DNA of 64,000 nt from Arcobacter sp. CECT 8986 (GTDB lineage Bacteria > Campylobacterota > Campylobacteria > Campylobacterales > Arcobacteraceae): the NCBI RefSeq assembly GCF_004116725.1, contig NZ_PDKG01000001.1:310001-374000 (forward strand), in the 5' to 3' direction. The translations under genes and the position numbers were made by a program. This document shows positions 1-64,000 of the stretch, piece after piece; positions within the stretch are counted from its first letter, which is position 1; the number at the start of each line of letters is the position of its first letter. The notes below the pieces were generated by a model. The model worked only from the letters and a program-made list of their open reading frames with translations. It had not been told where the DNA came from and made no database searches.

Positions 1-1
1 T

Positions 2-2068
2 ATTTATTCACTTTATGTAGGAAATGAAAATAAAGACTTTTATGAAGTAATTGACTTAGATACAGATGCAAATCTAAGAAAAAGATACAATGCCTCACAA
101 AAAGCAAAATGGCTAATACTAAAGATTTATAAAGACTCAACAGGAAAAAGAGTTGAATTTCATGAACATTTAGATAAAAATCTAAATATATTAAAAACAA
201 AAGAAAAGACACCAACTTATGACCCGACAGTTAGACCTTGGTTTATAGCAGCACAAAAAAGTAAAGGAATCATAAAAACACCTCCATACGAATATTCATA
301 CTCTGCACTTGGAGCAAAAGGTATAACTTACGCAAAAAAAATACATAACTCAAATGCAGTTTTTTCTATTGATTTACTTCTTAATAATATAGGAAATGTT
401 CTAAAAAAAGAGGCTCATAAAGATGATAAAATTATCTTATTTAAAAGAAATGGTGATATAGATGCTTCAGTAAATTTCAAAGAAAAAATCACAGATTTTA
501 AATATAAAAAGATTTTTGATTTGACTTTAACTGATACAAAAAACAAACACTTTACTTTATGTATTGATGATATCAACTATTATGTATATTACGCAAAAAT
601 AAACTCCATTTATAATAACAAAGACTATCTTGCAATCCTTACACCAGTTGATGTAATAATGCAGCCATATTCTGAAAAAATAATGAACTCTTTTTTTATT
701 AGTATTTTGATACTTACTATAACTATTCCATTGATATGGTTATCTACAAAGGTATTAGTAACACCTATTTTAGACTTGATGAAAGAGAACAAAAAAATCA
801 TAAATAGAGATTTTACAGATGTAAAAATAATAGATACTCATATAAAAGAGTTACATGATTTATCTGTTTCTTTATCAAATATGTCAATGTCCATCAAAAA
901 ATATGAAGAGAAACAAAAAGAGTTAATGGATGCATTTATCAAGATACTTGCAGGGGCAATTGATGCAAAATCAAAATATACAGGTAAACACTGCGAAAGA
1001 GTTCCTATTTTAACTATGTTATTAGCAAAAAAAGCACAAGAGTGTGATGAAGGGATTTTCAAAGAGTTTAAGTTTGAAAATGAAGAACAAGAAAGAGAGC
1101 TTAGTGTTGCTGCTTGGTTACATGATTGTGGGAAAGTAACAACGCCTGAGTATGTAGTAGATAAAGCAACTAAGCTTGAAACTATTTATAATAGAATACA
1201 TGAAATAAGAACAAGATTTGAAGTTATTCATAGAGATTTGACTATTAAAATGTATGAAAATATCTTAAATGGTGCAAACGAAGAAGAAGAGAAAAAGACT
1301 CTTGAAAAAGAGCATCAAAAACTATTTGAAGAGTTTGCAATAGTTGCAAATGCAAATATCGGTTCAGAGTTTATGGAAGAAGAAGATATAGAAAAAATCA
1401 AAGAGATTTCAAAAAGAACATGGACAAGATATTTTGATAACTCTATTGGATTATCAAATGAAGAGGAGAAAAGATATATCAAAACATCTACTCCAATGCA
1501 AGAAAATCTACTAGAAGATAAAAAAGAGCATCTAATACAAAGAGATAGGGATATAAATACACTATATGCTAAATATAAGTTCAAACTTGATATTCCAAAA
1601 TATCAATATAACTTAGGTGAGATTTATAACCTTACAATTCAAAAAGGTACACTAAATCAAGAAGAGAGATTTAAGATAAATGAACATATGATGATGTCTA
1701 TTATTATGCTTGAAAGACTACCTTTCCCTGAGCATCTTAAAAAAGTTCCTGAATATGCTGGTGGGCATCATGAAACACTAATTGGTACTGGTTATCCAAG
1801 AAGATTAAAAAAAGAGGATATGTCAATTCCTGCAAGAATTATGGCAGTTGCAGATATATTTGAAGCACTAACAGCTTCTGATAGACCATATAAAAAAGCA
1901 AAAACATTGAGTGAGTCTATTCAAATACTAAGCTTTATGGTAAAAGACAAACATATAGATGAAGATATTTTCAAACTATTTTTAACTTCAAATGCATATT
2001 TAGAGTATGCAAAAGAGTATCTAAAAGAGGAGCAAATTGATGAAGTAGATATATCTAAATATATCTAA
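2..2068 (+). CDS. Cache-domain HD-GYP phosphodiesterase-like protein (5' truncated)
   Basis: The reading frame is open from base 2, so the gene begins before the window. The upstream part encodes a periplasmic Cache sensor (the RPWF motif near 235-243 is typical), followed by a membrane segment near 690-750. The cytoplasmic part is an HD-GYP domain. Its first His is at about 991, the His-Asp pair at 1121-1126, and the HHE...GTGYP segment at 1766-1795. About 200 residues, rich in charged helix, separate the HD pair from the GYP half, as in a known subgroup of these proteins. HD-GYP proteins usually hydrolyse cyclic di-GMP. Here the Asp expected in HHExxDGxGYP is Ile (ATT at 1781-1783), so activity is uncertain. 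The gene converges on, and overlaps by 4 bp, the GGDEF-EAL gene on the other strand. Confidence 0.9.
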   Translation: MYSLYVGNENKDFYEVIDLDTDANLRKRYNASQKAKWLILKIYKDSTGKRVEFHEHLDKNLNILKTKEKTPTYDPTVRPWFIAAQKSKGIIKTPPYEYSYSALGAKGITYAKKIHNSNAVFSIDLLLNNIGNVLKKEAHKDDKIILFKRNGDIDASVNFKEKITDFKYKKIFDLTLTDTKNKHFTLCIDDINYYVYYAKINSIYNNKDYLAILTPVDVIMQPYSEKIMNSFFISILILTITIPLIWLSTKVLVTPILDLMKENKKIINRDFTDVKIIDTHIKELHDLSVSLSNMSMSIKKYEEKQKELMDAFIKILAGAIDAKSKYTGKHCERVPILTMLLAKKAQECDEGIFKEFKFENEEQERELSVAAWLHDCGKVTTPEYVVDKATKLETIYNRIHEIRTRFEVIHRDLTIKMYENILNGANEEEEKKTLEKEHQKLFEEFAIVANANIGSEFMEEEDIEKIKEISKRTWTRYFDNSIGLSNEEEKRYIKTSTPMQENLLEDKKEHLIQRDRDINTLYAKYKFKLDIPKYQYNLGEIYNLTIQKGTLNQEERFKINEHMMMSIIMLERLPFPEHLKKVPEYAGGHHETLIGTGYPRRLKKEDMSIPARIMAVADIFEALTASDRPYKKAKTLSESIQILSFMVKDKHIDEDIFKLFLTSNAYLEYAKEYLKEEQIDEVDISKYI

Positions 2069-3972
2069 ACTTCATCATTTTTTAATTCACAAGGTTTTGA
2101 GAAATAAAAGCCTTGTAGATAATCTACATTTAACTCTTTTAATTTATCATATATCTCTTTACTAGAAACATACTCAGCAATTACTTTTATACCAGCATCA
2201 TTTGCAAAACCAACTATACTTTTCACAAGCATAAAAGAGACTTTATCTGTTAGTATTTTTTCTATTAGTTCACCATCAATTTTAATAAAATCAGTTTTGA
2301 TTTGAGCTAAATAAGTAAAGTTAGAGTATCCACTACCAAAGTCATCTATGTAGATTTGATATCCCCATTTTTTTAATCTAAGTATATTCTTTTTAGCCTC
2401 TTTATTATTTGTCAAGTCTTCATTTTCAGTGATTTCTATACCTAGTCTATTTGCTAAGTTTTCATGTTTTAAAGACATAGTTTCTAGCATATTTAAAATA
2501 GTATCATTTACTATATCTTGTGGGTTTAGGTTTACATTAAGTAAAATACTTTTATTTGTAATAAGTTTTTCAAAACATATTTTCAATACTCTTTTTGAGA
2601 TATTTCTTAAAATAAAAGTTCCATTTATCACTGGTAGTATTTCATTTGGATATGCTATTGTTCCATCTTTTTTAACTATTCTAAGAAGTGCTTCATATCT
2701 AACTGTATCTTGAGTAGAAGTATCTACTATTTTTTGGTAGTGGCAAACTACTCTTTTTTCATCAATTGCTTCTTTTATCTCATTTATTGTTAGTTTGCAT
2801 TTTTCATTTGAAATATTTTTTTCATTGTATATTTGAATATTATTTCTACCTTTACTTTTTGCACTATAAAGTGCAATATCTGCAAGTTTAAAGGCTTTTG
2901 CAAATGTTTTTGATTTGTGTGGTTCTAGGTTTACACCTATTGAAACAGTAATATCAATAGTTTCATTTTCATTTATTTGAAACTTATCTTTTTGGATATT
3001 TGTAAAAATTCTTTCGATTACATTTATTGCTGTGTAACTATCTATTCTTTTTGTTTTTGCAAGGATTAAAAACTCTTCTCCACCATATCTTATAACAATA
3101 TCGTCTTTTTTTCTTGTAGAGTTTAAAATAATTCGACCAATATTTTTTAGTATCTTATCACCAGCATCATGCCCATAAGTATCATTTACTAATTTAAAAT
3201 AATCAATATCAATAGCAGCAATAATATAATCATCTAAATTTATAAATGACTCATACTCTTGTAAATAATTTCTATTATAAACATTAGTTAGCTTATCAAT
3301 ATATGCTGTTTTCTTTACGCTATTGTATCTTTTTGACTGAATCAATAATACCAGTAAAAATAGAACTAATATAAATAAAGTAGCAATAAGAGAGTCTTTT
3401 ATCCATGAGATGATTTTATTTATCTCTTTTACTTTTTTTATAGAGAAATCTATTGCAAGAAGTAGCTCTACTTTGTCTTTATTTAAAATAGGAACTAAGT
3501 AAGTAATAGATATTTGTTTTAGTAATTTATTTTGAATAATTAAAGGCTGTTTTGTTTTATAAACGTCTACCCATTTTTCATTATCTATGTCAAATTTTTG
3601 GTTTAAAAAAGCTTTATTACTTTTTTTTGCACCATCTACTAAAAATCTAAAAACTCCCCTCTTATCTTTATACAATAAATAGGCATATTTTATATTTTGA
3701 GTAACAAGTGTCTCTAAATTTGTCTCTATTTTTTTGTGAATTGTGTGGCTTTTAAGTATTTGTGTAGAAAATTGCGATTTTGTAGATAGTGTGCCTTGAA
3801 TCAAGTCAGCACTGTTTTGGACGATGGACTTAACATCAGCAGTTGAGATTTCAATCATTTCTGATTGTATCTTCTCTTCTAGCTTGATAATACCAAATAA
3901 TAAAAACGTTAAAAATATTGCGGATAAAAAAGAAAATAAAATTAAATAAAATGAATTCTTTAAAGTACTCAA
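2065..3972 (-). CDS. membrane GGDEF-EAL cyclic di-GMP enzyme
   Basis: The 635-residue protein has a membrane segment at about 6-29, a periplasmic sensor region to about 190, a second membrane segment at about 193-212, a GGDEF domain with an intact GGEEF motif (297-301), and a C-terminal EAL domain. EAL motifs present are EAL (427-429), NVNL, EITE, DDFGSG, IKIDG and QGF. The loop usually read AExVE is AEYVSS here, and the inhibitory-site RxxD before GGEEF reads KKDD. The diguanylate cyclase looks active; phosphodiesterase activity is less certain. It is the last gene of an operon after a TonB-dependent receptor and a small exported protein and overlaps the latter by 4 bp, suggesting that its periplasmic domain reads signals from them. 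Confidence 0.92.
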   Translation of the reverse strand: MSTLKNSFYLILFSFLSAIFLTFLLFGIIKLEEKIQSEMIEISTADVKSIVQNSADLIQGTLSTKSQFSTQILKSHTIHKKIETNLETLVTQNIKYAYLLYKDKRGVFRFLVDGAKKSNKAFLNQKFDIDNEKWVDVYKTKQPLIIQNKLLKQISITYLVPILNKDKVELLLAIDFSIKKVKEINKIISWIKDSLIATLFILVLFLLVLLIQSKRYNSVKKTAYIDKLTNVYNRNYLQEYESFINLDDYIIAAIDIDYFKLVNDTYGHDAGDKILKNIGRIILNSTRKKDDIVIRYGGEEFLILAKTKRIDSYTAINVIERIFTNIQKDKFQINENETIDITVSIGVNLEPHKSKTFAKAFKLADIALYSAKSKGRNNIQIYNEKNISNEKCKLTINEIKEAIDEKRVVCHYQKIVDTSTQDTVRYEALLRIVKKDGTIAYPNEILPVINGTFILRNISKRVLKICFEKLITNKSILLNVNLNPQDIVNDTILNMLETMSLKHENLANRLGIEITENEDLTNNKEAKKNILRLKKWGYQIYIDDFGSGYSNFTYLAQIKTDFIKIDGELIEKILTDKVSFMLVKSIVGFANDAGIKVIAEYVSSKEIYDKLKELNVDYLQGFYFSKPCELKNDEV

Positions 3973-4433
3973 TTAAAATCCTCAATAAATTTTTGATAAC
4001 TATTTGGTAATGATATATCTTTTGTCATTAATCTATTCTTTATGAAAACTATATTTGGTCTACTTTTGCTCCAGAAAAAGGCACCTACAAAAATATTATT
4101 ATTTAATAATTTTCTATAATTGTTAGTAAAAAAAATCGCTTTTGAATTTTTGCATTTTGTAATCACATCAAAATCTTTTTTGATATATACAAAATCTGCA
4201 TCTTGGCAATTTTTACTTAAGACAAATAACTTAGAGTATATTTCACTCTCAACTGAAGTAATTTCAGGAATATATATCTTTATATCATCTTTTTTGTTTA
4301 TTGATAGATGCGCGATATTTGAAATAATCTTAGATTCAAGTTCTATTGCTTTGTTGTATTTATTTACTAAGAAAGTATACTGCTGTGACATAAGCAATGA
4401 TGTTAATGATAATAATAGTAATAAAATTCTCAT
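3969..4433 (-). CDS. small exported protein, YfiR-like in outline
   Basis: This secreted protein has about 154 residues and a clear N-terminal signal peptide (MRILLLLLSLTSLLMS). I place the start at the ATG at 4433, where it overlaps the upstream stop as TAATG. A GTG at 4445 would extend it by four residues. It has no membrane segment after the signal and contains two Cys in the mature part. The C-terminal pattern (IFVGAFFW..., then PNIVFIKNRL) resembles the end of YfiR-type periplasmic regulators of diguanylate cyclases, but that is only an impression. It sits between a TonB-dependent receptor and a GGDEF-EAL protein in one operon, so a relay role in the periplasm is plausible. Confidence 0.75.
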   Translation of the reverse strand: MRILLLLLSLTSLLMSQQYTFLVNKYNKAIELESKIISNIAHLSINKKDDIKIYIPEITSVESEIYSKLFVLSKNCQDADFVYIKKDFDVITKCKNSKAIFFTNNYRKLLNNNIFVGAFFWSKSRPNIVFIKNRLMTKDISLPNSYQKFIEDFN

Positions 4434-6373
4434 TAGAACACCCACTTCATGCTAAGCATAAAATTTTTCTGTCTATCTTCATATGAGAAGTTACTTCCAT
4501 CTACTAAACCATCTTGATATAAGCTTTCTGTCGACTTATCTAAAAGGTTTGAACCTCGTAAACTAATAGAAAAATCATCCGTATAATTATATGTAACACC
4601 CATATTCAAATCATATGAACTTGGAACATGCGTATCAATATAACTATATGAATTTCTATAAATCACTGAAGTAAAGTAACTAAACTTGCCATGCTCTCCA
4701 AAGAACTTAGCATATCCACCTTTACTTGAGTTGTTTAGCTCTTGATTTAACTTAGTTGTATAATAGTTTAAAACAATTTTATTGTTTGCATCTAGTTGAT
4801 AATCATACTTAAATGTCAAACCTTTTGAGTGTACTTGCTCTTCAATATTTCTAAACCCAACAGGAGTTAAGTATAAAAAGTCTGTAATTCTAACATCATT
4901 GAAAATTACTCTAAATTTAGAGTTTTCTGTTGTAAATACTCCTTCAGCAGTATAAACATCATACTTTTGTGAGTTCAAGTCTGTCTTTGTACTCTTATCA
5001 GCAAAATCTACACTATAAAATGTAGGTGGTAGAATAGTTCTTGTGTAAAAAGTCTTAAATCCTAAGTTTTCATAAGGTGTATAAATAAACCCTACTCTAT
5101 AAAGTTTATCTGTTGTATCTTCTACTAAGTCATTTCTTTTGTATTTGTTTATTTTACTATTTACAATGAAAGAGAAGTTATCAAAAACTTTATACTCATT
5201 TTCAAAAAATAGTGAATATACTTTTTCTTCGTTGAAACCATTATAAGCATCATCATATTCTGTAACTTGATTTAAGAAGTTTGTTGTTTTTCTACTTTTT
5301 ACATCATAATCTTTTTTTGAAAAAGATATACCTGTTAGTAAGTTGTTATTTTTGTATTTAAAATCTTTAGTTAAACTTGCATCAATTTTAGTAAACTTTA
5401 ACTTCTCTTCAAACTTTTGAGGAACAGAGAAAGGTAAACCTGGCCCAAAATCCAAAACAGGAGTCAAAGACAATCCAACCATAGGATTAGGAAGAGCGCT
5501 ATTTGTCTCTTCGTTTTCTCGATAATTTACATTATAAGATAGTCTTGCTTTTAGTGAATTATCATAAAGGAACTTTCTTGTTATATCAACATAAAAATCT
5601 TTTGTATTTATCTTTCCATCATCAGGTACAACATCAGAAGAGATACCCATAAAAACATCTTTTTCTGCTTTTGAATAACCAATATCGATATTTGTTTTAT
5701 CTTTATTAAGTTGTAAATATCCATAATTTCTTGTTTCGTTATTATCTAGGTCTTGACCTTTGTATTGTTCTGTTTGATGTTTGTTATATTTTCTAAAGTA
5801 TGCTAAATAAGACCAACCATTTTCAAGTGTTTGAGAGTGCATAAAAGATTCTGCATTTGTACCTGATTTTTCAAGTTCGACATTTAGTTCTGAACCATTT
5901 TCTTTGTATGCTTTTTTTGTATATATTCTAATAAAGTAGATTCCAGTGTCATTTCCTAAAGCTAAAGAACTATCACCATAATAAACTTCAATATAGTCAA
6001 CAAAATCTAAAGGAATATCACCCCAACCTAAAAAAGGAGATTGAGTATAAGGAGAACTAATCTCATGGTCATTTATAAAAAATCTAAAAAATCCACTAAC
6101 CGTAGTTTTAGAACCAGCTAAAGATAAACTTGAATAACCAAATCTATTTTGGTTATAGTTCATAATAGGTAATTCTTTCAATATATCCCCTAACCTTTTG
6201 TATTGCATTAGACGAATATCTTTTTGAGAATAAATAAAAACATGACCTAATTTTTCATCTACTGTTTGTAAAGACTTTTCAGAAGTCTCTTGATATTTTT
6301 TTAGCAGATTATCTAATGACTGCGCAAAAATAACATTTGTAAATAAAAAACAGATAAAAAGTAGTTTTTTCAT
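4433..6373 (-). CDS. TonB-dependent outer-membrane receptor
   Basis: The 646-residue protein has a signal peptide (residues 1-17, cleaved near FAQS), a plug domain (about 25-160, with the typical FIRIYTK end) and a long beta-barrel rich in alternating aromatic and polar residues. It ends in Trp-Val-Phe, the usual outer-membrane insertion signal. The substrate cannot be read from sequence. It is the first gene of a three-gene operon with a small periplasmic protein and a GGDEF-EAL protein, an arrangement more like signalling than simple uptake. The upstream region (6374-6440) has a GATAAT-type stretch that might be a weak Fur site, but it is too AT-rich to call. Confidence 0.9.
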   Translation of the reverse strand: MKKLLFICFLFTNVIFAQSLDNLLKKYQETSEKSLQTVDEKLGHVFIYSQKDIRLMQYKRLGDILKELPIMNYNQNRFGYSSLSLAGSKTTVSGFFRFFINDHEISSPYTQSPFLGWGDIPLDFVDYIEVYYGDSSLALGNDTGIYFIRIYTKKAYKENGSELNVELEKSGTNAESFMHSQTLENGWSYLAYFRKYNKHQTEQYKGQDLDNNETRNYGYLQLNKDKTNIDIGYSKAEKDVFMGISSDVVPDDGKINTKDFYVDITRKFLYDNSLKARLSYNVNYRENEETNSALPNPMVGLSLTPVLDFGPGLPFSVPQKFEEKLKFTKIDASLTKDFKYKNNNLLTGISFSKKDYDVKSRKTTNFLNQVTEYDDAYNGFNEEKVYSLFFENEYKVFDNFSFIVNSKINKYKRNDLVEDTTDKLYRVGFIYTPYENLGFKTFYTRTILPPTFYSVDFADKSTKTDLNSQKYDVYTAEGVFTTENSKFRVIFNDVRITDFLYLTPVGFRNIEEQVHSKGLTFKYDYQLDANNKIVLNYYTTKLNQELNNSSKGGYAKFFGEHGKFSYFTSVIYRNSYSYIDTHVPSSYDLNMGVTYNYTDDFSISLRGSNLLDKSTESLYQDGLVDGSNFSYEDRQKNFMLSMKWVF

Positions 6374-6550
6374 TTAGTGCCTATATAGAATTATATTACT
6401 TAATTGGATTATATTATCAAAAAGTGTCTTAATTTTTCTTCCAAATAAGTAGTATAGCAAACTAAAGTCACGCTTAGGTCAAAATTCTTTTATATTATTA
6501 ACTTTTTTTTCTTATTTTTATATCAAAATACATTATTTTATTATTTTATA

Positions 6551-6581
6551 AAGAAGTTAAGTAAAATATACTTAGCTTCTT
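6551..6581. terminator. hairpin between tpx and the TonB receptor operon
   Basis: A 13-bp stem with one mismatch (6551-6563 against 6569-6581) lies just beyond the tpx stop. A T-run follows on the plus strand; on the minus strand, where tpx ends, the tract is weaker. Confidence 0.5.
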
Positions 6582-6590
6582 TTTTAAGAT

Positions 6591-7085
6591 TTATAAAATT
6601 GCAAGTGCTTTTTCGTAGTCTGGTTCGTGTGATGTATCAGAAACTTGCTCTGTGTAGATTACTTTACCATTTTCATCTATTATTACAACTGCTCTTGAAA
6701 GAAGACCTTTCAATAATCCAGAAGTAAAAGTAACTTCATAATCTTTCCCAAAATCAGAACGAAATGATGAAGCCACTATAACATTATCGATTCCCTCAGT
6801 AGCACAAAATCTACTCGAAGCAAAAGGCAAATCAGCAGAAACACAAAGTACTTTTACATTTTTATTTTCTGTTGCTCTTTTATTGAACTCTCTTACAGAC
6901 CTTGCACAAGTTGGTGTATCAATAGATGGAAAGATATTTAAAATAGTTTTTGACCCTTTTAAATCTGCAAGTGAAATTTCACTTAAATCTGTTTTTACTA
7001 AAGTAAAATCAGGAGCAGCATCACCCACTTTTGGTAACTCACCAAGAGTTTCGACAAGCTCCCCTTTTCTCATAACTTTTGACAT
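6591..7085 (-). CDS. tpx: thiol peroxidase (2-Cys, Tpx type)
   Basis: The 164-residue length matches the family. The peroxidatic site IDTPTCARSVR has Cys60, and the resolving Cys is Cys94 in SRFCATEG, as in E. coli Tpx. It reduces hydrogen peroxide and organic peroxides using thioredoxin and lies in the cytoplasm or periplasm; no convincing signal peptide is seen. It stands alone with a hairpin after its stop. The start is the ATG at 7085, preceded by AAAAGGAATGAAAA. Confidence 0.95.
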   Translation of the reverse strand: MSKVMRKGELVETLGELPKVGDAAPDFTLVKTDLSEISLADLKGSKTILNIFPSIDTPTCARSVREFNKRATENKNVKVLCVSADLPFASSRFCATEGIDNVIVASSFRSDFGKDYEVTFTSGLLKGLLSRAVVIIDENGKVIYTEQVSDTSHEPDYEKALAIL

Positions 7086-7206
7086 TTTTCATTCCTTTTA
7101 AGTCTTATCTTAGTTTGTATTCATAAAGATTTTATAACTTTATTTATTAATATCTAGTTATTTATAATACTATTTTGTTTTTTTAATAATTCCAATCTAA
7201 AGATTA

Positions 7207-8682
7207 TTATATTTTCTTCAAAACTTCCAATATCTTCACCATAGCCAAAGTATCAAGTTTACAATACTCTAAAAGTGAACTTCTCATCTTCTCTTTTTCT
7301 TCCTCTCTTAGCTTTGATAGATTTGCAAAGGCATTCATAGCTTGGCTTCCATTTTGTACACCTTCTAACTCTTTGTAGGCTTTTTCAAACTCTGGAACTA
7401 AGGCAGGTAATACATACTTGATAGAGTAACTTCCTTGCATACTTGGTGTTACATACCATTTCTTTTGGAAAGGTAGCATTAAGTCTTGCATATTTTCATT
7501 TATGGCTAGTAAGTGAGGACTTAGATTTGAAAAAAGGTTGGCTAGTCTTTTTATCACACCTTTTTCAAAACTCATATTGTAAGCCAATACTGTAACATCA
7601 CTTGGGATATCTTCACATAGCCTTTGTGCTAGTTCATATCTACTATCTACACTATCCTCACTCAAATACTCTTTATGGATTAGCGTACCATCAACATATT
7701 CTATATGAAGTGAGTATTGAAAAGGGATTTGCTCGAAGGGTTTTATACCTTTGTACTCTGGTATTGCTTGTTGGTAGGTTTCAAAGTCTAAGTGATAGAT
7801 TGGGTATGTGAGGTTTTCTAAAAAGGCTTTGATATTTTCTTTGTCTATGTAACTTACTTTTGATTTGTAGTTTTCTACTGCTTGAGCTTGATTTGCCGTC
7901 ATATCAAAATCTTCTGGGATATCTTCTATATTTATAATACCTTGATTGTACAGTTCAACTTGCTTTTTACTTCCTAGATTGAAAATATTAAATATAGAAT
8001 AATCTGGAATTTGTCTTTGAACTTTCCAACAATAGTTTTTAGCATCACACTCATAAGGTTTGTTACATTGTTTTCCTATATATATATCTGGCTCATTTAC
8101 TTTATCTTCTAGGTAAGTTTCAAACTCTTTTAATATGCTTGGAATATTTGACTGTAGATTTTGTACTTCACTTGTGACATCAACTATTTTAAATAGTTTG
8201 TCTAGTTCTAAACTCTCACCTCTTACATACTCATTGTTTATATGTACTACACTTGCACTTTTTATACTAAAACCTAAGTTTTTAAGTACATAATACTGAA
8301 TAGATACATCATGAAGATAGATATCTTTTACCTCCGTAGAACTTTTAACCTCATAGATAGATACACCATCATCTTCTACTTTTAAAATATCTACCATAAT
8401 AAGTATGCCATCGTAATTTAAAGTAGCCTCGTAGATATTTGATACACCCTCTTCTATCCACTCTTTTGTAGTAACTATCATCTCATCATAGTTTGTAGTG
8501 TATAGTACTTCTTTTCCATCAGGAAAAAGCTGGCAAGCTAAGTCTCCTACTATATTCCCTGTTTCAAATATAGCTTGGGCTTGCTCATCTGGTGGTGTTA
8601 AAACACTTGGTTTGTATTTTTTAAGCCAAAGTGCTTTAGGGCATTGGATGCCTTTTGTGTAGAGGGATTTAGATAGGTTCAT
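7207..8682 (-). CDS. Cas4-like (DUF2779) nuclease with DEDD-like exonuclease half
   Basis: The 491-residue protein has two parts. Residues 1-225 look like a Cas4/RecB-type PD-(D/E)XK nuclease with an iron-sulfur cluster: Cys14 in GIQCPKALW, Asp98, the EVK triad at 111-113, and Cys206, Cys212 and Cys218. Residues 295-490 carry a DFET motif (299-302), an AYN-SFE segment and a late YCKLD, as in DnaQ/RNase H-like 3'-5' exonucleases; this order matches the DUF2779 family. The ATG at 8680-8682 overlaps the stop of the previous gene (TAATG), and AAAGGAAA lies just upstream. It is therefore the last gene of the six-gene operon starting at 13067. It may be an effector nuclease of that system or a chromosomal gene that became coupled to it. 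Confidence 0.85.
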   Translation of the reverse strand: MNLSKSLYTKGIQCPKALWLKKYKPSVLTPPDEQAQAIFETGNIVGDLACQLFPDGKEVLYTTNYDEMIVTTKEWIEEGVSNIYEATLNYDGILIMVDILKVEDDGVSIYEVKSSTEVKDIYLHDVSIQYYVLKNLGFSIKSASVVHINNEYVRGESLELDKLFKIVDVTSEVQNLQSNIPSILKEFETYLEDKVNEPDIYIGKQCNKPYECDAKNYCWKVQRQIPDYSIFNIFNLGSKKQVELYNQGIINIEDIPEDFDMTANQAQAVENYKSKVSYIDKENIKAFLENLTYPIYHLDFETYQQAIPEYKGIKPFEQIPFQYSLHIEYVDGTLIHKEYLSEDSVDSRYELAQRLCEDIPSDVTVLAYNMSFEKGVIKRLANLFSNLSPHLLAINENMQDLMLPFQKKWYVTPSMQGSYSIKYVLPALVPEFEKAYKELEGVQNGSQAMNAFANLSKLREEEKEKMRSSLLEYCKLDTLAMVKILEVLKKI

Positions 8683-9377
8683 TATATTTCCTTTAAAAAA
8701 AGTCTTTTTAATTCGGAAATAGGCAGTTCTAAATAATTTTTCTTACAATAACAAGAAGAACATTTTCTCCAATTGAAATAATCTTTTGAAATAATTCCCT
8801 TTTCTATAACCTTTTTTAATTCTTCTTTTAATTTTTCACTAAATACTATAGACTCTTTTTCAATTTGAACTAGTGGATCATCAATAATGATTTCTTCTAA
8901 ATAATCAAATAATATAGGATCTGATGTATTCTTTATCGTAAACATTTTTCTTTGTAATTCATATTTGTCCCAATCTTCTCTTAACTCATCTACACTTTTA
9001 AAATACTTATCCTCTTCTGTGTCAGATTCTTTCCAATAAATAGGATTATTTTTAGTAACATATACATCAAATATATCATCTTTTAAAAATTCTATACTAA
9101 ACTTAAATAAAATAGGACCATAATAATTTTGTCTTGAAAAACGATCATGTAAATCTACTATATCTATAAAAACATCATTCCAAACATCATATTTTTTATC
9201 TAGTTCATCAGAAGTCTGTAAAGTCTGAAATAAACCTTTTTTTTCAACTAACCCTCGTGACATCAAACCTTTATTTTCAATAAATGTCAATGATGTAGTT
9301 AATGTATTAGCATGAAAAAAATTTTTTATATCTTTTTCTTTTAAAAGTTTATATAATTCTATATTATTTAATTTCAC
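8682..9377 (-). CDS. unrecognised 231-residue protein in the nucleotide operon
   Basis: I do not recognise the family. The start is GTG at 9377 with AAAGGAT upstream. The protein is soluble, with no membrane segments. Features are FFHAN near residues 20-24 followed by a hydrophobic helix and KGLMSRG (36-42), a DDVF-like acidic segment (64-77), a YGPILFKF strand (87-94), an acidic linker (118-137), and a C-terminal CSSCYC cluster (206-211). An N-terminal His/aromatic motif followed by a short loop and beta strands is loosely like DarT-type ADP-ribosyltransferases. This is a guess and the catalytic Glu cannot be assigned. It lies 11 bp after the dNTPase and is coupled to the nuclease, so it probably serves the same pathway, perhaps as an effector. 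Confidence 0.75.
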   Translation of the reverse strand: MKLNNIELYKLLKEKDIKNFFHANTLTTSLTFIENKGLMSRGLVEKKGLFQTLQTSDELDKKYDVWNDVFIDIVDLHDRFSRQNYYGPILFKFSIEFLKDDIFDVYVTKNNPIYWKESDTEEDKYFKSVDELREDWDKYELQRKMFTIKNTSDPILFDYLEEIIIDDPLVQIEKESIVFSEKLKEELKKVIEKGIISKDYFNWRKCSSCYCKKNYLELPISELKRLFLKEI

Positions 9378-9388
9378 TTATAAATCCT

Positions 9389-10870
9389 TTATTTTATTGC
9401 TGATAATTCTTGAAATTCTTTTATTGCATATTCATCAGTCATACCACTTATAAAATCTATCAATAAACGCCCTCTATAATACCATTCAAGAATTTTAAAT
9501 TTAAATCCTTTAATGTTTTTCTTATTTAGTTCATCTATAACTTTTTCATAAGAACTGATATGTTTATTTGATAAACGTTTAAAAAGTCTAGATTCAATTG
9601 GTGTATCATTTTTTTCACCATTAATTAGACATAAAAATTTTTTATTTGGTAAAGTTAACAATGGTTTATAGCAATCTAATAATCCTCTAATTGAAGAATT
9701 ACCTTTAAGTTCAAGTAACTCAACTTCATCATCACTAAAAACATGTTTAAATGCAACATTTTTTAATACTTTTAATGCAATATGATATTTACTATTATCT
9801 TCTAATAATGCCTTATTAAAATATCCATTATAGATATCCTTATGATTTTCTAAAAAAACCTTTGCTGCATATTGTACAAGTTCATTAACTAACTGTGTTC
9901 TAAAATTTATGATAAAAGTATTAACTTTTAATCTTTTTACTTTTTTTGCTTTTTGATAATTTTCTTCTGCTATACACTTAATATATATACCCTTACCTTT
10001 ATATTCTTCTTTTGAAGCTTCTTGTACAATTATTTCATACAATTTTTTCAAGGATAAAATACCTTTATCAACAGCATCTTCTAAATCTGCTATACCATAA
10101 GAAATATCATCTGCAGCTTCCATTATATAAGTGAGAGGAAATCTGTGACCATTTTTCATCTTCAATTCTGTACATACTTCTTGAACAAACTCTTCTTCAC
10201 TATAATAGAATCCAGGTTTTTTCTTTAAATAACTAAAAGGAGAACTATTATTTGGCTTATTCTCATAAGCAACTCTAGTATATTTTAAAATTGAAGCGAT
10301 TTGACTATAAGTCAAATTTAAACTTTGTAGATTATGGACTATTCTAACTCCTTGAGCATTTCCCTCAAAATTACATATATCCTTTTCTAGTTTCTTTTTT
10401 AATACTTTTACTTCTGGTTCAAGTAAAGAATTTTGTTTTATGTTTAAAGCTTTGTTAAAACATTTTATTCCTTTTGATTTCATCCAAACATTTATTGCTA
10501 ATTCACCAAAATGACCAAAAGGAGGATTTCCTATATCATGCATTAAACTTGCCATTTCTGAAGTTGAAATAAAGGCTTCTTCTAAGCCTTGCAAATTATA
10601 TTTTTTAAGCTTATTATTTTTCCTTAACTCTTTAAGAATAGATTTTGAAATATATCTAGCTGTTTGTTGAACTTCTAAGGAATGAGTTAACCTACTTCTA
10701 ACAGCTGCATTAATTTCTAAAGGGAAAACTTGTGTTTTTTGCTGAAGTCTTCTAACAGCAGGAGAATTCACAATTCTTCCTCTATTACTTTCTGTGGCTA
10801 AATCAATATCACTACTAACACTTCTTTGATATTTCCGAGTACAAGTTATTTTTTTTCTATAATCAATCAT
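9389..10870 (-). CDS. Dgt-type deoxynucleoside triphosphate triphosphohydrolase
   Basis: The 493-residue protein is close in length and motif order to E. coli Dgt: an RGRIVNSPAVRRLQQKTQV block (30-48), RLTHSLEVQQ with His64, the MHDIGNPPFGHFGE metal site (His111-Asp112), FEGNAQGVRI (168-177) and EAADDISYG (Asp254). Dgt enzymes cut dNTPs, classically dGTP, to the deoxynucleoside and tripolyphosphate. dGTPases of this kind are known antiphage proteins that deplete dNTPs. The gene overlaps the QueC-like gene by 4 bp, and its neighbours also act on purine-like bases and deoxynucleosides. This favours a role in a dedicated nucleotide system rather than housekeeping. Confidence 0.93.
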   Translation of the reverse strand: MIDYRKKITCTRKYQRSVSSDIDLATESNRGRIVNSPAVRRLQQKTQVFPLEINAAVRSRLTHSLEVQQTARYISKSILKELRKNNKLKKYNLQGLEEAFISTSEMASLMHDIGNPPFGHFGELAINVWMKSKGIKCFNKALNIKQNSLLEPEVKVLKKKLEKDICNFEGNAQGVRIVHNLQSLNLTYSQIASILKYTRVAYENKPNNSSPFSYLKKKPGFYYSEEEFVQEVCTELKMKNGHRFPLTYIMEAADDISYGIADLEDAVDKGILSLKKLYEIIVQEASKEEYKGKGIYIKCIAEENYQKAKKVKRLKVNTFIINFRTQLVNELVQYAAKVFLENHKDIYNGYFNKALLEDNSKYHIALKVLKNVAFKHVFSDDEVELLELKGNSSIRGLLDCYKPLLTLPNKKFLCLINGEKNDTPIESRLFKRLSNKHISSYEKVIDELNKKNIKGFKFKILEWYYRGRLLIDFISGMTDEYAIKEFQELSAIK

Positions 10871-11472
10871 AAGTTTTCCTTTTTAGATTCTTCTAATTTA
10901 TCAAATATTCTAATAAATTTATTACATCCCCTACAATTTCCACATGGAATATTCTTTTTATGGCAAGAATGAGCACAAAACAATATAGATTTAGGTATTT
11001 TAGATTTTTCTATAAGTTCCATTGCTGTCATATTAATAGCTGGTGCTTCTACTATAATTCCACCTTCTTGAAAAGATATTAATTCACTTATAAGTTTTGT
11101 AAATTTATCTGTACCATCTTTAAATTGTTCATCAGGTTTTAAAGAACCAATTAAAATCTTTTTAACTTTAAATTTAAGCAAGTACATTGCAGCAAATGTA
11201 ATTAAAAGTTGATTTCGATAAGGCCACCAATCACTATGTGGTGCGTATTCATTAGTAGTTAGATTTTTAGACAAATCACCAGATCCTAATTCAGCACAAT
11301 TAATACTCAATACATAATGTTTTATATTTAATATTTTACATGCATATTCAGCAGCATTAATTTCTGCTTTAGCACAATTTTGACCATAATCAATAGTTAA
11401 TGCTATATCAGGTTTTTTCCAATATAAAATTGAAATTGAATCCATTCCTCCAGATAAAAGTAAAGCTGTCAT
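10867..11472 (-). CDS. QueC-like ATP-dependent deazaguanine-type ligase
   Basis: This is a 201-residue protein of the QueC family. It has the PP-loop SGGMDS (7-12), a YRN motif (85-87, like the VPxRN of QueC) and a zinc site of Cys170, Cys177, Cys180 and Cys183 in SCHKKNIPCGNCRGC. The YPDCR substrate loop of housekeeping QueC is replaced by FKDGTDK, and the protein is about 25 residues shorter. Together with the absence of queD/queE/queF neighbours, this suggests another acceptor than 7-carboxy-7-deazaguanine in queuosine synthesis. QueC-like proteins occur in defence systems such as Qat and type IV CBASS. The gene overlaps both neighbours by 4 bp. Confidence 0.9.
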   Translation of the reverse strand: MTALLLSGGMDSISILYWKKPDIALTIDYGQNCAKAEINAAEYACKILNIKHYVLSINCAELGSGDLSKNLTTNEYAPHSDWWPYRNQLLITFAAMYLLKFKVKKILIGSLKPDEQFKDGTDKFTKLISELISFQEGGIIVEAPAINMTAMELIEKSKIPKSILFCAHSCHKKNIPCGNCRGCNKFIRIFDKLEESKKENL

Positions 11473-12686
11473 TTTGTTCTAGTAACTTCCCAAATTACTT
11501 TATATATTGAAGTAGCAAAATCACTTTCTATAATACAACCTGAACCTTCAAACATCGTCATATTGATAGGAGTTTTATTTTCTATAAATATTACGACAGG
11601 TATCCCTTTAGAAATAGCATAACCCACTTCAAAAATAGTACCAGGATCATAGTCATTAAGTACTGCATATAAAATATTAGATTCATCTACACCTTTCAAA
11701 TCTTCTTTTGCTACTGTATCAGACTTTCCATATCCAACATCATGTAAAGGTGAGAAAACATTTGCTCCAAACTTTTCAAGCTGAAACTTTGCTTCTTCTA
11801 TTAACCAACGATCTGCCATAGTAAAAAAAGGACCTGCTAAATAAATTTTTTTATCAAATTTAGTTTTATCTATTCCTACCTTTTTAAATAAACCTAAATT
11901 ATTTAAAGATTCTCTTTTTATCTGTAAAACTTGGTCATTACAATATAATGCTGTTGCTAAAGAAGCCTTTTGTGCAGCTGCAGTAGGTTCAATTTTTTCT
12001 TTTGCCCATAAATATCCAAATACTGCAACAAAAACATCACCTGAGCCAATTTTAAAAACATTTTCCGTCTCATATGCATCAATATGAAAGTATTTATCAT
12101 CATGAAATAAATATGCACCAAAAGGACCATCTTTTAAAATTAAAACTTCCAATTGATGTGTTTTTTCAAATAAATCTTTTACAATCAAATCAATATTTTC
12201 TTTTTTAGTAAAATTTTTTGCTTCTTCTACATTCATAACAATTGCCAAATGATTAAAAGTAGAACCATTCTCTGTAATCAATGACGGATTATTCTCTGAT
12301 TGTGGATCATAAATTAAATAATTTGCATTAACTATAGGATTTAGTGACTCCATCATTCCATAGCAAATTACAATATCCTCTTTTATATTCATTTGAACTT
12401 GTGTTTCAATAGGATTATTTAGTGTATGTATATTTGGTGCTGATAAAGAATGATAATATTCAAAATTAATCATTTCTGAGGAAAAAAAGGTATTTGTTTT
12501 TATTCTAAAGGTCTTTGAAAAATATTTAAATTCTTTTTCTTTTTCTTTATGAACATAAGAATGAAAACATACTTCTGCCCCTAAACTAGATAAAATAGCA
12601 GATGCTCTGCCACCAGATCCATAATTATAATCCCATTCAGGATATAAACATAATTCTTTATAGAATCCTCCAATAACATTTATCAT
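11469..12686 (-). CDS. PfkB-type kinase fused to nucleoside 2-deoxyribosyltransferase
   Basis: This 405-residue protein is a fusion. Residues 1-270 form a PfkB/ribokinase fold with the anion-hole and base motif GSGD (214-217, Asp217). Residues 279-403 form a nucleoside 2-deoxyribosyltransferase with YLAGP (282-286), the DESNILYAVL segment and DPGTIFEVGYA, in which Glu353 is the expected nucleophile. One half would phosphorylate a nucleoside or sugar; the other would exchange or remove a base on a deoxyribonucleoside or its monophosphate. The glycine-rich N-terminal substrate motif of PfkB is only partly kept (GSGGRAS, 23-29). The gene lies 9 bp after the small Gly-rich gene and overlaps the QueC-like gene by 4 bp. 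Confidence 0.88.
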   Translation of the reverse strand: MINVIGGFYKELCLYPEWDYNYGSGGRASAILSSLGAEVCFHSYVHKEKEKEFKYFSKTFRIKTNTFFSSEMINFEYYHSLSAPNIHTLNNPIETQVQMNIKEDIVICYGMMESLNPIVNANYLIYDPQSENNPSLITENGSTFNHLAIVMNVEEAKNFTKKENIDLIVKDLFEKTHQLEVLILKDGPFGAYLFHDDKYFHIDAYETENVFKIGSGDVFVAVFGYLWAKEKIEPTAAAQKASLATALYCNDQVLQIKRESLNNLGLFKKVGIDKTKFDKKIYLAGPFFTMADRWLIEEAKFQLEKFGANVFSPLHDVGYGKSDTVAKEDLKGVDESNILYAVLNDYDPGTIFEVGYAISKGIPVVIFIENKTPINMTMFEGSGCIIESDFATSIYKVIWEVTRTK

Positions 12687-12695
12687 AATTAAACC

Positions 12696-13067
12696 TTATA
12701 CCATTTCAACAAATACATCAATTGCTGCACCATTAATTTTCATTATTTTAGCAATATATTTATTTCCTTGTTTTATACATTCAATAAGATCAATTACCCA
12801 AGGAGGATTTATCCCACCTACCTGATCATTAGACTTATTAACCAATACAATCATATCTTCATCTAACTCCACTTTTAATATTTCACCTATTTTTACTGTA
12901 GAAAAATAAGTCATTGTTGGACTTATAACTTTTGTTGACCCTTTTAATTTAGAACAACTTTGAAATGAACCTTCTGATGAACCAATTCCTCCTCCACTAG
13001 TTAAACCACCAAGGAAACTACTTCCTCCACCTGTAAATGATCTTCCACTTGAATTACTTCCTGACAT
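12696..13067 (-). CDS. small protein with Gly/Ser-rich flexible tail and beta-barrel-like core
   Basis: The first 35 of 123 residues are almost only Gly and Ser, starting MSGSNSSGRSF. A compact core of about 85 residues follows, with a CSKL motif, KIGEILKVEL, VGGINPPW, LIECIKQG and an alternating beta pattern to the C-terminus. I recall similar small Gly-rich proteins with this core in other bacteria, but I know no assigned function. It is the first clear gene of the six-gene operon, with a good AGAAGGA site before the ATG. The tail could be a flexible tether or the acceptor of a modification made by the QueC-like protein. That is a hypothesis. Confidence 0.8.
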   Translation of the reverse strand: MSGSNSSGRSFTGGGSSFLGGLTSGGGIGSSEGSFQSCSKLKGSTKVISPTMTYFSTVKIGEILKVELDEDMIVLVNKSNDQVGGINPPWVIDLIECIKQGNKYIAKIMKINGAAIDVFVEMV

Positions 13068-13070
13068 TTT

Positions 13071-13175
13071 CTATCCTTCTATTTGATTTAAACCACTCGG
13101 CCCATCACCCTTAGGCTCAATTTTTATCAACAATGAAACTATTATCTCTAGTACTCCAAATACAAAAGCACTTAT
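13071..13175 (-). pseudogene. short open frame ahead of the Gly-rich gene (remnant or leader peptide)
   Basis: This stretch of 34 codons is open between stops and ends only 3 bp before the ATG of the Gly-rich gene. It encodes a hydrophobic segment (FVFGVLEIIVSLLIKI) followed by EPKGDGPSGLNQIEG. There is no ATG or GTG start; TTG codons at 13131-13133 and 13128-13130 are the only usual candidates. The GC-rich codons in the tail contrast with the surrounding AT-rich DNA. It may be the 3' end of a lost membrane-protein gene or a small coupled peptide. Confidence 0.3.
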
Positions 13176-13454
13176 TTATTATTCTTCTAACTTTACAATT
13201 TATTTAGAACATTTAGTAAAGTATATATTTGAAGTTTTGTTAGTTTTTTGATTTTGTAGATTTAATACAGAAGATATTTAATAATACAAAAATAAGAATG
13301 ATACTTAATATTAACTAAACTATAATATTTCAATTATACTACTATTTACTTATCACTTAGATTGAAAAATAACTTTTTCATATATAATTGTATATTTTAT
13401 AGTATTCGTGTCACAGTTTGCGTCACAGTTTTTTATATTTTTAAAATATTTATT
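13072..13454. other. 383-bp upstream region of the nucleotide operon
   Basis: Apart from the short frame at 13071-13175, this stretch is AT-rich and shows no gene. A tandem 12-bp repeat built on GTCACAGTTT lies at 13410-13419 and 13422-13431, next to the SHOCT gene end. It could be an operator or an arm-type site left by an integrated element. The operon promoter must lie here, but no clear -10/-35 pair stands out. Confidence 0.6.
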
Positions 13455-13661
13455 TTATTCTACTGTTTTTTTAAGTTCTTCATACTCTTGCAAAGTTATT
13501 TCACCTTTTGCAAGTCTTTTTTTAAGTATATCAAGTGCAGTTTCTGACCCTTTTGTATTTTCTTTTTTAGAAAAATAAAAAAACAAAAAGCCCATTAGCA
13601 TAAGACAGAAAATAAACATAAAAAACCCAGGAAACATCGGCATATTTACATATCCATACAT
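13455..13661 (-). CDS. small SHOCT-domain membrane protein
   Basis: The 68-residue protein has one membrane segment (about 9-30) and a C-terminal SHOCT motif (LKKRLAKGEITLQEYEELKKTV). AAAGGATATAAA precedes the ATG. SHOCT segments are short helical oligomerisation tails common in small membrane proteins; the function is unknown. It stands alone between the defence-like operon and the signalling genes. Confidence 0.85.
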   Translation of the reverse strand: MYGYVNMPMFPGFFMFIFCLMLMGFLFFYFSKKENTKGSETALDILKKRLAKGEITLQEYEELKKTVE

Positions 13662-13709
13662 TTTATATCCTTTGTTGTATTTATTATCTGTCTATTATAG
13701 TACAACTAT

Positions 13710-16010
13710 CTATAATCTACAAGGCTTATGAAAATAATATCCTTGAGAATAATCAATACCCAACTCTTTTACTTTTTTGTATATCTGTTCATTTTCCACA
13801 AATTCTGCAATTACTTTGATGTTTTGTTTTTTTGCAAAAAGCACTATTGATTCTACTAGATTTTGGGAAAAAGGATTTGTGATGATATTTTTTATCAAAG
13901 AGCCATCGATTTTCAAAAAATCTGGCTGAAATTCAAGAAGTCTTTCAAAGTTAGAGTATCCACTTCCAAAGTCATCTATTGCTATTTTTACATCACCTAT
14001 CAACTTAGACAAAGAGATAAAGTCTTTTACTATATTTATATCATTTATACTCTCATCTTCTAGTAGTTCAAAAGTAACTCGTCCTTTGAACTCTTCTTGT
14101 GAGATAAGTTTTAAAAGTAGATTTTTTATTTCACTGTTTGTTATATCTGAAGCTGAGATATTTATACTCATGTCTTTGTTTGTTGTTCTTAAAGTATTAA
14201 AAGAGTTTTTGATAGTCTCTTTTGTGATATTTATATAGTAACCTGTCTTTTTAGATAGCTCCAAAAAGTGAAAAGGTGTTAGTATTTCGTTGTTTCGATT
14301 TAGTCTTACTAAAGATTCGTATTTTACTATCTTTTGAGTTTCATTATCTACTATTGCTTGGAAAAAAGACTCAAAGTAACTCTCTTTATTTTCTAGTGCA
14401 TCTTTTACTAACTGAAGTGTTCTTAATTTACTTTTTGCTTCGATTTGTCTTTTTATATAGAAGTTCTTTGCATAAACTATTGGATTGCTTGTCTTTATGG
14501 CATGCTCTATTCCTAAGCTTACATCATCATAAATATTCTCTTTTTTATCTGAGTAACTAAGACAGATTTTTATATCATAAATCATATCTTTAAAAACTAT
14601 TCCTTTTTCTGAAAAGTTCTGAACTACTTCTCTTAAAAGTGCATTTATCAATCTTATATCAATCTCTTGATTTTTTAGTAGTGCAAAATATCCCTCACCA
14701 AGATTATAGACTTTTTTTAGTCCACTTGTTTTTGGAAAATAATCCAGTACTTTTTTAGTAAACTCTTGCTTGAACTCATACATAATTATTTCAGAGTAGA
14801 AATCTTTTAGTAAGTCATAATTTATGATTTTTAAAAATATCAAGATAGGATTTTCTATATGTTTCAAGTCATCTAAAAGAAGCCTTTTAGAACTCATGAT
14901 TTCAGATACATCATGTCTGATACCTATTAGTTCTTTTATGTTTCCATTTATATCTAAAATTGGAGCGATTGTAGCATCTACATAATAAGCATCACCATTT
15001 TTCTTTTTATTTTTTATGATGCCTTTGTATGTTTTTTTATCATTTATTGTCTGCCACATATCTTCAAAAACTACTTTTGGTATATCAAAATGCCTCAAAA
15101 TATTATGGGGTTTAGAAAGAAGTTCATCTTTTGAAAAACCTGATATATTTATAAAGTTTTCATTTGCGTATGTTACGATACCTCTTTTGTTTGTCTTTGT
15201 TACGATATCACTTTCATTTAAGACTCTTTTATACTCACTTAGTTCTTTTGATTGGTTTGCTAACTTTTGTATCTGTTTTGAGTGTTTTATATGCAAATCA
15301 GCTTTTAGAAGTATCTCTTCATGAATAAATGGCTTCCTAATATAATCAATAGCGCCAGATTTTAAAGCTTTTGTAAAATTATCTTTATTTTCACTTCCAG
15401 AAACTACTAAAATAGGTATATCTTTTGTGGCTTTGTTTCTTTTTAGTATCTCAATAAAAGCGATTCCATCTACTTTAGGCATCTCCAAATCAGTAAATAT
15501 CAAGTCAATTTTTTGCTCTTTTATTATAGTTAGTGCATCTGTTACACTAGAAGCCATAAAAGTATTGTAGTTTTTTACACTAAGCACGTCATTCATCGTA
15601 TTAAGTATAGATACAGAATCATCTACAACTAATATACTTTTATCACTATTTGTTAAAACAGATTTTATTATTTGGTTTATATTTTTTACCAATGCTCTTT
15701 TTGATAAGTTTTTTGAAAAGTGGTCTACTACTTTATGTCTTGAAGTGAAGTTTCTTTTTTTCATATCTTGTTCTGTATCTAAAACTATGATTTTAGTACT
15801 ATTTGAGGAATAATCAGCAACTTTACTTAAAAACTGCTCTTTTTGTTTTTGGATAAAACACAAATCCAAGATTACAAAGTCATAAATACCACTTTTTATC
15901 TCTTTTAAAAAATCTTTTACTCTTGTTGTATGAGTCAAAATATAATCTACTTCTTTTTTCAATTTATCAGATAGATTAAAATCCTCAATTGTCAAAATAT
16001 TTATTTGCAA
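13710..16010 (-). CDS. REC-REC-PAS-EAL cyclic di-GMP phosphodiesterase
   Basis: Domains in order are a degenerate receiver-like domain (first ~110 residues), a full receiver with Asp in FTDLEMP and Lys in IRKPF, a PAS domain (TKTNKRGIVTYANENF...), a decayed GGDEF (GEGYF replaces GGEEF) and an EAL domain. The EAL signature reads ESL; NIS, FELLED, DDFGSG, LKIDG, AEFVE and QGYYF are present, so it probably hydrolyses cyclic di-GMP. I choose the TTG at 16010: AAAGGCG lies 7 bp upstream, and the receiver fold begins right there. A GTG at 16055 would overlap the chemoreceptor gene by 16 bp and add an unlikely 15-residue leader. It follows the chemoreceptor in the same direction, suggesting joint control of motility. 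Confidence 0.9.
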   Translation of the reverse strand: MQINILTIEDFNLSDKLKKEVDYILTHTTRVKDFLKEIKSGIYDFVILDLCFIQKQKEQFLSKVADYSSNSTKIIVLDTEQDMKKRNFTSRHKVVDHFSKNLSKRALVKNINQIIKSVLTNSDKSILVVDDSVSILNTMNDVLSVKNYNTFMASSVTDALTIIKEQKIDLIFTDLEMPKVDGIAFIEILKRNKATKDIPILVVSGSENKDNFTKALKSGAIDYIRKPFIHEEILLKADLHIKHSKQIQKLANQSKELSEYKRVLNESDIVTKTNKRGIVTYANENFINISGFSKDELLSKPHNILRHFDIPKVVFEDMWQTINDKKTYKGIIKNKKKNGDAYYVDATIAPILDINGNIKELIGIRHDVSEIMSSKRLLLDDLKHIENPILIFLKIINYDLLKDFYSEIIMYEFKQEFTKKVLDYFPKTSGLKKVYNLGEGYFALLKNQEIDIRLINALLREVVQNFSEKGIVFKDMIYDIKICLSYSDKKENIYDDVSLGIEHAIKTSNPIVYAKNFYIKRQIEAKSKLRTLQLVKDALENKESYFESFFQAIVDNETQKIVKYESLVRLNRNNEILTPFHFLELSKKTGYYINITKETIKNSFNTLRTTNKDMSINISASDITNSEIKNLLLKLISQEEFKGRVTFELLEDESINDINIVKDFISLSKLIGDVKIAIDDFGSGYSNFERLLEFQPDFLKIDGSLIKNIITNPFSQNLVESIVLFAKKQNIKVIAEFVENEQIYKKVKELGIDYSQGYYFHKPCRL

Positions 16011-16039
16011 CTTTTTCGCCTTTAAAAAAGTAAGAAAGC

Positions 16040-18250
16040 CTAGAAGCTTTCCCACTCACTATCATCTGATTGAGAAGTAATTGGCTCATTTTTTTTAGGT
16101 TTGTACTCTTCTTTTTTTACTTCTTTTTTCTTTTGTTTATCTTTATTTTTACTATTTGTTGTAGGTATTTCTATGCTCTCTTTGCCTAAGAATTCTTTAG
16201 CACTTGCATCAGATACAATCTCTTTTGCTATTTGGTCAGCTTGCATTGCAACTTCATGAGTTTGAGTAGAAATAGATGCATTTTGTTGTGTTTGTTGGTC
16301 TAAGTGTGTTACGGCATCATTGATTTGTGTGATTCCTGTCTCTTGCTCTTTACTTGCATTTGCTATCTCTTGTATCATCTCATTTGAGTTTTCTATATTT
16401 TCAAGTAATCGAGTATAACCTTTAATCATCTCATCACTTGCATTTTTTCCCTCATTTGCTTTTTGTGTTGCATTTTCCACAAGATTTTTTATCTCTTTTG
16501 CTGCTTCTGCACTTCTTCCTGCAAGATTTCTTACTTCTTGTGCTACAACTGCAAATCCTTTTCCTGCTTCTCCTGCTGTTGCTGCTTCTACTGCTGCGTT
16601 TAAAGAAAGGATATTTGTTTGAAATGCTATTTGGTCAATCACTGTAATTGCTTCTTCAATAGAATTTACTTGAGTATTTATTTCATCCATTGCAACTGTT
16701 GTTTTAGTTGCTAAGTCTTGTCCCTCTTTTGCTGAGTTTGTAAGTTCAGTTGTAAATGAGCTCATTTTCACTACATTTTCAGAGTTATTTACTATTGTAC
16801 TTGTTATCTCTTCTAATGCTGCTGCTGTCTCTTCTAAGCTTGCTGCTGCTTCATTTGAGCTTCTATTTAAAATATCTACATTTGAGATAAGATTATCAGA
16901 TGCTTTATCTAAAGTAACACCAATTGTCAATGAATTTTTTAATAGTCCTGAAATCTCATCAGTTAAGAAGTTTACATTATTTATAAATTCAAGCATATAC
17001 CCTTCTACATCTTTAGTTGGCACTTTATTTACAAATTTATAGTTACTAAACTCTTTTAATACAACAGAAACTAAGTCCATATTACTTTTGATATTTGCAA
17101 GCATTATATTTAATGTATCTCTTAATTGCACAAGCTGAGGATTATTAGCTTCAGTTGTTAACTGAATATCAATATGACCTTTTTTTATCTTATCAACTAC
17201 ATCAACAGCATCACTTACTGCTTTATTATCTTGCTGTATACCTTTGTCAATTTTTTGGATATTTTCATTTATACTATGTCCCATTTTTGCGAACTCATCT
17301 TTACCAGTAACATTTAATAATTCTACTGTTTGAGTCTCTCTATTTATATAAGCGAAGAATTTTTTCAATCCTTGCTCAAATTTACCTAGATTTATTATAA
17401 TATCTCTTGCTATGATAAATAAAACTATCACCATAAAACATATAATTATAGTAGTTAAAACAATTGAGATTATCTCTGTTTCTTTTGTCTCATCTTCTAT
17501 TTGATTTTTTACAGTTTTTTCTAAGTCTTTTATAGATTTTTCAGTTAGATGAATAGTATTTCTAAGCTCTTTTAAAAGTCCGGATTCTTGATTTAACCCT
17601 TTTAGCCTCTCTAACTCACTCAATGACAAAAAGTCTTTTTTATAAGCTATCAAGTCAGTTTTCATCTGTGCATTTGACATACTCATAATTAAACTATCTA
17701 TTTTTTTAGTAAATCTTGAAATATACTTTTCATCTAATCTTAGCATAAAGTCTTTTTCTTCTTTTCTCAACTCATAAACCAATGCCAATAACTTATAATC
17801 ACCTGATTTTTTTGCATAATCTTGTACTTTATGTACTGAGTTTCTAAGTTCTCCATATAAACCATCTGTTGGAGTTAGACCTTTTGTAGTATCTAGTTTT
17901 ACTATTTGTAAAAATAGCTCTTTATATTTTTCTAAAATATTATCAAAAGTTGTAGTATCTTTTGTAGAGATATCAAAATCTCTTAGTATTTTGTTTAGTT
18001 TTTCTATTCTTTTATCTGCACTTTTATATACAGATATAAACTCATCTTTGTAAGATAATTTCTTTCTAGCTAAGAAATCCTTCTCAAATTTCCTCAGATC
18101 AAGCTGTTCATTTTTTAAATTATTTACTAATTGTTGTGCCTTATTTAAATTATTTATTTGAGACAAACTATACATATCTACTGATAATATGCAAATGATG
18201 CCTATTATCACACAAAAACCCAATCCAATAAACTTGCTCTTAATACTCAT
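16040..18250 (-). CDS. methyl-accepting chemotaxis protein with HBM-type sensor
   Basis: The 736-residue protein has membrane segments at about 7-26 and 260-281. The periplasmic region holds two RK-x-EKDF motifs (near 53-60 and 162-169), typical of the helical bimodular (HBM) sensor domain; known HBM receptors bind organic acids. A long HAMP-like and helical region follows, then the conserved signalling hairpin ([27 protein letters not shown] in part). The last five residues, EWESF, fit the x-W-x-x-F pentapeptide that tethers the adaptation enzymes CheR/CheB. The EAL gene starts 29 bp after its stop (TTG at 16010), or overlaps it if the GTG at 16055 is used. Confidence 0.95.
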
Positions 18251-18538
18251 TTTTTCCTCTTTTGTGCGTTGTGAATACTATTTTTCAATAAATTTTAAAA
18301 ATTTTTTAAATAATATATTAAAAGAAAAAATTTATTTTGTTCTTAATAAATAATAATAATGGGATATTAAAATATTATTTAATAAGAAAAATCACATCTT
18401 TTTTTCTAAAATTAATAATTATTTCTTAAATTTACAATCTAATAATAACTCACCCTTTATAAATAGTAACTTATAAGTGTTTGAGGATTTAAGTTTTTCA
18501 AGTTAATATTCCCAGAAAACTTTATAGGTGTGTAAAAT

Positions 18539-18790
18539 TTGCTTGAAGAACAACCAAAAATTTTCTTAGATAAAATAGTTGAGAAAGTAAAAGAAGAGAG
18601 AAAAAAAAGAAATATTAGTCAATTAAAATTAGCTTCAATTTTAGATTTCAATTCACCAAACTATGTTGCTAAAATCGAAACTCGAAAACATAATGTCTCT
18701 TATAATTTAGTACATTTATGTAAAATTGCAAGAGCATTTGATATGGAAGTTATAGACTTCTTACCTAAAAGGCATAAACTAATAAAATAA
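18539..18790 (+). CDS. XRE-family DNA-binding protein
   Basis: This 83-residue helix-turn-helix protein of the XRE/Cro type (KKRNISQLKLASILDFNSPNYVAKIE) starts with TTG, with AGGTG about 9 bp upstream and no in-frame ATG. It has no partner toxin beside it. It is probably a small transcription regulator with unknown targets, and it converges on the TIGR02757 gene. Confidence 0.85.
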   Translation: MLEEQPKIFLDKIVEKVKEERKKRNISQLKLASILDFNSPNYVAKIETRKHNVSYNLVHLCKIARAFDMEVIDFLPKRHKLIK

Positions 18791-18798
18791 TTTAATAT

Positions 18799-19566
18799 TT
18801 ATATTAGTTTCTCTTGCCCTATTCTATATAGGGCAAAATCGTATTTAACTGGATCATTTTTATCGAACTTTTTTAATTTATTGGTTAGCTGTACTACTGA
18901 TTTTAAGTCATATGTTTTTCTATCAAGAAGTCCTAACTTTTGAGAAACTTTAAAAGTATGTGTATCAAGAGGTATCAATAAATCCTTTTTATCTATCTTA
19001 TCCCAAAGTCCCAAATCCAAGTTATCATCTCTTACCATCCATCTTAAAAACATATTCCATCTTTTATATGGTGCATTTCCTATATGTTTTATACTATTTT
19101 GCTTATCTCTTTTTAATCTACTTGAAACCAAAAAAGTAAATCCTTGCGAGTTATAATTTGCAATTTTGTAAATTTTTTCTATTAAAGTGTCAATTCCTTC
19201 TAAAATATTATTTTCTTTTTTGTATCCATCCCAAAATAAATTATTTAAACTATCTATTTGTTTTAGTCTTCTAAAAGTTTTAAAGATTACCTTTATATCA
19301 TTACTATTCTGAAATCTATAATAATATTTATCAAGTCCTTTGTCTATTTTTTCTTCATTTTCATTTAGTAACTCAAAGTCTAAACTGTCTAAAAATTTGA
19401 CAATAAGTGAAGCTTTGCCATATCCAAAAAGTGCACAAAGCAAAATTGCATATTCATCTTTATATCTACTTGCAACTAAAAGTGGGTCTGGTTTATCATA
19501 TGATAATTCAAAATCATTATTTCTGTTACAAACTTCGCTATCTAAGAGCTTTTTTACGTCTTTCAT
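18799..19566 (-). CDS. TIGR02757 (DUF2400) family protein
   Basis: The 255-residue protein shows the family pattern: an N-terminal segment with DPLLVASRYKD, an ALFGYG motif, PYKRWNMFLRWMVR and PLDTHTFKVSQKLGLL. The helical core resembles HhH-type DNA glycosylases (the LDTHT region), but no activity is established that I know of. It is divergent from the nitroreductase gene. Confidence 0.88.
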   Translation of the reverse strand: MKDVKKLLDSEVCNRNNDFELSYDKPDPLLVASRYKDEYAILLCALFGYGKASLIVKFLDSLDFELLNENEEKIDKGLDKYYYRFQNSNDIKVIFKTFRRLKQIDSLNNLFWDGYKKENNILEGIDTLIEKIYKIANYNSQGFTFLVSSRLKRDKQNSIKHIGNAPYKRWNMFLRWMVRDDNLDLGLWDKIDKKDLLIPLDTHTFKVSQKLGLLDRKTYDLKSVVQLTNKLKKFDKNDPVKYDFALYRIGQEKLI

Positions 19567-19628
19567 TATACAACCTGAAATTTTTTATTGGTATAATAAT
19601 AGCAGTAATTCAAAAAAAAGAGTGTTAA

Positions 19629-20213
19629 ATGAAATATAATGAACTAAAACAATTAGTAGAAGAAAGTAGATCAACAAGAAGATTTAAACAAGATTCAAAT
19701 ATAACTCAAGAAGATTTAAAAGAACTTGTTGATGTTGCAAGAATTACATCAAGTGCTAAAAATGCCCAACCTTTAAAATATATATTAGTTACAAACAAAC
19801 AATTGGTTGAAGCTTTATCACAAGCTACTGAGTGGGCAGCACACTTAGAAAACTGGACACAAAGCAAAGATGAGATGCCAAGTGCTTTTATTTTGATGTT
19901 AAATGATACAAATATTGATGGTTTTGCTATGTTTGATGCTGGAGTTAGTTATGAAGCTATTAGTTTAGCTGCAAGTGCTAAAAACCTTGATGTTTGTGCA
20001 TTAGCTTCAATAGATAGAGAAATCTGTAAAGATTTATTAGAGATTGACTACAAATATGAAGTACTTCTTGCTATTGCAATTGGTGAAGCAAATGAAACTG
20101 TAAAAATAGTTGATGTAAAAGATGGTGATACAGAATACTTTAGAGATGAACAAGACCAACATTGTGTTCCTAAAAGAGCACTAGATGAAGTAATCTTAGG
20201 AACTAATGAATGA
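19629..20213 (+). CDS. nitroreductase family flavoprotein
   Basis: The 194-residue protein has the N-terminal SRSTRRFKQD signature of FMN-dependent nitroreductases and the Ser/Asn-rich SSAKNAQPLKY motif. Such enzymes use NAD(P)H to reduce nitro or quinone compounds. It is on the short side for the family. Its stop overlaps the next start as ATGA, so it is cotranscribed with the SDR gene. Confidence 0.88.
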   Translation: MKYNELKQLVEESRSTRRFKQDSNITQEDLKELVDVARITSSAKNAQPLKYILVTNKQLVEALSQATEWAAHLENWTQSKDEMPSAFILMLNDTNIDGFAMFDAGVSYEAISLAASAKNLDVCALASIDREICKDLLEIDYKYEVLLAIAIGEANETVKIVDVKDGDTEYFRDEQDQHCVPKRALDEVILGTNE

Positions 20214-21034
20214 AGAACATCTTGATTACAGGATGTTCTTCAGGTATTGGATTTGAAAGTGCAAGGGTTCTAAAAGAATCTGGCTTTAAAGTATACGCAA
20301 CAGCAAGAAAGAAAAAAGATGTAAAAAGACTAAGAGAACTTGGTTTTATATCTTATAAACTGGATGTAACAAGTTCAAAAAACATAAAAAAAGTTCTTGA
20401 CAAAATCATACAAGAAGATATGAAACTTGATGCTGTTTTTAATAATGCAGGATATGGACAACCAGGTGCGGTTGAAGATATCTCTACTGATGCATTAAGA
20501 CAACAGTTTGAAACTAATCTATTTGGTTTACATGAAGTTACTACTCAAGCTATGAAAATATTTAGAAGACAAGGTTATGGAAAACTAATTCAACATAGTT
20601 CTGTACTTGGAATAATATCTTTAAAATTTAGAGGACCATATAATGCAAGTAAATATGCAATAGAAGGTCTATGCGATACTTTAAGACAAGAGTTAATAGG
20701 AAGTAATATCTATCTTAGTGTAATAAACACAGGGCCTGTTACTTCAAAATTTAGAGAAAATGCTCTTGCAAAATTTAGAGAAAATATAGATATAGAAAAT
20801 AGCTTTTTCAAAGCTACATATATAAATGAAGTGAAAAAAAGATTAGAATCTACTGATGACTCAAAAGCACCATTTAATTTACCACCTAGTTCAGTTGCAA
20901 ATGTTGCACTTGAAATAATGAACTCAAAAAAACCAAAGCCAAGATATTATGTGACAAAAGCTACTTATATTTTAGGATTTGCAAAAAGAGTTTTAAGTAC
21001 TGCTTTATTAGATAAGTTATTAAATAGAATTTAA
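20210..21034 (+). CDS. short-chain dehydrogenase/reductase
   Basis: The 274-residue classical SDR has the cofactor motif TGCSSGIG (7-14), NNAGYG and the catalytic YNASK with an upstream Ser (HSSVLG). The substrate is unknown. It is coupled to the nitroreductase by a 4-bp overlap, and a bidirectional terminator lies over its end. Confidence 0.9.
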   Translation: MKNILITGCSSGIGFESARVLKESGFKVYATARKKKDVKRLRELGFISYKLDVTSSKNIKKVLDKIIQEDMKLDAVFNNAGYGQPGAVEDISTDALRQQFETNLFGLHEVTTQAMKIFRRQGYGKLIQHSSVLGIISLKFRGPYNASKYAIEGLCDTLRQELIGSNIYLSVINTGPVTSKFRENALAKFRENIDIENSFFKATYINEVKKRLESTDDSKAPFNLPPSSVANVALEIMNSKKPKPRYYVTKATYILGFAKRVLSTALLDKLLNRI

Positions 21035-21056
21035 AAGAGAATAAAATTCTCTTTTA
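21032..21056. terminator. bidirectional terminator
   Basis: A perfect 11-bp stem (TAAAAGAGAAT, 21032-21042, paired with 21046-21056) with a 3-nt loop overlaps the stop codons of two convergent genes and has a T-run after it. Confidence 0.85.
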
Positions 21057-22766
21057 ATTTTTTGTTAGAAATGGTTTCCCATAAAATCTAACTGTAATAG
21101 CTAAAATAACAATAGCTATTGGAAGTAAGATACTAGCAGAGTATCCAAGTGCTGCTGGAATATATCCAAATACAATAGAAATAACACCTACAAATAATGC
21201 ATATGGTAACTGAGTTGAGATGTGATCCATATGGTCACAACTTGATCCCATAGATGAAAGAATAGATGTATCAGAAATTGGTGAACAATGATCACCAAAA
21301 ATTGCACCTGTTAAAACAGCCCCAATATTTAAGATAATATAATCATTTAAAGCAGTTGCTTCTAAACCTGTATTTAATCCAATTGCATTTGCTAAAGGAA
21401 TTGTTAAAGGCATTAAAATACCCATTGTTCCATATGAAGTACCAGTTGAAAAAGATATAACTGAACCAAATATAAAAATAACAGATGGAAGAACAAATTG
21501 TGGTGTAGAATCAGAAAGTAGTGATACTAAATAAACAGAAGTTCCAACTTCTTTAATTACAGAAGATATAGACCAAGCAAGAATTAAAATTACTGCTGTA
21601 ATAACTAAAGCTTTTACCCCATGAACCCAAGTTTCTAAAGCTTCAGATAGATTAAATATCTTTTGTTGCATACCCATAGCAATTGCTACAATTGAAGCAA
21701 ATAATGCAGCTTCAAAAAGTACGATAGAAGCATCAGCTCCACCAAAACAATCTCTAATTGATGCAAAAGAATAAGGATTTGCTTGAACTGCTTTTAAAGC
21801 TTCACCTTCTAAAGCATGTAATCCATTAAAATAAAATCCTAAAAATGAAACAATAATTAAAACAACAATAGGAATAATTGCATTCCAAATAGAGTACTCT
21901 ACATTTTTCTTAGGAGCCATTGCTGAAGACTCTTGATTTAAGTGCTCTTCTTCTTGTTTTTTATGTCTTGTAACTTTTCCTGTACTTGCAGCTCTTACTG
22001 CTGCTTTATGCATAGGTCCAAACTCTCTTAAGAAGTATGCTGTAAAAAATACAAATGCTAACATAAGAATATTATAGAATCTATAAGGAATAGTCTCAAC
22101 AAATATTGCATAAGCATTAATATCTGGTTGACCAATCATCGAATACGCATCTTTGATTAATGAGATTTCATACCCTATCCATGTAGAGATAAGTGCAATA
22201 CCTGCAATTGGAGCAGCTGTTGCATCAATAACAAATGCTAATTTTTCTCTTGCGATTTTTAATTTATCAGTAACTGGTCTCATAATTGGACCAATAATTA
22301 AAGAGTTTGCATAGTCATCAAAGAAGATAAAAAATCCCATTAACCAAGTATAAATCTGTGCACTTGCAGGAGTTTTTGCTTTAGTTGCAAGTTTTTGTGC
22401 GATTGCTCTTGGCCCACCCATTTTTGTAATAACTGCGATTAAACCACCAATTGTTAATACTTGTAAGATAATTCCGGCATTCCATGAGTCAGCCATAGAA
22501 CCAATCATTTTTCCAACCATATCAACAAAACCACTTACTAATGCGTTGAATATATTTGTATCAACTACATTTACCATAAACGTTCCTGTAAAAATCCCAA
22601 TAAATAAAGAGAAAATTACATTTCTAGTTATAAATGCAAGAATAATAGCAACTGCTGGTGGCAGTAAGGTGAAAGCCCCGAATAATTCTGCATTTTGTTT
22701 ATTATCTGCCATTAGCATTATTGGTAAAAGAACTAATAGCAACAAACTACTTGTCAATTTCTTCAA
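21054..22766 (-). CDS. NhaC-type Na+/H+ antiporter
   Basis: The 570-residue polytopic membrane protein has a signal-like N-terminus (cut near LMADNKQ) and about 12 membrane segments. Conserved motifs include IFFDDYANSLIIGPIMRP and a late GAIFGDHCSPISDTSILSS, typical of NhaC-family Na+/H+ antiporters. A charged loop of about 35 residues follows the segment near residue 240. It is a single gene that probably exports sodium, which fits a marine or brackish organism. Confidence 0.88.
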   Translation of the reverse strand: MKKLTSSLLLLVLLPIMLMADNKQNAELFGAFTLLPPAVAIILAFITRNVIFSLFIGIFTGTFMVNVVDTNIFNALVSGFVDMVGKMIGSMADSWNAGIILQVLTIGGLIAVITKMGGPRAIAQKLATKAKTPASAQIYTWLMGFFIFFDDYANSLIIGPIMRPVTDKLKIAREKLAFVIDATAAPIAGIALISTWIGYEISLIKDAYSMIGQPDINAYAIFVETIPYRFYNILMLAFVFFTAYFLREFGPMHKAAVRAASTGKVTRHKKQEEEHLNQESSAMAPKKNVEYSIWNAIIPIVVLIIVSFLGFYFNGLHALEGEALKAVQANPYSFASIRDCFGGADASIVLFEAALFASIVAIAMGMQQKIFNLSEALETWVHGVKALVITAVILILAWSISSVIKEVGTSVYLVSLLSDSTPQFVLPSVIFIFGSVISFSTGTSYGTMGILMPLTIPLANAIGLNTGLEATALNDYIILNIGAVLTGAIFGDHCSPISDTSILSSMGSSCDHMDHISTQLPYALFVGVISIVFGYIPAALGYSASILLPIAIVILAITVRFYGKPFLTKN

Positions 22767-22840
22767 ATTTAAGTCTCCATGTAAAATTTCACAATTTTAA
22801 CATAAAAATGATTTGATAATGATTTATAGATTGCTTAAAT

Positions 22841-22859
22841 AATAGCATATTAAGCTATT
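22841..22859. terminator. weak hairpin after the permease gene
   Basis: A 6-bp stem (AATAGC with GCTATT) and 7-nt loop, with a T-run on the plus side, lie just beyond the permease stop. Confidence 0.4.
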
Positions 22860-22865
22860 TTTTAG

Positions 22866-23663
22866 TTAGTTTAGTGCCTCTTTTGTATTGGCAATTTGTT
22901 GTAAATAATCAGAGATTTGAATCAAACAAAAAGTAACTAAAAATATAAATAATCCAGGAAAGAAACTAACCCACCAAGCTATATCAATTACAGCTTTTCC
23001 ATCACTTAAAAGACTTCCCCAAGACATATCAGGAGGATTTATACCAAGTCCTAAAAAAGATAGACCAGATTCTGCTAAGATAGCTCCACCTACTCCAAAA
23101 GTAAAAGATATTAAAAATATCGGAGCAAGAAGTGGTGCAAAATATTTAAAAATAATTTTAGTATTTGAAACATTTGCAAGTTTTAGTATTTTGATAAAAG
23201 GTTTGTTTGAAATAGCAAAACTTTCACTTCTAATAAGTCTTGCCATACTCATCCAACCTGTAATAGAAATCACCACAATTAAGACAATTGCAGAAGCTTG
23301 AATATAAGATACTAAAGCTAATAAAAGAAAAAAAGTAGGAAAAGTCAAAAACAAATCAATCAAAACTACAATAGATTTATCAATTGTACCTTTAAAATAT
23401 CCAGCTGTTATTCCTATAAAAAGACCAATAAAAGAAGTAATACTTGCAGATAAAAGTCCTATTATTAAAGATGTTTGTCCACCTAATAAAACCCTTGCTA
23501 AAACATCTCTTCCAAGTCTATCTGTACCTAAAAGATGAGAGAAAGAAGGTGAAGATAATATCTCATTTGGATTTAGTTCAAATGCAGATACCGTGTAAAA
23601 AAAAGGCAATATAAATATAGTAATAAAAATAGCTACTAATATATATATTGCGACTTTAAACAT
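22866..23663 (-). CDS. ABC transporter permease, DppC/OppC type
   Basis: The 265-residue protein has about six membrane segments, the DppC-type N-terminal motif LLGTDRLGRDVLARVLLGG and the EAA-like loop ESGLSFLGLGINPPDMSWG. It belongs to peptide/nickel-type importers. No DppB partner, ATPase or binding protein lies in the window, so the partners must be elsewhere. It starts 2 bp after the rsmD stop. Confidence 0.88.
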   Translation of the reverse strand: MFKVAIYILVAIFITIFILPFFYTVSAFELNPNEILSSPSFSHLLGTDRLGRDVLARVLLGGQTSLIIGLLSASITSFIGLFIGITAGYFKGTIDKSIVVLIDLFLTFPTFFLLLALVSYIQASAIVLIVVISITGWMSMARLIRSESFAISNKPFIKILKLANVSNTKIIFKYFAPLLAPIFLISFTFGVGGAILAESGLSFLGLGINPPDMSWGSLLSDGKAVIDIAWWVSFFPGLFIFLVTFCLIQISDYLQQIANTKEALN

Positions 23664-23665
23664 CT

Positions 23666-24274
23666 TTATTTTTCTTCTTTTACATAGTAAGATAGAGAAC
23701 TTTTTCCAAACTTCTTAGTTTTTTTAAGTTGAAATTTTCCTAATGTTTCTGGCATAGATAAACTACTTACATGTTCAAATGTAATCATGTAGATATTATC
23801 ATTTTCTATTTGTCTTACTATCTCAAAAGATTTTTCATATACTTCTTCCATACCATCTCTATAATCAAAAGGTGGGTCTATGTATACAACTATTTCATCG
23901 TTTGAATTTTTTAAACTATTTAAAATAGAAGGCAACTGAACAAATGTATCACCATACATTGTTTGACAACTATTTGCATCTATTGCTTTGCAGTTTTTAA
24001 CTAAGATATTATAAGAGTTTTTATCTATTTCTACAAAGTATGCTCTTTTTACACCTCTACTTACAGCTTCAAGTCCGATACTTCCACTTCCAGCAAAAGC
24101 TTCAACAAAAATTTTGTCTATTAAATCAAATTGTAAAACATTAAAAAATGACTCTTTTAATCTAGACTTTGAACTTCTTGTCACATCAAGTGATGGTAGT
24201 TCTAACTTTTTACCTTTATATTTACCTGCAATTATATGTGTTGTTAGTGTATTGTTGTTATTATTTTTCATCAA
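23666..24274 (-). CDS. rsmD: 16S rRNA (guanine(966)-N2)-methyltransferase
   Basis: The 202-residue protein has the RsmD pattern: GKYKGKKLELP near the N-terminus, TRSSKSRLKESFFNVL, the SAM motif VEAFAGSGSIGLEAVSRG and the catalytic DPPF in VYIDPPFDYRDGM. It methylates G966 of 16S rRNA. The start may be ATG at 24274 or one codon in (MM). It is followed closely by the permease gene. Confidence 0.93.
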   Translation of the reverse strand: MMKNNNNNTLTTHIIAGKYKGKKLELPSLDVTRSSKSRLKESFFNVLQFDLIDKIFVEAFAGSGSIGLEAVSRGVKRAYFVEIDKNSYNILVKNCKAIDANSCQTMYGDTFVQLPSILNSLKNSNDEIVVYIDPPFDYRDGMEEVYEKSFEIVRQIENDNIYMITFEHVSSLSMPETLGKFQLKKTKKFGKSSLSYYVKEEK

Positions 24275-24401
24275 ACTATATTTACTTTCTATTTTATTTT
24301 ATTTGAAATTATATTTACAATAATGTTAAAGATTAGTTAATAATCATTGAAATTATATTTAGTAGTTAATTATTTTAGAATATTTTAGTTTTGTAAAATT
24401 T

Positions 24402-24424
24402 GCAAGATAGAAAAACTATCTTGC
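24402..24424. terminator. terminator of rny
   Basis: A perfect 9-bp stem (GCAAGATAG, 24402-24410, with 24416-24424) and 5-nt loop overlap the rny stop. On the minus strand it is followed by a short T-rich tract. Confidence 0.7.
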
Positions 24425-25963
24425 ATAACTTTCAGCTCTTAACTCTCTGATAACATTTACTTTAATCTCACCAGGGTATTGAACTTTTTCTTCTATCTCT
24501 TGTGCAATTTCATTTGCAAGTAATACAGCCTCATCATCATTTACTAATTCAGCTTTTACAATTACTCTTACTTCTCTACCAGCATTAATTGCAAAGGCAT
24601 TTACAACACCTGTTTTACTTGTAGAGATATTTTCAACCTCTTCTACTCTTTTTAAGAAGCTTTCAAGAACTTCTCTTCTTGCACCTGGTCTTGCTGCACT
24701 TAAAGCATCAGCGGCACAAACAGCAGCACTCTCTACATTTATTGGCTCTTCATGTCCATGGTGTGCATAGATTGCATTTATTACTGTTTCATCTTCATCA
24801 TAACGTTTACACATCTCTGCACCTAAATGTACATGAGAACCTGGCATATCATGAGTAAGTGCTTTTCCAATATCATGTAACAATCCTGCACGTCTTGCTA
24901 GTATTGGATCTCCATCCATTTGAGCAGCTAATAATCCAGCCAAGTTTGCAACTTCTAATGTATGTTTTAAAGCATTTTGACCATATGAAGCTCTATATCT
25001 TAATCTACCAACAAGTTTAACTAATTCAGGATGCATAGAACCAATACCAAGTTCTAAGATAACATCTTCACCCTCTTTTTGAATATTTTTATCAAACTCA
25101 TGTTTTACTTTTTTGTAAATCTCTTCAATTCTTGCAGGTTGAATTCTTCCATCCTCAAGTAATTCAGCTATTGTTTTTGTAGCAATAGCACGTCTGTAAA
25201 GATTGAAAGAAGAGATAGTTATAGTATTTGGTGTATCATCAATAATAATATCAACCCCTAATAACATCTCTAAGGCTTTGATATTTCTTCCTTCTTTACC
25301 AATAATTTTACCTTTAGTCTCTTCATCACTTAAAGGTATATTATTTATCAATCTTTCTGCGGCAAATTCACCTGCATATCTTGTAACTGCTTGAGATAAC
25401 ATATTGTTTACCTCTTCTTTTGCATTTACTTCTGCAGCTTTATATTTTTTTCTAAAGATTGATGCAATTTGAGCTCTACTATCCTCTTTTACTTTTTCTA
25501 GCATTAACTCTTTTGCTTCTTCAATTGTAAGACCTGAAGCATTTTCTAAAACTTTAATTGCTTTAGTGATTTTGTCATCATATGTTTTTTGTTGTTTTTT
25601 CAGACCTTGTTGAATTGTCGTGATTTTTTTATTTTTTTCAATAATTTCATCTTTTTGCTCTTGGATAGTTCTCAATTCATTTTCAAGATGTTTATTTAAC
25701 TCTTTTTCTTTTCTTTCTATCTTGAAAGCCATCTCATCATACTCTTTTTTAGCTGCTCGGAACTCTTTGTCATAATCTCTTTTTGCTTTAACTTGAGCAT
25801 CTTTTAGTATTACTTCTGCTTCGTGTTCAATAACTTTTGCTTTCGCTTTTGCTTGCTCTATTAATATATCAAACTTAGCACTGTAAAATTTCTTAACAAT
25901 CAAAACACTAATCAAAGCAGTAAGTAATGCCGTAACAATACCCACAACTATTGATTCCATCAT
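24416..25963 (-). CDS. rny: ribonuclease Y
   Basis: The protein has about 515 residues: an N-terminal membrane anchor, a long charged coiled coil (to about 200), a KH domain (GKEGRNIKALEMLLGVDIIIDDTP) and an HD domain (LLHDIGKALTHDMPGSH, then AHHGHEEP). RNase Y is a membrane-bound endonuclease that starts mRNA decay. I favour the ATG at 25963, preceded by GGAGAT at a 6-bp distance, giving MMESIVVG; a TTG at 25981 would add six residues. It starts 22 bp after the 5-FCL gene in the same direction. Confidence 0.95.
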   Translation of the reverse strand: MMESIVVGIVTALLTALISVLIVKKFYSAKFDILIEQAKAKAKVIEHEAEVILKDAQVKAKRDYDKEFRAAKKEYDEMAFKIERKEKELNKHLENELRTIQEQKDEIIEKNKKITTIQQGLKKQQKTYDDKITKAIKVLENASGLTIEEAKELMLEKVKEDSRAQIASIFRKKYKAAEVNAKEEVNNMLSQAVTRYAGEFAAERLINNIPLSDEETKGKIIGKEGRNIKALEMLLGVDIIIDDTPNTITISSFNLYRRAIATKTIAELLEDGRIQPARIEEIYKKVKHEFDKNIQKEGEDVILELGIGSMHPELVKLVGRLRYRASYGQNALKHTLEVANLAGLLAAQMDGDPILARRAGLLHDIGKALTHDMPGSHVHLGAEMCKRYDEDETVINAIYAHHGHEEPINVESAAVCAADALSAARPGARREVLESFLKRVEEVENISTSKTGVVNAFAINAGREVRVIVKAELVNDDEAVLLANEIAQEIEEKVQYPGEIKVNVIRELRAESYAR

Positions 25964-25985
25964 TATTATCTCCATATTCAAAACC

Positions 25986-26522
25986 TTAATGTGTAATTAT
26001 ATAATCAGCTTGAATATCGTAATCATTAGATAATATTTCGGGCGTTTTACAAAGTTTAAGTTGAGTAAAAACAATACAAGGTTTATAATTTAACCTATAA
26101 AAAAACCTATCATACATTCCTTTTCCAAAACCAATTCTCTTGCATAGTCCATCAATACCAACAACAGGTACAATAGCTACGTCAATTTTTTTCCCTTTAA
26201 ACAGGGAATTATTTGGCTCTTTGATACCAAATTTTTTTGTTTTTAATGGTAATCGATACTTAACTACTTTGAAGCTATCGTCCACCATGTAAGGAACATA
26301 AACATCGACTTTCTCTCTTCTTAGTATGTTTATCAATGGTTTTACGTCCACTTCCATCCCCATTGGAACATATAAAAGTACGGTTTTTGCTCTATAATTC
26401 TTGATAAATGTATATAATTTTCTTACTATTTTTTTATTTTTATAAATCTTTGAAAAACGACTCTCAAATTCTAATCTTTTAATACACGATTTTCTAAAAT
26501 CACTTTTGTGACTATTTTCCAT
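25986..26522 (-). CDS. 5-formyltetrahydrofolate cyclo-ligase
   Basis: This 178-residue protein of the 5-FCL family has a basic N-terminus, VDVYVPYMVDD, KFGIKEPNN and the ATP/substrate motif GFGKGMYDRFF. It makes 5,10-methenyl-THF from 5-formyl-THF with ATP. It is cotranscribed with rny and divergent from the TlpA-like gene. Confidence 0.92.
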   Translation of the reverse strand: MENSHKSDFRKSCIKRLEFESRFSKIYKNKKIVRKLYTFIKNYRAKTVLLYVPMGMEVDVKPLINILRREKVDVYVPYMVDDSFKVVKYRLPLKTKKFGIKEPNNSLFKGKKIDVAIVPVVGIDGLCKRIGFGKGMYDRFFYRLNYKPCIVFTQLKLCKTPEILSNDYDIQADYIITH

Positions 26523-26583
26523 ATTTAAGCCTTACTTAGGTAAAATTCTTACCCAGCAAAATATTTTACCAAAAGGAATTAAA

Positions 26584-27144
26584 ATGCAGTTTAAGAAAAT
26601 ATCATTTCTTGCAATTTTATCAATAGTTTTACTCACAGGTTGTGGTGATTCTAAGAAGAAAGAAGATGGTAAAGTTAAAGCTGAAGTAAAAACGCAATTC
26701 CAATTAAATGATACAAATGGAACAGTAATAAATATAAAAAAAGATAGTGATAAAATTATTGTAAATGAGTATAAAGATAAAATAATTTTATTAGATTTTT
26801 TTACAACTTGGTGTGAACCGTGTCAAGCAGAGATACCACAATTAAACAACTTGCAATCAAAATATGCAGATAATTTTAAAATAATTTCTATTGCAATGGC
26901 ACAAAAAGATGGAACACTACCAACAACTGAAGCTTTAAAAGAATACAAAGAAAAATATAATATCAATTATCAAGTAGCAAATGGCGAAGAGGTATTAGAA
27001 TTATCTAAAAATTTAGGTGGAATAAAAACTATTCCTACTATTATGCTAGTTGATACAAAAGGTAACATAAAAGAGACATACATTGGTGTTGTACCTGAAG
27101 AGATGTTAGAGATTGATATAAAAAAAGCACTTGGGAATAAATAA
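26584..27144 (+). CDS. TlpA-like thioredoxin-fold lipoprotein
   Basis: The 186-residue protein has a lipobox ending LTGC (Cys20), so it is a lipid-anchored periplasmic protein. It carries a thioredoxin-like domain with WCEPC (Cys77, Cys80) and a cis-Pro region KTIPTIM. It probably reduces periplasmic disulfides or serves cytochrome c maturation. Its stop overlaps the ftsY start as TAATG. Confidence 0.92.
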   Translation: MQFKKISFLAILSIVLLTGCGDSKKKEDGKVKAEVKTQFQLNDTNGTVINIKKDSDKIIVNEYKDKIILLDFFTTWCEPCQAEIPQLNNLQSKYADNFKIISIAMAQKDGTLPTTEALKEYKEKYNINYQVANGEEVLELSKNLGGIKTIPTIMLVDTKGNIKETYIGVVPEEMLEIDIKKALGNK

Positions 27145-28202
27145 TGTTTAGTTTTTTTAAGAAGAAAAAAGAAGAAAAAAAAGAAGAAGAACTTCCTTTA
27201 GTTGAAGAGCAACAAGAAGAGATATCTTCTACACCGGTTCAAGAAGAAATAGTAGAAGAACCAAAAGAGCAAGAAGTAGAAGAGATAAAAGATGAAGTTG
27301 TAGAGCAAAAAGAAGAACCAACAGAAAAAAGAGGTTTCTTTTCTAAAGCTTTAGAAAAAACTTTTGCAAATATTAAAACTATTGTTCCTCATAGAAAAGA
27401 GAAAATTAGTTTTGATGATGTTGAAGAACTTTTAATCGAAGCAGATATGGAGTATGAAATCATAGAAAAAGCTATGGATGGATTACCTGAAATGATTACA
27501 AGAAAACAGTTAAGACACAGACTTGTAATGCTTTTTGAACATGCACCAGATGTTGACTTATCTAATTTACCAAAACCTTTTGTTAGATTAATTATTGGGG
27601 TAAATGGAGCAGGAAAAACTACAACTATTGCAAAACTTGCTACAAGAGAAAAAAGAAATAACAAATCAGTTATTTTAGGTGCTGGTGATACATTTAGAGC
27701 AGCAGCAATTGAACAACTTTCTACTTGGGCAGATAAAATTGATGTTCCAATTATCAAAACAAAACAAGGACATGATCCAAGTGCAGTTGCATACGATACA
27801 ATTTCTTCAGCAGTTGCAAGAGGTATTGATAATGTTATTATTGATACAGCAGGAAGATTACAAACACAAACAAACTTAAACAACGAATTGAAAAAAATTG
27901 TAAGAGTTTGTTCAAAAGCTATGCCAGATTCACCTCATCAAAAGTTACTAATTATTGATGGGACTCAAGGAAATAGTGCAATTGCTCAAGCAAAAGCATT
28001 TAATGAAATGGTTCATGTTGATGGAATTATAGTTACTAAACTTGATGGAACAGCAAAAGGTGGAGCACTTTTTTCTATTTCTAATCAACTTGAATTACCA
28101 ATTTTCTACGTTGGTGTAGGAGAAAAACAAGACGACTTAATTGAGTTTAGTCCTGATGAATTTGTTGATAGTTTATTAGACGAAATATATACTCAAGAAT
28201 AA
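27144..28202 (+). CDS. ftsY: signal recognition particle receptor FtsY
   Basis: The 352-residue protein has an acidic, Lys/Glu-rich N-terminal A domain (1-60) and the NG GTPase domain: GVNGAGKTTTIAKLA, DTFRAAAIEQL, DTAGRLQ and TKLDGTAKGGA. It docks SRP-ribosome complexes at the membrane. It is translationally coupled to the TlpA-like lipoprotein gene. Confidence 0.97.
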   Translation: MFSFFKKKKEEKKEEELPLVEEQQEEISSTPVQEEIVEEPKEQEVEEIKDEVVEQKEEPTEKRGFFSKALEKTFANIKTIVPHRKEKISFDDVEELLIEADMEYEIIEKAMDGLPEMITRKQLRHRLVMLFEHAPDVDLSNLPKPFVRLIIGVNGAGKTTTIAKLATREKRNNKSVILGAGDTFRAAAIEQLSTWADKIDVPIIKTKQGHDPSAVAYDTISSAVARGIDNVIIDTAGRLQTQTNLNNELKKIVRVCSKAMPDSPHQKLLIIDGTQGNSAIAQAKAFNEMVHVDGIIVTKLDGTAKGGALFSISNQLELPIFYVGVGEKQDDLIEFSPDEFVDSLLDEIYTQE

Positions 28203-28226
28203 TCTTAAACTAAAAAGAGGTGATTA

Positions 28227-29105
28227 TTGTCCAAAACAAATAAATATCTATTTATTATCACAATAATCACTATCTTTTCAATCTGTTTAGTTTTTTATAT
28301 CTTATCTACTTTAAATAGTAGTGACAAACAACTAGACAGATTGGAAAATGCACTTACAACTACAAAAAATCTAATCGAAGAACAAAAAAGATATACTCTA
28401 TCTTTATCAATTTTATTATCAAAAGATAAAGAGCTAATCAATAGTTTTATTAACAAAAATAGAAAACAGAGTTTTGATATAGTAAATACAAAAATAAAAA
28501 CACTTAAAGCTTTTCAAAATAGTAATTTTGAAGTACAAATTCATAACAAAGATTTATCAACATACCTTAGAAATTGGGATTTTAGTATCAAAGATATAAA
28601 ACTTGCTTCTTTTAGAGAAGGTTTAGTAAAAGTAAAAAATAGTAAAAAACCTCTTGTTTCTATCGAACTTGGCAAAAGACTAAATATTAAAGCAATTTCA
28701 CCAATTATTAAAAATGAAGAGTTTATTGGTTCTATTGAAACTATTGTTGATTTTAAATATATTTCACAATATTTAGAAAACAAAGGCTTTAAACTTTTTA
28801 TTTTATTAGATAAAAAGTATTTAAATATTGCAACAGATTTAAAACAAAATGAAAAACTAAAAGATTATCTTTTAGTAAATAAAGCAAATATTAGTGATTT
28901 AAAAGATTTAAATTTAGAAGATATGAAAGATTATGGATATATGTCAAATAGCAAATACTCTTTTGTCTATTTTTCTTATTATGATTTAAATAATAATCCT
29001 TTAGGATATATTCTTACAGCTATTGAAAATGAAGAACAAGTAAATTTAAATAACTCATTTGAATACAATATAATAAATAAAAATCAAAAGGTACAAATAA
29101 AATGA
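28227..29105 (+). CDS. stand-alone double-Cache sensor protein
   Basis: The 292-residue protein has a membrane segment (about 7-28) and then only a periplasmic dCache-type domain, with the signature DLSTYLRNW... SFREGL ... KKPLVSIELGK ... KAISPI ... FIGSIE. There is no kinase, HAMP or methyl-accepting part. The start is TTG at 28227 with AGAGGTGA upstream. It overlaps the response regulator by 4 bp and so is likely an accessory ligand sensor for the kinase two genes on. Confidence 0.85.
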   Translation: MSKTNKYLFIITIITIFSICLVFYILSTLNSSDKQLDRLENALTTTKNLIEEQKRYTLSLSILLSKDKELINSFINKNRKQSFDIVNTKIKTLKAFQNSNFEVQIHNKDLSTYLRNWDFSIKDIKLASFREGLVKVKNSKKPLVSIELGKRLNIKAISPIIKNEEFIGSIETIVDFKYISQYLENKGFKLFILLDKKYLNIATDLKQNEKLKDYLLVNKANISDLKDLNLEDMKDYGYMSNSKYSFVYFSYYDLNNNPLGYILTAIENEEQVNLNNSFEYNIINKNQKVQIK

Positions 29106-29767
29106 AGCTTTTATTATTAGAAGATGATTATGATTACAAAATATCAATAAAAGAGTACCTTGAATCACTTGATTATGAGATTGATGATTTTGATAATGGA
29201 GAAGATGCACTTCACGCAATTTATGAAAACAACTACCAAATATTGATTTTAGATATTAGAGTTCCAAAAATAAATGGATATGAACTTGTAAAGATAATAA
29301 GAGAAGATAATATCTCAACTCCAGTTATTTATATAACTTCTCTAACTGATATAAACAATCTTAGTTTAGGATATGAACTTGGATGCAATGATTATATAAA
29401 AAAGCCCTTTTCACCTAAAGAGTTAAAATATAGAATAGAACAACTAATCAAACTTTTTTATACAAAAGAGAATAACAAAAAAGTAGAACTACTTCCAAGT
29501 TTTTCTTATGATATTATAAAAAAACAGCTATTTAACCAAGAAAAAGAGATACTTTTAACAAAAAAAGAGAATGAAGTAATATTTACTTTAGTTTCAAATA
29601 AAAATAGTTTTGTAAGTATTGAAAATCTAAGAAGTGAAGTTTGGAATGATAAATATATTTGTGAAGCAGATATTAGAGTTTGTATAAAAAAAATAAGAGA
29701 TAAAACCTCAAAAGATTTTATAAAAAATCAAAGAGGAGTAGGATATAAAATTGATAGAAAAGAGTAA
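29102..29767 (+). CDS. OmpR/PhoB-type response regulator
   Basis: The 221-residue protein has an N-terminal receiver with an acidic pocket (EDD at 7-9), phospho-acceptor Asp51 in LILDIRVP and Lys in YIKKPF, and a C-terminal winged helix (RGVGYKID end). It overlaps the Cache gene by 4 bp and the kinase gene by 17 bp. The likely target is the cytochrome gene just downstream. Confidence 0.93.
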   Translation: MKLLLLEDDYDYKISIKEYLESLDYEIDDFDNGEDALHAIYENNYQILILDIRVPKINGYELVKIIREDNISTPVIYITSLTDINNLSLGYELGCNDYIKKPFSPKELKYRIEQLIKLFYTKENNKKVELLPSFSYDIIKKQLFNQEKEILLTKKENEVIFTLVSNKNSFVSIENLRSEVWNDKYICEADIRVCIKKIRDKTSKDFIKNQRGVGYKIDRKE

Positions 29768-30878
29768 AAATTTTATATTAAAAATATCACTATTTTATAC
29801 TTTGATATTTATTATATTTATAGCAATACCCACATATTTTTATACAAAACTTGAACTAAAAAGTTATATAAATGAACAAAATAGGCAAATAGCAGAGTAT
29901 GCCCAAAACTTCCAAAAACAGATTTATGATTTTTCATTATCTTCAAATAAAACTTTTAATTTTCCAAAATCTTTTAAATATGAGATTAGCTTATTATCAA
30001 AAAATAGAAAAATAATCTTTGAATCAAAATTACAAAAGAAAATGCAAAAAAATTTAAGCTATGAAATAACTCTATCAAAAAATAGACTTGATGCACAATA
30101 CTTAATAATAAACAAAGAGATTTCATATACTCAAATATATTTAAAGAGTCTAATTTTATGTTTATTTGTTGCATTATTTATGTTTATTTCCATCTATTTT
30201 TTAATCAAAGCTAGTATTGAGCCTTTTAAAAAAGCAAATGAGTATTTAGATGCTTTTTTCAATGATGCAATGCATGAATTAAAAACACCTTTAGGAATAA
30301 TTCAACTAAATTTAGAAATTTTAGATGAAAAACAACCAAAAACAAAAGAGATATGTCGTAGTGTAAATGCAGTAAAAAATCTATTTTTAGTGTATGAAGA
30401 TATAGAGTATCTAATAAAACAAAAAAGTGTAAAATACAATAAAGAAGAAATAGACTTTTCAAACTTCTTAAATCAAAGGTTAGATCAATTTGATAGTTTA
30501 TTAAACCCTAAAAACTTAATGTTTAATCTAAATATAGAAGATAATTTATCTTTATTTATAAATAGAACACATCTACAAAGAGTTATAGATAATACTCTTT
30601 CAAATGCAATAAAATACTCATTTAAAGATACAAAAATATCTGTAAATTTATCTTTGGATACACAACAAAATATAGTTTTTAGTGTACATAACTTCTCAAA
30701 TAAAATAGAAAATAAAAAAACAATATTTGATAGATACTATAAAGAGAATCACATAAAAGGTGGATTTGGAATAGGTTTAAATATTGTAAAAAATATCTGC
30801 AATTATAATAATATCAAGATTGAAGTAGACTCAAATAGTGAAACTGGAACTACATTTAAATATACTTTCTTAAAATAG
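29751..30878 (+). CDS. sensor histidine kinase
   Basis: The 375-residue protein has membrane segments at about 10-31 and 133-153, a short periplasmic loop, H-box His175 in FFNDAMHELKTPLG, N-box DNTLSNAIKYS and the G-box GGFGIGLNIVK. The start is TTG at 29751 with AGGA 7 bp upstream. Its own sensor loop is small, which fits help from the separate Cache protein. Confidence 0.92.
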   Translation: MIEKSKNFILKISLFYTLIFIIFIAIPTYFYTKLELKSYINEQNRQIAEYAQNFQKQIYDFSLSSNKTFNFPKSFKYEISLLSKNRKIIFESKLQKKMQKNLSYEITLSKNRLDAQYLIINKEISYTQIYLKSLILCLFVALFMFISIYFLIKASIEPFKKANEYLDAFFNDAMHELKTPLGIIQLNLEILDEKQPKTKEICRSVNAVKNLFLVYEDIEYLIKQKSVKYNKEEIDFSNFLNQRLDQFDSLLNPKNLMFNLNIEDNLSLFINRTHLQRVIDNTLSNAIKYSFKDTKISVNLSLDTQQNIVFSVHNFSNKIENKKTIFDRYYKENHIKGGFGIGLNIVKNICNYNNIKIEVDSNSETGTTFKYTFLK

Positions 30879-30958
30879 TCTTAATTAACAAGTTTAAAAA
30901 TAAACACAAAATTTACTTTCATTTTATATAATAATTCCAAAGAACAAGGAGTTAAAAA

Positions 30959-31885
30959 ATGAGACTATTACTTTCTACACTAGCAGTTTCATCAATGTTA
31001 TTTGCAGCTGATATTCCACTACCTACTAAATATCCAAGTGGTCAATTAGGTGAGATGGTTAAACTTGGTGAAGCAATAATGAATGAGACAGATACACATC
31101 CTTTAACAAAAGATTATGTAGGCAATAAACTAAAATGTAAAAGTTGTCACTTAATTGGAGATAGTGGAAAACCAGGAACAACAAAAACAATTGGAACATT
31201 TATAGGAACAGCAACATCTTTTCCTGCATTTTCAAAAAGAGAAAAAACTGTTCAAACACTACAAGATAGAATCAACAACTGTTTTATGAGAAGTATGAAT
31301 GGTGTAAGACCAATAGTTGATACAAAAGCATCAATTGCAATGGCAACTTATATTACTTGGCTTTCAACTGGTCATAAAATAAATATGAATGAAGACAGAC
31401 CATGTAGTCCACTTACAAGTGAAAAATGGACAGCAAAACAGAAAAAATTTGCAGCGATACAAAGAAAAGCAACACATAAAAACTATTTAGCTGGTAAAGA
31501 AATTTACCAAAACCAATGTGCTTCATGTCATGGTATGAATGGTGAAGGAATTGCTACATTTCCACCTTTATGGGGAAAAGATAAAGCAGGAAATTGGTTA
31601 AGTTACAATACAGGTGCTGGAATGAGTAAATTAAATAAAGCTCCAGCATGGATTCAAGAAAATATGCCTTTAGGTCAAGGTGGAACTTTAAGTGACCAAC
31701 AAGCAGCTGATGTAGCACTATTTGTTGATGCACAAGAAAGAGCAGATTTTGATTTGAAAAAAGGTTTACTACCTAAAGAAAAAATGGGTTATTATAATTC
31801 AAAAGTACATGAAGAAAAACATTCAGTAGAATCAAACTTCAAAGCTTTTGGTCTAGATTTACAAAAAATAAAAACAGGTAAATAA
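30959..31885 (+). CDS. tsdA: dihaem cytochrome c, TsdA-type thiosulfate dehydrogenase / tetrathionate reductase
   Basis: The 308-residue protein has a signal peptide (cut near LFAAD) and two haem c sites, CKSCH (60-64) and CASCH (187-191). The segment RINNCFMRSMNG has Cys108 at the place of the unusual haem-ligating Cys of TsdA. Also typical are FPPLWG, YNTGAGM and NMPLGQGG. TsdA interconverts thiosulfate and tetrathionate in the periplasm; the C. jejuni enzyme works mainly as a tetrathionate reductase. It sits 80 bp after the kinase gene and ends in a bidirectional hairpin. Confidence 0.88.
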   Translation: MRLLLSTLAVSSMLFAADIPLPTKYPSGQLGEMVKLGEAIMNETDTHPLTKDYVGNKLKCKSCHLIGDSGKPGTTKTIGTFIGTATSFPAFSKREKTVQTLQDRINNCFMRSMNGVRPIVDTKASIAMATYITWLSTGHKINMNEDRPCSPLTSEKWTAKQKKFAAIQRKATHKNYLAGKEIYQNQCASCHGMNGEGIATFPPLWGKDKAGNWLSYNTGAGMSKLNKAPAWIQENMPLGQGGTLSDQQAADVALFVDAQERADFDLKKGLLPKEKMGYYNSKVHEEKHSVESNFKAFGLDLQKIKTGK

Positions 31886-31902
31886 AATAAAATTTATTTA
31901 CC
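31877..31902. terminator. bidirectional terminator
   Basis: A perfect 10-bp stem (GGTAAATAAA, 31877-31886, with 31893-31902) lies between convergent tsdA and the esterase gene. Confidence 0.75.
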
Positions 31903-32451
31903 ATAGAAGAAATTTCTAATCTCTTCAATACATCCTTCAAAATTAGTAAAAGAGTGATTGCCACCCTCTTTTACTATACTTTTTGCATTTGGCAGTTTTT
32001 CTAAAGCCTCTTTATAATCTAAAACTTCATCACCTTTTTGTAATAAAACTAGAAAATTTTCTTGATTTTTTATAGTAGTAACTTCAAAGTTTTTTAAACT
32101 ATTTAGATGATTTTCATTGCACTCAAAAGTAGATAAATCATAGTAATTTGTAGCAGTTCCTACTTTACTTAGTGTCTTATATGGGTAAATAGCTGGATTT
32201 ATTAAAACAGCTTTTAAATTATATTTATTTGCTAAGTAAATACTATAAAATCCACCCAAAGAAGAACCCATAAGATATATATTTTCATTGTATTTTTTTA
32301 AAAGTAATATTAACTGTTCTAAAGTATCTATTGCTAAAGTTGGAACATTTGATAAAGAAGGTAGAATTATCTCATCTTTAAACTCTTCTCTTAAAATTGT
32401 AGCTTTTCCACCAAAACCACTACTTCCAAAACCATGAATATAAATTATCAT
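31894..32451 (-). CDS. YqiA/YcfP-family alpha/beta-hydrolase
   Basis: This 185-residue small esterase has an N-terminal IYIHGFGSSG loop, nucleophile motif GSSLGGFY, NPAIYPY, and a late GGNHSF giving the catalytic His. It matches the UPF0227 (YqiA) group of predicted esterases. It overlaps the upstream DMT transporter gene by 4 bp. Confidence 0.88.
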   Translation of the reverse strand: MIIYIHGFGSSGFGGKATILREEFKDEIILPSLSNVPTLAIDTLEQLILLLKKYNENIYLMGSSLGGFYSIYLANKYNLKAVLINPAIYPYKTLSKVGTATNYYDLSTFECNENHLNSLKNFEVTTIKNQENFLVLLQKGDEVLDYKEALEKLPNAKSIVKEGGNHSFTNFEGCIEEIRNFFYGK

Positions 32452-33356
32452 ACTTTGACCTTTTGTTTTATTTTTGTATCTTTTTGTATTAAAAAAGTAG
32501 CTATTGTTGATATAATAATCCCAGGAATTACTACTAATTCAATCGCTTTATTATCTAAAACTAGAAGCAATAGTGCAACTGCAACTGGATTTAAGTAAAT
32601 AAATGACATAACTTTACTAGGGCCTAAAACAACTGTACTTCTTTGATAAAAATATATAGTTAAAATTGTTGCACCAATAATTAAATAAAGCATATCATAT
32701 ATTAGTTTACCTTGAATTAAATTCCAATCTAAACTTTTATTGAAAATCAATAGCCCTATTCCCATCCAAATAGCTCCACCAATTAATGTACAAAAAACAA
32801 TTACAATAGGAATATCATCTTTTCTATGCAATAGCTTTAAACAAATAGAGTAAAAACACATAGATATTGAACCTAAAATAAATATATAATCACCGCTATT
32901 TAAAGAGAAGTTCATAAGTAAAGAAATATCAGCTTTAAATATAACCCAAATTGTTCCAATAAGACCAACAATATAAACAATAAGTTTTTTAAAACTTATA
33001 TGGTCTTTGAAAATAAAAAATGCCAAAATAGCTGTAATTAAAGGAACTAACGTATATAAAGTTGCCGTATTTAAAGCTGTTGTTGTTTTTAAAGCTTCAA
33101 ACATTCCCATAAAATATAAAGAGTAAAAAAGACTTATAATCATCGCTCTTGGAAGTGTAGATAATACTTTGTTTTTATATTTTGATTTACTTAAAATCAA
33201 TGGCAATAAAATCAATATAGCACCTATAAATCTAAGAAAAGTTAACGATATTGGATTTACTACTTTTGCTAAATCTATTGAGGCAATAAACGAACCAGCA
33301 ACTAAAAATGTTGCAAGTAAAACATATATATTTGCTTGTAATTTTGAAATATTCAA
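32448..33356 (-). CDS. EamA/DMT-family transporter
   Basis: The 302-residue protein has about ten membrane segments in two EamA repeats. The start is TTG at 33356 with AAAGGAC upstream. The substrate is unknown. It is cotranscribed with the YqiA-like esterase. Confidence 0.87.
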   Translation of the reverse strand: MNISKLQANIYVLLATFLVAGSFIASIDLAKVVNPISLTFLRFIGAILILLPLILSKSKYKNKVLSTLPRAMIISLFYSLYFMGMFEALKTTTALNTATLYTLVPLITAILAFFIFKDHISFKKLIVYIVGLIGTIWVIFKADISLLMNFSLNSGDYIFILGSISMCFYSICLKLLHRKDDIPIVIVFCTLIGGAIWMGIGLLIFNKSLDWNLIQGKLIYDMLYLIIGATILTIYFYQRSTVVLGPSKVMSFIYLNPVAVALLLLVLDNKAIELVVIPGIIISTIATFLIQKDTKIKQKVKV

Positions 33357-33437
33357 ACTCTCAGTCCTTTTAAATTTTTTGAAAGTTTATAGAATAAAAG
33401 ATTTTTTGTCATTTACATATGTTGAGAAAACAATATA

Positions 33438-33860
33438 TTAGTTATTATTATAATATATTGTTTGTTGTAGATTAAAAGTATTATCCATTTCTGTTTCTAA
33501 TTCATCAGCAAAATAGATTATATAGTTTCCACTCTCTTTAAAAATAGTATCTTTTACTTCTTGTGAATCTCTCCATGTGATACCTTTTAAATCTTTCATA
33601 TTTAATTCTAATACTTTTAAAGATTTAAATTTTTCTTGAGGAAAAAGTTGAATACCTTGAGATACATCTTGTAATATAAACCACTCATCTGATGGTGTTT
33701 TTATCGCAAAATTATTTGGCAGTACTTTTGGTAGATTTATTTTTAATATGTTATTTTTTAAAGCAGATTTGTCCACTTCTAATTCTTCTGAAGAAGAGTG
33801 AAGAAAAGAAAACCCAACAAAAACTATCACTAATAAGGCAATAAACTTAATTTTTTTCAT
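33438..33860 (-). CDS. small exported or membrane-anchored hypothetical protein
   Basis: I do not recognise this protein. It has 140 residues from the ATG at 33860, which has GGAA 6 bp upstream; an in-frame ATG at 33899 would add 13 residues without a site. An N-terminal hydrophobic segment (KIKFIALLVIVFVGFSFL) is a signal or anchor, followed by a soluble domain of about 110 residues with mixed strands. It is a single gene divergent from radA. Confidence 0.75.
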   Translation of the reverse strand: MKKIKFIALLVIVFVGFSFLHSSSEELEVDKSALKNNILKINLPKVLPNNFAIKTPSDEWFILQDVSQGIQLFPQEKFKSLKVLELNMKDLKGITWRDSQEVKDTIFKESGNYIIYFADELETEMDNTFNLQQTIYYNNN

Positions 33861-34071
33861 TTTTAATTCCGTAATAAAATAATCAAGCAACTTTAACATA
33901 AAATAGTTTTAATTTGCTACTAGATTGTCATCTTTTAATTATTAATATTCAAAATAATAATATTTATAACAATTTGAAATATTTTTAAATAATTTTTTAT
34001 AATTTAGATAAAATAATAAAAAGAAATTAAATTATTTTTCAATAGAATTCATTACTGTTTTAGGAGAATAA

Positions 34072-35421
34072 ATGGCAAAGAAAAAAAAGACTCTTTTTGA
34101 GTGCCAACATTGTGGAGAACAATCTACAAAATGGCTAGGTAAATGTCCAAACTGTGGAGGTTGGGATAGTTTCATAGAATTAAATCAAGAGCAACAAGAG
34201 ATAATAAAACAAACAGCTAAAGTAGTAAACACTACCTCAAAAGCTACACCAATAACACAAATACAACAAGATGACGTTTCTAGGTTTTCTTCAAATAATG
34301 ATGAATTTGATTTAGTTTTAGGTGGAGGAATTGTTCCTGGAAGTTTAACACTTATTGGTGGAAGTCCAGGAGTTGGGAAATCAACTCTACTTTTAAAAGT
34401 AGCTGGAAGTATTGCAAGTTCTGGTAAAAAAGTTTTATATGTATCTGGTGAAGAGAGTGCTGGACAAATTAAACTAAGAGCAAATAGACTTGAAGCAAAT
34501 AATGACAACTTATATCTTCTAAGTGAAATTAAACTAGAAGAAGTAATGGATGAACTATTAAGACAAGATTATGAAGTTTGTATTATTGACTCTATACAAA
34601 CTATATATTCAAGTAATTTAACTTCTGCTCCTGGTTCTGTATCTCAAGTAAGAGAGATAACTTTTGAGCTAATGAGAAAAGCAAAAGATAGTGAAATTGC
34701 TATGTTTATTATTGGGCATATTACAAAAGATGGAAGTATTGCAGGACCTAGAGTATTAGAACATATGGTTGATACAGTTTTATACTTTGAGGGAGAAGCT
34801 AGTAAAGAAATACGTATGCTAAGAGGTTTCAAAAATAGATTTGGTTCAACTTCTGAAATAGGTATATTTGAGATGACAAATGAAGGACTTGTAAGTGCAA
34901 AAGATATTGCATCTAAATTTTTCGATAAATCAAAACCACAAAGTGGTTCTGCTTTAACTGTATCTATGGAAGGAAGTCGTGCATTAATTTTAGAAGTTCA
35001 AGCATTAGTTACAGAAAGTACATACCCTAATCCTAAAAGAAGTGCGACAGGATTTGATGTAAATAGATTAAATATGCTTTTAGCACTACTTGAAAAGAAA
35101 ATTGATTTGCCTTTAAATCATTATGATGTATTTGTAAATATTAGTGGGGGAATTAGAATAAAAGAGAGTTCTGCTGATTTGGCAGTAATTGCTAGTATAA
35201 TCAGTTCTTTTAGAGACAGACCATTATCTAAAGAATCAGCATTTATCGGTGAAGTATCACTAACAGGTGAGATAAAAGATGTATATTCTCTTGATATGAG
35301 ATTAAAAGAAGCACAAGCACAAGGTATAAAAAAAGTAATTTGTGCACAAAAACCAAACATAAAACTAGACTTGAAAATATATCCAGTTGAAGAAGTTCCT
35401 AAAATGATAGAACTATTCTAA
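34072..35421 (+). CDS. radA: DNA repair protein RadA
   Basis: The 449-residue protein has a zinc finger (Cys11, Cys14, Cys25, Cys28), a RecA-like ATPase with GGSPGVGKSTL, the RadA-specific KNRFGS motif and a Lon-like C-terminal domain. It promotes branch migration in recombinational repair. It starts the run radA-ybeY-exchanger. Confidence 0.97.
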   Translation: MAKKKKTLFECQHCGEQSTKWLGKCPNCGGWDSFIELNQEQQEIIKQTAKVVNTTSKATPITQIQQDDVSRFSSNNDEFDLVLGGGIVPGSLTLIGGSPGVGKSTLLLKVAGSIASSGKKVLYVSGEESAGQIKLRANRLEANNDNLYLLSEIKLEEVMDELLRQDYEVCIIDSIQTIYSSNLTSAPGSVSQVREITFELMRKAKDSEIAMFIIGHITKDGSIAGPRVLEHMVDTVLYFEGEASKEIRMLRGFKNRFGSTSEIGIFEMTNEGLVSAKDIASKFFDKSKPQSGSALTVSMEGSRALILEVQALVTESTYPNPKRSATGFDVNRLNMLLALLEKKIDLPLNHYDVFVNISGGIRIKESSADLAVIASIISSFRDRPLSKESAFIGEVSLTGEIKDVYSLDMRLKEAQAQGIKKVICAQKPNIKLDLKIYPVEEVPKMIELF

Positions 35422-35473
35422 AACTATATTAAAGTTATTTAGGTAAGATTTCACAAAAAATTGGGGATTCTTG

Positions 35474-35893
35474 ATGATAGAACTAGACAATCAAGTAAAT
35501 TTAGATATTGACATTGCGCTAATTGAAGAGATATCTAATAGTTTAACATCTAAAGATATTGAGCTTATTATTACAAATAATGAGAGCATAAGAGAACTAA
35601 ATAAAGAACACAGAAACAAAGATAAAGCAACTGATGTTCTTAGTTTTCCTTTAGAGTTTGATATGCCAAATATGCCTTTAGGTTCAATTGTAATTTCAAA
35701 AGATTTTGTAGAAGATAAAGCAAAAGAGTATAACCACTCAATACAAAATGAATTTACACTTCTTTTTATACATGGATTGCTTCATCTACTTGGTTATGAC
35801 CATGAAGTTGATAATGGTGAGCATAGACAAAAAGAAGAAGAACTAATCACAACATATAAACTACCTGATAGCTTAATAATAAGGAACTCATAA
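35474..35893 (+). CDS. ybeY: endoribonuclease YbeY
   Basis: The protein has about 139 residues with the zinc site HGLLHLLGYDHEVDNGEH and TDVLSFPLEF. It is needed for 16S rRNA 3' maturation and ribosome quality control. I choose the ATG at 35474; a TTG at 35471 lies directly before it. GGGGAT is the likely binding site. Confidence 0.93.
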   Translation: MIELDNQVNLDIDIALIEEISNSLTSKDIELIITNNESIRELNKEHRNKDKATDVLSFPLEFDMPNMPLGSIVISKDFVEDKAKEYNHSIQNEFTLLFIHGLLHLLGYDHEVDNGEHRQKEEELITTYKLPDSLIIRNS

Positions 35894-36814
35894 ATGGATT
35901 TTGTAATATTTATAATATCAATGTCTGCTTTGATTTATGGTGCTGAATTTATTATTCAACAAAGTGAAAAAATTGCACTACACTACAATATATCTCATTT
36001 TGTAATTGGTGCAACTTTAGTTGCAGTTGGAACAAGTCTTCCAGAAATGGCAGTTTCTATGTCTGCTTCTATAAAAGGTAGTGGAGATATTGCAGTTGCA
36101 AATGTAATTGGTAGTACTATTTTTAATATTGCATTAGTTTTAGGATGTGTATTTTTAATAGCAAAAAAAGTAAATCCAACAAGAGATTTATTTGCAAAAG
36201 ATTCTGCTTGGTCACTTTTTCCTATTTTAATATTTATTTTAATGTCAATAGATGGAAAATTAAATGAAGTAGATGGTATTTTATTTCTATTTTTGATGGG
36301 TGGATATTTACTATTTTTAATAAACTCAAATCAAGTAGAAGAGATTGATGAAGAGCTTGCAAAAGAGAGATTTGCTTGGGGTAAAACACTACTTTTATTA
36401 GCTATTGGTTTTGTATTTGTTGTAGTTGGAGCTGATTTTGCAATTGATAGTGCTTCAAATATAGCAAGAACTTTTGGAGTTAGTGAATGGGTAATTGGAC
36501 TATTTCTTATCGCATTTGGTACAAGTTTACCTGAATTAACTATATCTATTAAATCAGCTATGAAAAATAATGCAGACTTAGCAATTGGGAACATTATAGG
36601 TTCAAATGTAGCTAACTTTACTATGGTTTTAGGAGTAAGTTCAATTATAAATGATTTAAAAGTTGATTTGAGTGCAAACTTCTTTGATATAGCAGCTGCA
36701 TTTATAGTTTCTTTAATGCTAGTATTTATAACTGCAAATAAACTTTATAATAAATCTGCTGGAATTGCTTTATTGGTGGTATTAGGATTAGTGATACAAA
36801 ATAGCTTAGCTTAA
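35894..36814 (+). CDS. CaCA-family sodium/calcium exchanger
   Basis: The 306-residue protein has about ten membrane segments and the two alpha-repeats of cation/Ca2+ exchangers: VAVGTSLPEMAVSMSAS with NVIGSTIFN, and IAFGTSLPELTISI with NIIGSNVANF. It starts directly at the ybeY stop and is similar to YrbG of E. coli. Confidence 0.92.
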   Translation: MDFVIFIISMSALIYGAEFIIQQSEKIALHYNISHFVIGATLVAVGTSLPEMAVSMSASIKGSGDIAVANVIGSTIFNIALVLGCVFLIAKKVNPTRDLFAKDSAWSLFPILIFILMSIDGKLNEVDGILFLFLMGGYLLFLINSNQVEEIDEELAKERFAWGKTLLLLAIGFVFVVVGADFAIDSASNIARTFGVSEWVIGLFLIAFGTSLPELTISIKSAMKNNADLAIGNIIGSNVANFTMVLGVSSIINDLKVDLSANFFDIAAAFIVSLMLVFITANKLYNKSAGIALLVVLGLVIQNSLA

Positions 36815-36823
36815 AAGGCTAAA

Positions 36824-37228
36824 CTATTTTGCGCAGTGTGGACAAAGTCCTGTAAAAACAACACTAGATTGTTTTATAGTATAATTTTTTAAAGTTGTCG
36901 CTTCTTCTACTAAAGATGAAACGTCTAATTCTAGATCTTCTATTCTCCCACAAGATGAACAAACTAAATGAGAATGCTCTTCTTTAACTAATTCATAAAC
37001 TGATTTTGAATTTGGTATTTTAACTTCATTTAAAAATACTTTTTCTATCATCGCATTAACGTTTTTATAAATTGTAGCTAGAGAAATAGATGGGAATTTA
37101 GCTAAAAGCTTTTTATACAAATCATCAATATTCATATGACCATTCATATATAACTCTTCAACTATTGCAACTCTTTGTGGTGTCACTTTTAAATTATACT
37201 CTTTTAACAAAGTTGTATAGTTCATCAT
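36824..37228 (-). CDS. perR: Fur-family regulator, PerR-like
   Basis: The 134-residue protein has a winged helix (KVTPQRVAIVEEL), a regulatory metal region HSHLVC and two CxxC zinc pairs (CSSCGR, CPHCAK). Divergence from a peroxide-scavenging desulforubrerythrin gene supports the peroxide sensor PerR over Fur. The symbol is inferred from this context. Confidence 0.85.
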   Translation of the reverse strand: MMNYTTLLKEYNLKVTPQRVAIVEELYMNGHMNIDDLYKKLLAKFPSISLATIYKNVNAMIEKVFLNEVKIPNSKSVYELVKEEHSHLVCSSCGRIEDLELDVSSLVEEATTLKNYTIKQSSVVFTGLCPHCAK

Positions 37229-37446
37229 ATTTATCTACCTTTCCTTTCGTGAAATAATACTATATATATCTTTTATTTTCCCACTTTTTTAATTATTCTA
37301 AGTTTATTTAAATAAAATAAAAAGTTTTCTAAGGATAAATAAGTATCAACGGAAAATAATTTTCCTTTAAGTTTCAATTTACTACAATTATCAAAAGAAA
37401 AAAATTATCCTTTAGTACAAGAGATTAAGTTTTAAGTTTTCTTGAA

Positions 37447-37461
37447 ATATAATCATTAAAA
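37447..37461 (+). promoter_or_regulatory. candidate Per box over the -10 element of the desulforubrerythrin gene
   Basis: ATATAATCATTAAAA matches 13 of 15 positions of the classical Per box TTATAATNATTATAA and includes a perfect TATAAT. In AT-rich DNA it may simply be the promoter -10. Confidence 0.4.
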
Positions 37462-37497
37462 GGTGATTTTCATCAAATATAAATAATAGGAACAATC

Positions 37498-38151
37498 ATG
37501 AGACAATACGAATCATATAGATGTAATAAATGTGGAAATGTAGTTGAAGTTCAATCAGTTGGTGGAGGAGAACTTCACTGTTGTGGTGAAAAAATGGAGA
37601 TGATTACAGAAAATTTAACAGCTGTAAATCTAATGAAAGCCTTCGCTGGTGAATCAATGGCAAGAAATAAGTATGAATACTATGCAAAAGTTGCGCAAAA
37701 AGAAGGATATAGAGATATTGCTGAACATTTTCAAAGAGCAGCAAATAATGAGAAAAAACATGCTAACTTAGAACTAAGAGCATACAATGAGATGCTAAAA
37801 GGTAAAGAGTTAGGTGATACTGTTGAAAATCTAATTGATGCAATTGCTGGTGAAAGCTATGAAAATGAAACAATGTATCCTGATTTTGCAAAAATTGCTA
37901 AAGATGATGGAAATAGAAAAATTTCTAAAATGCTTGAATTAATCGGTCAAATTGAGATTGAGCACGAGAATATGTATAAATCACTTCTTGAAAGATTACA
38001 AAGTGGTAAAGAGTATGAAAGTGAAGATGAAGAGGAAGAGTGGATTTGTGAAGTATGTGGACATGTACATAGAGGTAAAAAACCACCAAAAGCCTGTCCT
38101 GTATGTAAACACCCTCAAGAATACTTCTCAAGACAAAATACAAAAAAATAG
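37498..38151 (+). CDS. rrc: desulforubrerythrin (peroxide-reducing rubrerythrin)
   Basis: The 217-residue protein has three domains: an N-terminal desulforedoxin-like iron site (Cys9, Cys12, Cys28, Cys29), a diiron rubrerythrin core with repeated E-x-x-H/E motifs (about 45-165), and a C-terminal rubredoxin (CEVCGH, CPVCKH). This is the same three-domain layout as the C. jejuni protein. It reduces hydrogen peroxide. It lies divergent from a PerR-like gene and ends in a perfect 11-bp hairpin. Confidence 0.95.
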   Translation: MRQYESYRCNKCGNVVEVQSVGGGELHCCGEKMEMITENLTAVNLMKAFAGESMARNKYEYYAKVAQKEGYRDIAEHFQRAANNEKKHANLELRAYNEMLKGKELGDTVENLIDAIAGESYENETMYPDFAKIAKDDGNRKISKMLELIGQIEIEHENMYKSLLERLQSGKEYESEDEEEEWICEVCGHVHRGKKPPKACPVCKHPQEYFSRQNTKK

Positions 38152-38179
38152 TAAAGTAAAGATTTTTTCTTTACTTTAC
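38151..38179 (+). terminator. hairpin after the desulforubrerythrin gene
   Basis: A perfect 11-bp stem (GTAAAGTAAAG with 38169-38179) and a 7-nt loop of mostly T lie at the stop codon. There is no strong T-run after it. Confidence 0.55.
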
Positions 38180-38203
38180 ATATACTAATTAATAGAAACA
38201 TCA

Positions 38204-39727
38204 ATGAAAAAAACAATAATCTTTTTAATTTTAATATACTCTTTTTTATTTTCAAAAGAGTTTACAGTAGCCTCTTATAATGTAGAGAACTTCTTTGATT
38301 TAAATTATGATAAAACTGAATATAAAGAGTTTATTCCAAATGCTTCACACTGGAATAAAAAAGCTTATAAAACAAAACTTTCAAATGTACTCAAAGTTTT
38401 AGATGATTTAAATGCTGATGTTATTGCACTACAAGAGATAGAATCAAAAAAAGTAGTTGAAGAGTTAATAAAAAATCTTCCTCAATATAAATATTATGAT
38501 TTTATAAAATATAATAATAGTAGTGTTGGCGTTGCAATATTAAGTAAAATAGAAATAGTTAATAATAAGCAAATCAATGTAAGATTTCAAGATAAAACAT
38601 TTAGACCAATTCTTGAAACAACACTTATTTTAGATGGTATAAAATTTAAAGTATTTAATAATCACTGGCCATCAAAAAGATCAAAAGAGAGATATAGAGT
38701 AAAATATGCTTACGAACTACTAAATAGACTAAAACAACTTCCTTTGGATATGGACTATATTATAGTAGGTGATTTAAACTCGAATTATAATGAAAATCAA
38801 ACACTTTACTCAAATAAAAGACTAAATGATACTTTACATATAACTGGAATAAATGATATATTAAATACAACGATAAACAACAACTTTGTATCAAAAGGCA
38901 TGATAAAAGATAAAGAGTACTTACACTATAACTTGTGGCTTGAACTAGCCTATAATGATAGATATTCATATATATTTAAATCAAATAATTCAACACCGGA
39001 TAATATGATAATTCCTGCAAGTTTATTTGATAATAAAAATATCTCATATAAAAATAATAGTTTTAATGTATTTAAACCAAAATACTTAATAAACAATAGA
39101 AAAATAAATAGATGGAATATGAGAAAACAAGATGGATTTTCAGACCATTTACCAATATATGCAACTTTTACTACAAGTAAAGTAGATAAAAGTAGTATAA
39201 AAAAAGAGTTATCTTCTATAAAAAGTCTATATGAAGTTACACAAATAAATGAGCCATTTTTACTAAAAGATGCAGTTGTAATATACAAAGATAAAAATAG
39301 TGCTATTATAAAACAAAAAAACAATAGAGCTATATTTATTTATAATGCAAAAGATTTGCAACTAAATGCTTCATATGATTTAAAAGTGTTTTCAATAAAA
39401 GAGTTTTATGGATTAAAAGAGATTGATAAATATAAAGTAGAAAAAGTAAATAAAAAGCTAGATAATATAGATAGTTTATATATCAATAAATTTGAAGATT
39501 TTTCTAATTTAAACTTACAAAATGAAGTAATAAAAGATTTAGTTTTTGAATATAAAAACAACTACTTATATTATGAAAATAGTAAAATCAGAGTCTATTT
39601 TAAAAATAAAAATTTAATTCCTAAAAAAAGCTCTAAACTTTTAATAAAAAAAGCTCAAATAGGTTATTTTAAAAAATCACCTCAAATTGTGATATACAAT
39701 AAAGATGATTTTAAAATATTAGACTAA
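38204..39727 (+). CDS. exported endonuclease/exonuclease/phosphatase-family protein
   Basis: The 507-residue protein has a signal peptide (cut near LFSKEF). The first ~320 residues show the EEP fold: ASYNVENFFD, ALQEIES, NNHWPSKR, VGDLNSN and SDHLPIYATF. The C-terminal ~180 residues are an extra domain resembling nucleic-acid-binding beta folds. It is probably a secreted nuclease used to scavenge DNA. It converges with and overlaps the next gene by 4 bp. Confidence 0.85.
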   Translation: MKKTIIFLILIYSFLFSKEFTVASYNVENFFDLNYDKTEYKEFIPNASHWNKKAYKTKLSNVLKVLDDLNADVIALQEIESKKVVEELIKNLPQYKYYDFIKYNNSSVGVAILSKIEIVNNKQINVRFQDKTFRPILETTLILDGIKFKVFNNHWPSKRSKERYRVKYAYELLNRLKQLPLDMDYIIVGDLNSNYNENQTLYSNKRLNDTLHITGINDILNTTINNNFVSKGMIKDKEYLHYNLWLELAYNDRYSYIFKSNNSTPDNMIIPASLFDNKNISYKNNSFNVFKPKYLINNRKINRWNMRKQDGFSDHLPIYATFTTSKVDKSSIKKELSSIKSLYEVTQINEPFLLKDAVVIYKDKNSAIIKQKNNRAIFIYNAKDLQLNASYDLKVFSIKEFYGLKEIDKYKVEKVNKKLDNIDSLYINKFEDFSNLNLQNEVIKDLVFEYKNNYLYYENSKIRVYFKNKNLIPKKSSKLLIKKAQIGYFKKSPQIVIYNKDDFKILD

Positions 39728-40065
39728 GAGTTTTTTGCTCTTTGTATATCATTTGTATATTTATATTCAATAAAATGATATACATTTGAGCCTTTATTTT
39801 TTGATAAAAACATAAACATTTCAAATATTCTAAACCCTACTCTAAAAAATCCAGTAAAAGGCAATAAATATGCTAAAAGAGTTAATTGCTTATGATAAGG
39901 GTAATACTTATCAAACTCTTTTTTTAGCTCTTCTAGTGCTAAACTTTGTTCTCTTAATCTTTGTGAATCATTGGTTTTTATAACCATTACTACTACTAAA
40001 ATATTTACAAAAAACATAAATATATTTGCTAACCATCCTAAAATAAATATCTCTTCGTAACTCAA
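39724..40065 (-). CDS. small membrane protein of unknown function
   Basis: The 113-residue protein starts with TTG (40065) and has AAGGAT 8 bp upstream. It has one N-terminal membrane segment (about 6-29), a short charged helix and a second hydrophobic stretch (about 62-86). I do not recognise the family. Confidence 0.7.
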   Translation of the reverse strand: MSYEEIFILGWLANIFMFFVNILVVVMVIKTNDSQRLREQSLALEELKKEFDKYYPYHKQLTLLAYLLPFTGFFRVGFRIFEMFMFLSKNKGSNVYHFIEYKYTNDIQRAKNS

Positions 40066-40147
40066 AATATATTATCCTTAAAAAAATTTTATTATTATAC
40101 TAAAAAATTATTGAACCTCTAAAGCAATAATTGGATAATATATCAAA

Positions 40148-41449
40148 ATGTTAATTAAATCAATTTTTACAAATAGTAGTGGTATTTTATTTTCAAGAAT
40201 ATTAGGTTTTATAAGAGACCTTTTAACAGCATCAATCTTAGGTGCAAATATTTATAGTGATATATTTTTTGTAGCCTTTAAACTTCCCAATCTTTTTAGA
40301 CGTATTTTTGCAGAAGGTGCATTTACCCAAGCATTTATTCCAGCATATGCAAAAGCAAAATTTAAAATTAGATTTTCTTCAATTATTTTTTTACAATTAA
40401 TTGGTTTTTTGATTGTTTTGTCTTTGTTTGTAACTTTTTTTTCAAACTTAATTACAAAAGCTATTGCACTAGGATTTGATGAAAAGACAATAAAACTTGC
40501 AGCACCTTTAGTTGCAATAAACTTTTACTATTTACCTTTGATATTTATAGTTACTTTTATGGCTGCACTTTTACAATATAAAAATCATTTTGCAACAACT
40601 GCTTTTTCTACTGCACTTTTAAACTTAGCATTAATTGCAGCACTTTTAATATCAAAAAATTTAGATAAATACGAAATAACTTATTATCTATCATATAGTG
40701 TTTTAGTTGGTGGATTATTGCAAGTATTGGTACATATTTTAGCTATAAAAAAGAAAAATCTATTAAAAATATTTACTTTTAAAAAACATGAGAAAAAAGA
40801 AGAAAATAGATTTTATAAAAGTTTTTTAGGTGCTACAATAGGAAGTTCTACTGCACATATCTCTGCTTTTTTAGATACTTGGCTTGCTTCATTTTTAGTT
40901 AGTGGCTCAATCTCATATTTATATTATGCAAATAGAGTATTTCAACTTCCTTTAGCACTATTTGCAATAGCAACATCAACTGCTTTATTTCCCATGATTG
41001 CAAAAGCTATTAAAAACAAAGATGAAAAAAGAGCTTTATATTTATTAAGAAAATCAACTATTATTTTATTTGGTTTGCTTTTTGTAGCAACTTTAATAGG
41101 AATTGTTTTTAATGATTTTATTATCTGGCTTTTATTTGAAAGAGGTGCTTTTAATTCAACTGATACACAAAATACTGCGCTTATTTTAACTATGTATTTA
41201 ATTGGTCTTGTACCATTTGGTATTGCAAAAATTTTTTCATTATGGTTATATTCACATGAAAAACAATTCATTGCAGCTAAAATTTCGATGAAAGCGTTAG
41301 CCTTTAACATTATTTTTTCTTTGGCACTTATTATGCCTTATAAAGCAGCTGGACTTGCCCTTGCTAGCACGCTTAGTGGATTTATACTATTTTATTTAAC
41401 TATTAAAGAATTTGGATTAATTAAATTCTTCAATCTTTTTAAAAACTAA
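40148..41449 (+). CDS. murJ: lipid II flippase MurJ
   Basis: The 433-residue protein has about 14 membrane segments, the N-terminal GFIRDLLTASILGA motif and FRRIFAEGAFTQAFIPAY, typical of MurJ/MviN. It is somewhat shorter than E. coli MurJ. It flips lipid II for peptidoglycan synthesis and precedes the MsbA-like exporter gene. Confidence 0.95.
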   Translation: MLIKSIFTNSSGILFSRILGFIRDLLTASILGANIYSDIFFVAFKLPNLFRRIFAEGAFTQAFIPAYAKAKFKIRFSSIIFLQLIGFLIVLSLFVTFFSNLITKAIALGFDEKTIKLAAPLVAINFYYLPLIFIVTFMAALLQYKNHFATTAFSTALLNLALIAALLISKNLDKYEITYYLSYSVLVGGLLQVLVHILAIKKKNLLKIFTFKKHEKKEENRFYKSFLGATIGSSTAHISAFLDTWLASFLVSGSISYLYYANRVFQLPLALFAIATSTALFPMIAKAIKNKDEKRALYLLRKSTIILFGLLFVATLIGIVFNDFIIWLLFERGAFNSTDTQNTALILTMYLIGLVPFGIAKIFSLWLYSHEKQFIAAKISMKALAFNIIFSLALIMPYKAAGLALASTLSGFILFYLTIKEFGLIKFFNLFKN

Positions 41450-41493
41450 TCTTTGGTATAATTTGCGTTTTGAAACTTTAAAATAGGATTTTT

Positions 41494-43203
41494 ATGAAAG
41501 AATTTTTTAAACAATATGTTCCATATTATAAAGATTATAAATTAAAATTTTTCTATGCATTCATTGGTATGGCACTAGCAGCAGGTGGAACGGCTGGTTC
41601 TGCATATGTTGTAAAACCTTTACTTGATGAGATATTCATAGCCAAAAATTTAACTATGCTTTACACTATTCCAGCACTTGTAATTGGATTATATTTTGCA
41701 AAAGGATTTGGAAAATATATCCAATCTTATTATATTTCTTATATTGGTCAAGATATTATTAGAAAAGTTAGAGATAATTTATTAAGACATACACTAACTT
41801 TAGATATGGAGTTTTTCCAGAAAAAACATGGTGGAGAGTTAATATCAAGAATAACCAATGATATTAATAAAATCCAATCTGCTGTTTCAAGTCAAATTGC
41901 AGAATTTTCAAAAGAGGCTCTAACTGTATTTGCTTTAATTTTTGTAACTATTTATCAAAGTGGTGAACTTGCTTTTTATGGTCTTGTTATTATGCCACTT
42001 GCAATTATTCCTTTATCTAAACTTGCTAAAAAAATGAAAAAATTATCTTATGCTTCACAAGAGAGTATTTCTGATATTACTACACATTTAAATGAAGTTT
42101 TTAATAATATAGAGATAATTAAAGCTAACTCAACAGAGAAACTTGAAACTGATAAATTTGAAAAACATAATAAACACTTTTTTAATATCTCAATTAAAGC
42201 AGTTAAAACAAATGAACTTGTATCACCAGTAATGGAAACTTTAGGAGCATTTGCTATTGCTATTGTTATTGTACTTGGTGGTACAAAAGTAATTAATGGT
42301 GATTTAACAGTGGGAGAGTTTTTCTCTTTTATGACAGCACTATTTATGCTTTATACACCTATCAAAAAAATCTCATCTTTATATAATAAAATGCAATCTG
42401 CACTTGCAGCAAATGATAGAATCAATTCATTACTAGCAGTAAAAAGTTCTATTCCTTCAGGTCATTTAATTATAGATGAAGAGATAAATGAAATTTCTTT
42501 TAAAGATGTGTCTTTAAAATATGATGAAGTTCCAGCTTTAAATAATATCTCACTAAAAGTAAAAAAAGGTGAAACACTTGCATTAGTTGGTGATAGTGGT
42601 GGAGGTAAATCTTCACTTGTAAATCTTATTATTAGATTTTATGAAACTAATGATGGAACTATTACTTTTAATGATGATAATATAAAAGATATTAATATTG
42701 AATCTTTAAGAAATAGTGTATCAATCGTAACGCAAAGAGTATATATTTTTAATGATACAGTATGTGAAAATATCGCTTATGGTCAAGAAATTGATGAAGA
42801 TAGAATCATAAAAGCATTAAAACAAGCCCATGCATACAATTTTGTTAGTGAAATGGAAAATGGAATTCACACAAAATTAGATGAGTTTGGTACAAACTTA
42901 AGTGGTGGACAAAGACAAAGAATAGCAATTGCTAGAGCATTATATAAAAATCCACAAATTCTAATTTTAGATGAAGCTACATCTGCACTTGATAATGAGA
43001 GTGAATCTATCATCTCTGAAGTAATTGATGAAATCAGTAAAGATAAGATTACATTTATTATTGCTCATAGATTAAGTACAGTAAAACATGCAACAAATAT
43101 AGCCGTATTTAAAAAAGGTGAAATTGTGTGTATTGGAAACGAAAAACAACTTAAAAAAGATTGTGAAGAGTATAAAAGACTACACAATCTAGCGAATATT
43201 TAA
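41494..43203 (+). CDS. MsbA-like lipid/multidrug ABC exporter
   Basis: The 569-residue half-transporter has six membrane segments followed by an ATPase domain with Walker A GDSGGGKSS, signature LSGGQRQRIAIARAL and Walker B ILILDEATSALD. Position next to pyrD and murJ supports an MsbA-type role in lipid A core export. Confidence 0.92.
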   Translation: MKEFFKQYVPYYKDYKLKFFYAFIGMALAAGGTAGSAYVVKPLLDEIFIAKNLTMLYTIPALVIGLYFAKGFGKYIQSYYISYIGQDIIRKVRDNLLRHTLTLDMEFFQKKHGGELISRITNDINKIQSAVSSQIAEFSKEALTVFALIFVTIYQSGELAFYGLVIMPLAIIPLSKLAKKMKKLSYASQESISDITTHLNEVFNNIEIIKANSTEKLETDKFEKHNKHFFNISIKAVKTNELVSPVMETLGAFAIAIVIVLGGTKVINGDLTVGEFFSFMTALFMLYTPIKKISSLYNKMQSALAANDRINSLLAVKSSIPSGHLIIDEEINEISFKDVSLKYDEVPALNNISLKVKKGETLALVGDSGGGKSSLVNLIIRFYETNDGTITFNDDNIKDINIESLRNSVSIVTQRVYIFNDTVCENIAYGQEIDEDRIIKALKQAHAYNFVSEMENGIHTKLDEFGTNLSGGQRQRIAIARALYKNPQILILDEATSALDNESESIISEVIDEISKDKITFIIAHRLSTVKHATNIAVFKKGEIVCIGNEKQLKKDCEEYKRLHNLANI

Positions 43204-43230
43204 CAACCCTATTCTTAAATAGAGTTGTTA
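43201..43230 (+). terminator. hairpin after the ABC exporter gene
   Basis: An imperfect stem (TAACAAC...GTTGTTA with one mismatch) lies at the stop codon, followed by ATTTTT. Confidence 0.5.
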
Positions 43231-43287
43231 AAACAAATTTTTAATATATTTTAGATAAAATAATAAAATTTATTAAAAGGCAAAGTA

Positions 43288-44349
43288 TTGTTTAACTATA
43301 AAAATTTAAAAAAGCTACTATTTTTATTTCAACCAGAGACAGCACATAATCTTGCAGAGATAGCACTAAGAGTATTACCAAAAATCACAATACTTAATAA
43401 TTATTTAACAAAAAGAAATTTTGTTGATGATGATAAACTAACTCAAGAGATATTTGGTGTAAAATTTTTAAATCCAGTTGGACTAGCAGCTGGTTTTGAT
43501 AAAAATTCAACTATGGTAAAAGCTATGCCAGCTTTAGGATTTGGATATACAGAAATTGGAACAATGACTCCAAGACCTCAAGATGGAAATCCTAAACCTA
43601 GAATGTTTAGATATCCTTCAAGAAACTCTGTTCAAAATGCGATGGGTTTTAATAATGAAGGTTCACATGCAGTTTGGAAAAATTTAAATAAAGTTTATCC
43701 AAATGTATTACCAATTGGTGTAAATATTGGTAAAAATAAAACAACACCAAAAGAGTATGCTTTAAGTGATTATAAGATGCTTATTAAAAAATTTAAAGAT
43801 ACTGCAGATTATTTAGCAATAAATATCTCAAGTCCAAATACACCAAATCTTAGAGATTTACAAAATGAAGAGTTTATTACATCTTTATTTCAAATGGCAA
43901 AAGAGATAACAGATAAGCCAATATTATTAAAAATTGCTCCAGATATGAATGCACAAATGGCGATAGAACTATGTAAAACTGCTGTTGATGCAGGAGCTGC
44001 TGGTATTATTGCAACAAATACAACAATAGATTATGACTTAATTCCGGGTTGTAAAGACTTTGGTGGATTAAGTGGAGAAGTATTAACTGAAAAATCTTAT
44101 TTATTATTTAAAGAGATTGCTAAAGAATTATATGGTAAAACAGTACTTATTTCTGTAGGTGGGGTAAGTAATGCACAAGAAGCATATAGAAGAATAAAAG
44201 CTGGTGCAAGTTTAGTTCAATCATATACAGGAATGATTTTTGAAGGACCTTCTATGGTAAAAAGCATAAATGAAGGTTTACTTGAATTAATGAAACAAGA
44301 TGGATATAACAATATCAGTGAAGCAATTGGAGCTGATTTAAAAGACTAA
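43288..44349 (+). CDS. pyrD: dihydroorotate dehydrogenase (quinone), class 2
   Basis: The 353-residue protein has an N-terminal membrane-binding helix (FQPETAHNLAE), NPVGLAAGFDKN, GTMTPRPQDGNPKPR, INISSPNTPNLR and the FMN site ISVGGVSN. It makes orotate using quinone in pyrimidine synthesis. The start is TTG at 43288 with AAGGC upstream. Confidence 0.95.
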   Translation: MFNYKNLKKLLFLFQPETAHNLAEIALRVLPKITILNNYLTKRNFVDDDKLTQEIFGVKFLNPVGLAAGFDKNSTMVKAMPALGFGYTEIGTMTPRPQDGNPKPRMFRYPSRNSVQNAMGFNNEGSHAVWKNLNKVYPNVLPIGVNIGKNKTTPKEYALSDYKMLIKKFKDTADYLAINISSPNTPNLRDLQNEEFITSLFQMAKEITDKPILLKIAPDMNAQMAIELCKTAVDAGAAGIIATNTTIDYDLIPGCKDFGGLSGEVLTEKSYLLFKEIAKELYGKTVLISVGGVSNAQEAYRRIKAGASLVQSYTGMIFEGPSMVKSINEGLLELMKQDGYNNISEAIGADLKD

Positions 44350-44359
44350 AGGTGAAAAA

Positions 44360-45688
44360 ATGTTTTTCATAAATATTTTAAAAAGAGTTAAATATCTTTT
44401 ATTTTTCACTATTTTTGTGGGGGAATTAATGAGTAGCAGTCTACCAAAATATTATACTAAAACTTTAGAAAATGGATTACAAATCGTAGCTATTCCTATG
44501 GATAATGGTTCAAATGTTATCTCTACTGACATCTTCTATGATGTGGGTAGTAAAGATGAAAAAATGGGTAAAAGTGGTATTGCACATATGCTTGAACACC
44601 TTAACTTCAAATCATCAAAGAACCTAAAAGCTGGTGAATTTGATGAAATTGTAAAAGGTTTTGGTGGAGTAAATAATGCAAGTACTAGTTTTGACTTTAC
44701 TCATTATTATATAAAATCAAGTTCTAAAAACATGGCTAAATCTTTAGAACTTTTTGCAGAACTTATGCAAAATCTTACTTTAAAAGATGAAGAGTTTCAA
44801 CCAGAAAGAGATGTTGTAGCAGAAGAGAGAAGATGGAGAACAGATAATAATCCTATGGGTTATATGCAATTTAGACTATTTAACAATGCATATATTTATC
44901 ATCCATACCACTGGACTCCTATTGGTTTTATGAGTGACATCAAAAACTGGTCTATTGAAGATATAAGAGATTTTCATAGTACTTTTTATCAACCAAAAAA
45001 CGCAGTTGTAGTAGTTGCAGGTGATATTAAAAAAGAAGATGTATTTGCTCAAACAGAAAAATACTTTAAAAATATAGAAAATAAAAAAGATATTGTAAGA
45101 CAAAGTTATACAGTTGAACCAAAACAAGATGGTGCAAAAAGAGTAGTTGTAAATAGAGACACTCAAGTAGAGATGTTGACAATTGCTTACCATATACCAA
45201 ATTATGAAGATAAAGACCAAGTTGCACTAAGTGCACTTAGCGAACTTTTAAGTTCAGGTAAAAGTTCACTTCTACAAAAAATATTAGTAGATGAAAAGAA
45301 ACTTGTAAATTCTGTTTATGCTTATAATATAGAATTAAAAGACCCTGGATTATTTCTATTTTCAGCAGTTTGCAACGAAGGGGTTAAAGCAAAAGATGTT
45401 GAAAAAGAGATATTAAAAATAATTAAGCTTGTGAAAGATGGAGATGTTTCTAAAAAAGATATTGATAAAATAAAAATCAATACAAAAGCAGATTTTATTT
45501 TTTCACTTGAAAGCTCAACATCTGTAGCTTCTATTTTAGGTAGCTACTTTATAAGAGGAAATATTAAGCCTCTGTTTGAGTATGAAAGTGACTTAGATAA
45601 GCTTAAAAAAGAAGACATTATAAATGTAGCGAAAAAATATCTTACAAAAGATAATTCAACTACAGTTATTTTGAAAAAACAAAAATAA
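44360..45688 (+). CDS. M16-family zinc metallopeptidase
   Basis: The 442-residue protein has the inverted zinc motif HMLEH ([11 protein letters not shown]) and the downstream Glu in [12 protein letters not shown]. Two starts are possible: ATG at 44360 gives a signal-peptide-like leader and has AAAGGTG upstream, while ATG at 44429 (MSSSLPKYY) has GGGGGAA. The upstream start is kept because the leader looks like a true export signal. It lies between pyrD and dapA. Confidence 0.9.
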
Positions 45689-45732
45689 TAATTACACTAA
45701 ATAAAAATCGCAATTTAATAAAGGATAAATTA

Positions 45733-46620
45733 ATGGAGAATATCATTGGTGCAATGACCGCACTTATTACACCGTTCAAAAATGGACAAGTTGACACAGA
45801 AAAATATGAGTCACTTATCAAAAGACAAATAGATCAAGGTATGGATGTTGTTGTTCCTGTTGGAACTACTGGGGAGAGTGCAACATTATCACACGAAGAA
45901 CATAGATTATGTATCGAAATAGCAGTAGCTACTTGTAAGAACACTGGTGTAAAAGTATTAGCAGGTGCGGGTTCAAATGCAACACATGAAGCAGTAGGAA
46001 TTGCAAAACACGCTCAAAAAGTTGGTGCAGATGGACTTTTATCTGTTGCTCCATATTATAATAAACCAACTCAAGAGGGTCTTTATCAACACTACAAAAC
46101 AATAGCTAGCTCTGTTGAAATTCCTTTTATGTTATATAACGTACCAGGTAGAACTGGAGTTGATATTGAAGCAGATACTGCCATTAGATTATTTGATGAA
46201 GTATCAAATATATTTGCTATTAAAGAAGCAACAGGTTCTTTAGAAAGATCAATAGAATTAAGTTCTAAAAGACCTGAATTTTGTGTAATCTCTGGTGATG
46301 ATGCTATTGATTATCCAATGCTTGCAAATGGTGGTAAAGGAATTATATCAGTTACAGCTAATTTACTACCAAATTATAAAAGTAAATTAGTACATAGCGT
46401 TTTTGATAAAGATTTCGATACTGCAAAAAAAATAAATGATGAACTATACGCTATAAATAAAGCTCTATTTTTAGAGAGTAATCCTGTACCTATTAAAGCA
46501 GCAATGTATATTGTTGGATTAATTGATACATTAGAGTATAGATTACCATTAACACCTCCTTCAAAGGAGACTATGAAAATTTTAGAAGAAGTTATTAAAG
46601 GATATGAGGTAATAAAATAA
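45733..46620 (+). CDS. dapA: 4-hydroxy-tetrahydrodipicolinate synthase
   Basis: The 295-residue protein has [26 protein letters not shown] and the Schiff-base Lys in IKEATGS. It makes the lysine/diaminopimelate precursor from pyruvate and aspartate semialdehyde. Its stop overlaps the next start (TAATG). Confidence 0.96.
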
Positions 46621-47399
46621 TGAATGAATTTATGAATGGGAAGACATTAGTTATTTCAGGTGGGACTAAAGGAATTGGAAAAGCTTGTGTTTACAAATTT
46701 GCACAAGAGGGAGTAAATATTGCATTTACTTACAATTCAAATGAACAAGTTGCACTTGATATAGTTAATGATGTTGAGTCAAAATTTGGAGTAAAATGTA
46801 GATGTTACTCTTTAAATATTCTAGAACCAGAAAACTACAAAGAGTTATTTGAAGAGATTGATAAAGACTTTGATAGAGTTGATTTCTTTATTTCAAATGC
46901 TATGATTTATGGTAGAGCAGTAGTTGGTGGTTATGGAAAATTTATGAAACTTAGACCTAGAGGATTAAATAACATTTATACTGCAACTGTAAATGCTTTT
47001 GTTTGTGGTGCACAACAAGCTGCAAAAAGAATGCAAAAAGTTGGTGGTGGAGCAATTGTTAGTTTAAGTAGTACAGGAAATCTTGTATATATTGAAAACT
47101 ATGCAGGTCATGGTACTAATAAAGCAGCAGTTGAAGCTATGGTTAGATATGCAGCATCAGAACTTGGAGAGATGGGAATTCGAGTAAATGCTGTAAGTGG
47201 TGGTCCAATTGATACAGATGCATTAAAAGCATTTACAAACTATGAAGAAGTTAGGGATAAAACAGCTGAGTTATCACCATTAAATAGAATGGGACAGCCA
47301 ACTGATTTAGCAAGTGCATGTTACTTTTTATGTACGCAAGAGGCTTCATGGGTAACTGGACATACACTTATCGTAGATGGTGGGACTACGTTTAAATAA
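46620..47399 (+). CDS. SDR enzyme, FabL-like enoyl-ACP reductase
   Basis: The 259-residue SDR has GGTKGIG (14-20) and the catalytic pair Tyr161-x6-Lys168 (YAGHGTNK). The Y-x6-K spacing is that of enoyl-ACP reductases (FabI/FabL), not the Y-x3-K of ordinary SDRs. It lies between dapA and pgsA. It could serve fatty-acid synthesis, but the substrate needs testing. Confidence 0.82.
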   Translation: MNEFMNGKTLVISGGTKGIGKACVYKFAQEGVNIAFTYNSNEQVALDIVNDVESKFGVKCRCYSLNILEPENYKELFEEIDKDFDRVDFFISNAMIYGRAVVGGYGKFMKLRPRGLNNIYTATVNAFVCGAQQAAKRMQKVGGGAIVSLSSTGNLVYIENYAGHGTNKAAVEAMVRYAASELGEMGIRVNAVSGGPIDTDALKAFTNYEEVRDKTAELSPLNRMGQPTDLASACYFLCTQEASWVTGHTLIVDGGTTFK

Positions 47400-47402
47400 T
47401 AG

Positions 47403-47936
47403 ATGTTAAATTTACCAAATATATTAGCGCTTTTTAGAATAGCATTAGCCCCACTAATGCTATGGTTTTTATTAGATAGAGATAACTTTATTTTCTCGTC
47501 TTGGCATACTTCTTGGCTTGATTATTTCGCTGGACTTATTTTTGTTATTGCTTCAGTTACTGACTTTTTTGATGGATATATTGCTAGAAAATGGAATCAA
47601 ATGACAAAACTAGGTGCAATTATAGATCCTCTTGCTGATAAGATGTTAATGCTTGCAGGTTTTTTAGGACTTATGATGATAGATAGAGCTTCTGCTTGGG
47701 CAGTATTTTTAATACTTTCAAGGGAGTTTTTCATTACTGGTCTTAGAGTTGTTGCTGCTGATGAAGGAAGAAATGTTGCTGCTACTATGGCAGGAAAAAT
47801 CAAAACAGTTGTTCAAATGATTGCAATAGGTTTTCTAATTATGAATTGGCCTTTTGCTACGCAACTATTGTGGCTTGCAGTAATACTTACACTTTACTCT
47901 GGTTATGAGTATTTAAGAGATTATTATAAAGATTAA
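47403..47936 (+). CDS. pgsA: CDP-diacylglycerol-glycerol-3-phosphate 3-phosphatidyltransferase
   Basis: The 177-residue membrane protein has the CDP-alcohol transferase motif DGYIARKWNQMTKLGAIIDP, followed by LADK. It makes phosphatidylglycerol phosphate. It lies in the dapA-SDR-pgsA-rseP run. Confidence 0.94.
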   Translation: MLNLPNILALFRIALAPLMLWFLLDRDNFIFSSWHTSWLDYFAGLIFVIASVTDFFDGYIARKWNQMTKLGAIIDPLADKMLMLAGFLGLMMIDRASAWAVFLILSREFFITGLRVVAADEGRNVAATMAGKIKTVVQMIAIGFLIMNWPFATQLLWLAVILTLYSGYEYLRDYYKD

Positions 47937-47948
47937 TTGGAGTTTATA

Positions 47949-49007
47949 TTGGGTACTATTACTTTTTTAATTGTTTTATCAATTTTAGTTTTTATTCATG
48001 AATTAGGACACTTTTTAGCTGCACGTTATTTTGGTGTAAAAGTTCATGTTTTTTCTATTGGTTTTGGAAAAAAACTTTTCTCTAAATATTATAGAGGTAC
48101 AGAGTGGCAATTTGCTTTAGTTCCACTTGGTGGCTACGTAAAGATGAAAGGTCAAGATGATACAAAACCAGGTCTTGTTGAAGAAGGTAATGACTCTTAT
48201 AATAATAAAAAGCCTTGGCAAAGAATAATTATACTATTTGCTGGGCCTTTTGCTAATTTTATTTTAGCTGCTGTTTTATACTTTACAATAGCAATACTTG
48301 GAGCAACTTCACTTTCACCTACAATAGGAAATATTATAGAAAATTCTCCAGCACAAGAAGCTGGATTAAAAGTAAATGATAAAATTTTAAGAATTAATAA
48401 TACTGAAATACAAACATGGAAACAAATAGGTGAGACAATTACACAAACAAAAGGTGCACTTCAAATCTATGTTCAAAGAGATAACAAAGTACAAACTTTT
48501 GTAATTAGACCACATATTAGTGATTCTGAAAATGTATTTAGAGAAAAAATCAAAAAAAGAATGATAGGAATAGCTCCTGCACCTAAAGTAGTAACTATTA
48601 ATTACTCTCCTATTGATGCAATCTCTTTTGCATATGATAGAACAGTAGAGTCTTCAAAAATGATTTTTCTTGGAGTTCAAAAACTTATACAAGGTATTAT
48701 TCCAAGTAGTGAAATAGGTGGAGTAATAACTATTGGTAAAGTAATCTCAGATGCAAGTCAATCAAGTTTTATTGCTTTACTTTCAATCACAGCTTTAATC
48801 TCTGTTAACTTAGGAGTTTTAAATCTTCTTCCAATTCCAGCATTAGATGGTGGACATATTATGTTTAATATTTATGAAATAATTACAAGAAGAAAACCAA
48901 GTGATAGAGTATTTATGTATTTAACTATTGCTGGTTGGATTATACTGGGTTCTTTAATGTTACTTGGTATTTATAATGATATAAATAGAATATTTTTAAA
49001 AGGATAA
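47949..49007 (+). CDS. rseP: RIP site-2 metalloprotease RseP
   Basis: The protein has about 352 residues, four membrane segments, zinc motif HELGH (17-21), a PDZ domain (about 110-190) and the C-terminal LPIPALDGGH motif. I choose the TTG at 47949 because TTGGAG lies 6 bp upstream; a TTG at 47937 would sit on that site. It cleaves membrane-spanning substrates such as anti-sigma factors. Confidence 0.93.
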   Translation: MGTITFLIVLSILVFIHELGHFLAARYFGVKVHVFSIGFGKKLFSKYYRGTEWQFALVPLGGYVKMKGQDDTKPGLVEEGNDSYNNKKPWQRIIILFAGPFANFILAAVLYFTIAILGATSLSPTIGNIIENSPAQEAGLKVNDKILRINNTEIQTWKQIGETITQTKGALQIYVQRDNKVQTFVIRPHISDSENVFREKIKKRMIGIAPAPKVVTINYSPIDAISFAYDRTVESSKMIFLGVQKLIQGIIPSSEIGGVITIGKVISDASQSSFIALLSITALISVNLGVLNLLPIPALDGGHIMFNIYEIITRRKPSDRVFMYLTIAGWIILGSLMLLGIYNDINRIFLKG

Positions 49008-49237
49008 TACAACAATTAACTACAATTATATATTCCTATTTTTTAAACTTATTTTAGATAAAAGTAGGGATTTAGTTAAAAAGATGTAATTGTAGGTACT
49101 TCAAAGGAAATAATAAAACCTTATAAAATTAAACTTATGTCTGGAGATAAACCTAATCTATATCTTATAAAAAAATGAAGATAGATATTCAAATAAAAAT
49201 TACAATAAAACTACATATTAGTCTAAAAGCTTTTTTC

Positions 49238-49387
49238 TTACTTTCTAATCCGACATATAAAGAGTTCTGAACTATAATCAAGTAGATCAAGTGTACTAAT
49301 TCATGAAGAGAAGACAACATACTCTATAGACTTTTTTACTGGTTCAAATTTAAGATTAATAAATTTCTTGTCATAGATACAACTACT
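49238..49387 (-). pseudogene. possible gene fragment with internal stop
   Basis: There are about 49 protein-like codons interrupted by one TGA, with no start. The composition is typical of coding DNA here (ISTLDLLDYSSELFICRIRK after the stop). The family is not recognised. Confidence 0.25.
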
Positions 49388-49523
49388 CTAGATAGTCTAA
49401 CATTTGTCTAATTTTGAAATCATTAATATTTTGTTTTGTAATTTTATTAAACTCTAAAAAAATATTATAGAAATAAAAAGTTACTTTTTTAGAATACCGA
49501 TTATATATTAACTTTTTTATAAT

Positions 49524-49559
49524 CAAGCTTATTTTAACATATACTTCAAAATAAGCTTG
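49524..49559. repeat. 12-bp perfect inverted repeat
   Basis: CAAGCTTATTTT and its complement are separated by 12 nt. No T-run follows on either strand, so it is a poor terminator. It may be an end of a decayed element. Confidence 0.5.
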
Positions 49560-49744
49560 TTGAAGTTTTAATTCATTTTGTTATTTAACTAAAAAAGATT
49601 ATTTTTCAGTTGCAATATGAAAAAACAGAGAAATAAAGGAATCATAATTAATCGTATTTTCTTTTTTCTACAAAGTTTTTATATTTTCTTAAAAACTATC
49701 TATATTAGCAATATTCTTAATTTTATATAAATAAAAGTAATTAC

Positions 49745-50722
49745 TTATAGAATTTTAATTTCTTCTTCTACTTTTAATATTTCATTTTTATTTTTAGTAT
49801 AAATATCAAAATATTCTTCCATATCTTCTCGTATTTCAGATGGAGTCATAATTACCATTTTTGGGAACCATCTTCTACATAACATTATAATTACATCTTT
49901 GTGTGTAATTTTATACGATACTTTAAGCCACCCATTATTCAATTCTTCTAAAATCTTTTGCGACCTTAAAAATTTTTTTTGTAAAAAATATTTTTTTATA
50001 CTTGGGTCTATAGCAACTACAACCTCAAAAGGCTCTACTTTATACGCATCTAAAACAGGTGTTTGAGATTTAGTTATAAATATATCTGCTTCTACTTCTT
50101 TATTAAAAGTTTTTATATCAAGTTTGATTTTTGATATAAACCCTAATCTTAATATTCTAAAGCCATTATTCTCTAAATGGTTTTTTGATAAAGTTGCTAG
50201 GCTCCAATTACCTTTGCTATATATCATTTTTAACGGTTTTATATCTTTTAAAACCTCATTCTCATAAATAATTTGACAATATCTATGATTTTTTATTGCA
50301 GTTATCAATAGTTCAAATATTTTATAATCAATTTGATTTTCAGTAGGAGTTCCTTTTATCAAAAAAACTTGGGCTAATTCTTTTTTAATTTTTGCATCAA
50401 TTTTTTTATATTCTGGTGGTAATATTTCAGAAAAGCCAGGATTAATTATATGTAATAAATCTACTAATTTTTCCATTTCAATTTTTTCTTCTAGATTTGG
50501 TAGTAGAACGCTATTTAAGGAATCTTTATTAATAGAAGTGTAACCTCCTTTGACAGTTTTTTCAATAGAATGTTCTCCAAAAAATTCTTTTATTTCTTCA
50601 AAATACCTTCTAACTGTTCTTGGTGATATATCATTTTGAATTGCATAGTCATTGATTATTATTTCATGTCCCATTGCTAATTCTTTTAATAAATCTAAAA
50701 CTTCTAAAATTTTTCTACTCAT
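49745..50722 (-). CDS. WYL-domain transcription regulator
   Basis: The protein has about 325 residues, an N-terminal winged helix (SRKILEVLDLLKELAMG... ISPRTVRRYFEEIKEFFG) and a WYL domain with a degenerate core (GNWSLATLSKN... RILRLGFI). I choose ATG at 50722 over TTG at 50737. WYL regulators often sense nucleotides or other small ligands. A 13-bp perfect palindrome lies 23 bp upstream. It follows the DASS transporter gene and may control that cluster. Confidence 0.87.
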   Translation of the reverse strand: MSRKILEVLDLLKELAMGHEIIINDYAIQNDISPRTVRRYFEEIKEFFGEHSIEKTVKGGYTSINKDSLNSVLLPNLEEKIEMEKLVDLLHIINPGFSEILPPEYKKIDAKIKKELAQVFLIKGTPTENQIDYKIFELLITAIKNHRYCQIIYENEVLKDIKPLKMIYSKGNWSLATLSKNHLENNGFRILRLGFISKIKLDIKTFNKEVEADIFITKSQTPVLDAYKVEPFEVVVAIDPSIKKYFLQKKFLRSQKILEELNNGWLKVSYKITHKDVIIMLCRRWFPKMVIMTPSEIREDMEEYFDIYTKNKNEILKVEEEIKIL

Positions 50723-50744
50723 TTGTAAATTGTCCAATTATTTA

Positions 50745-50773
50745 GTATAGCTATTTTATCAAAATAGCTATAC
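50745..50773. promoter_or_regulatory. 13-bp palindrome upstream of the WYL gene
   Basis: GTATAGCTATTTT (50745-50757) pairs perfectly with 50761-50773 around a 3-nt loop. It lies between the transporter stop and the WYL start without a T-run, so it is either an operator for the WYL protein or a weak terminator. Confidence 0.5.
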
Positions 50774-50795
50774 ATTTTAAAGAATTTATTAAATT

Positions 50796-52220
50796 TTACC
50801 AAAGACCAATAAATTTCCACCAAATACTACCTATTCCAACCCAAACAACTATATTTATAAGAGATGCAAAAAAACCTATTTTCCACCATCTATTTTGGTC
50901 TACATAACCTGCTCCAAATATAATAGGTGCTGGTGCGCCTCCATAATGTGTAATACACATACAAATATTTGACATAAAAGCAAATGACATAGCAACTAAA
51001 AACGCTGGAGCACCTGCTGCAAATGCAACTGCACAAAATGCTGCATACATTGCCGTAATATGGGCTGTAAGACTTGCAAATGCATAGTGAGCATAAACAT
51101 AAACAATAAGTAAAATTCCTAATGCATAAAGCCAAGGTATACCAGCTACACTATCACCCATAGATGTAGCAAACCATTTAATAAATCCTAATTTAGATAA
51201 AAAACCAGCCATTGTAACTAAGGTTCCCATCCAAACTAAAGTATCCCAGGCACCTTTTTCTTCTATAACATCTTTCCATGTTAAAACTTTAGTAATAACC
51301 ATTATACTTACTGCTAGCATTGCAACTTGTACTGTTCCTAATCCCAAAAGAGATTTTCCAAATATCCACATAGTTAATGCAAAAAGGAAAACTCCAAATA
51401 CAACTTTTTCCCCGTAAGTAATAGGTCCCATTTCTTTTAAAGCTTCTTTTGCAAGTTGTTTTCCTTCTGGAAATTTTTTTATTGCAGGAGGATTTACTTT
51501 ATAAATAAAATAAGGAATTATAACTAATGATATAATACCAGGAACACAAGAGGCTAAAGCCCAAAGTCCCCAACTAATTTCAACGCCTAAGATTTCTTTT
51601 GCAAAAACTGCAATTAATGGATTTGCTGCCATAGATGTTAAGAACATTGCATTTGTGATTGTTGTCCCTTGATATAATACTTGCATTAAAAAAGAACCAA
51701 TCTCTCTACTAGTTTTTGAATCTGTTCTATCTTCTGGATCAGATTTTAATGCTTTTGCAAGGCTATTAACAATAGGAAATAATACACCTCCTGCTCTAGC
51801 TGTACTTGAAGGCATTGCAGGAGATATAAATAAGTCACTTATATTGATTGCATATCCTAATTTTAATGTACTATCACCAATTAGTTTAATTATGTTGTAT
51901 GCAATTCTTTTACCAAAACCTGTTTTAATAAATCCTTTTGCAAAAACAAAAGCTGAAACAATTAACCACATGGTTGTAGTTCCAAAGCCTGATAAAGCTT
52001 CTTTTGCAGTCAAAACTTGTAATGATGCAGTCAAAGTTATTGCAATAAAAGCAATAACCCCCATTGGGAATGGCTGCAAAATAAATCCTAAGATAGTTGC
52101 TGCAAAAATAGCAAATAAATGCCATGCTTGTGCAGTAACATCAGGAGAGTGGGGAAGATTCCAAATCCCCGCTCCAACTAAAACTATTATCAATGATTTT
52201 AAAAAAACTTTTTTATCCAT
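50796..52220 (-). CDS. DASS-family anion:Na+ symporter (dicarboxylate type)
   Basis: The 474-residue protein has about 12 membrane segments and the DASS motifs SAFVFAKGFIKTGFG, ISPAMPSSTARAGG and a late HYGGAPAPIIFGAGY, as in 2-oxoglutarate/malate and citrate carriers. It lies 17 bp after the lyase gene in the same operon, so it probably imports the lyase substrate or exchanges it for a C4-dicarboxylate. Confidence 0.9.
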   Translation of the reverse strand: MDKKVFLKSLIIVLVGAGIWNLPHSPDVTAQAWHLFAIFAATILGFILQPFPMGVIAFIAITLTASLQVLTAKEALSGFGTTTMWLIVSAFVFAKGFIKTGFGKRIAYNIIKLIGDSTLKLGYAINISDLFISPAMPSSTARAGGVLFPIVNSLAKALKSDPEDRTDSKTSREIGSFLMQVLYQGTTITNAMFLTSMAANPLIAVFAKEILGVEISWGLWALASCVPGIISLVIIPYFIYKVNPPAIKKFPEGKQLAKEALKEMGPITYGEKVVFGVFLFALTMWIFGKSLLGLGTVQVAMLAVSIMVITKVLTWKDVIEEKGAWDTLVWMGTLVTMAGFLSKLGFIKWFATSMGDSVAGIPWLYALGILLIVYVYAHYAFASLTAHITAMYAAFCAVAFAAGAPAFLVAMSFAFMSNICMCITHYGGAPAPIIFGAGYVDQNRWWKIGFFASLINIVVWVGIGSIWWKFIGLW

Positions 52221-52237
52221 AGTATATTCTCCTATGA

Positions 52238-53578
52238 TTATTTATTATTAAGCACTCTTTCAACTAACACATCAGATAGACCTGTATATTTTTTAGGATC
52301 TAGCATTTCTGCAATTTCATCTTCTGTGAAGTTTTTAGCTACTGTTTCATTTTCAAGAAGAGCTTCTTTCATATGTTTTCCTTCTTGGAATGCTTTCATA
52401 CAAGTTTCATAAACAATCTCATGAGAAGTAAGTCTTCCTAATTTTTGACCTAAATGTAACATTACTTTTTCAGATAGCATTAATCCATGTAATTTATCTA
52501 AGTTCTCTTCCATTTTTTTAGGATAAACAATCATATTTTCTAAAACATCATTTGTTTTTTCTAATGCTGTTGCCATTAAAATACAACTTCTAGGAACAAA
52601 ATCCCACTCAGAGATTTCACAACTCCAATCTCTTTCATTTTCACAATTCATTACTTCTACAGCAAGAGGTGCTTGAGATCTGATATTTCTAGTTAATGCA
52701 ATAATGTTTTCACATACTTGTGGATTTCTCTTATGAGGCATTGTACTACTACCAATTTTCCCCATAAAAAATGGTTCTTCTACTTCCCCAATTTCAGTTC
52801 TTTGTAATGATAAAATCTCATGATTAATTTTTCCAATAGTTCCTGAAATCAAAGCTAATAGATTAATAAATTCAGCAATATGATCTCTTGATGGGTGCCA
52901 TGAAATTACTGGAATATTTAATCCTAAATCTTCCATCATTAGTTTTTGTATTTCTAAACCTTTTTCTGCCTGAGAAGCAAGAGTTCCTACTGCACCTGCA
53001 AATTGTCCTACAAATAGTCTTGGTTTAATCTCTTCAAGTCTATCTAAGTGTCTTTTTAATTCAGCTGCCCATATAGCTGTTTTAAATCCAAAAGTAATCG
53101 GTAATGCATGAATAACATGTGTTCTTCCAGGCATAACTGTATCTTTATATTTTTCAGAGATATTTAATGCATGTAAATATGCATCTTTTACAAGTTTTTC
53201 TATTTCTATATGAGCTTGTCTAATTTGTAGAATCAATCCATTGTCAACAATGTCTTGACTTGTAGCTCCCCAGTGAACAAACTCTCCAGCATTGTTATCC
53301 AAAGCTTTTTTAAAAACTTTTAATAGAGGAACAATTGTAATTGAACTTTTATATATTTCTCCAATCTCTTCAATATTTAAAAATTCTGATTTTGCTTTTT
53401 TAGTAATTTCTTCAGCAATTTCATTAGGTAACATTCCTAATTTTGCTTGAGCTCTTGCTAATGCTGCCTCAGTATCCAACCAACATTGAACTAAATTTTC
53501 ATCACTAAAAATTTCTTTCATTCTGTCACTTCCAAATAGTGCTCCAAACACTTTACTATCAATTACTGTTGATGCCAT
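52238..53578 (-). CDS. fumarase/aspartase-superfamily lyase (adenylosuccinate lyase-like)
   Basis: The 446-residue protein has WGATSQDIVDN, GRTHVIHALPITFG and the signature loop GSSTMPHKRNP. Superfamily members cleave C-N or C-O bonds and release fumarate. It is closest in outline to the adenylosuccinate lyase / cycloisomerase branch. A biosynthetic PurB is less likely because it is paired with a DASS transporter and sits beside fumarate reductase. Candidate substrates are N-substituted aspartates; the true one is unknown. Confidence 0.87.
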   Translation of the reverse strand: MASTVIDSKVFGALFGSDRMKEIFSDENLVQCWLDTEAALARAQAKLGMLPNEIAEEITKKAKSEFLNIEEIGEIYKSSITIVPLLKVFKKALDNNAGEFVHWGATSQDIVDNGLILQIRQAHIEIEKLVKDAYLHALNISEKYKDTVMPGRTHVIHALPITFGFKTAIWAAELKRHLDRLEEIKPRLFVGQFAGAVGTLASQAEKGLEIQKLMMEDLGLNIPVISWHPSRDHIAEFINLLALISGTIGKINHEILSLQRTEIGEVEEPFFMGKIGSSTMPHKRNPQVCENIIALTRNIRSQAPLAVEVMNCENERDWSCEISEWDFVPRSCILMATALEKTNDVLENMIVYPKKMEENLDKLHGLMLSEKVMLHLGQKLGRLTSHEIVYETCMKAFQEGKHMKEALLENETVAKNFTEDEIAEMLDPKKYTGLSDVLVERVLNNK

Positions 53579-53641
53579 ACTTAATTCCTTCTTAATTTAT
53601 TTTAGTAAATATTTTTACTATGTTAATTTTAACTATAGAGT

Positions 53642-53666
53642 TTGACAATAATTGTCCATTTAAAAA
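53642..53666 (-). promoter_or_regulatory. TTGAC direct-repeat site upstream of the lyase gene (site A)
   Basis: Plus-strand TTGACAATAATTGTCCATTT has half-sites 10 bp apart and includes the perfect palindrome GACAATAATTGTC. It lies 64-88 bp before the lyase start. On the minus strand, TTGTCAAA is followed after 7 nt by GTTAAAATTA, the same as at site B. Confidence 0.55.
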
Positions 53667-53696
53667 ATCTTTAATCTTTTTAATAACCATTAGACA

Positions 53697-53728
53697 TAAA
53701 AAAACCTCAGAAGAATACTCCTGAGGTT
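53697..53728 (-). terminator. Rho-independent terminator (minus strand)
   Basis: An 8-bp stem (AACCTCAG with CTGAGGTT, 53703-53710 / 53721-53728) is followed on the minus strand by seven T. It lies 119 bp before the lyase start, not at the end of a gene. Confidence 0.8.
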
Positions 53729-53775
53729 ACTTGTGTATTGAGAAGTTAATAAAAAAGAAAATTCTTTTTTATTAA
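53697..53775 (-). ncRNA. candidate small RNA between frdB and the lyase gene
   Basis: A promoter-like block (site B and GTTAAAATTA) points towards this stretch on the minus strand. It begins with a perfect 14-bp inverted repeat (53746-53759 / 53762-53775) and ends in a strong terminator. A transcript of about 75-80 nt with two hairpins would result. Confidence 0.35.
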
Positions 53776-53798
53776 TTAAATAATTTTAACAAGAATAT

Positions 53799-53820
53799 TT
53801 GACAAAAATTGACCATTTAA
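53799..53820 (-). promoter_or_regulatory. TTGAC direct-repeat site B
   Basis: Plus-strand TTGACAAAAATTGACCATTT has TTGAC half-sites exactly 10 bp apart and nearly the same sequence as site A. It lies between two terminators, so it would serve a transcript of its own. Confidence 0.5.
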
Positions 53821-53830
53821 AAATATTGTG

Positions 53831-53865
53831 AAAAAAAAACCCTAGAATCTTGATTCTAGGGTTTT
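53831..53865 (-). terminator. terminator of the frd operon
   Basis: A perfect 14-bp stem (AAAACCCTAGAATC, 53836-53849, with 53852-53865) has a 2-nt loop and a run of nine A on the plus strand (T on the minus), 70 bp after the frdB stop. Confidence 0.9.
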
Positions 53866-53935
53866 GGGACGATTATATTTATTTGAGGAAGAAATGTTTT
53901 ATTATATATACCTCCTTATAGATTGAAATTAATTA

Positions 53936-54661
53936 TTAAGAACCTTGAACCGTAGCTAATTTTCTTCTCATGTAAGCAATTTTATTTTGTAAAGGTAAGT
54001 GTTTAGGACAAGTATCTTCACAACCTAAAAGAGTCATACAACCAAAAATTCCATTGTCATCACCAACAAGTTCATAATAATCATCAGCTGTTCTCTCATC
54101 ATGTGGGTCACATTCAAATCTTGCAACTCTGTTAAGTCCAACAGCACCAACAAAATCCTCTTTAATAAGTTTTGTTCCACAACCTGCAACACAACATCCA
54201 CACTCAATACATCTATCAAGTTCAAATACTGCATCTGCAACTTCTGGTTCAATTGGTGCTTCAATTTGAGCAATATCAGTTTCTTTTGAAGTATGAATCC
54301 AAGACTCAACCCTTTTACTCATTGCATCCATCCAAACCCCAGTATTTACTGAAAGGTCTTTGATTAGTTTAAATGTAGGAAGAGGAAGTAAAATAATCTC
54401 ATTTGGTAAATCTTTAGTTAGTGTTCTACAAGCTAACTGTGGTCTACCATTAATCATCATTGCACAACTTCCACAAATCCCAGCTCTACATACAAAGTCA
54501 AAACTTAAGCCTGCATCCATAGTTTCTCTGATTTGTGTAAGAGCAAGATAGATTGTCATACTATCTGCTTCTTGGATTTTGTATTCTTCAAAATATGCTC
54601 TTACAGTTTCATTACTTTGAGGATCATATCTAAGAACTTTTATTGTTAATTCTCGTGCCAT
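53936..54661 (-). CDS. frdB: fumarate reductase iron-sulfur subunit
   Basis: The 241-residue protein has the [2Fe-2S] ligands Cys58, Cys63, Cys66 and Cys78, then Cys151, Cys154, Cys157 and Cys161, and a third group in CMTLLGCEDTCP. This is the pattern of the Wolinella enzyme. It passes electrons from FrdC haems to the FAD of FrdA. It is the last gene of frdCAB and overlaps the frdA stop by 1 bp. Confidence 0.97.
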   Translation of the reverse strand: MARELTIKVLRYDPQSNETVRAYFEEYKIQEADSMTIYLALTQIRETMDAGLSFDFVCRAGICGSCAMMINGRPQLACRTLTKDLPNEIILLPLPTFKLIKDLSVNTGVWMDAMSKRVESWIHTSKETDIAQIEAPIEPEVADAVFELDRCIECGCCVAGCGTKLIKEDFVGAVGLNRVARFECDPHDERTADDYYELVGDDNGIFGCMTLLGCEDTCPKHLPLQNKIAYMRRKLATVQGS

Positions 54662-56643
54662 TATTTATCTCCTAATCTTACATTTTTTCTTTTATATTCA
54701 GGTTGTAGAGGGAAAGGCATTAATTTATCTTGAATCTCATATCTATCAGCGCCTTTTAATTCTAACTCTTCTGTTAATTCATCAATCTCTTTTTGTCTAA
54801 CTGCACTTAGTGGATTTTCAATTAAGTTACCTTTAGCACCATAACCTCTGAATCCAGGAGCAATTTCCATTTTCATAATATCTAGGTCTTCATACTCAAC
54901 TATTGGCATAGTATCTCCCTCTTTCCATGAAGTAAGAGTTCTTTTTAACCAGTTTTCATCATCTCTTTTTGGATAATCTTCTCTTGTATGAGCACCTCTT
55001 GATTCTGTTCTATCTAAGGCACCTTTTGCTACACAAAGTGCAACTTTTAGCATCATTGGAACTCTATATGCTTCTTCTAGTTCAGGATTTGCTGTTAGTT
55101 GTTTATTTTTAACAGCTACATTTTGAGATTTAATATATAACTCTTCAAGCTCTTTTACTGCACTTGCAAGTCCATCTCCATCTCTAAAAATTCCAACATG
55201 TTCTTGCATGATTTTTTTCATTCTATTTTTGATTCTAAATACATCTTCACCAGTATCTTTTGATACAAGTTCTTTCATATAAGCTTCTTTTTCAAAAATA
55301 AATTTTTCAATAACTTCTGTTTTAATATCAATTTGGTTCTCAATACAATAATCTGCAAAGTAGTTACCAACAATCATACCTGCAACTACTGTTTCAGAAA
55401 CAGAGTTTCCTCCAAGTCTATTAAATCCATGCATATCCCAACAAGCAGCTTCACCTGCACTAAATAGTCCAGCTAAAGTTTGTGACTCACCAGTTGGTTT
55501 TGTTCTAATTCCACCCATTGAGTAGTGTTGCATAGGGTGAACTGGTGCCCATCCTTTTCTACCTTCGTCTGCTGGATCAATCCCTGCAAAGTATTCACAA
55601 ATCTCTTGAACATCTCTTAGGTTTCTTTCAATATGTTCTCTACCTAAGATTGAGATATCTAACCAAAGGTGAGTACCATATGGTGATTCAACACCTTTAC
55701 CTTTTCTCATATGTTCCATCATTCTTCTTGAAACAACGTCTCTTGAAGCAAGGTCTTTTTTCTCAGGTTCATAATCTGGCATAAATCTATGACCATCTTT
55801 ATCTCTTAAAACACCACCATCACCTCTACAGCCTTCAGTTAATAAAATTCCTGATGGGAAAAGTGGAGTTGGGTGAAATTGTACTGCTTCCATATTTCCT
55901 AGTTTTGCAACTCCTGTTTCTAAAGCAATAGCTGTACCAATACCTTCACAAATTACTGCATTTGTAGTAATCTCATAGATTCTTCCATATCCACCTGTTG
56001 CTATTAAAGTCCCTTTTGCAACATATGCAGCGATTTCACCTGTGATTAAATCTCTAACAATTGCACCATAACATTTGTTATCATGGTGAATTAAAGCAAT
56101 AGCTTCTTTTCTATCTTCAATATTTACATTTAATTTTAGAGATTCGTTTGCAACTGCAAATAACATAGTATGACCTGTTGCATCTGCTGTATAACAGGTT
56201 CTCCATTTTTTTGTACCACCGAAGTCTCTTGAGTTGATTAAACCATGTTTATTATCATCTTCAAAAATTGTTGTTCTTTTAGTATTGATAACTGCTTCAT
56301 GGTTACCTTTTTTAATTCTTGTCCATGGCACACCCCAAGATGCTAACTCTCTAATAGCTTTTGGTGCAGTTGTTACAAACATTCTAGCTACTTCTTGGTC
56401 ACATCCCCAGTCAGAACCTTTTACTGTATCTGCAAAGTGAACATCTTCATTATCACCTTCAGACATTTTTGCATTTCCTAAAGATGCTTGCATACCACCT
56501 TGTGCAGCAGCACTATGAGATCTTTTCACTGGAACTAAACTTAAAACTGTTGTACTTAAACCTTTTTGCGCAGCAGCTACAGCAGATCTTAAACCTGCTA
56601 ATCCACCACCAATTACTAATGCATCACAATATTTAATATTCAT
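54661..56643 (-). CDS. frdA: fumarate reductase flavoprotein subunit
   Basis: The 660-residue protein has the N-terminal FAD motif GGGLAGL, His43 in [11 protein letters not shown] for covalent FAD, the active-site HYSMGGI region and [10 protein letters not shown]. It reduces fumarate to succinate. It lies between frdC and frdB. Confidence 0.97.
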
Positions 56644-56654
56644 ATCAAACCCTT

Positions 56655-57422
56655 TTATTTTTTAATAATTTCTATAGTATCTGTTGGATGATATTTCATT
56701 GGTAAGTGATCTGCTCTTTCAATACCAATTTTAATATAAGCAAATAGTGTTATAAAACCTAAAGCTAAGAAAAATACACTTATATATTTTTTTGCTTTTA
56801 ACATTTTTGCTCTAGTTTCTTTTGGATTTTCACCATCAAACCATCCCCATTTCATAGCTGCTCTATATAAACCAATAGAACTGTGTAACTCAACACAGAT
56901 TAATAAAACTATATATAAAAGCCACATATTTTCACTTACAACTCTGTGTGCACTTGAATATGGTCCAATATTTTCTGGTTGTGTAAACATAATATATAGG
57001 TGAATAGTTGCAGCAAACATCATAATTAAACCACTAATCCATTGGAACATCCAAAATGATGTGTCTGTATGTTTCATCATTTTTGAGTGTTCTTTGATTC
57101 TTAAGTATGCTCTATATGATGTAGGAAATTTTCTAATCCCTAAAATTGCATGAACAATAAAGATTGCCGTAATGATTGCAACAAAAAAACTAACTATGAT
57201 TGGTAACCCACCATCAAAGATGAAATTTAATTCAAACATCTTTGTAACTGTATACATTGTTTCTTCACCAAATAAGATTGTTGATACAAAAAACATATGT
57301 GCCATCATAAAAATTGCTAGTAGTACTCCTGATGCTGTTAATGCTTTATCTAACCTTGCAGGTATTCTACTCTTCTTACCTTCCTCTGTAATACCAGTGA
57401 AGGCTTCTATAACTTTCTCCAT
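56655..57422 (-). CDS. frdC: fumarate reductase dihaem cytochrome b subunit
   Basis: The 255-residue protein has five membrane segments. Haem ligands are His42, His91, His141 and His180, each two less than in Wolinella succinogenes FrdC (44, 93, 143, 182). Glu64 and Glu178 match its quinol-site Glu66 and E-pathway Glu180. This is therefore a menaquinol:fumarate reductase of the transmembrane proton-compensated type. AAAGGAGATGCG precedes the ATG. Confidence 0.97.
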
Positions 57423-57478
57423 CGCATCTCCTTTAAGAAGTTTAATTTTTTTTAATTTCGAAAGTTTACAAGTTCAAA

Positions 57479-57503
57479 GTGACAAAAAATGACCAATAAA
57501 AAA
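57479..57503 (-). promoter_or_regulatory. TTGAC-type direct-repeat site upstream of frdC (site C)
   Basis: Plus-strand GTGACAAAAAATGACCAATA has TGAC half-sites 10 bp apart, 57-71 bp before the frdC start, and resembles sites A and B in sequence and orientation. Confidence 0.5.
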
Positions 57504-57557
57504 TATTTTTAATTTTTTTTTAATACTTTAAATTAAATTTTTATATTAAATTTAATT

Positions 57558-57983
57558 TTAGAAATTTAATCCAATCTTATAAGTGTAAATTGATACATAA
57601 ATAAATAAAAACATACATAACAAATAAAAAGAAATCTCTACAAGAAAAAAGCTAAGAGGCATTGGTTCTATAAAAGTATTAATAAAAATTGAAATAATCA
57701 TATAAGATAAAAATGCAATTTGCATAATAATATTAGTAAATACTTGTAGACTGAAAAAAGAAAAAACTTTTGAAAACGACCTTGTTCTTCTGATAGTATT
57801 AATTTTATAAAAAATACAATACACAGTAAAAAAAATATATATATTTTGGATTTTAATATTGCAACAAGCAAAGGAAGAGTTGCTAAAGTTCATATAAACT
57901 ATATACATAATTTTTATCAAGATTAATAAAAAAAAAGTATTATAGACAAATAAATTATAATTTTTAATACTTGATTTTTTCAT
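57558..57983 (-). CDS. putative small polytopic membrane protein
   Basis: The 141-residue protein has about four hydrophobic segments and a basic loop (INTIRRTRSFSK). It is very AT-rich, with no good ribosome-binding site before the ATG. No family is recognised. It could be a real inner-membrane protein or an open frame in AT-rich DNA. It lies upstream of frdC in the same direction. Confidence 0.45.
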   Translation of the reverse strand: MKKSSIKNYNLFVYNTFFLLILIKIMYIVYMNFSNSSFACCNIKIQNIYIFFTVYCIFYKINTIRRTRSFSKVFSFFSLQVFTNIIMQIAFLSYMIISIFINTFIEPMPLSFFLVEISFYLLCMFLFIYVSIYTYKIGLNF

Positions 57984-58007
57984 ATATGAATTTTAATCAA
58001 TTCATAG

Positions 58008-58022
58008 GTCAGAATTTGTCAA
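58008..58022 (-). promoter_or_regulatory. TTGAC-type direct-repeat site D
   Basis: Minus-strand TTGACAAATTCTGACC has half-sites 10 bp apart, as in sites A-C. It lies 25-39 bp before the putative membrane-protein gene at 57983. Confidence 0.35.
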
Positions 58023-58111
58023 TATTTAAACTTATTTGTATTTTATAATTTGCTAAAAATAACTTTTAAGGTAGACAGTTTAATAACATATCTTTAATAA
58101 TTTTAAAGGTC

Positions 58112-58218
58112 AGAGAGTTTTTATTATCTAGGGGATAGAAACTTATTTACTAGTGAATATTTCCATCACTTAAACACAAAAGGAACAATTACTAGTAAAA
58201 TATTTATAAAAACTCTCT
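58112..58218. repeat. 107-bp block with 13-bp terminal inverted repeats
   Basis: AGAGAGTTTTTAT (58112-58124) is perfectly complementary to 58206-58218. Inside, TTTACTAGT and ACTAGTAAA form a second nested pair. This could be a small non-autonomous mobile element or a structured RNA. No target-site duplication is clear. Confidence 0.45.
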
Positions 58219-58362
58219 ATACTTTAATTATAACTCTAAAGACTATTTTTGAATATAATAATATTCCATGAAGATTGTCTATTTCTGCAAAATATATATT
58301 TTACAGATAAACCAATGACTTTTTATACATATCTATATATGTCAAATGAAGAACAAAATTAG

Positions 58363-58503
58363 TCACTTGTAACCTATCAAAATGCAATTTCTAGGACTGT
58401 ATAGAGGTTTAAACTGACTAAAATAAGACTTCGTTTGACAAACAAGTTCAATAAACTGTTCTTTTTGGAGAATGTTCAACAATTCAACTCTTTTTGTAAT
58501 AGG
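58363..58503 (-). pseudogene. possible gene fragment
   Basis: There are 46 open codons without a start, reading PITKRVELLNILQKEQFIEL and on, ending in TGA. A second protein-like frame continues after the stop with a shift, as in a decayed gene. The family is not recognised. Confidence 0.25.
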
Positions 58504-58616
58504 CTATTTTTAGTAAAAACTGCTCAAAAAGTAAGAGAAAGGACAGTAATAATAAGTGTAGAAGATTGATATTATATTTAATAAATACTATAATATAGAA
58601 TATTTAAGGGATAAAA

Positions 58617-59390
58617 ATGAACAAATTTGATTATAAAAATAAATTAGAGATCACTGCATTAAAAGCTAATATTTCTGATTTTACTCAAAAGAGACATTTT
58701 CATGAAGAGTTTTCGCTAGGAGTAACTTTAAATAATACACAGCTAAATAGTATTGCTGATTCTTCTAATTTAATTGATAAAAATGCAGTTATGCTTTTTA
58801 ATCCCAATGAAGTTCATGAATGTACTTTAGGAAAGTATAAAGATGGAGTAGATTATGTTATGCTTTATCTCAAGCCAGAACTTATTTTTGAAGCACTAGA
58901 AAAAAAAGAGATTTTTAGATTTGATTCACCTATTATTTATAATGAAAAAATCAAAAATGACATTTTATCTTTAAGTAGTGCAATATTAAATCAAAAAGAG
59001 GAATCAGTTTGTAGCGAACTTTATCTAAATCTTGTGGATAACTTTAGAGCAGAAGATTTGATTTCAAAATATAAAAATGAAAATGAATTTATAAAAAAAG
59101 CAAAAGAGATAATTTACTATGAACTTGATGATGTTCTTGATTTAGAACAAATCTCAAAAGAATTGAATCTTTCAAGATTTCAATTTATAAGATTGTTTAA
59201 ATCAAATACTGGAATTACGCCTTATCAATATTTTTTAAATATGAAACTAATTCATGCAAAAAAGCATCTTGATAAAACAAAAGATTTATATGAAACCCTC
59301 GTAGAATATGGTTTTTCAGACCTTTCACATTTTAATAGACACTTCAAAAAAACATTTGGAATAACTGCATACGAATATATTTCAAAATAA
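58617..59390 (+). CDS. AraC-family transcription regulator
   Basis: The 257-residue protein has an N-terminal cupin-like ligand domain (KRHFHEEFSLGVTL, NEVHEC) and a C-terminal double helix-turn-helix (LEQISKELNLSRFQFIRLFK... YGFSDLSHFNRHFKKTFGI). This layout is typical of regulators beside amino-acid or drug exporters, such as the DMT gene that converges on it. Confidence 0.93.
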   Translation: MNKFDYKNKLEITALKANISDFTQKRHFHEEFSLGVTLNNTQLNSIADSSNLIDKNAVMLFNPNEVHECTLGKYKDGVDYVMLYLKPELIFEALEKKEIFRFDSPIIYNEKIKNDILSLSSAILNQKEESVCSELYLNLVDNFRAEDLISKYKNENEFIKKAKEIIYYELDDVLDLEQISKELNLSRFQFIRLFKSNTGITPYQYFLNMKLIHAKKHLDKTKDLYETLVEYGFSDLSHFNRHFKKTFGITAYEYISK

Positions 59391-59402
59391 ACAAAAGAGA
59401 AC

Positions 59403-60281
59403 TTATCTCTTTTTGTTTATTATAAATACTCCTGAAAATATAAGCAGTGTTGCAATAACATCTACAAAGGTAATGTTTTCTCCAACTAAAAAATATCCAA
59501 TAAGAAGAGCAACTACAGGTGGAATATATGTAACCGATGATGCATTTACAGCTCCAAGATTTTCGATTAAGTAATAGTATATAATATATGCTAAACCTGT
59601 ACCTAATAATCCCAATCCTATTATCAAACCTAAAAATACATGAGTGTCTGATACTACACTTGTAATTCCATTATAATCAGTAATAAAAACCAATAAAATT
59701 AATGCAAATCCCAGTTGATAAGTAGTTAATGCAGCAAAATGTATTTTTAAAGGAGTTATAAATTTTTTTGCATATACAAATGACATTCCTAAAATTAAAG
59801 AGCCTAAAATTATTGAGATGATACCTTCTAAATTAGCTTCTAATAAATTTGCATCATAGGGCTTCGCAATAAGAACAACACCAACTAACCCTACAAATAT
59901 TCCTACGATTTTAATAAAATTTATTTTTTCCTCTTTCAGAAAAAGAATAGCTAGAATATAAGTAAACAAAGGGATTGAACCACTTAAGGCTCCTGTAACA
60001 CCTGATAAAAGTAAAGATGAAGCTTTTATAAAAAAGTAGTAGTATACAGTTGTTCCAAGCAATGACATCATAAAAAAATGAAAACTATATTTTAAATGCT
60101 TTATTCTCATCACTTTTAACTTATATGCATAAAATTAAACAGGTATAAATCCAAATAAAACACGAATCAATACAATTTGTATCTCAGATAAGTAATCACT
60201 TGCAAGTTTCATATATATAAAGTTTGAACCCCAAATAAGACCAAGGGTCCAAAATAAAATAAACGGTAAATTTTTTAACAT
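59403..60281 (-). pseudogene. EamA/DMT transporter with an in-frame premature stop
   Basis: A full-length frame runs from ATG at 60281 (AAGGA upstream) and encodes a normal EamA start (PFILFWTLGLIWGSNFIYMK). Codon 49 is TAA (60135-60137), and the same frame continues (FYAYKLKVMRIKHLKYSFHF) through about ten membrane segments to the stop at 59403. One base change explains the break. The remaining open frame, 59403-60113, lacks the first membrane segments and probably makes no working transporter. Confidence 0.85.
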
Positions 60282-60423
60282 TAAAATCCTTTAAATTTTT
60301 GAAGAATTTTAACCCTTTAAAAAAATATTGCATAGAACATTGTTGCAATTTTATACTATAAATAAAAAACTTTACCTATAAATTTATAAGCTAGACTAAG
60401 TATATAATCTCTTTTATTTATTA

Positions 60424-61068
60424 TTAAATACTTCTCAATTCTTTAATTCCAATGTAAGAACCAAGTCCAAACAAAATTGAAGCAGAAACTCTTTCTTGTA
60501 TTTGTTGTGCTTTTTTACTTTTTTTGATAAGAGCAGACACTTTACTTGAAAATATTGCAACTAAAAAGTCACATGGAATTGCAGAAACCACTACAATAAT
60601 CCCAAAAATCAATAATTGAAATGAAACAGAACCAATTTCTGGATTTACAAACTGAGGTAAAAAGGCTATGAAAAATAGAGCTGTTTTTGGATTTGTTAAT
60701 TCTATTAAAATACTTTCAAAAAATATTCTTGATAGAGGTTTATAACTTGATTTTTTAGTCTCTTGCACTTCACTGTTCTCAAAGCTTGACTTAAAATATT
60801 TAATTCCTAAATAAATCAAATAAAATGCCCCTAAAAGCTTAATAATAATATACAAAGTTGGAGAGTGTTTAAATATGGCTGCCAAACCCAAAACTGTTGC
60901 AAGAACATGGAAAAGTCCACCTACTGCTAAACCAAGTGCTGCAACAATTCCACCTGGTACTCCTTGAGATATTGATCTTGCCATTACATATAAGTTTGAA
61001 GGTCCTGGAGAAATATGCATAATTAATGTTGCAAGTGTAAAAGTTAATAATACTTCTATTGCTGGCAT
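60424..61068 (-). CDS. LysE/RhtB-family amino-acid exporter
   Basis: The 214-residue protein has about six membrane segments, the family motif HISPGPSNLYVMARSISQG near the N-terminus and NPKTALFFIAFLPQF. It is a likely exporter of an amino acid or a related compound, and a single gene. Confidence 0.92.
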   Translation of the reverse strand: MPAIEVLLTFTLATLIMHISPGPSNLYVMARSISQGVPGGIVAALGLAVGGLFHVLATVLGLAAIFKHSPTLYIIIKLLGAFYLIYLGIKYFKSSFENSEVQETKKSSYKPLSRIFFESILIELTNPKTALFFIAFLPQFVNPEIGSVSFQLLIFGIIVVVSAIPCDFLVAIFSSKVSALIKKSKKAQQIQERVSASILFGLGSYIGIKELRSI

Positions 61069-61231
61069 TTAAATCCTTTATTTTTTATTATAGGCTGTTT
61101 ATACCATATATTTTTAAAATATTTATTTAGTTATTGTTTCTTTTTATATTATTATTGGAAAATTTATCAATCTAGTATTTTATTTATGATAATTTAGTAA
61201 ACTGTGTATATTCAAACTAAAAAAGATAAAA

Positions 61232-61513
61232 TTAATAAAATCTATGCCTATTCAATTTATATAAAAGCTCCTTATATATACATTCATTTAGCCTAAAATG
61301 TATCTCTTTTATTTTAGATACATGAAAAAATTCTGAGAATAAATCTTGCTTATTGTTTATATCTTCTTTGAAAATTTTATAATTAACCTCTTTCATATCT
61401 TTATCAAAAACAATATTAAAACACTCGGCATCTTCGTATATATACTCTACATCATTGTTATTAAATAACTTTTTTTGTTGTAACTCTTTCCATAATTTTA
61501 AATTAATGTACAT
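61232..61513 (-). CDS. small hypothetical protein
   Basis: The 93-residue soluble, charged protein has AAGGATTAG upstream of its ATG. The family is not recognised. It is divergent from the LysR gene, with 110 bp between starts. Confidence 0.55.
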   Translation of the reverse strand: MYINLKLWKELQQKKLFNNNDVEYIYEDAECFNIVFDKDMKEVNYKIFKEDINNKQDLFSEFFHVSKIKEIHFRLNECIYKELLYKLNRHRFY

Positions 61514-61623
61514 TAAAACTAATCCTTCAAAATCAATTTAATTTAATAAATTTTATTGCATATTATCATTTTAAGTTATTGAAGTAAAATTATCCATAAC
61601 TTAAAATGATAAAAGGAGTAAAA

Positions 61624-62451
61624 ATGGATTCACATTTATTAAAAGTATTTGTAGCAGTTGCAAAAAAAGGCAATATATCACAAGCTGCTATAGAATTAGA
61701 TTGTGCCCAATCTAATGTAACATCTAGAATTAAACAATTAGAAAAGAACTTAGACATAAAACTATTTAACAGAGTATCAAAAGGTGTAAAACTAACATAT
61801 GAGGGAGAAAAGTTATACCCAGATGCTGTTGAAATTATTCATAAACTTGAAGAAGCAGAAGCAAAAATAAAAAATCTAAACAAACAAGAGATATTAAAAG
61901 TATCATCTACACAAGTAAATGCTCCGATAAGACTTGTACCTTTTATTTCAAAATTAAAAAAAGATTTTCCAGAAAAAAAAATAGAACTTTATACAAACAC
62001 ATCTTTATTGGTAATTGACTCAATTCTCAATTATGATGTAGATATTGGATTTATATGTGGAAAAACTGAACATAAAGATATAAAAATTTTAAAAGAGTTT
62101 GAAGAAGAATTATATATAGTAGAAGCCTTAAATGACAATATTCAAAACTGCGTATTTACTTATATTGATTCTTGTATCTATTATATATATTTAGCATCAT
62201 TGTTAAGAAATGAAGGTAATAATGATTTTGAAACGGTAACAATTGAAAATTATGAAACTATTTTAGCTTGTGTTGAACTTGGGATGGGAAGAGCAATACT
62301 ACCAATAAACTTGATTAAAAAATATGGATATGAAAATAAACTAAAATTAAAAAAAGTTGATGATTCAAACACAAATTTTTCTACTTGTTTAATCTGTAGA
62401 AAAGACAATGAACCTAATGAAATCAATTATTTTAAAAATATAGAATTATAA
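61624..62451 (+). CDS. LysR-family transcription regulator
   Basis: The protein has about 275 residues, an N-terminal helix-turn-helix (LLKVFVAVAKKGNISQAAIELDC) and a C-terminal substrate-binding fold. I choose ATG at 61624 because AAAAGGAG lies directly upstream; the ATG at 61606 would place that site inside the gene. It leads a run with the GGCT-like and MFS genes. Confidence 0.92.
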   Translation: MDSHLLKVFVAVAKKGNISQAAIELDCAQSNVTSRIKQLEKNLDIKLFNRVSKGVKLTYEGEKLYPDAVEIIHKLEEAEAKIKNLNKQEILKVSSTQVNAPIRLVPFISKLKKDFPEKKIELYTNTSLLVIDSILNYDVDIGFICGKTEHKDIKILKEFEEELYIVEALNDNIQNCVFTYIDSCIYYIYLASLLRNEGNNDFETVTIENYETILACVELGMGRAILPINLIKKYGYENKLKLKKVDDSNTNFSTCLICRKDNEPNEINYFKNIEL

Positions 62452-62462
62452 AAGGAATAAAA

Positions 62463-62792
62463 TTGGAAAAACTATTTATATATGGAACACTTGCACCTGG
62501 AATACCAAATGAACATAAACTAAGTGATATAAAAGGAGTTTGGAAAGAAGCAACAGTAAAAGGAAGACTTCACCAAGAAGGATGGGGAGCACAGATGGGA
62601 TATCCTGGAATTGTTTTAGATGAAACTGCCCAAAGTGTTCAAGGATTTTTATTTAGTTCAGATGAACTTTACAAAAAGTGGGAGCTTTTAGATTCTTTTG
62701 AAGGAGATGAATATCAAAGAACACTTACAAAAGTACAACTTAGTGATGGCACTATTGAAGAAGCATTTATTTATGAATTGAATCAAAAGTAA
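62463..62792 (+). CDS. gamma-glutamylcyclotransferase-like (AIG2-type) protein
   Basis: The 109-residue protein has the YGTLAPG loop (7-13), the YPGIV segment and the catalytic-type Glu in LDSFEGDEY. The fold is shared by gamma-glutamylcyclotransferases and gamma-glutamylamine cyclotransferases. The start is TTG at 62463 with AAAGGAA upstream. Confidence 0.88.
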   Translation: MEKLFIYGTLAPGIPNEHKLSDIKGVWKEATVKGRLHQEGWGAQMGYPGIVLDETAQSVQGFLFSSDELYKKWELLDSFEGDEYQRTLTKVQLSDGTIEEAFIYELNQK

Positions 62793-62796
62793 GTTT

Positions 62797-63933
62797 ATGA
62801 AAAAACTTGATTTATTTATTTTAGTATATTGCATAATAATTGTCTTTTCAGTTATGTATGCAACTCAACCTTTACAACCATTGCTTGCAAAAGAGTTTGA
62901 TATTTCAATTACCAAAGCTTCTCAATTTACGGCTGTAATTATGCTATTTCTAGCTATTTCACCAATTATTTATGGATATATTTTAGAAAAAGTAAATGCA
63001 AAAAAGATGTTAATAAACTCTTCAATGATTTTATTTGTAACAAATATCTTACTTGGACTTTCTTATAACTATGAATTTTTCTTATTATTTAGAACTATTG
63101 AGGCTTTAGTAGTACCTGCTATATTAACTTCACTTATGAGTATACTTGCAAATATAGATAAAGATAATATCAAAAAAAATATGTCTATTTATGTAGCGGC
63201 TACTGTATTTGGTGGACTTGTTGGTAGAGTTTTCTCGGGATTCATTGCTACTACATTTTCTTATGAGTATGTATTTAATTCATTGTCTTTAGGTATTCTA
63301 ATCTCTTTATATTTTATAAATAAATTCACTTATGAAGGGGAAGCAACAATTGTTAAACCAAAAATAAGTGATGTAACTTCAATACTAAAAGATAAAAGAT
63401 TCACAACAATTTACTTACTTATGTTTTGCATATTTTTTGTATTTGCAGGAGTTTTAAATGTCTTACCTTTTAGATTAAAGGAGATATCAAATGATATATC
63501 TGAGTTTCGTATTTCACTTTTATATTTAGGTTATGGGATGGGAATATTAGTGTCCTTAAACTCAAAAAAGATTATTAAGTTTTTTAAAAGTGAATTAAAT
63601 ACTATTTTATTTGGAATTGTATTTTTTCTATTTATAACAATATTTCTAAAAATACCAAATGTTTTAGTAATGTTTGGATTAATATTCCTTTTTTGTTTAG
63701 GTATGTTTACAGTTCATACAGTAAGTACTGGTCTTGCAAATTCATTAAGAGCTTCTCAAAAATCTCTAACATCAGGAATGTATTTATCTTTTTATTATCT
63801 TGGTGGTGCAGTAGGTTCTTTTGTTCCTTCTATTATTTATGAAAAATATGGATGGAATGTTGTTCTTTACACATTTTGTATTATCTTATGTGTAATTTTA
63901 ATATTAATAATAAATCGTAGAAAAATATTTTAA
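62797..63933 (+). CDS. MFS transporter
   Basis: The 378-residue protein has about 12 membrane segments and an N-terminal MYATQPLQPLLAKEFDIS, typical of the YnfM-like drug/metabolite efflux group. It lies 4 bp after the GGCT-like gene and probably exports a small metabolite under LysR control. Confidence 0.9.
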   Translation: MKKLDLFILVYCIIIVFSVMYATQPLQPLLAKEFDISITKASQFTAVIMLFLAISPIIYGYILEKVNAKKMLINSSMILFVTNILLGLSYNYEFFLLFRTIEALVVPAILTSLMSILANIDKDNIKKNMSIYVAATVFGGLVGRVFSGFIATTFSYEYVFNSLSLGILISLYFINKFTYEGEATIVKPKISDVTSILKDKRFTTIYLLMFCIFFVFAGVLNVLPFRLKEISNDISEFRISLLYLGYGMGILVSLNSKKIIKFFKSELNTILFGIVFFLFITIFLKIPNVLVMFGLIFLFCLGMFTVHTVSTGLANSLRASQKSLTSGMYLSFYYLGGAVGSFVPSIIYEKYGWNVVLYTFCIILCVILILIINRRKIF

Positions 63934-63944
63934 AAGGAATTATC

Positions 63945-64000
63945 ATGATAAATATTCAAAGATTAGATCACTTAGTTTTAACAGTAAAGGATATTAATAA
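63945..64000 (+). CDS. VOC (glyoxalase/dioxygenase-like) protein, 3' truncated
   Basis: ATG at 63945 has AAAGGAA upstream. The first 18 codons read INIQRLDHLVLTVKDIN, the typical first strand of VOC-fold proteins. It continues beyond the window. Confidence 0.75.
   Translation, partial: MINIQRLDHLVLTVKDIN

What the first reader, a model, noticed from the sequence alone, without database searches (positions are those of the whole stretch)
12696..13067. Gly/Ser-tailed small protein as possible partner or substrate of the QueC-like enzyme
The first 35 residues are almost all Gly and Ser, followed by a compact beta-type core. It is the first clear gene of an operon containing a QueC-like enzyme. 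From memory, QueC-like proteins in defence systems have recently been linked to attaching a deazaguanine to a protein N-terminus. The exposed tail would suit such a role. No residue proves it, and after Met removal the N-terminus would be Ser, not Gly.
Basis: inference. Interest (0 to 1): 0.6.

Follow-up and report, generated by a model that had tools for sequence, protein, structure and literature searches.

The report
Tagged-tail partner of a QueC-like enzyme
A small protein with a floppy tail that almost always begins Met-Ser-Gly travels with a QueC-like enzyme in bacteria and archaea, and is probably the protein whose front end that enzyme tags with a modified DNA/RNA-type base, in what looks like an undescribed accessory, possibly anti-virus, gene set.

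Summary
The ORF is real: minus strand, 123 aa, 23 of its first 35 residues Gly/Ser (next best in the window: 9), first gene of an operon with a PfkB–nucleoside-deoxyribosyltransferase fusion, a QueC-like enzyme and a dGTPase. In 96 loci found through the QueC-like enzyme or belonging to the window, the trio small protein–PfkB/NDT–QueC is present in 95; the other is cut by a contig end. The small protein's N-terminus is nearly invariant (M-S/T in 75/75, Gly3 in 73/75 readable starts) while the rest of the tail varies. Its core is predicted with high confidence and matches HIRAN domains. The QueC-like enzyme is most like Cap9 (by profile, fold and tree), which conjugates deazaguanine to a protein N-terminus in type IV CBASS; a type IV CBASS cyclase fetched here begins MGGSGGGFF, ours in E. 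coli MSGSGGGSF. Most loci add a SagB/azoline-oxidase-like enzyme, an OGG-like glycosylase and a Dam-like methylase; the cassette is sporadic and sits on plasmids, prophages and islands. Best explanation: the small protein is the N-terminal acceptor of a Cap9-type QueC enzyme in an undescribed accessory, probably defence, cassette. Partnership is supported genomically; the modification itself, and my proposal of an oxazole/nucleotide tip, is inference.

The parts
12696..13067 (-). Small protein (SP), 123 aa: Gly/Ser tail beginning M-S-G-S plus HIRAN-fold core
12957..13067 (-). Disordered N-terminal tail, residues 1-37; residues 1-3 (M-S-G) near invariant in the family, rest variable
12699..12956 (-). 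HIRAN-fold core, residues 38-123; invariant C38, G84, C97
11469..12686 (-). PfkB-family kinase fused to nucleoside 2-deoxyribosyltransferase (405 aa); catalytic-type residues D217 (GSGD) and E353 (D-x-G-T-x-x-E) invariant
10867..11472 (-). QueC-like PP-loop enzyme (201 aa), PF06508 'Cluster 4'; SGGxDS, DGT (Asp aligned with Cap9 D117) and Zn cysteines CH(x)5CxxCxGCxK
9389..10870 (-). dGTP triphosphohydrolase (493 aa), recurrent accessory gene (18 of 96 loci)
8682..9377 (-). Uncharacterised 231-aa protein, co-travels with the cassette in locus L002 (possible accessory)
7207..8682 (-). DUF2779 protein (491 aa) with weak Cas4- and RNase H-like matches, co-travels in L002 (possible accessory)

Best explanation
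The small protein is the dedicated protein partner, and most probably the N-terminal acceptor substrate, of the Cap9-like QueC enzyme encoded two genes downstream. After Met removal the exposed Ser (Thr, rarely Cys or Gly)-Gly N-terminus on a flexible tail would enter the QueC active site; the enzyme activates 7-carboxy-7-deazaguanine (CDG) with ATP and couples it to the N-terminal amine, as Cap9 does to its CD-NTase. SHOWN (by sequence and genomics): invariant gene trio; conserved N-terminus on a variable disordered tail; HIRAN-fold core; Cap9-like enzyme with intact ATP loop, guanine-recognising Asp and zinc site; deazaguanine precursor genes elsewhere in the genome. INFERRED: the conjugation; that the fused NDT/PfkB enzyme then adds a (deoxy)ribose and a phosphate to the tethered base, with dGTPase supplying deoxyguanosine as sugar donor; that in loci with a SagB-like oxidase the Ser/Thr side chain is cyclised to an oxazoline and oxidised to an oxazole; and that the cassette serves anti-phage or anti-plasmid defence, the HIRAN core presenting the modified tip to DNA or to a DNA-acting partner.
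For: Trio SP/PfkB-NDT/QueC in 95 of 96 loci collected by QueC similarity (not by SP), the exception being cut by a contig edge. N-terminus M-[S72/T3] in 75/75 and Gly3 in 73/75 readable starts, versus M[ST]G in 6/987 other long ORFs; the remainder of the tail varies in sequence and length, 13-35 residues; synonymous codons vary at positions 2-3 and an SD-like sequence lies upstream of 72/75 starts. Haloarchaeal homologues begin MGGG or MCGG. Nearest solved relative of the QueC-like enzyme is Cap9 by profile (E 4.9e-13) and by fold (9nto, E 1.7e-10), ahead of canonical QueC; the tree groups it with Cap9, 94/86, apart from 14 canonical QueC. A type IV CBASS cyclase fetched as control starts MGGSGGGFFSNS. 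QatB and type IV CD-NTases have the same layout, flexible tail plus MGTS/MGGS (PMC13279940). The genome has its own canonical QueC and QueD, so this copy is an extra, divergent one. Disordered tail and ordered core.
Against: No biochemical evidence. Residue 2 is Ser/Thr in bacteria, whereas the shown NDG acceptor is Gly. The Cap9 Tyr that stacks on deazaguanine is His/Phe here, so the ligated group may differ. The QueC4-Cap9 grouping rests on two Cap9 rows with long branches. Three small-protein copies lack a readable M-x-G start (L028, L068, L127). A published survey assigned this QueC cluster to purine salvage (PMC13329287).
Confidence: 0.6

Rival explanations
1. Purine salvage or small-molecule synthesis: QueC and PfkB-NDT make a free modified deazaguanine (deoxy)nucleotide, and the small protein is a regulator, chaperone or structural subunit that is not modified.
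For: This is the published reading of Cluster 4 (PMC13329287); PfkB-NDT and dGTPase are nucleoside/nucleotide enzymes.
Against: Does not explain why only the first three residues of a disordered tail are conserved across bacteria, with a related motif in archaea, nor the Cap9-like enzyme, nor sporadic carriage on plasmids, prophages and islands.
Confidence: 0.15
2. Carrier-protein model: deazaguanine is assembled on the SP N-terminus as a temporary handle (as amino-group carrier proteins do) and released as a product that acts on DNA, e.g. a modified nucleotide or base recognised by the cassette's OGG-like glycosylase and methylase.
For: Cassette is rich in nucleobase/DNA enzymes: NDT, PfkB, OGG-like glycosylase with intact Lys/Asp, D12 methylase.
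Against: No releasing enzyme is identified, and the OGG-like glycosylase is absent from the window's genome.
Confidence: 0.12
3. SP acts through its HIRAN fold as a DNA-end sensor/adaptor that recruits the enzymes; the Gly/Ser tail is only a linker.
For: Foldseek: the top 16 PDB hits are HIRAN-fold structures, including HLTF bound to DNA.
Against: A mere linker need not keep M-S/T-G; the Asn-Pro-x-Asp-type DNA-end-binding motif of HIRAN domains (recalled, not tested) is not evident in the alignment.
Confidence: 0.08

Closest known systems
Type IV CBASS Cap9-CD-NTase (CdnD) deazaguanylation (NDG), PMC11996544; structure 9nto
   Same: Closest QueC-family enzyme by profile, fold and tree; partner with a Gly/Ser-rich N-terminus (MGGSGGG.. 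vs MSGSGGG..); QueC gene in the same operon.
   Different: Partner is a HIRAN-fold protein, not a nucleotide cyclase; N-terminal residue is Ser/Thr in bacteria; PfkB-NDT stands where CBASS has Cap10 (TGT-like); extra SagB-like oxidase, OGG-like glycosylase, Dam-like methylase and dGTPase in many loci.
qatABCD QatB-QatC (PMC13279940)
   Same: QueC-family enzyme with a partner carrying a long flexible tail and a conserved N-terminal M-G-T-S.
   Different: QatC is about 400 aa with extensions and Thr substitutions in the base pocket and did not appear among significant matches; QatB core is all-helical; no QatA/QatD here.
PF06508 Cluster 4 (PMC13329287)
   Same: Same QueC subfamily: CH(x)5CxxCxGCxK, PfkB-PF05014 neighbour.
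   Different: The main text reports neither the small protein nor the SagB-like and OGG-like genes, and proposes purine salvage.
HIRAN domain (HLTF, Rad5; 3k2y)
   Same: Predicted fold of the SP core.
   Different: No sequence-level Pfam match; 10-17% identity; standalone with an N-terminal tail.
Azoline oxidases CyaGox and BmdC (SagB type, TIGR03605)
   Same: Nearest solved relatives of the fourth gene in most loci; shared Lys-Tyr.
   Different: Below the TIGR03605 cut-off (41-63 vs 78.4 bits); absent from the window's own locus and genome.

Membership tests
NDG-type (Cap9-like) QueC-substrate pair | QueC-family enzyme with ATP-binding SGGxDS and zinc cysteines | tested here: met
   Invariant in A2; Pfam PF06508 E 5e-25
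NDG-type (Cap9-like) QueC-substrate pair | Tyr/Asp pair that holds the deazaguanine (Cap9 Y115/D117) | tested here: inconclusive
   Asp invariant (D119 of DGT); Tyr replaced by His/Phe
NDG-type (Cap9-like) QueC-substrate pair | Partner with unstructured tail and conserved small-residue N-terminus | tested here: met
   M-[ST]-G, tail pLDDT 44-65
NDG-type (Cap9-like) QueC-substrate pair | N-terminal Gly as acceptor | tested here: not met
   Ser/Thr at position 2 in bacteria, Gly/Cys only in haloarchaea
NDG-type (Cap9-like) QueC-substrate pair | Covalent deazaguanine on the partner and stable complex | not testable with these tools
Type IV CBASS | CD-NTase and effector in the operon | tested here: not met
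   None among operon genes; SP core is HIRAN-like
qatABCD | QatA KAP ATPase, QatD TatD nuclease, about 400-aa QatC | tested here: not met
   Operon contents; QueC-like protein is 201 aa
PF06508 Cluster 4 | CH(x)5CxxCxGCxK and PfkB-PF05014 neighbour | tested here: met
PF06508 Cluster 4 | YGQ(x)6E motif | tested here: inconclusive
   YGQ then Glu after five residues, not six; possibly a counting difference
HIRAN domain | Fold | tested here: met
   Top 16 Foldseek PDB hits HIRAN-fold, prob 1.00, TM 0.44-0.57 by query
HIRAN domain | Sequence-profile match (Pfam) | tested here: not met
   No HIRAN match for any of 65 members
HIRAN domain | DNA 3'-end binding | not testable with these tools
   Needs binding assay; motif absence judged from memory only
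SagB/azoline oxidase (accessory gene of other loci) | TIGR03605 above its cut-off | tested here: not met
   41.5 and 63.1 bits vs 78.4, though nearest PDB relatives are azoline oxidases

The most novel reading that the evidence does not exclude
The cassette builds a protein-tethered nucleotide prosthetic group: QueC couples deazaguanine to N-terminal Ser and, using its second ATP-dependent step (amide activation, which in QueC gives a nitrile), cyclises the Ser side chain to an oxazoline; the SagB-like enzyme oxidises it to an oxazole; NDT moves deoxyribose from deoxyguanosine (made by dGTPase) onto the base; PfkB phosphorylates it. The HIRAN protein thus carries a covalently attached deaza-deoxynucleotide tip used in defence.
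Probability: 0.17. Interest if true: 0.93.

Novelty: new variant of a known kind. Interest (0 to 1): 0.74.

Why it matters
In the papers at hand only one nucleobase-protein conjugation by a QueC enzyme has been shown (type IV CBASS) and one proposed (Qat). This would be a third, structurally unrelated acceptor, present from Campylobacterota to haloarchaea and in ordinary E. coli strains, so it can be tested directly. It gives a concrete function to a large uncharacterised QueC cluster now filed under purine salvage, and the attached oxidase, deoxyribosyltransferase-kinase and glycosylase suggest chemistry beyond simple deazaguanylation.

Tried and rejected
Translating the stated coordinates on the plus strand gave stops; the gene is on minus. 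Sequence-only searches of SP in Pfam, NCBIfam, PADLOC and PDB gave nothing; only the fold search worked. SP search in 298 genomes of the phylum found only this genome, useful for sporadicity but not for testing whether SP occurs without QueC. No match to the QueC-like protein in phage records. A correlation between Ser/Thr at position 2 and the SagB gene is in the expected direction (72/16 vs 1/3; the 1 is a start mis-pick by my script in L035, so 0) but rests on three haloarchaeal loci and is not counted as evidence. SagB-like and OGG-like genes were sought elsewhere in the window's genome: none, so the oxazole step cannot apply here by these enzymes. Literature searches found no description of the SP-containing cassette in the held library, which lacks most subscription papers. 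That type IV CBASS operons can also carry an OGG-like gene is my recollection and was not verified (searches found no paper saying so).

Full report
OBSERVATION. The ORF lies on the minus strand, 13067 to 12696, 123 aa. 23 of its first 35 residues are Gly or Ser; the mean over 60 window ORFs is 4.4 and the runner-up 9. It is followed after 9 nt by a PfkB-nucleoside 2-deoxyribosyltransferase (NDT) fusion, then with 4-nt overlaps by a QueC-like protein and a dGTPase, then a 231-aa unknown and a DUF2779 protein.

WHAT THE QUEC-LIKE GENE IS. The genome has a separate canonical QueC (255.7 bits) with QueD next to it, so the operon copy is an extra one. The relatives' genomes searched have only weaker, canonical-type matches. 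Its motif CH(x)5CxxCxGCxK and its PfkB-PF05014 neighbour place it in Cluster 4 of PF06508, which the authors tentatively link to purine salvage (PMC13329287). A profile of 37 members matches Cap9 best in the PDB (E 4.9e-13), then canonical QueC; the predicted structure (pLDDT 93) also has Cap9 of the Cap9-CdnD complex as top fold match. A tree puts the 22 Cluster-4 rows with the two Cap9 rows (94/86) against canonical QueC, with a long-branch warning. The ATP loop, the Asp aligned with the guanine-recognising Cap9 D117 and the zinc cysteines are invariant; the stacking Tyr is His/Phe.

THE SMALL PROTEIN IS A CONSERVED PARTNER. Searching genome contigs with the QueC-like protein alone gave 76 loci; every one has a homologue of the small protein just upstream of PfkB-NDT. 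Adding plasmid, viral-contig and E. coli loci and the window, SP and PfkB-NDT occur in 95 of 96 loci; the last is truncated by a contig end. Of 75 copies with a readable start, position 2 is Ser (72) or Thr (3) and position 3 Gly (73) or Ser (2), followed usually by Ser-Gly-Gly; the rest of the tail is variable. In choosing starts I preferred ATG followed by Ser/Thr; taking instead the last Met before the core Cys still gives MSG/MTG in 69 of 75, four of the other six being a later Met inside a tail that also begins MSG and two being MSS. The background rate of M[ST]G starts is 6 of 987. Haloarchaeal plasmid homologues start MCGGG or MGGG, two or more with duplicated cores. Three copies (L028, L068, L127) lack a readable motif.

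STRUCTURE. The tail is predicted disordered and residues 38-123 are confident. The first 16 PDB matches are HIRAN-fold structures: 3k2y, HLTF, Rad5; viral matches include HIRAN proteins. That 3k2y is HIRAN-like is my reading; its title does not say so. No sequence-level match exists.

THE REST OF THE CASSETTE. Of 96 loci, 74 have a SagB-like FMN oxidoreductase after QueC, 79 an OGG-like glycosylase (Lys and Asp of the HhH-GPD site invariant), 58 a D12/Dam-like methylase and 18 a dGTPase. The nearest solved relatives of the SagB-like protein are the azoline oxidases CyaGox and BmdC, with a shared Lys-Tyr. The NDT Glu and PfkB Asp are invariant. The window has the dGTPase but neither SagB-like nor OGG-like gene, there or elsewhere in its genome.

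DISTRIBUTION. 1 of 298 genomes of the phylum; 18 of 5,426 E. coli genomes hold most of the cassette query, beside phage genes, in a selC tRNA island, or at an ssb-yjcB site where one strain also carries UvrD-helicase and ATP-dependent nuclease genes next to it; 24 plasmids. Neighbours include AriA/OLD-like ATPases, TIR proteins and ubiquitin-like genes. This is the pattern of accessory, probably defence, cargo; defence was not tested.

MECHANISM. Known: Cap9 couples CDG to the N-terminal Gly of its CD-NTase (PMC11996544; PMC13279940); QatB needs its N-terminal MGTS and is proposed to be modified likewise (PMC13279940). A type IV CBASS locus fetched as control has a cyclase beginning MGGSGGGFFSNS, much like the E. 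coli small protein MSGSGGGSFGGQF. From these I infer that QueC acylates the N-terminal amine of SP. Further inference: an N-acyl Ser, Thr or Cys can cyclise when the amide is activated by ATP, parallel to the nitrile-forming second step of QueC, and an azoline oxidase would finish an oxazole; Gly cannot do this. NDT plus PfkB on one chain would add sugar and phosphate to the base, and dGTPase would yield deoxyguanosine as donor. None of these later steps is shown, and the oxazole step cannot rely on a SagB gene in the window's own genome.

VERDICT. Partnership well supported; substrate role likely (0.6); later chemistry speculative. Closest known kind: QueC-family N-terminal conjugation in defence; not a member of CBASS or Qat.

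Noticed in passing
window 7207-9377: A 231-aa unknown protein and a DUF2779 (Cas4/RNase H-like) protein follow the dGTPase and keep the same order in L002, so may be part of this version of the cassette.
   Followed up: partly
L013:727-1050 and 6933-7259; L088:4215-4826 and 6600-6962: Two copies of the small protein in one locus.
   Followed up: no
L119:4113-4781, L123:3685-4782, L124:4143-4784: Haloarchaeal plasmid homologues carry tandem HIRAN-like cores; the one in L123 has a very long acidic tail.
   Followed up: partly
L028:4434-4766, L068:4445-4756, L127:4413-4817: Small-protein ORFs without a readable M-x-G start; frameshift, assembly error or real divergence.
   Followed up: no
L120:7278-7853, L130:7314-7853: Roseobacter-group plasmids have a VUT-family gene (annotated queuosine salvage) after the cassette and the OGG-like gene before it.
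   Followed up: no
L003:6936-8595, L122:1264-4072: ThiF-family and DUF6527 (in L122 also multiubiquitin) genes beside the cassette.
   Followed up: no
L132:2525-20972 versus L131:2997-22319: E. coli strains share an ssb-yjcB integration site with three recombinase genes and the cassette, but different neighbouring cargo.
   Followed up: partly
L126, L128, L125 downstream of QueC: Alphaproteobacterial versions carry a gene annotated restriction endonuclease after or near the QueC-like gene.
   Followed up: no
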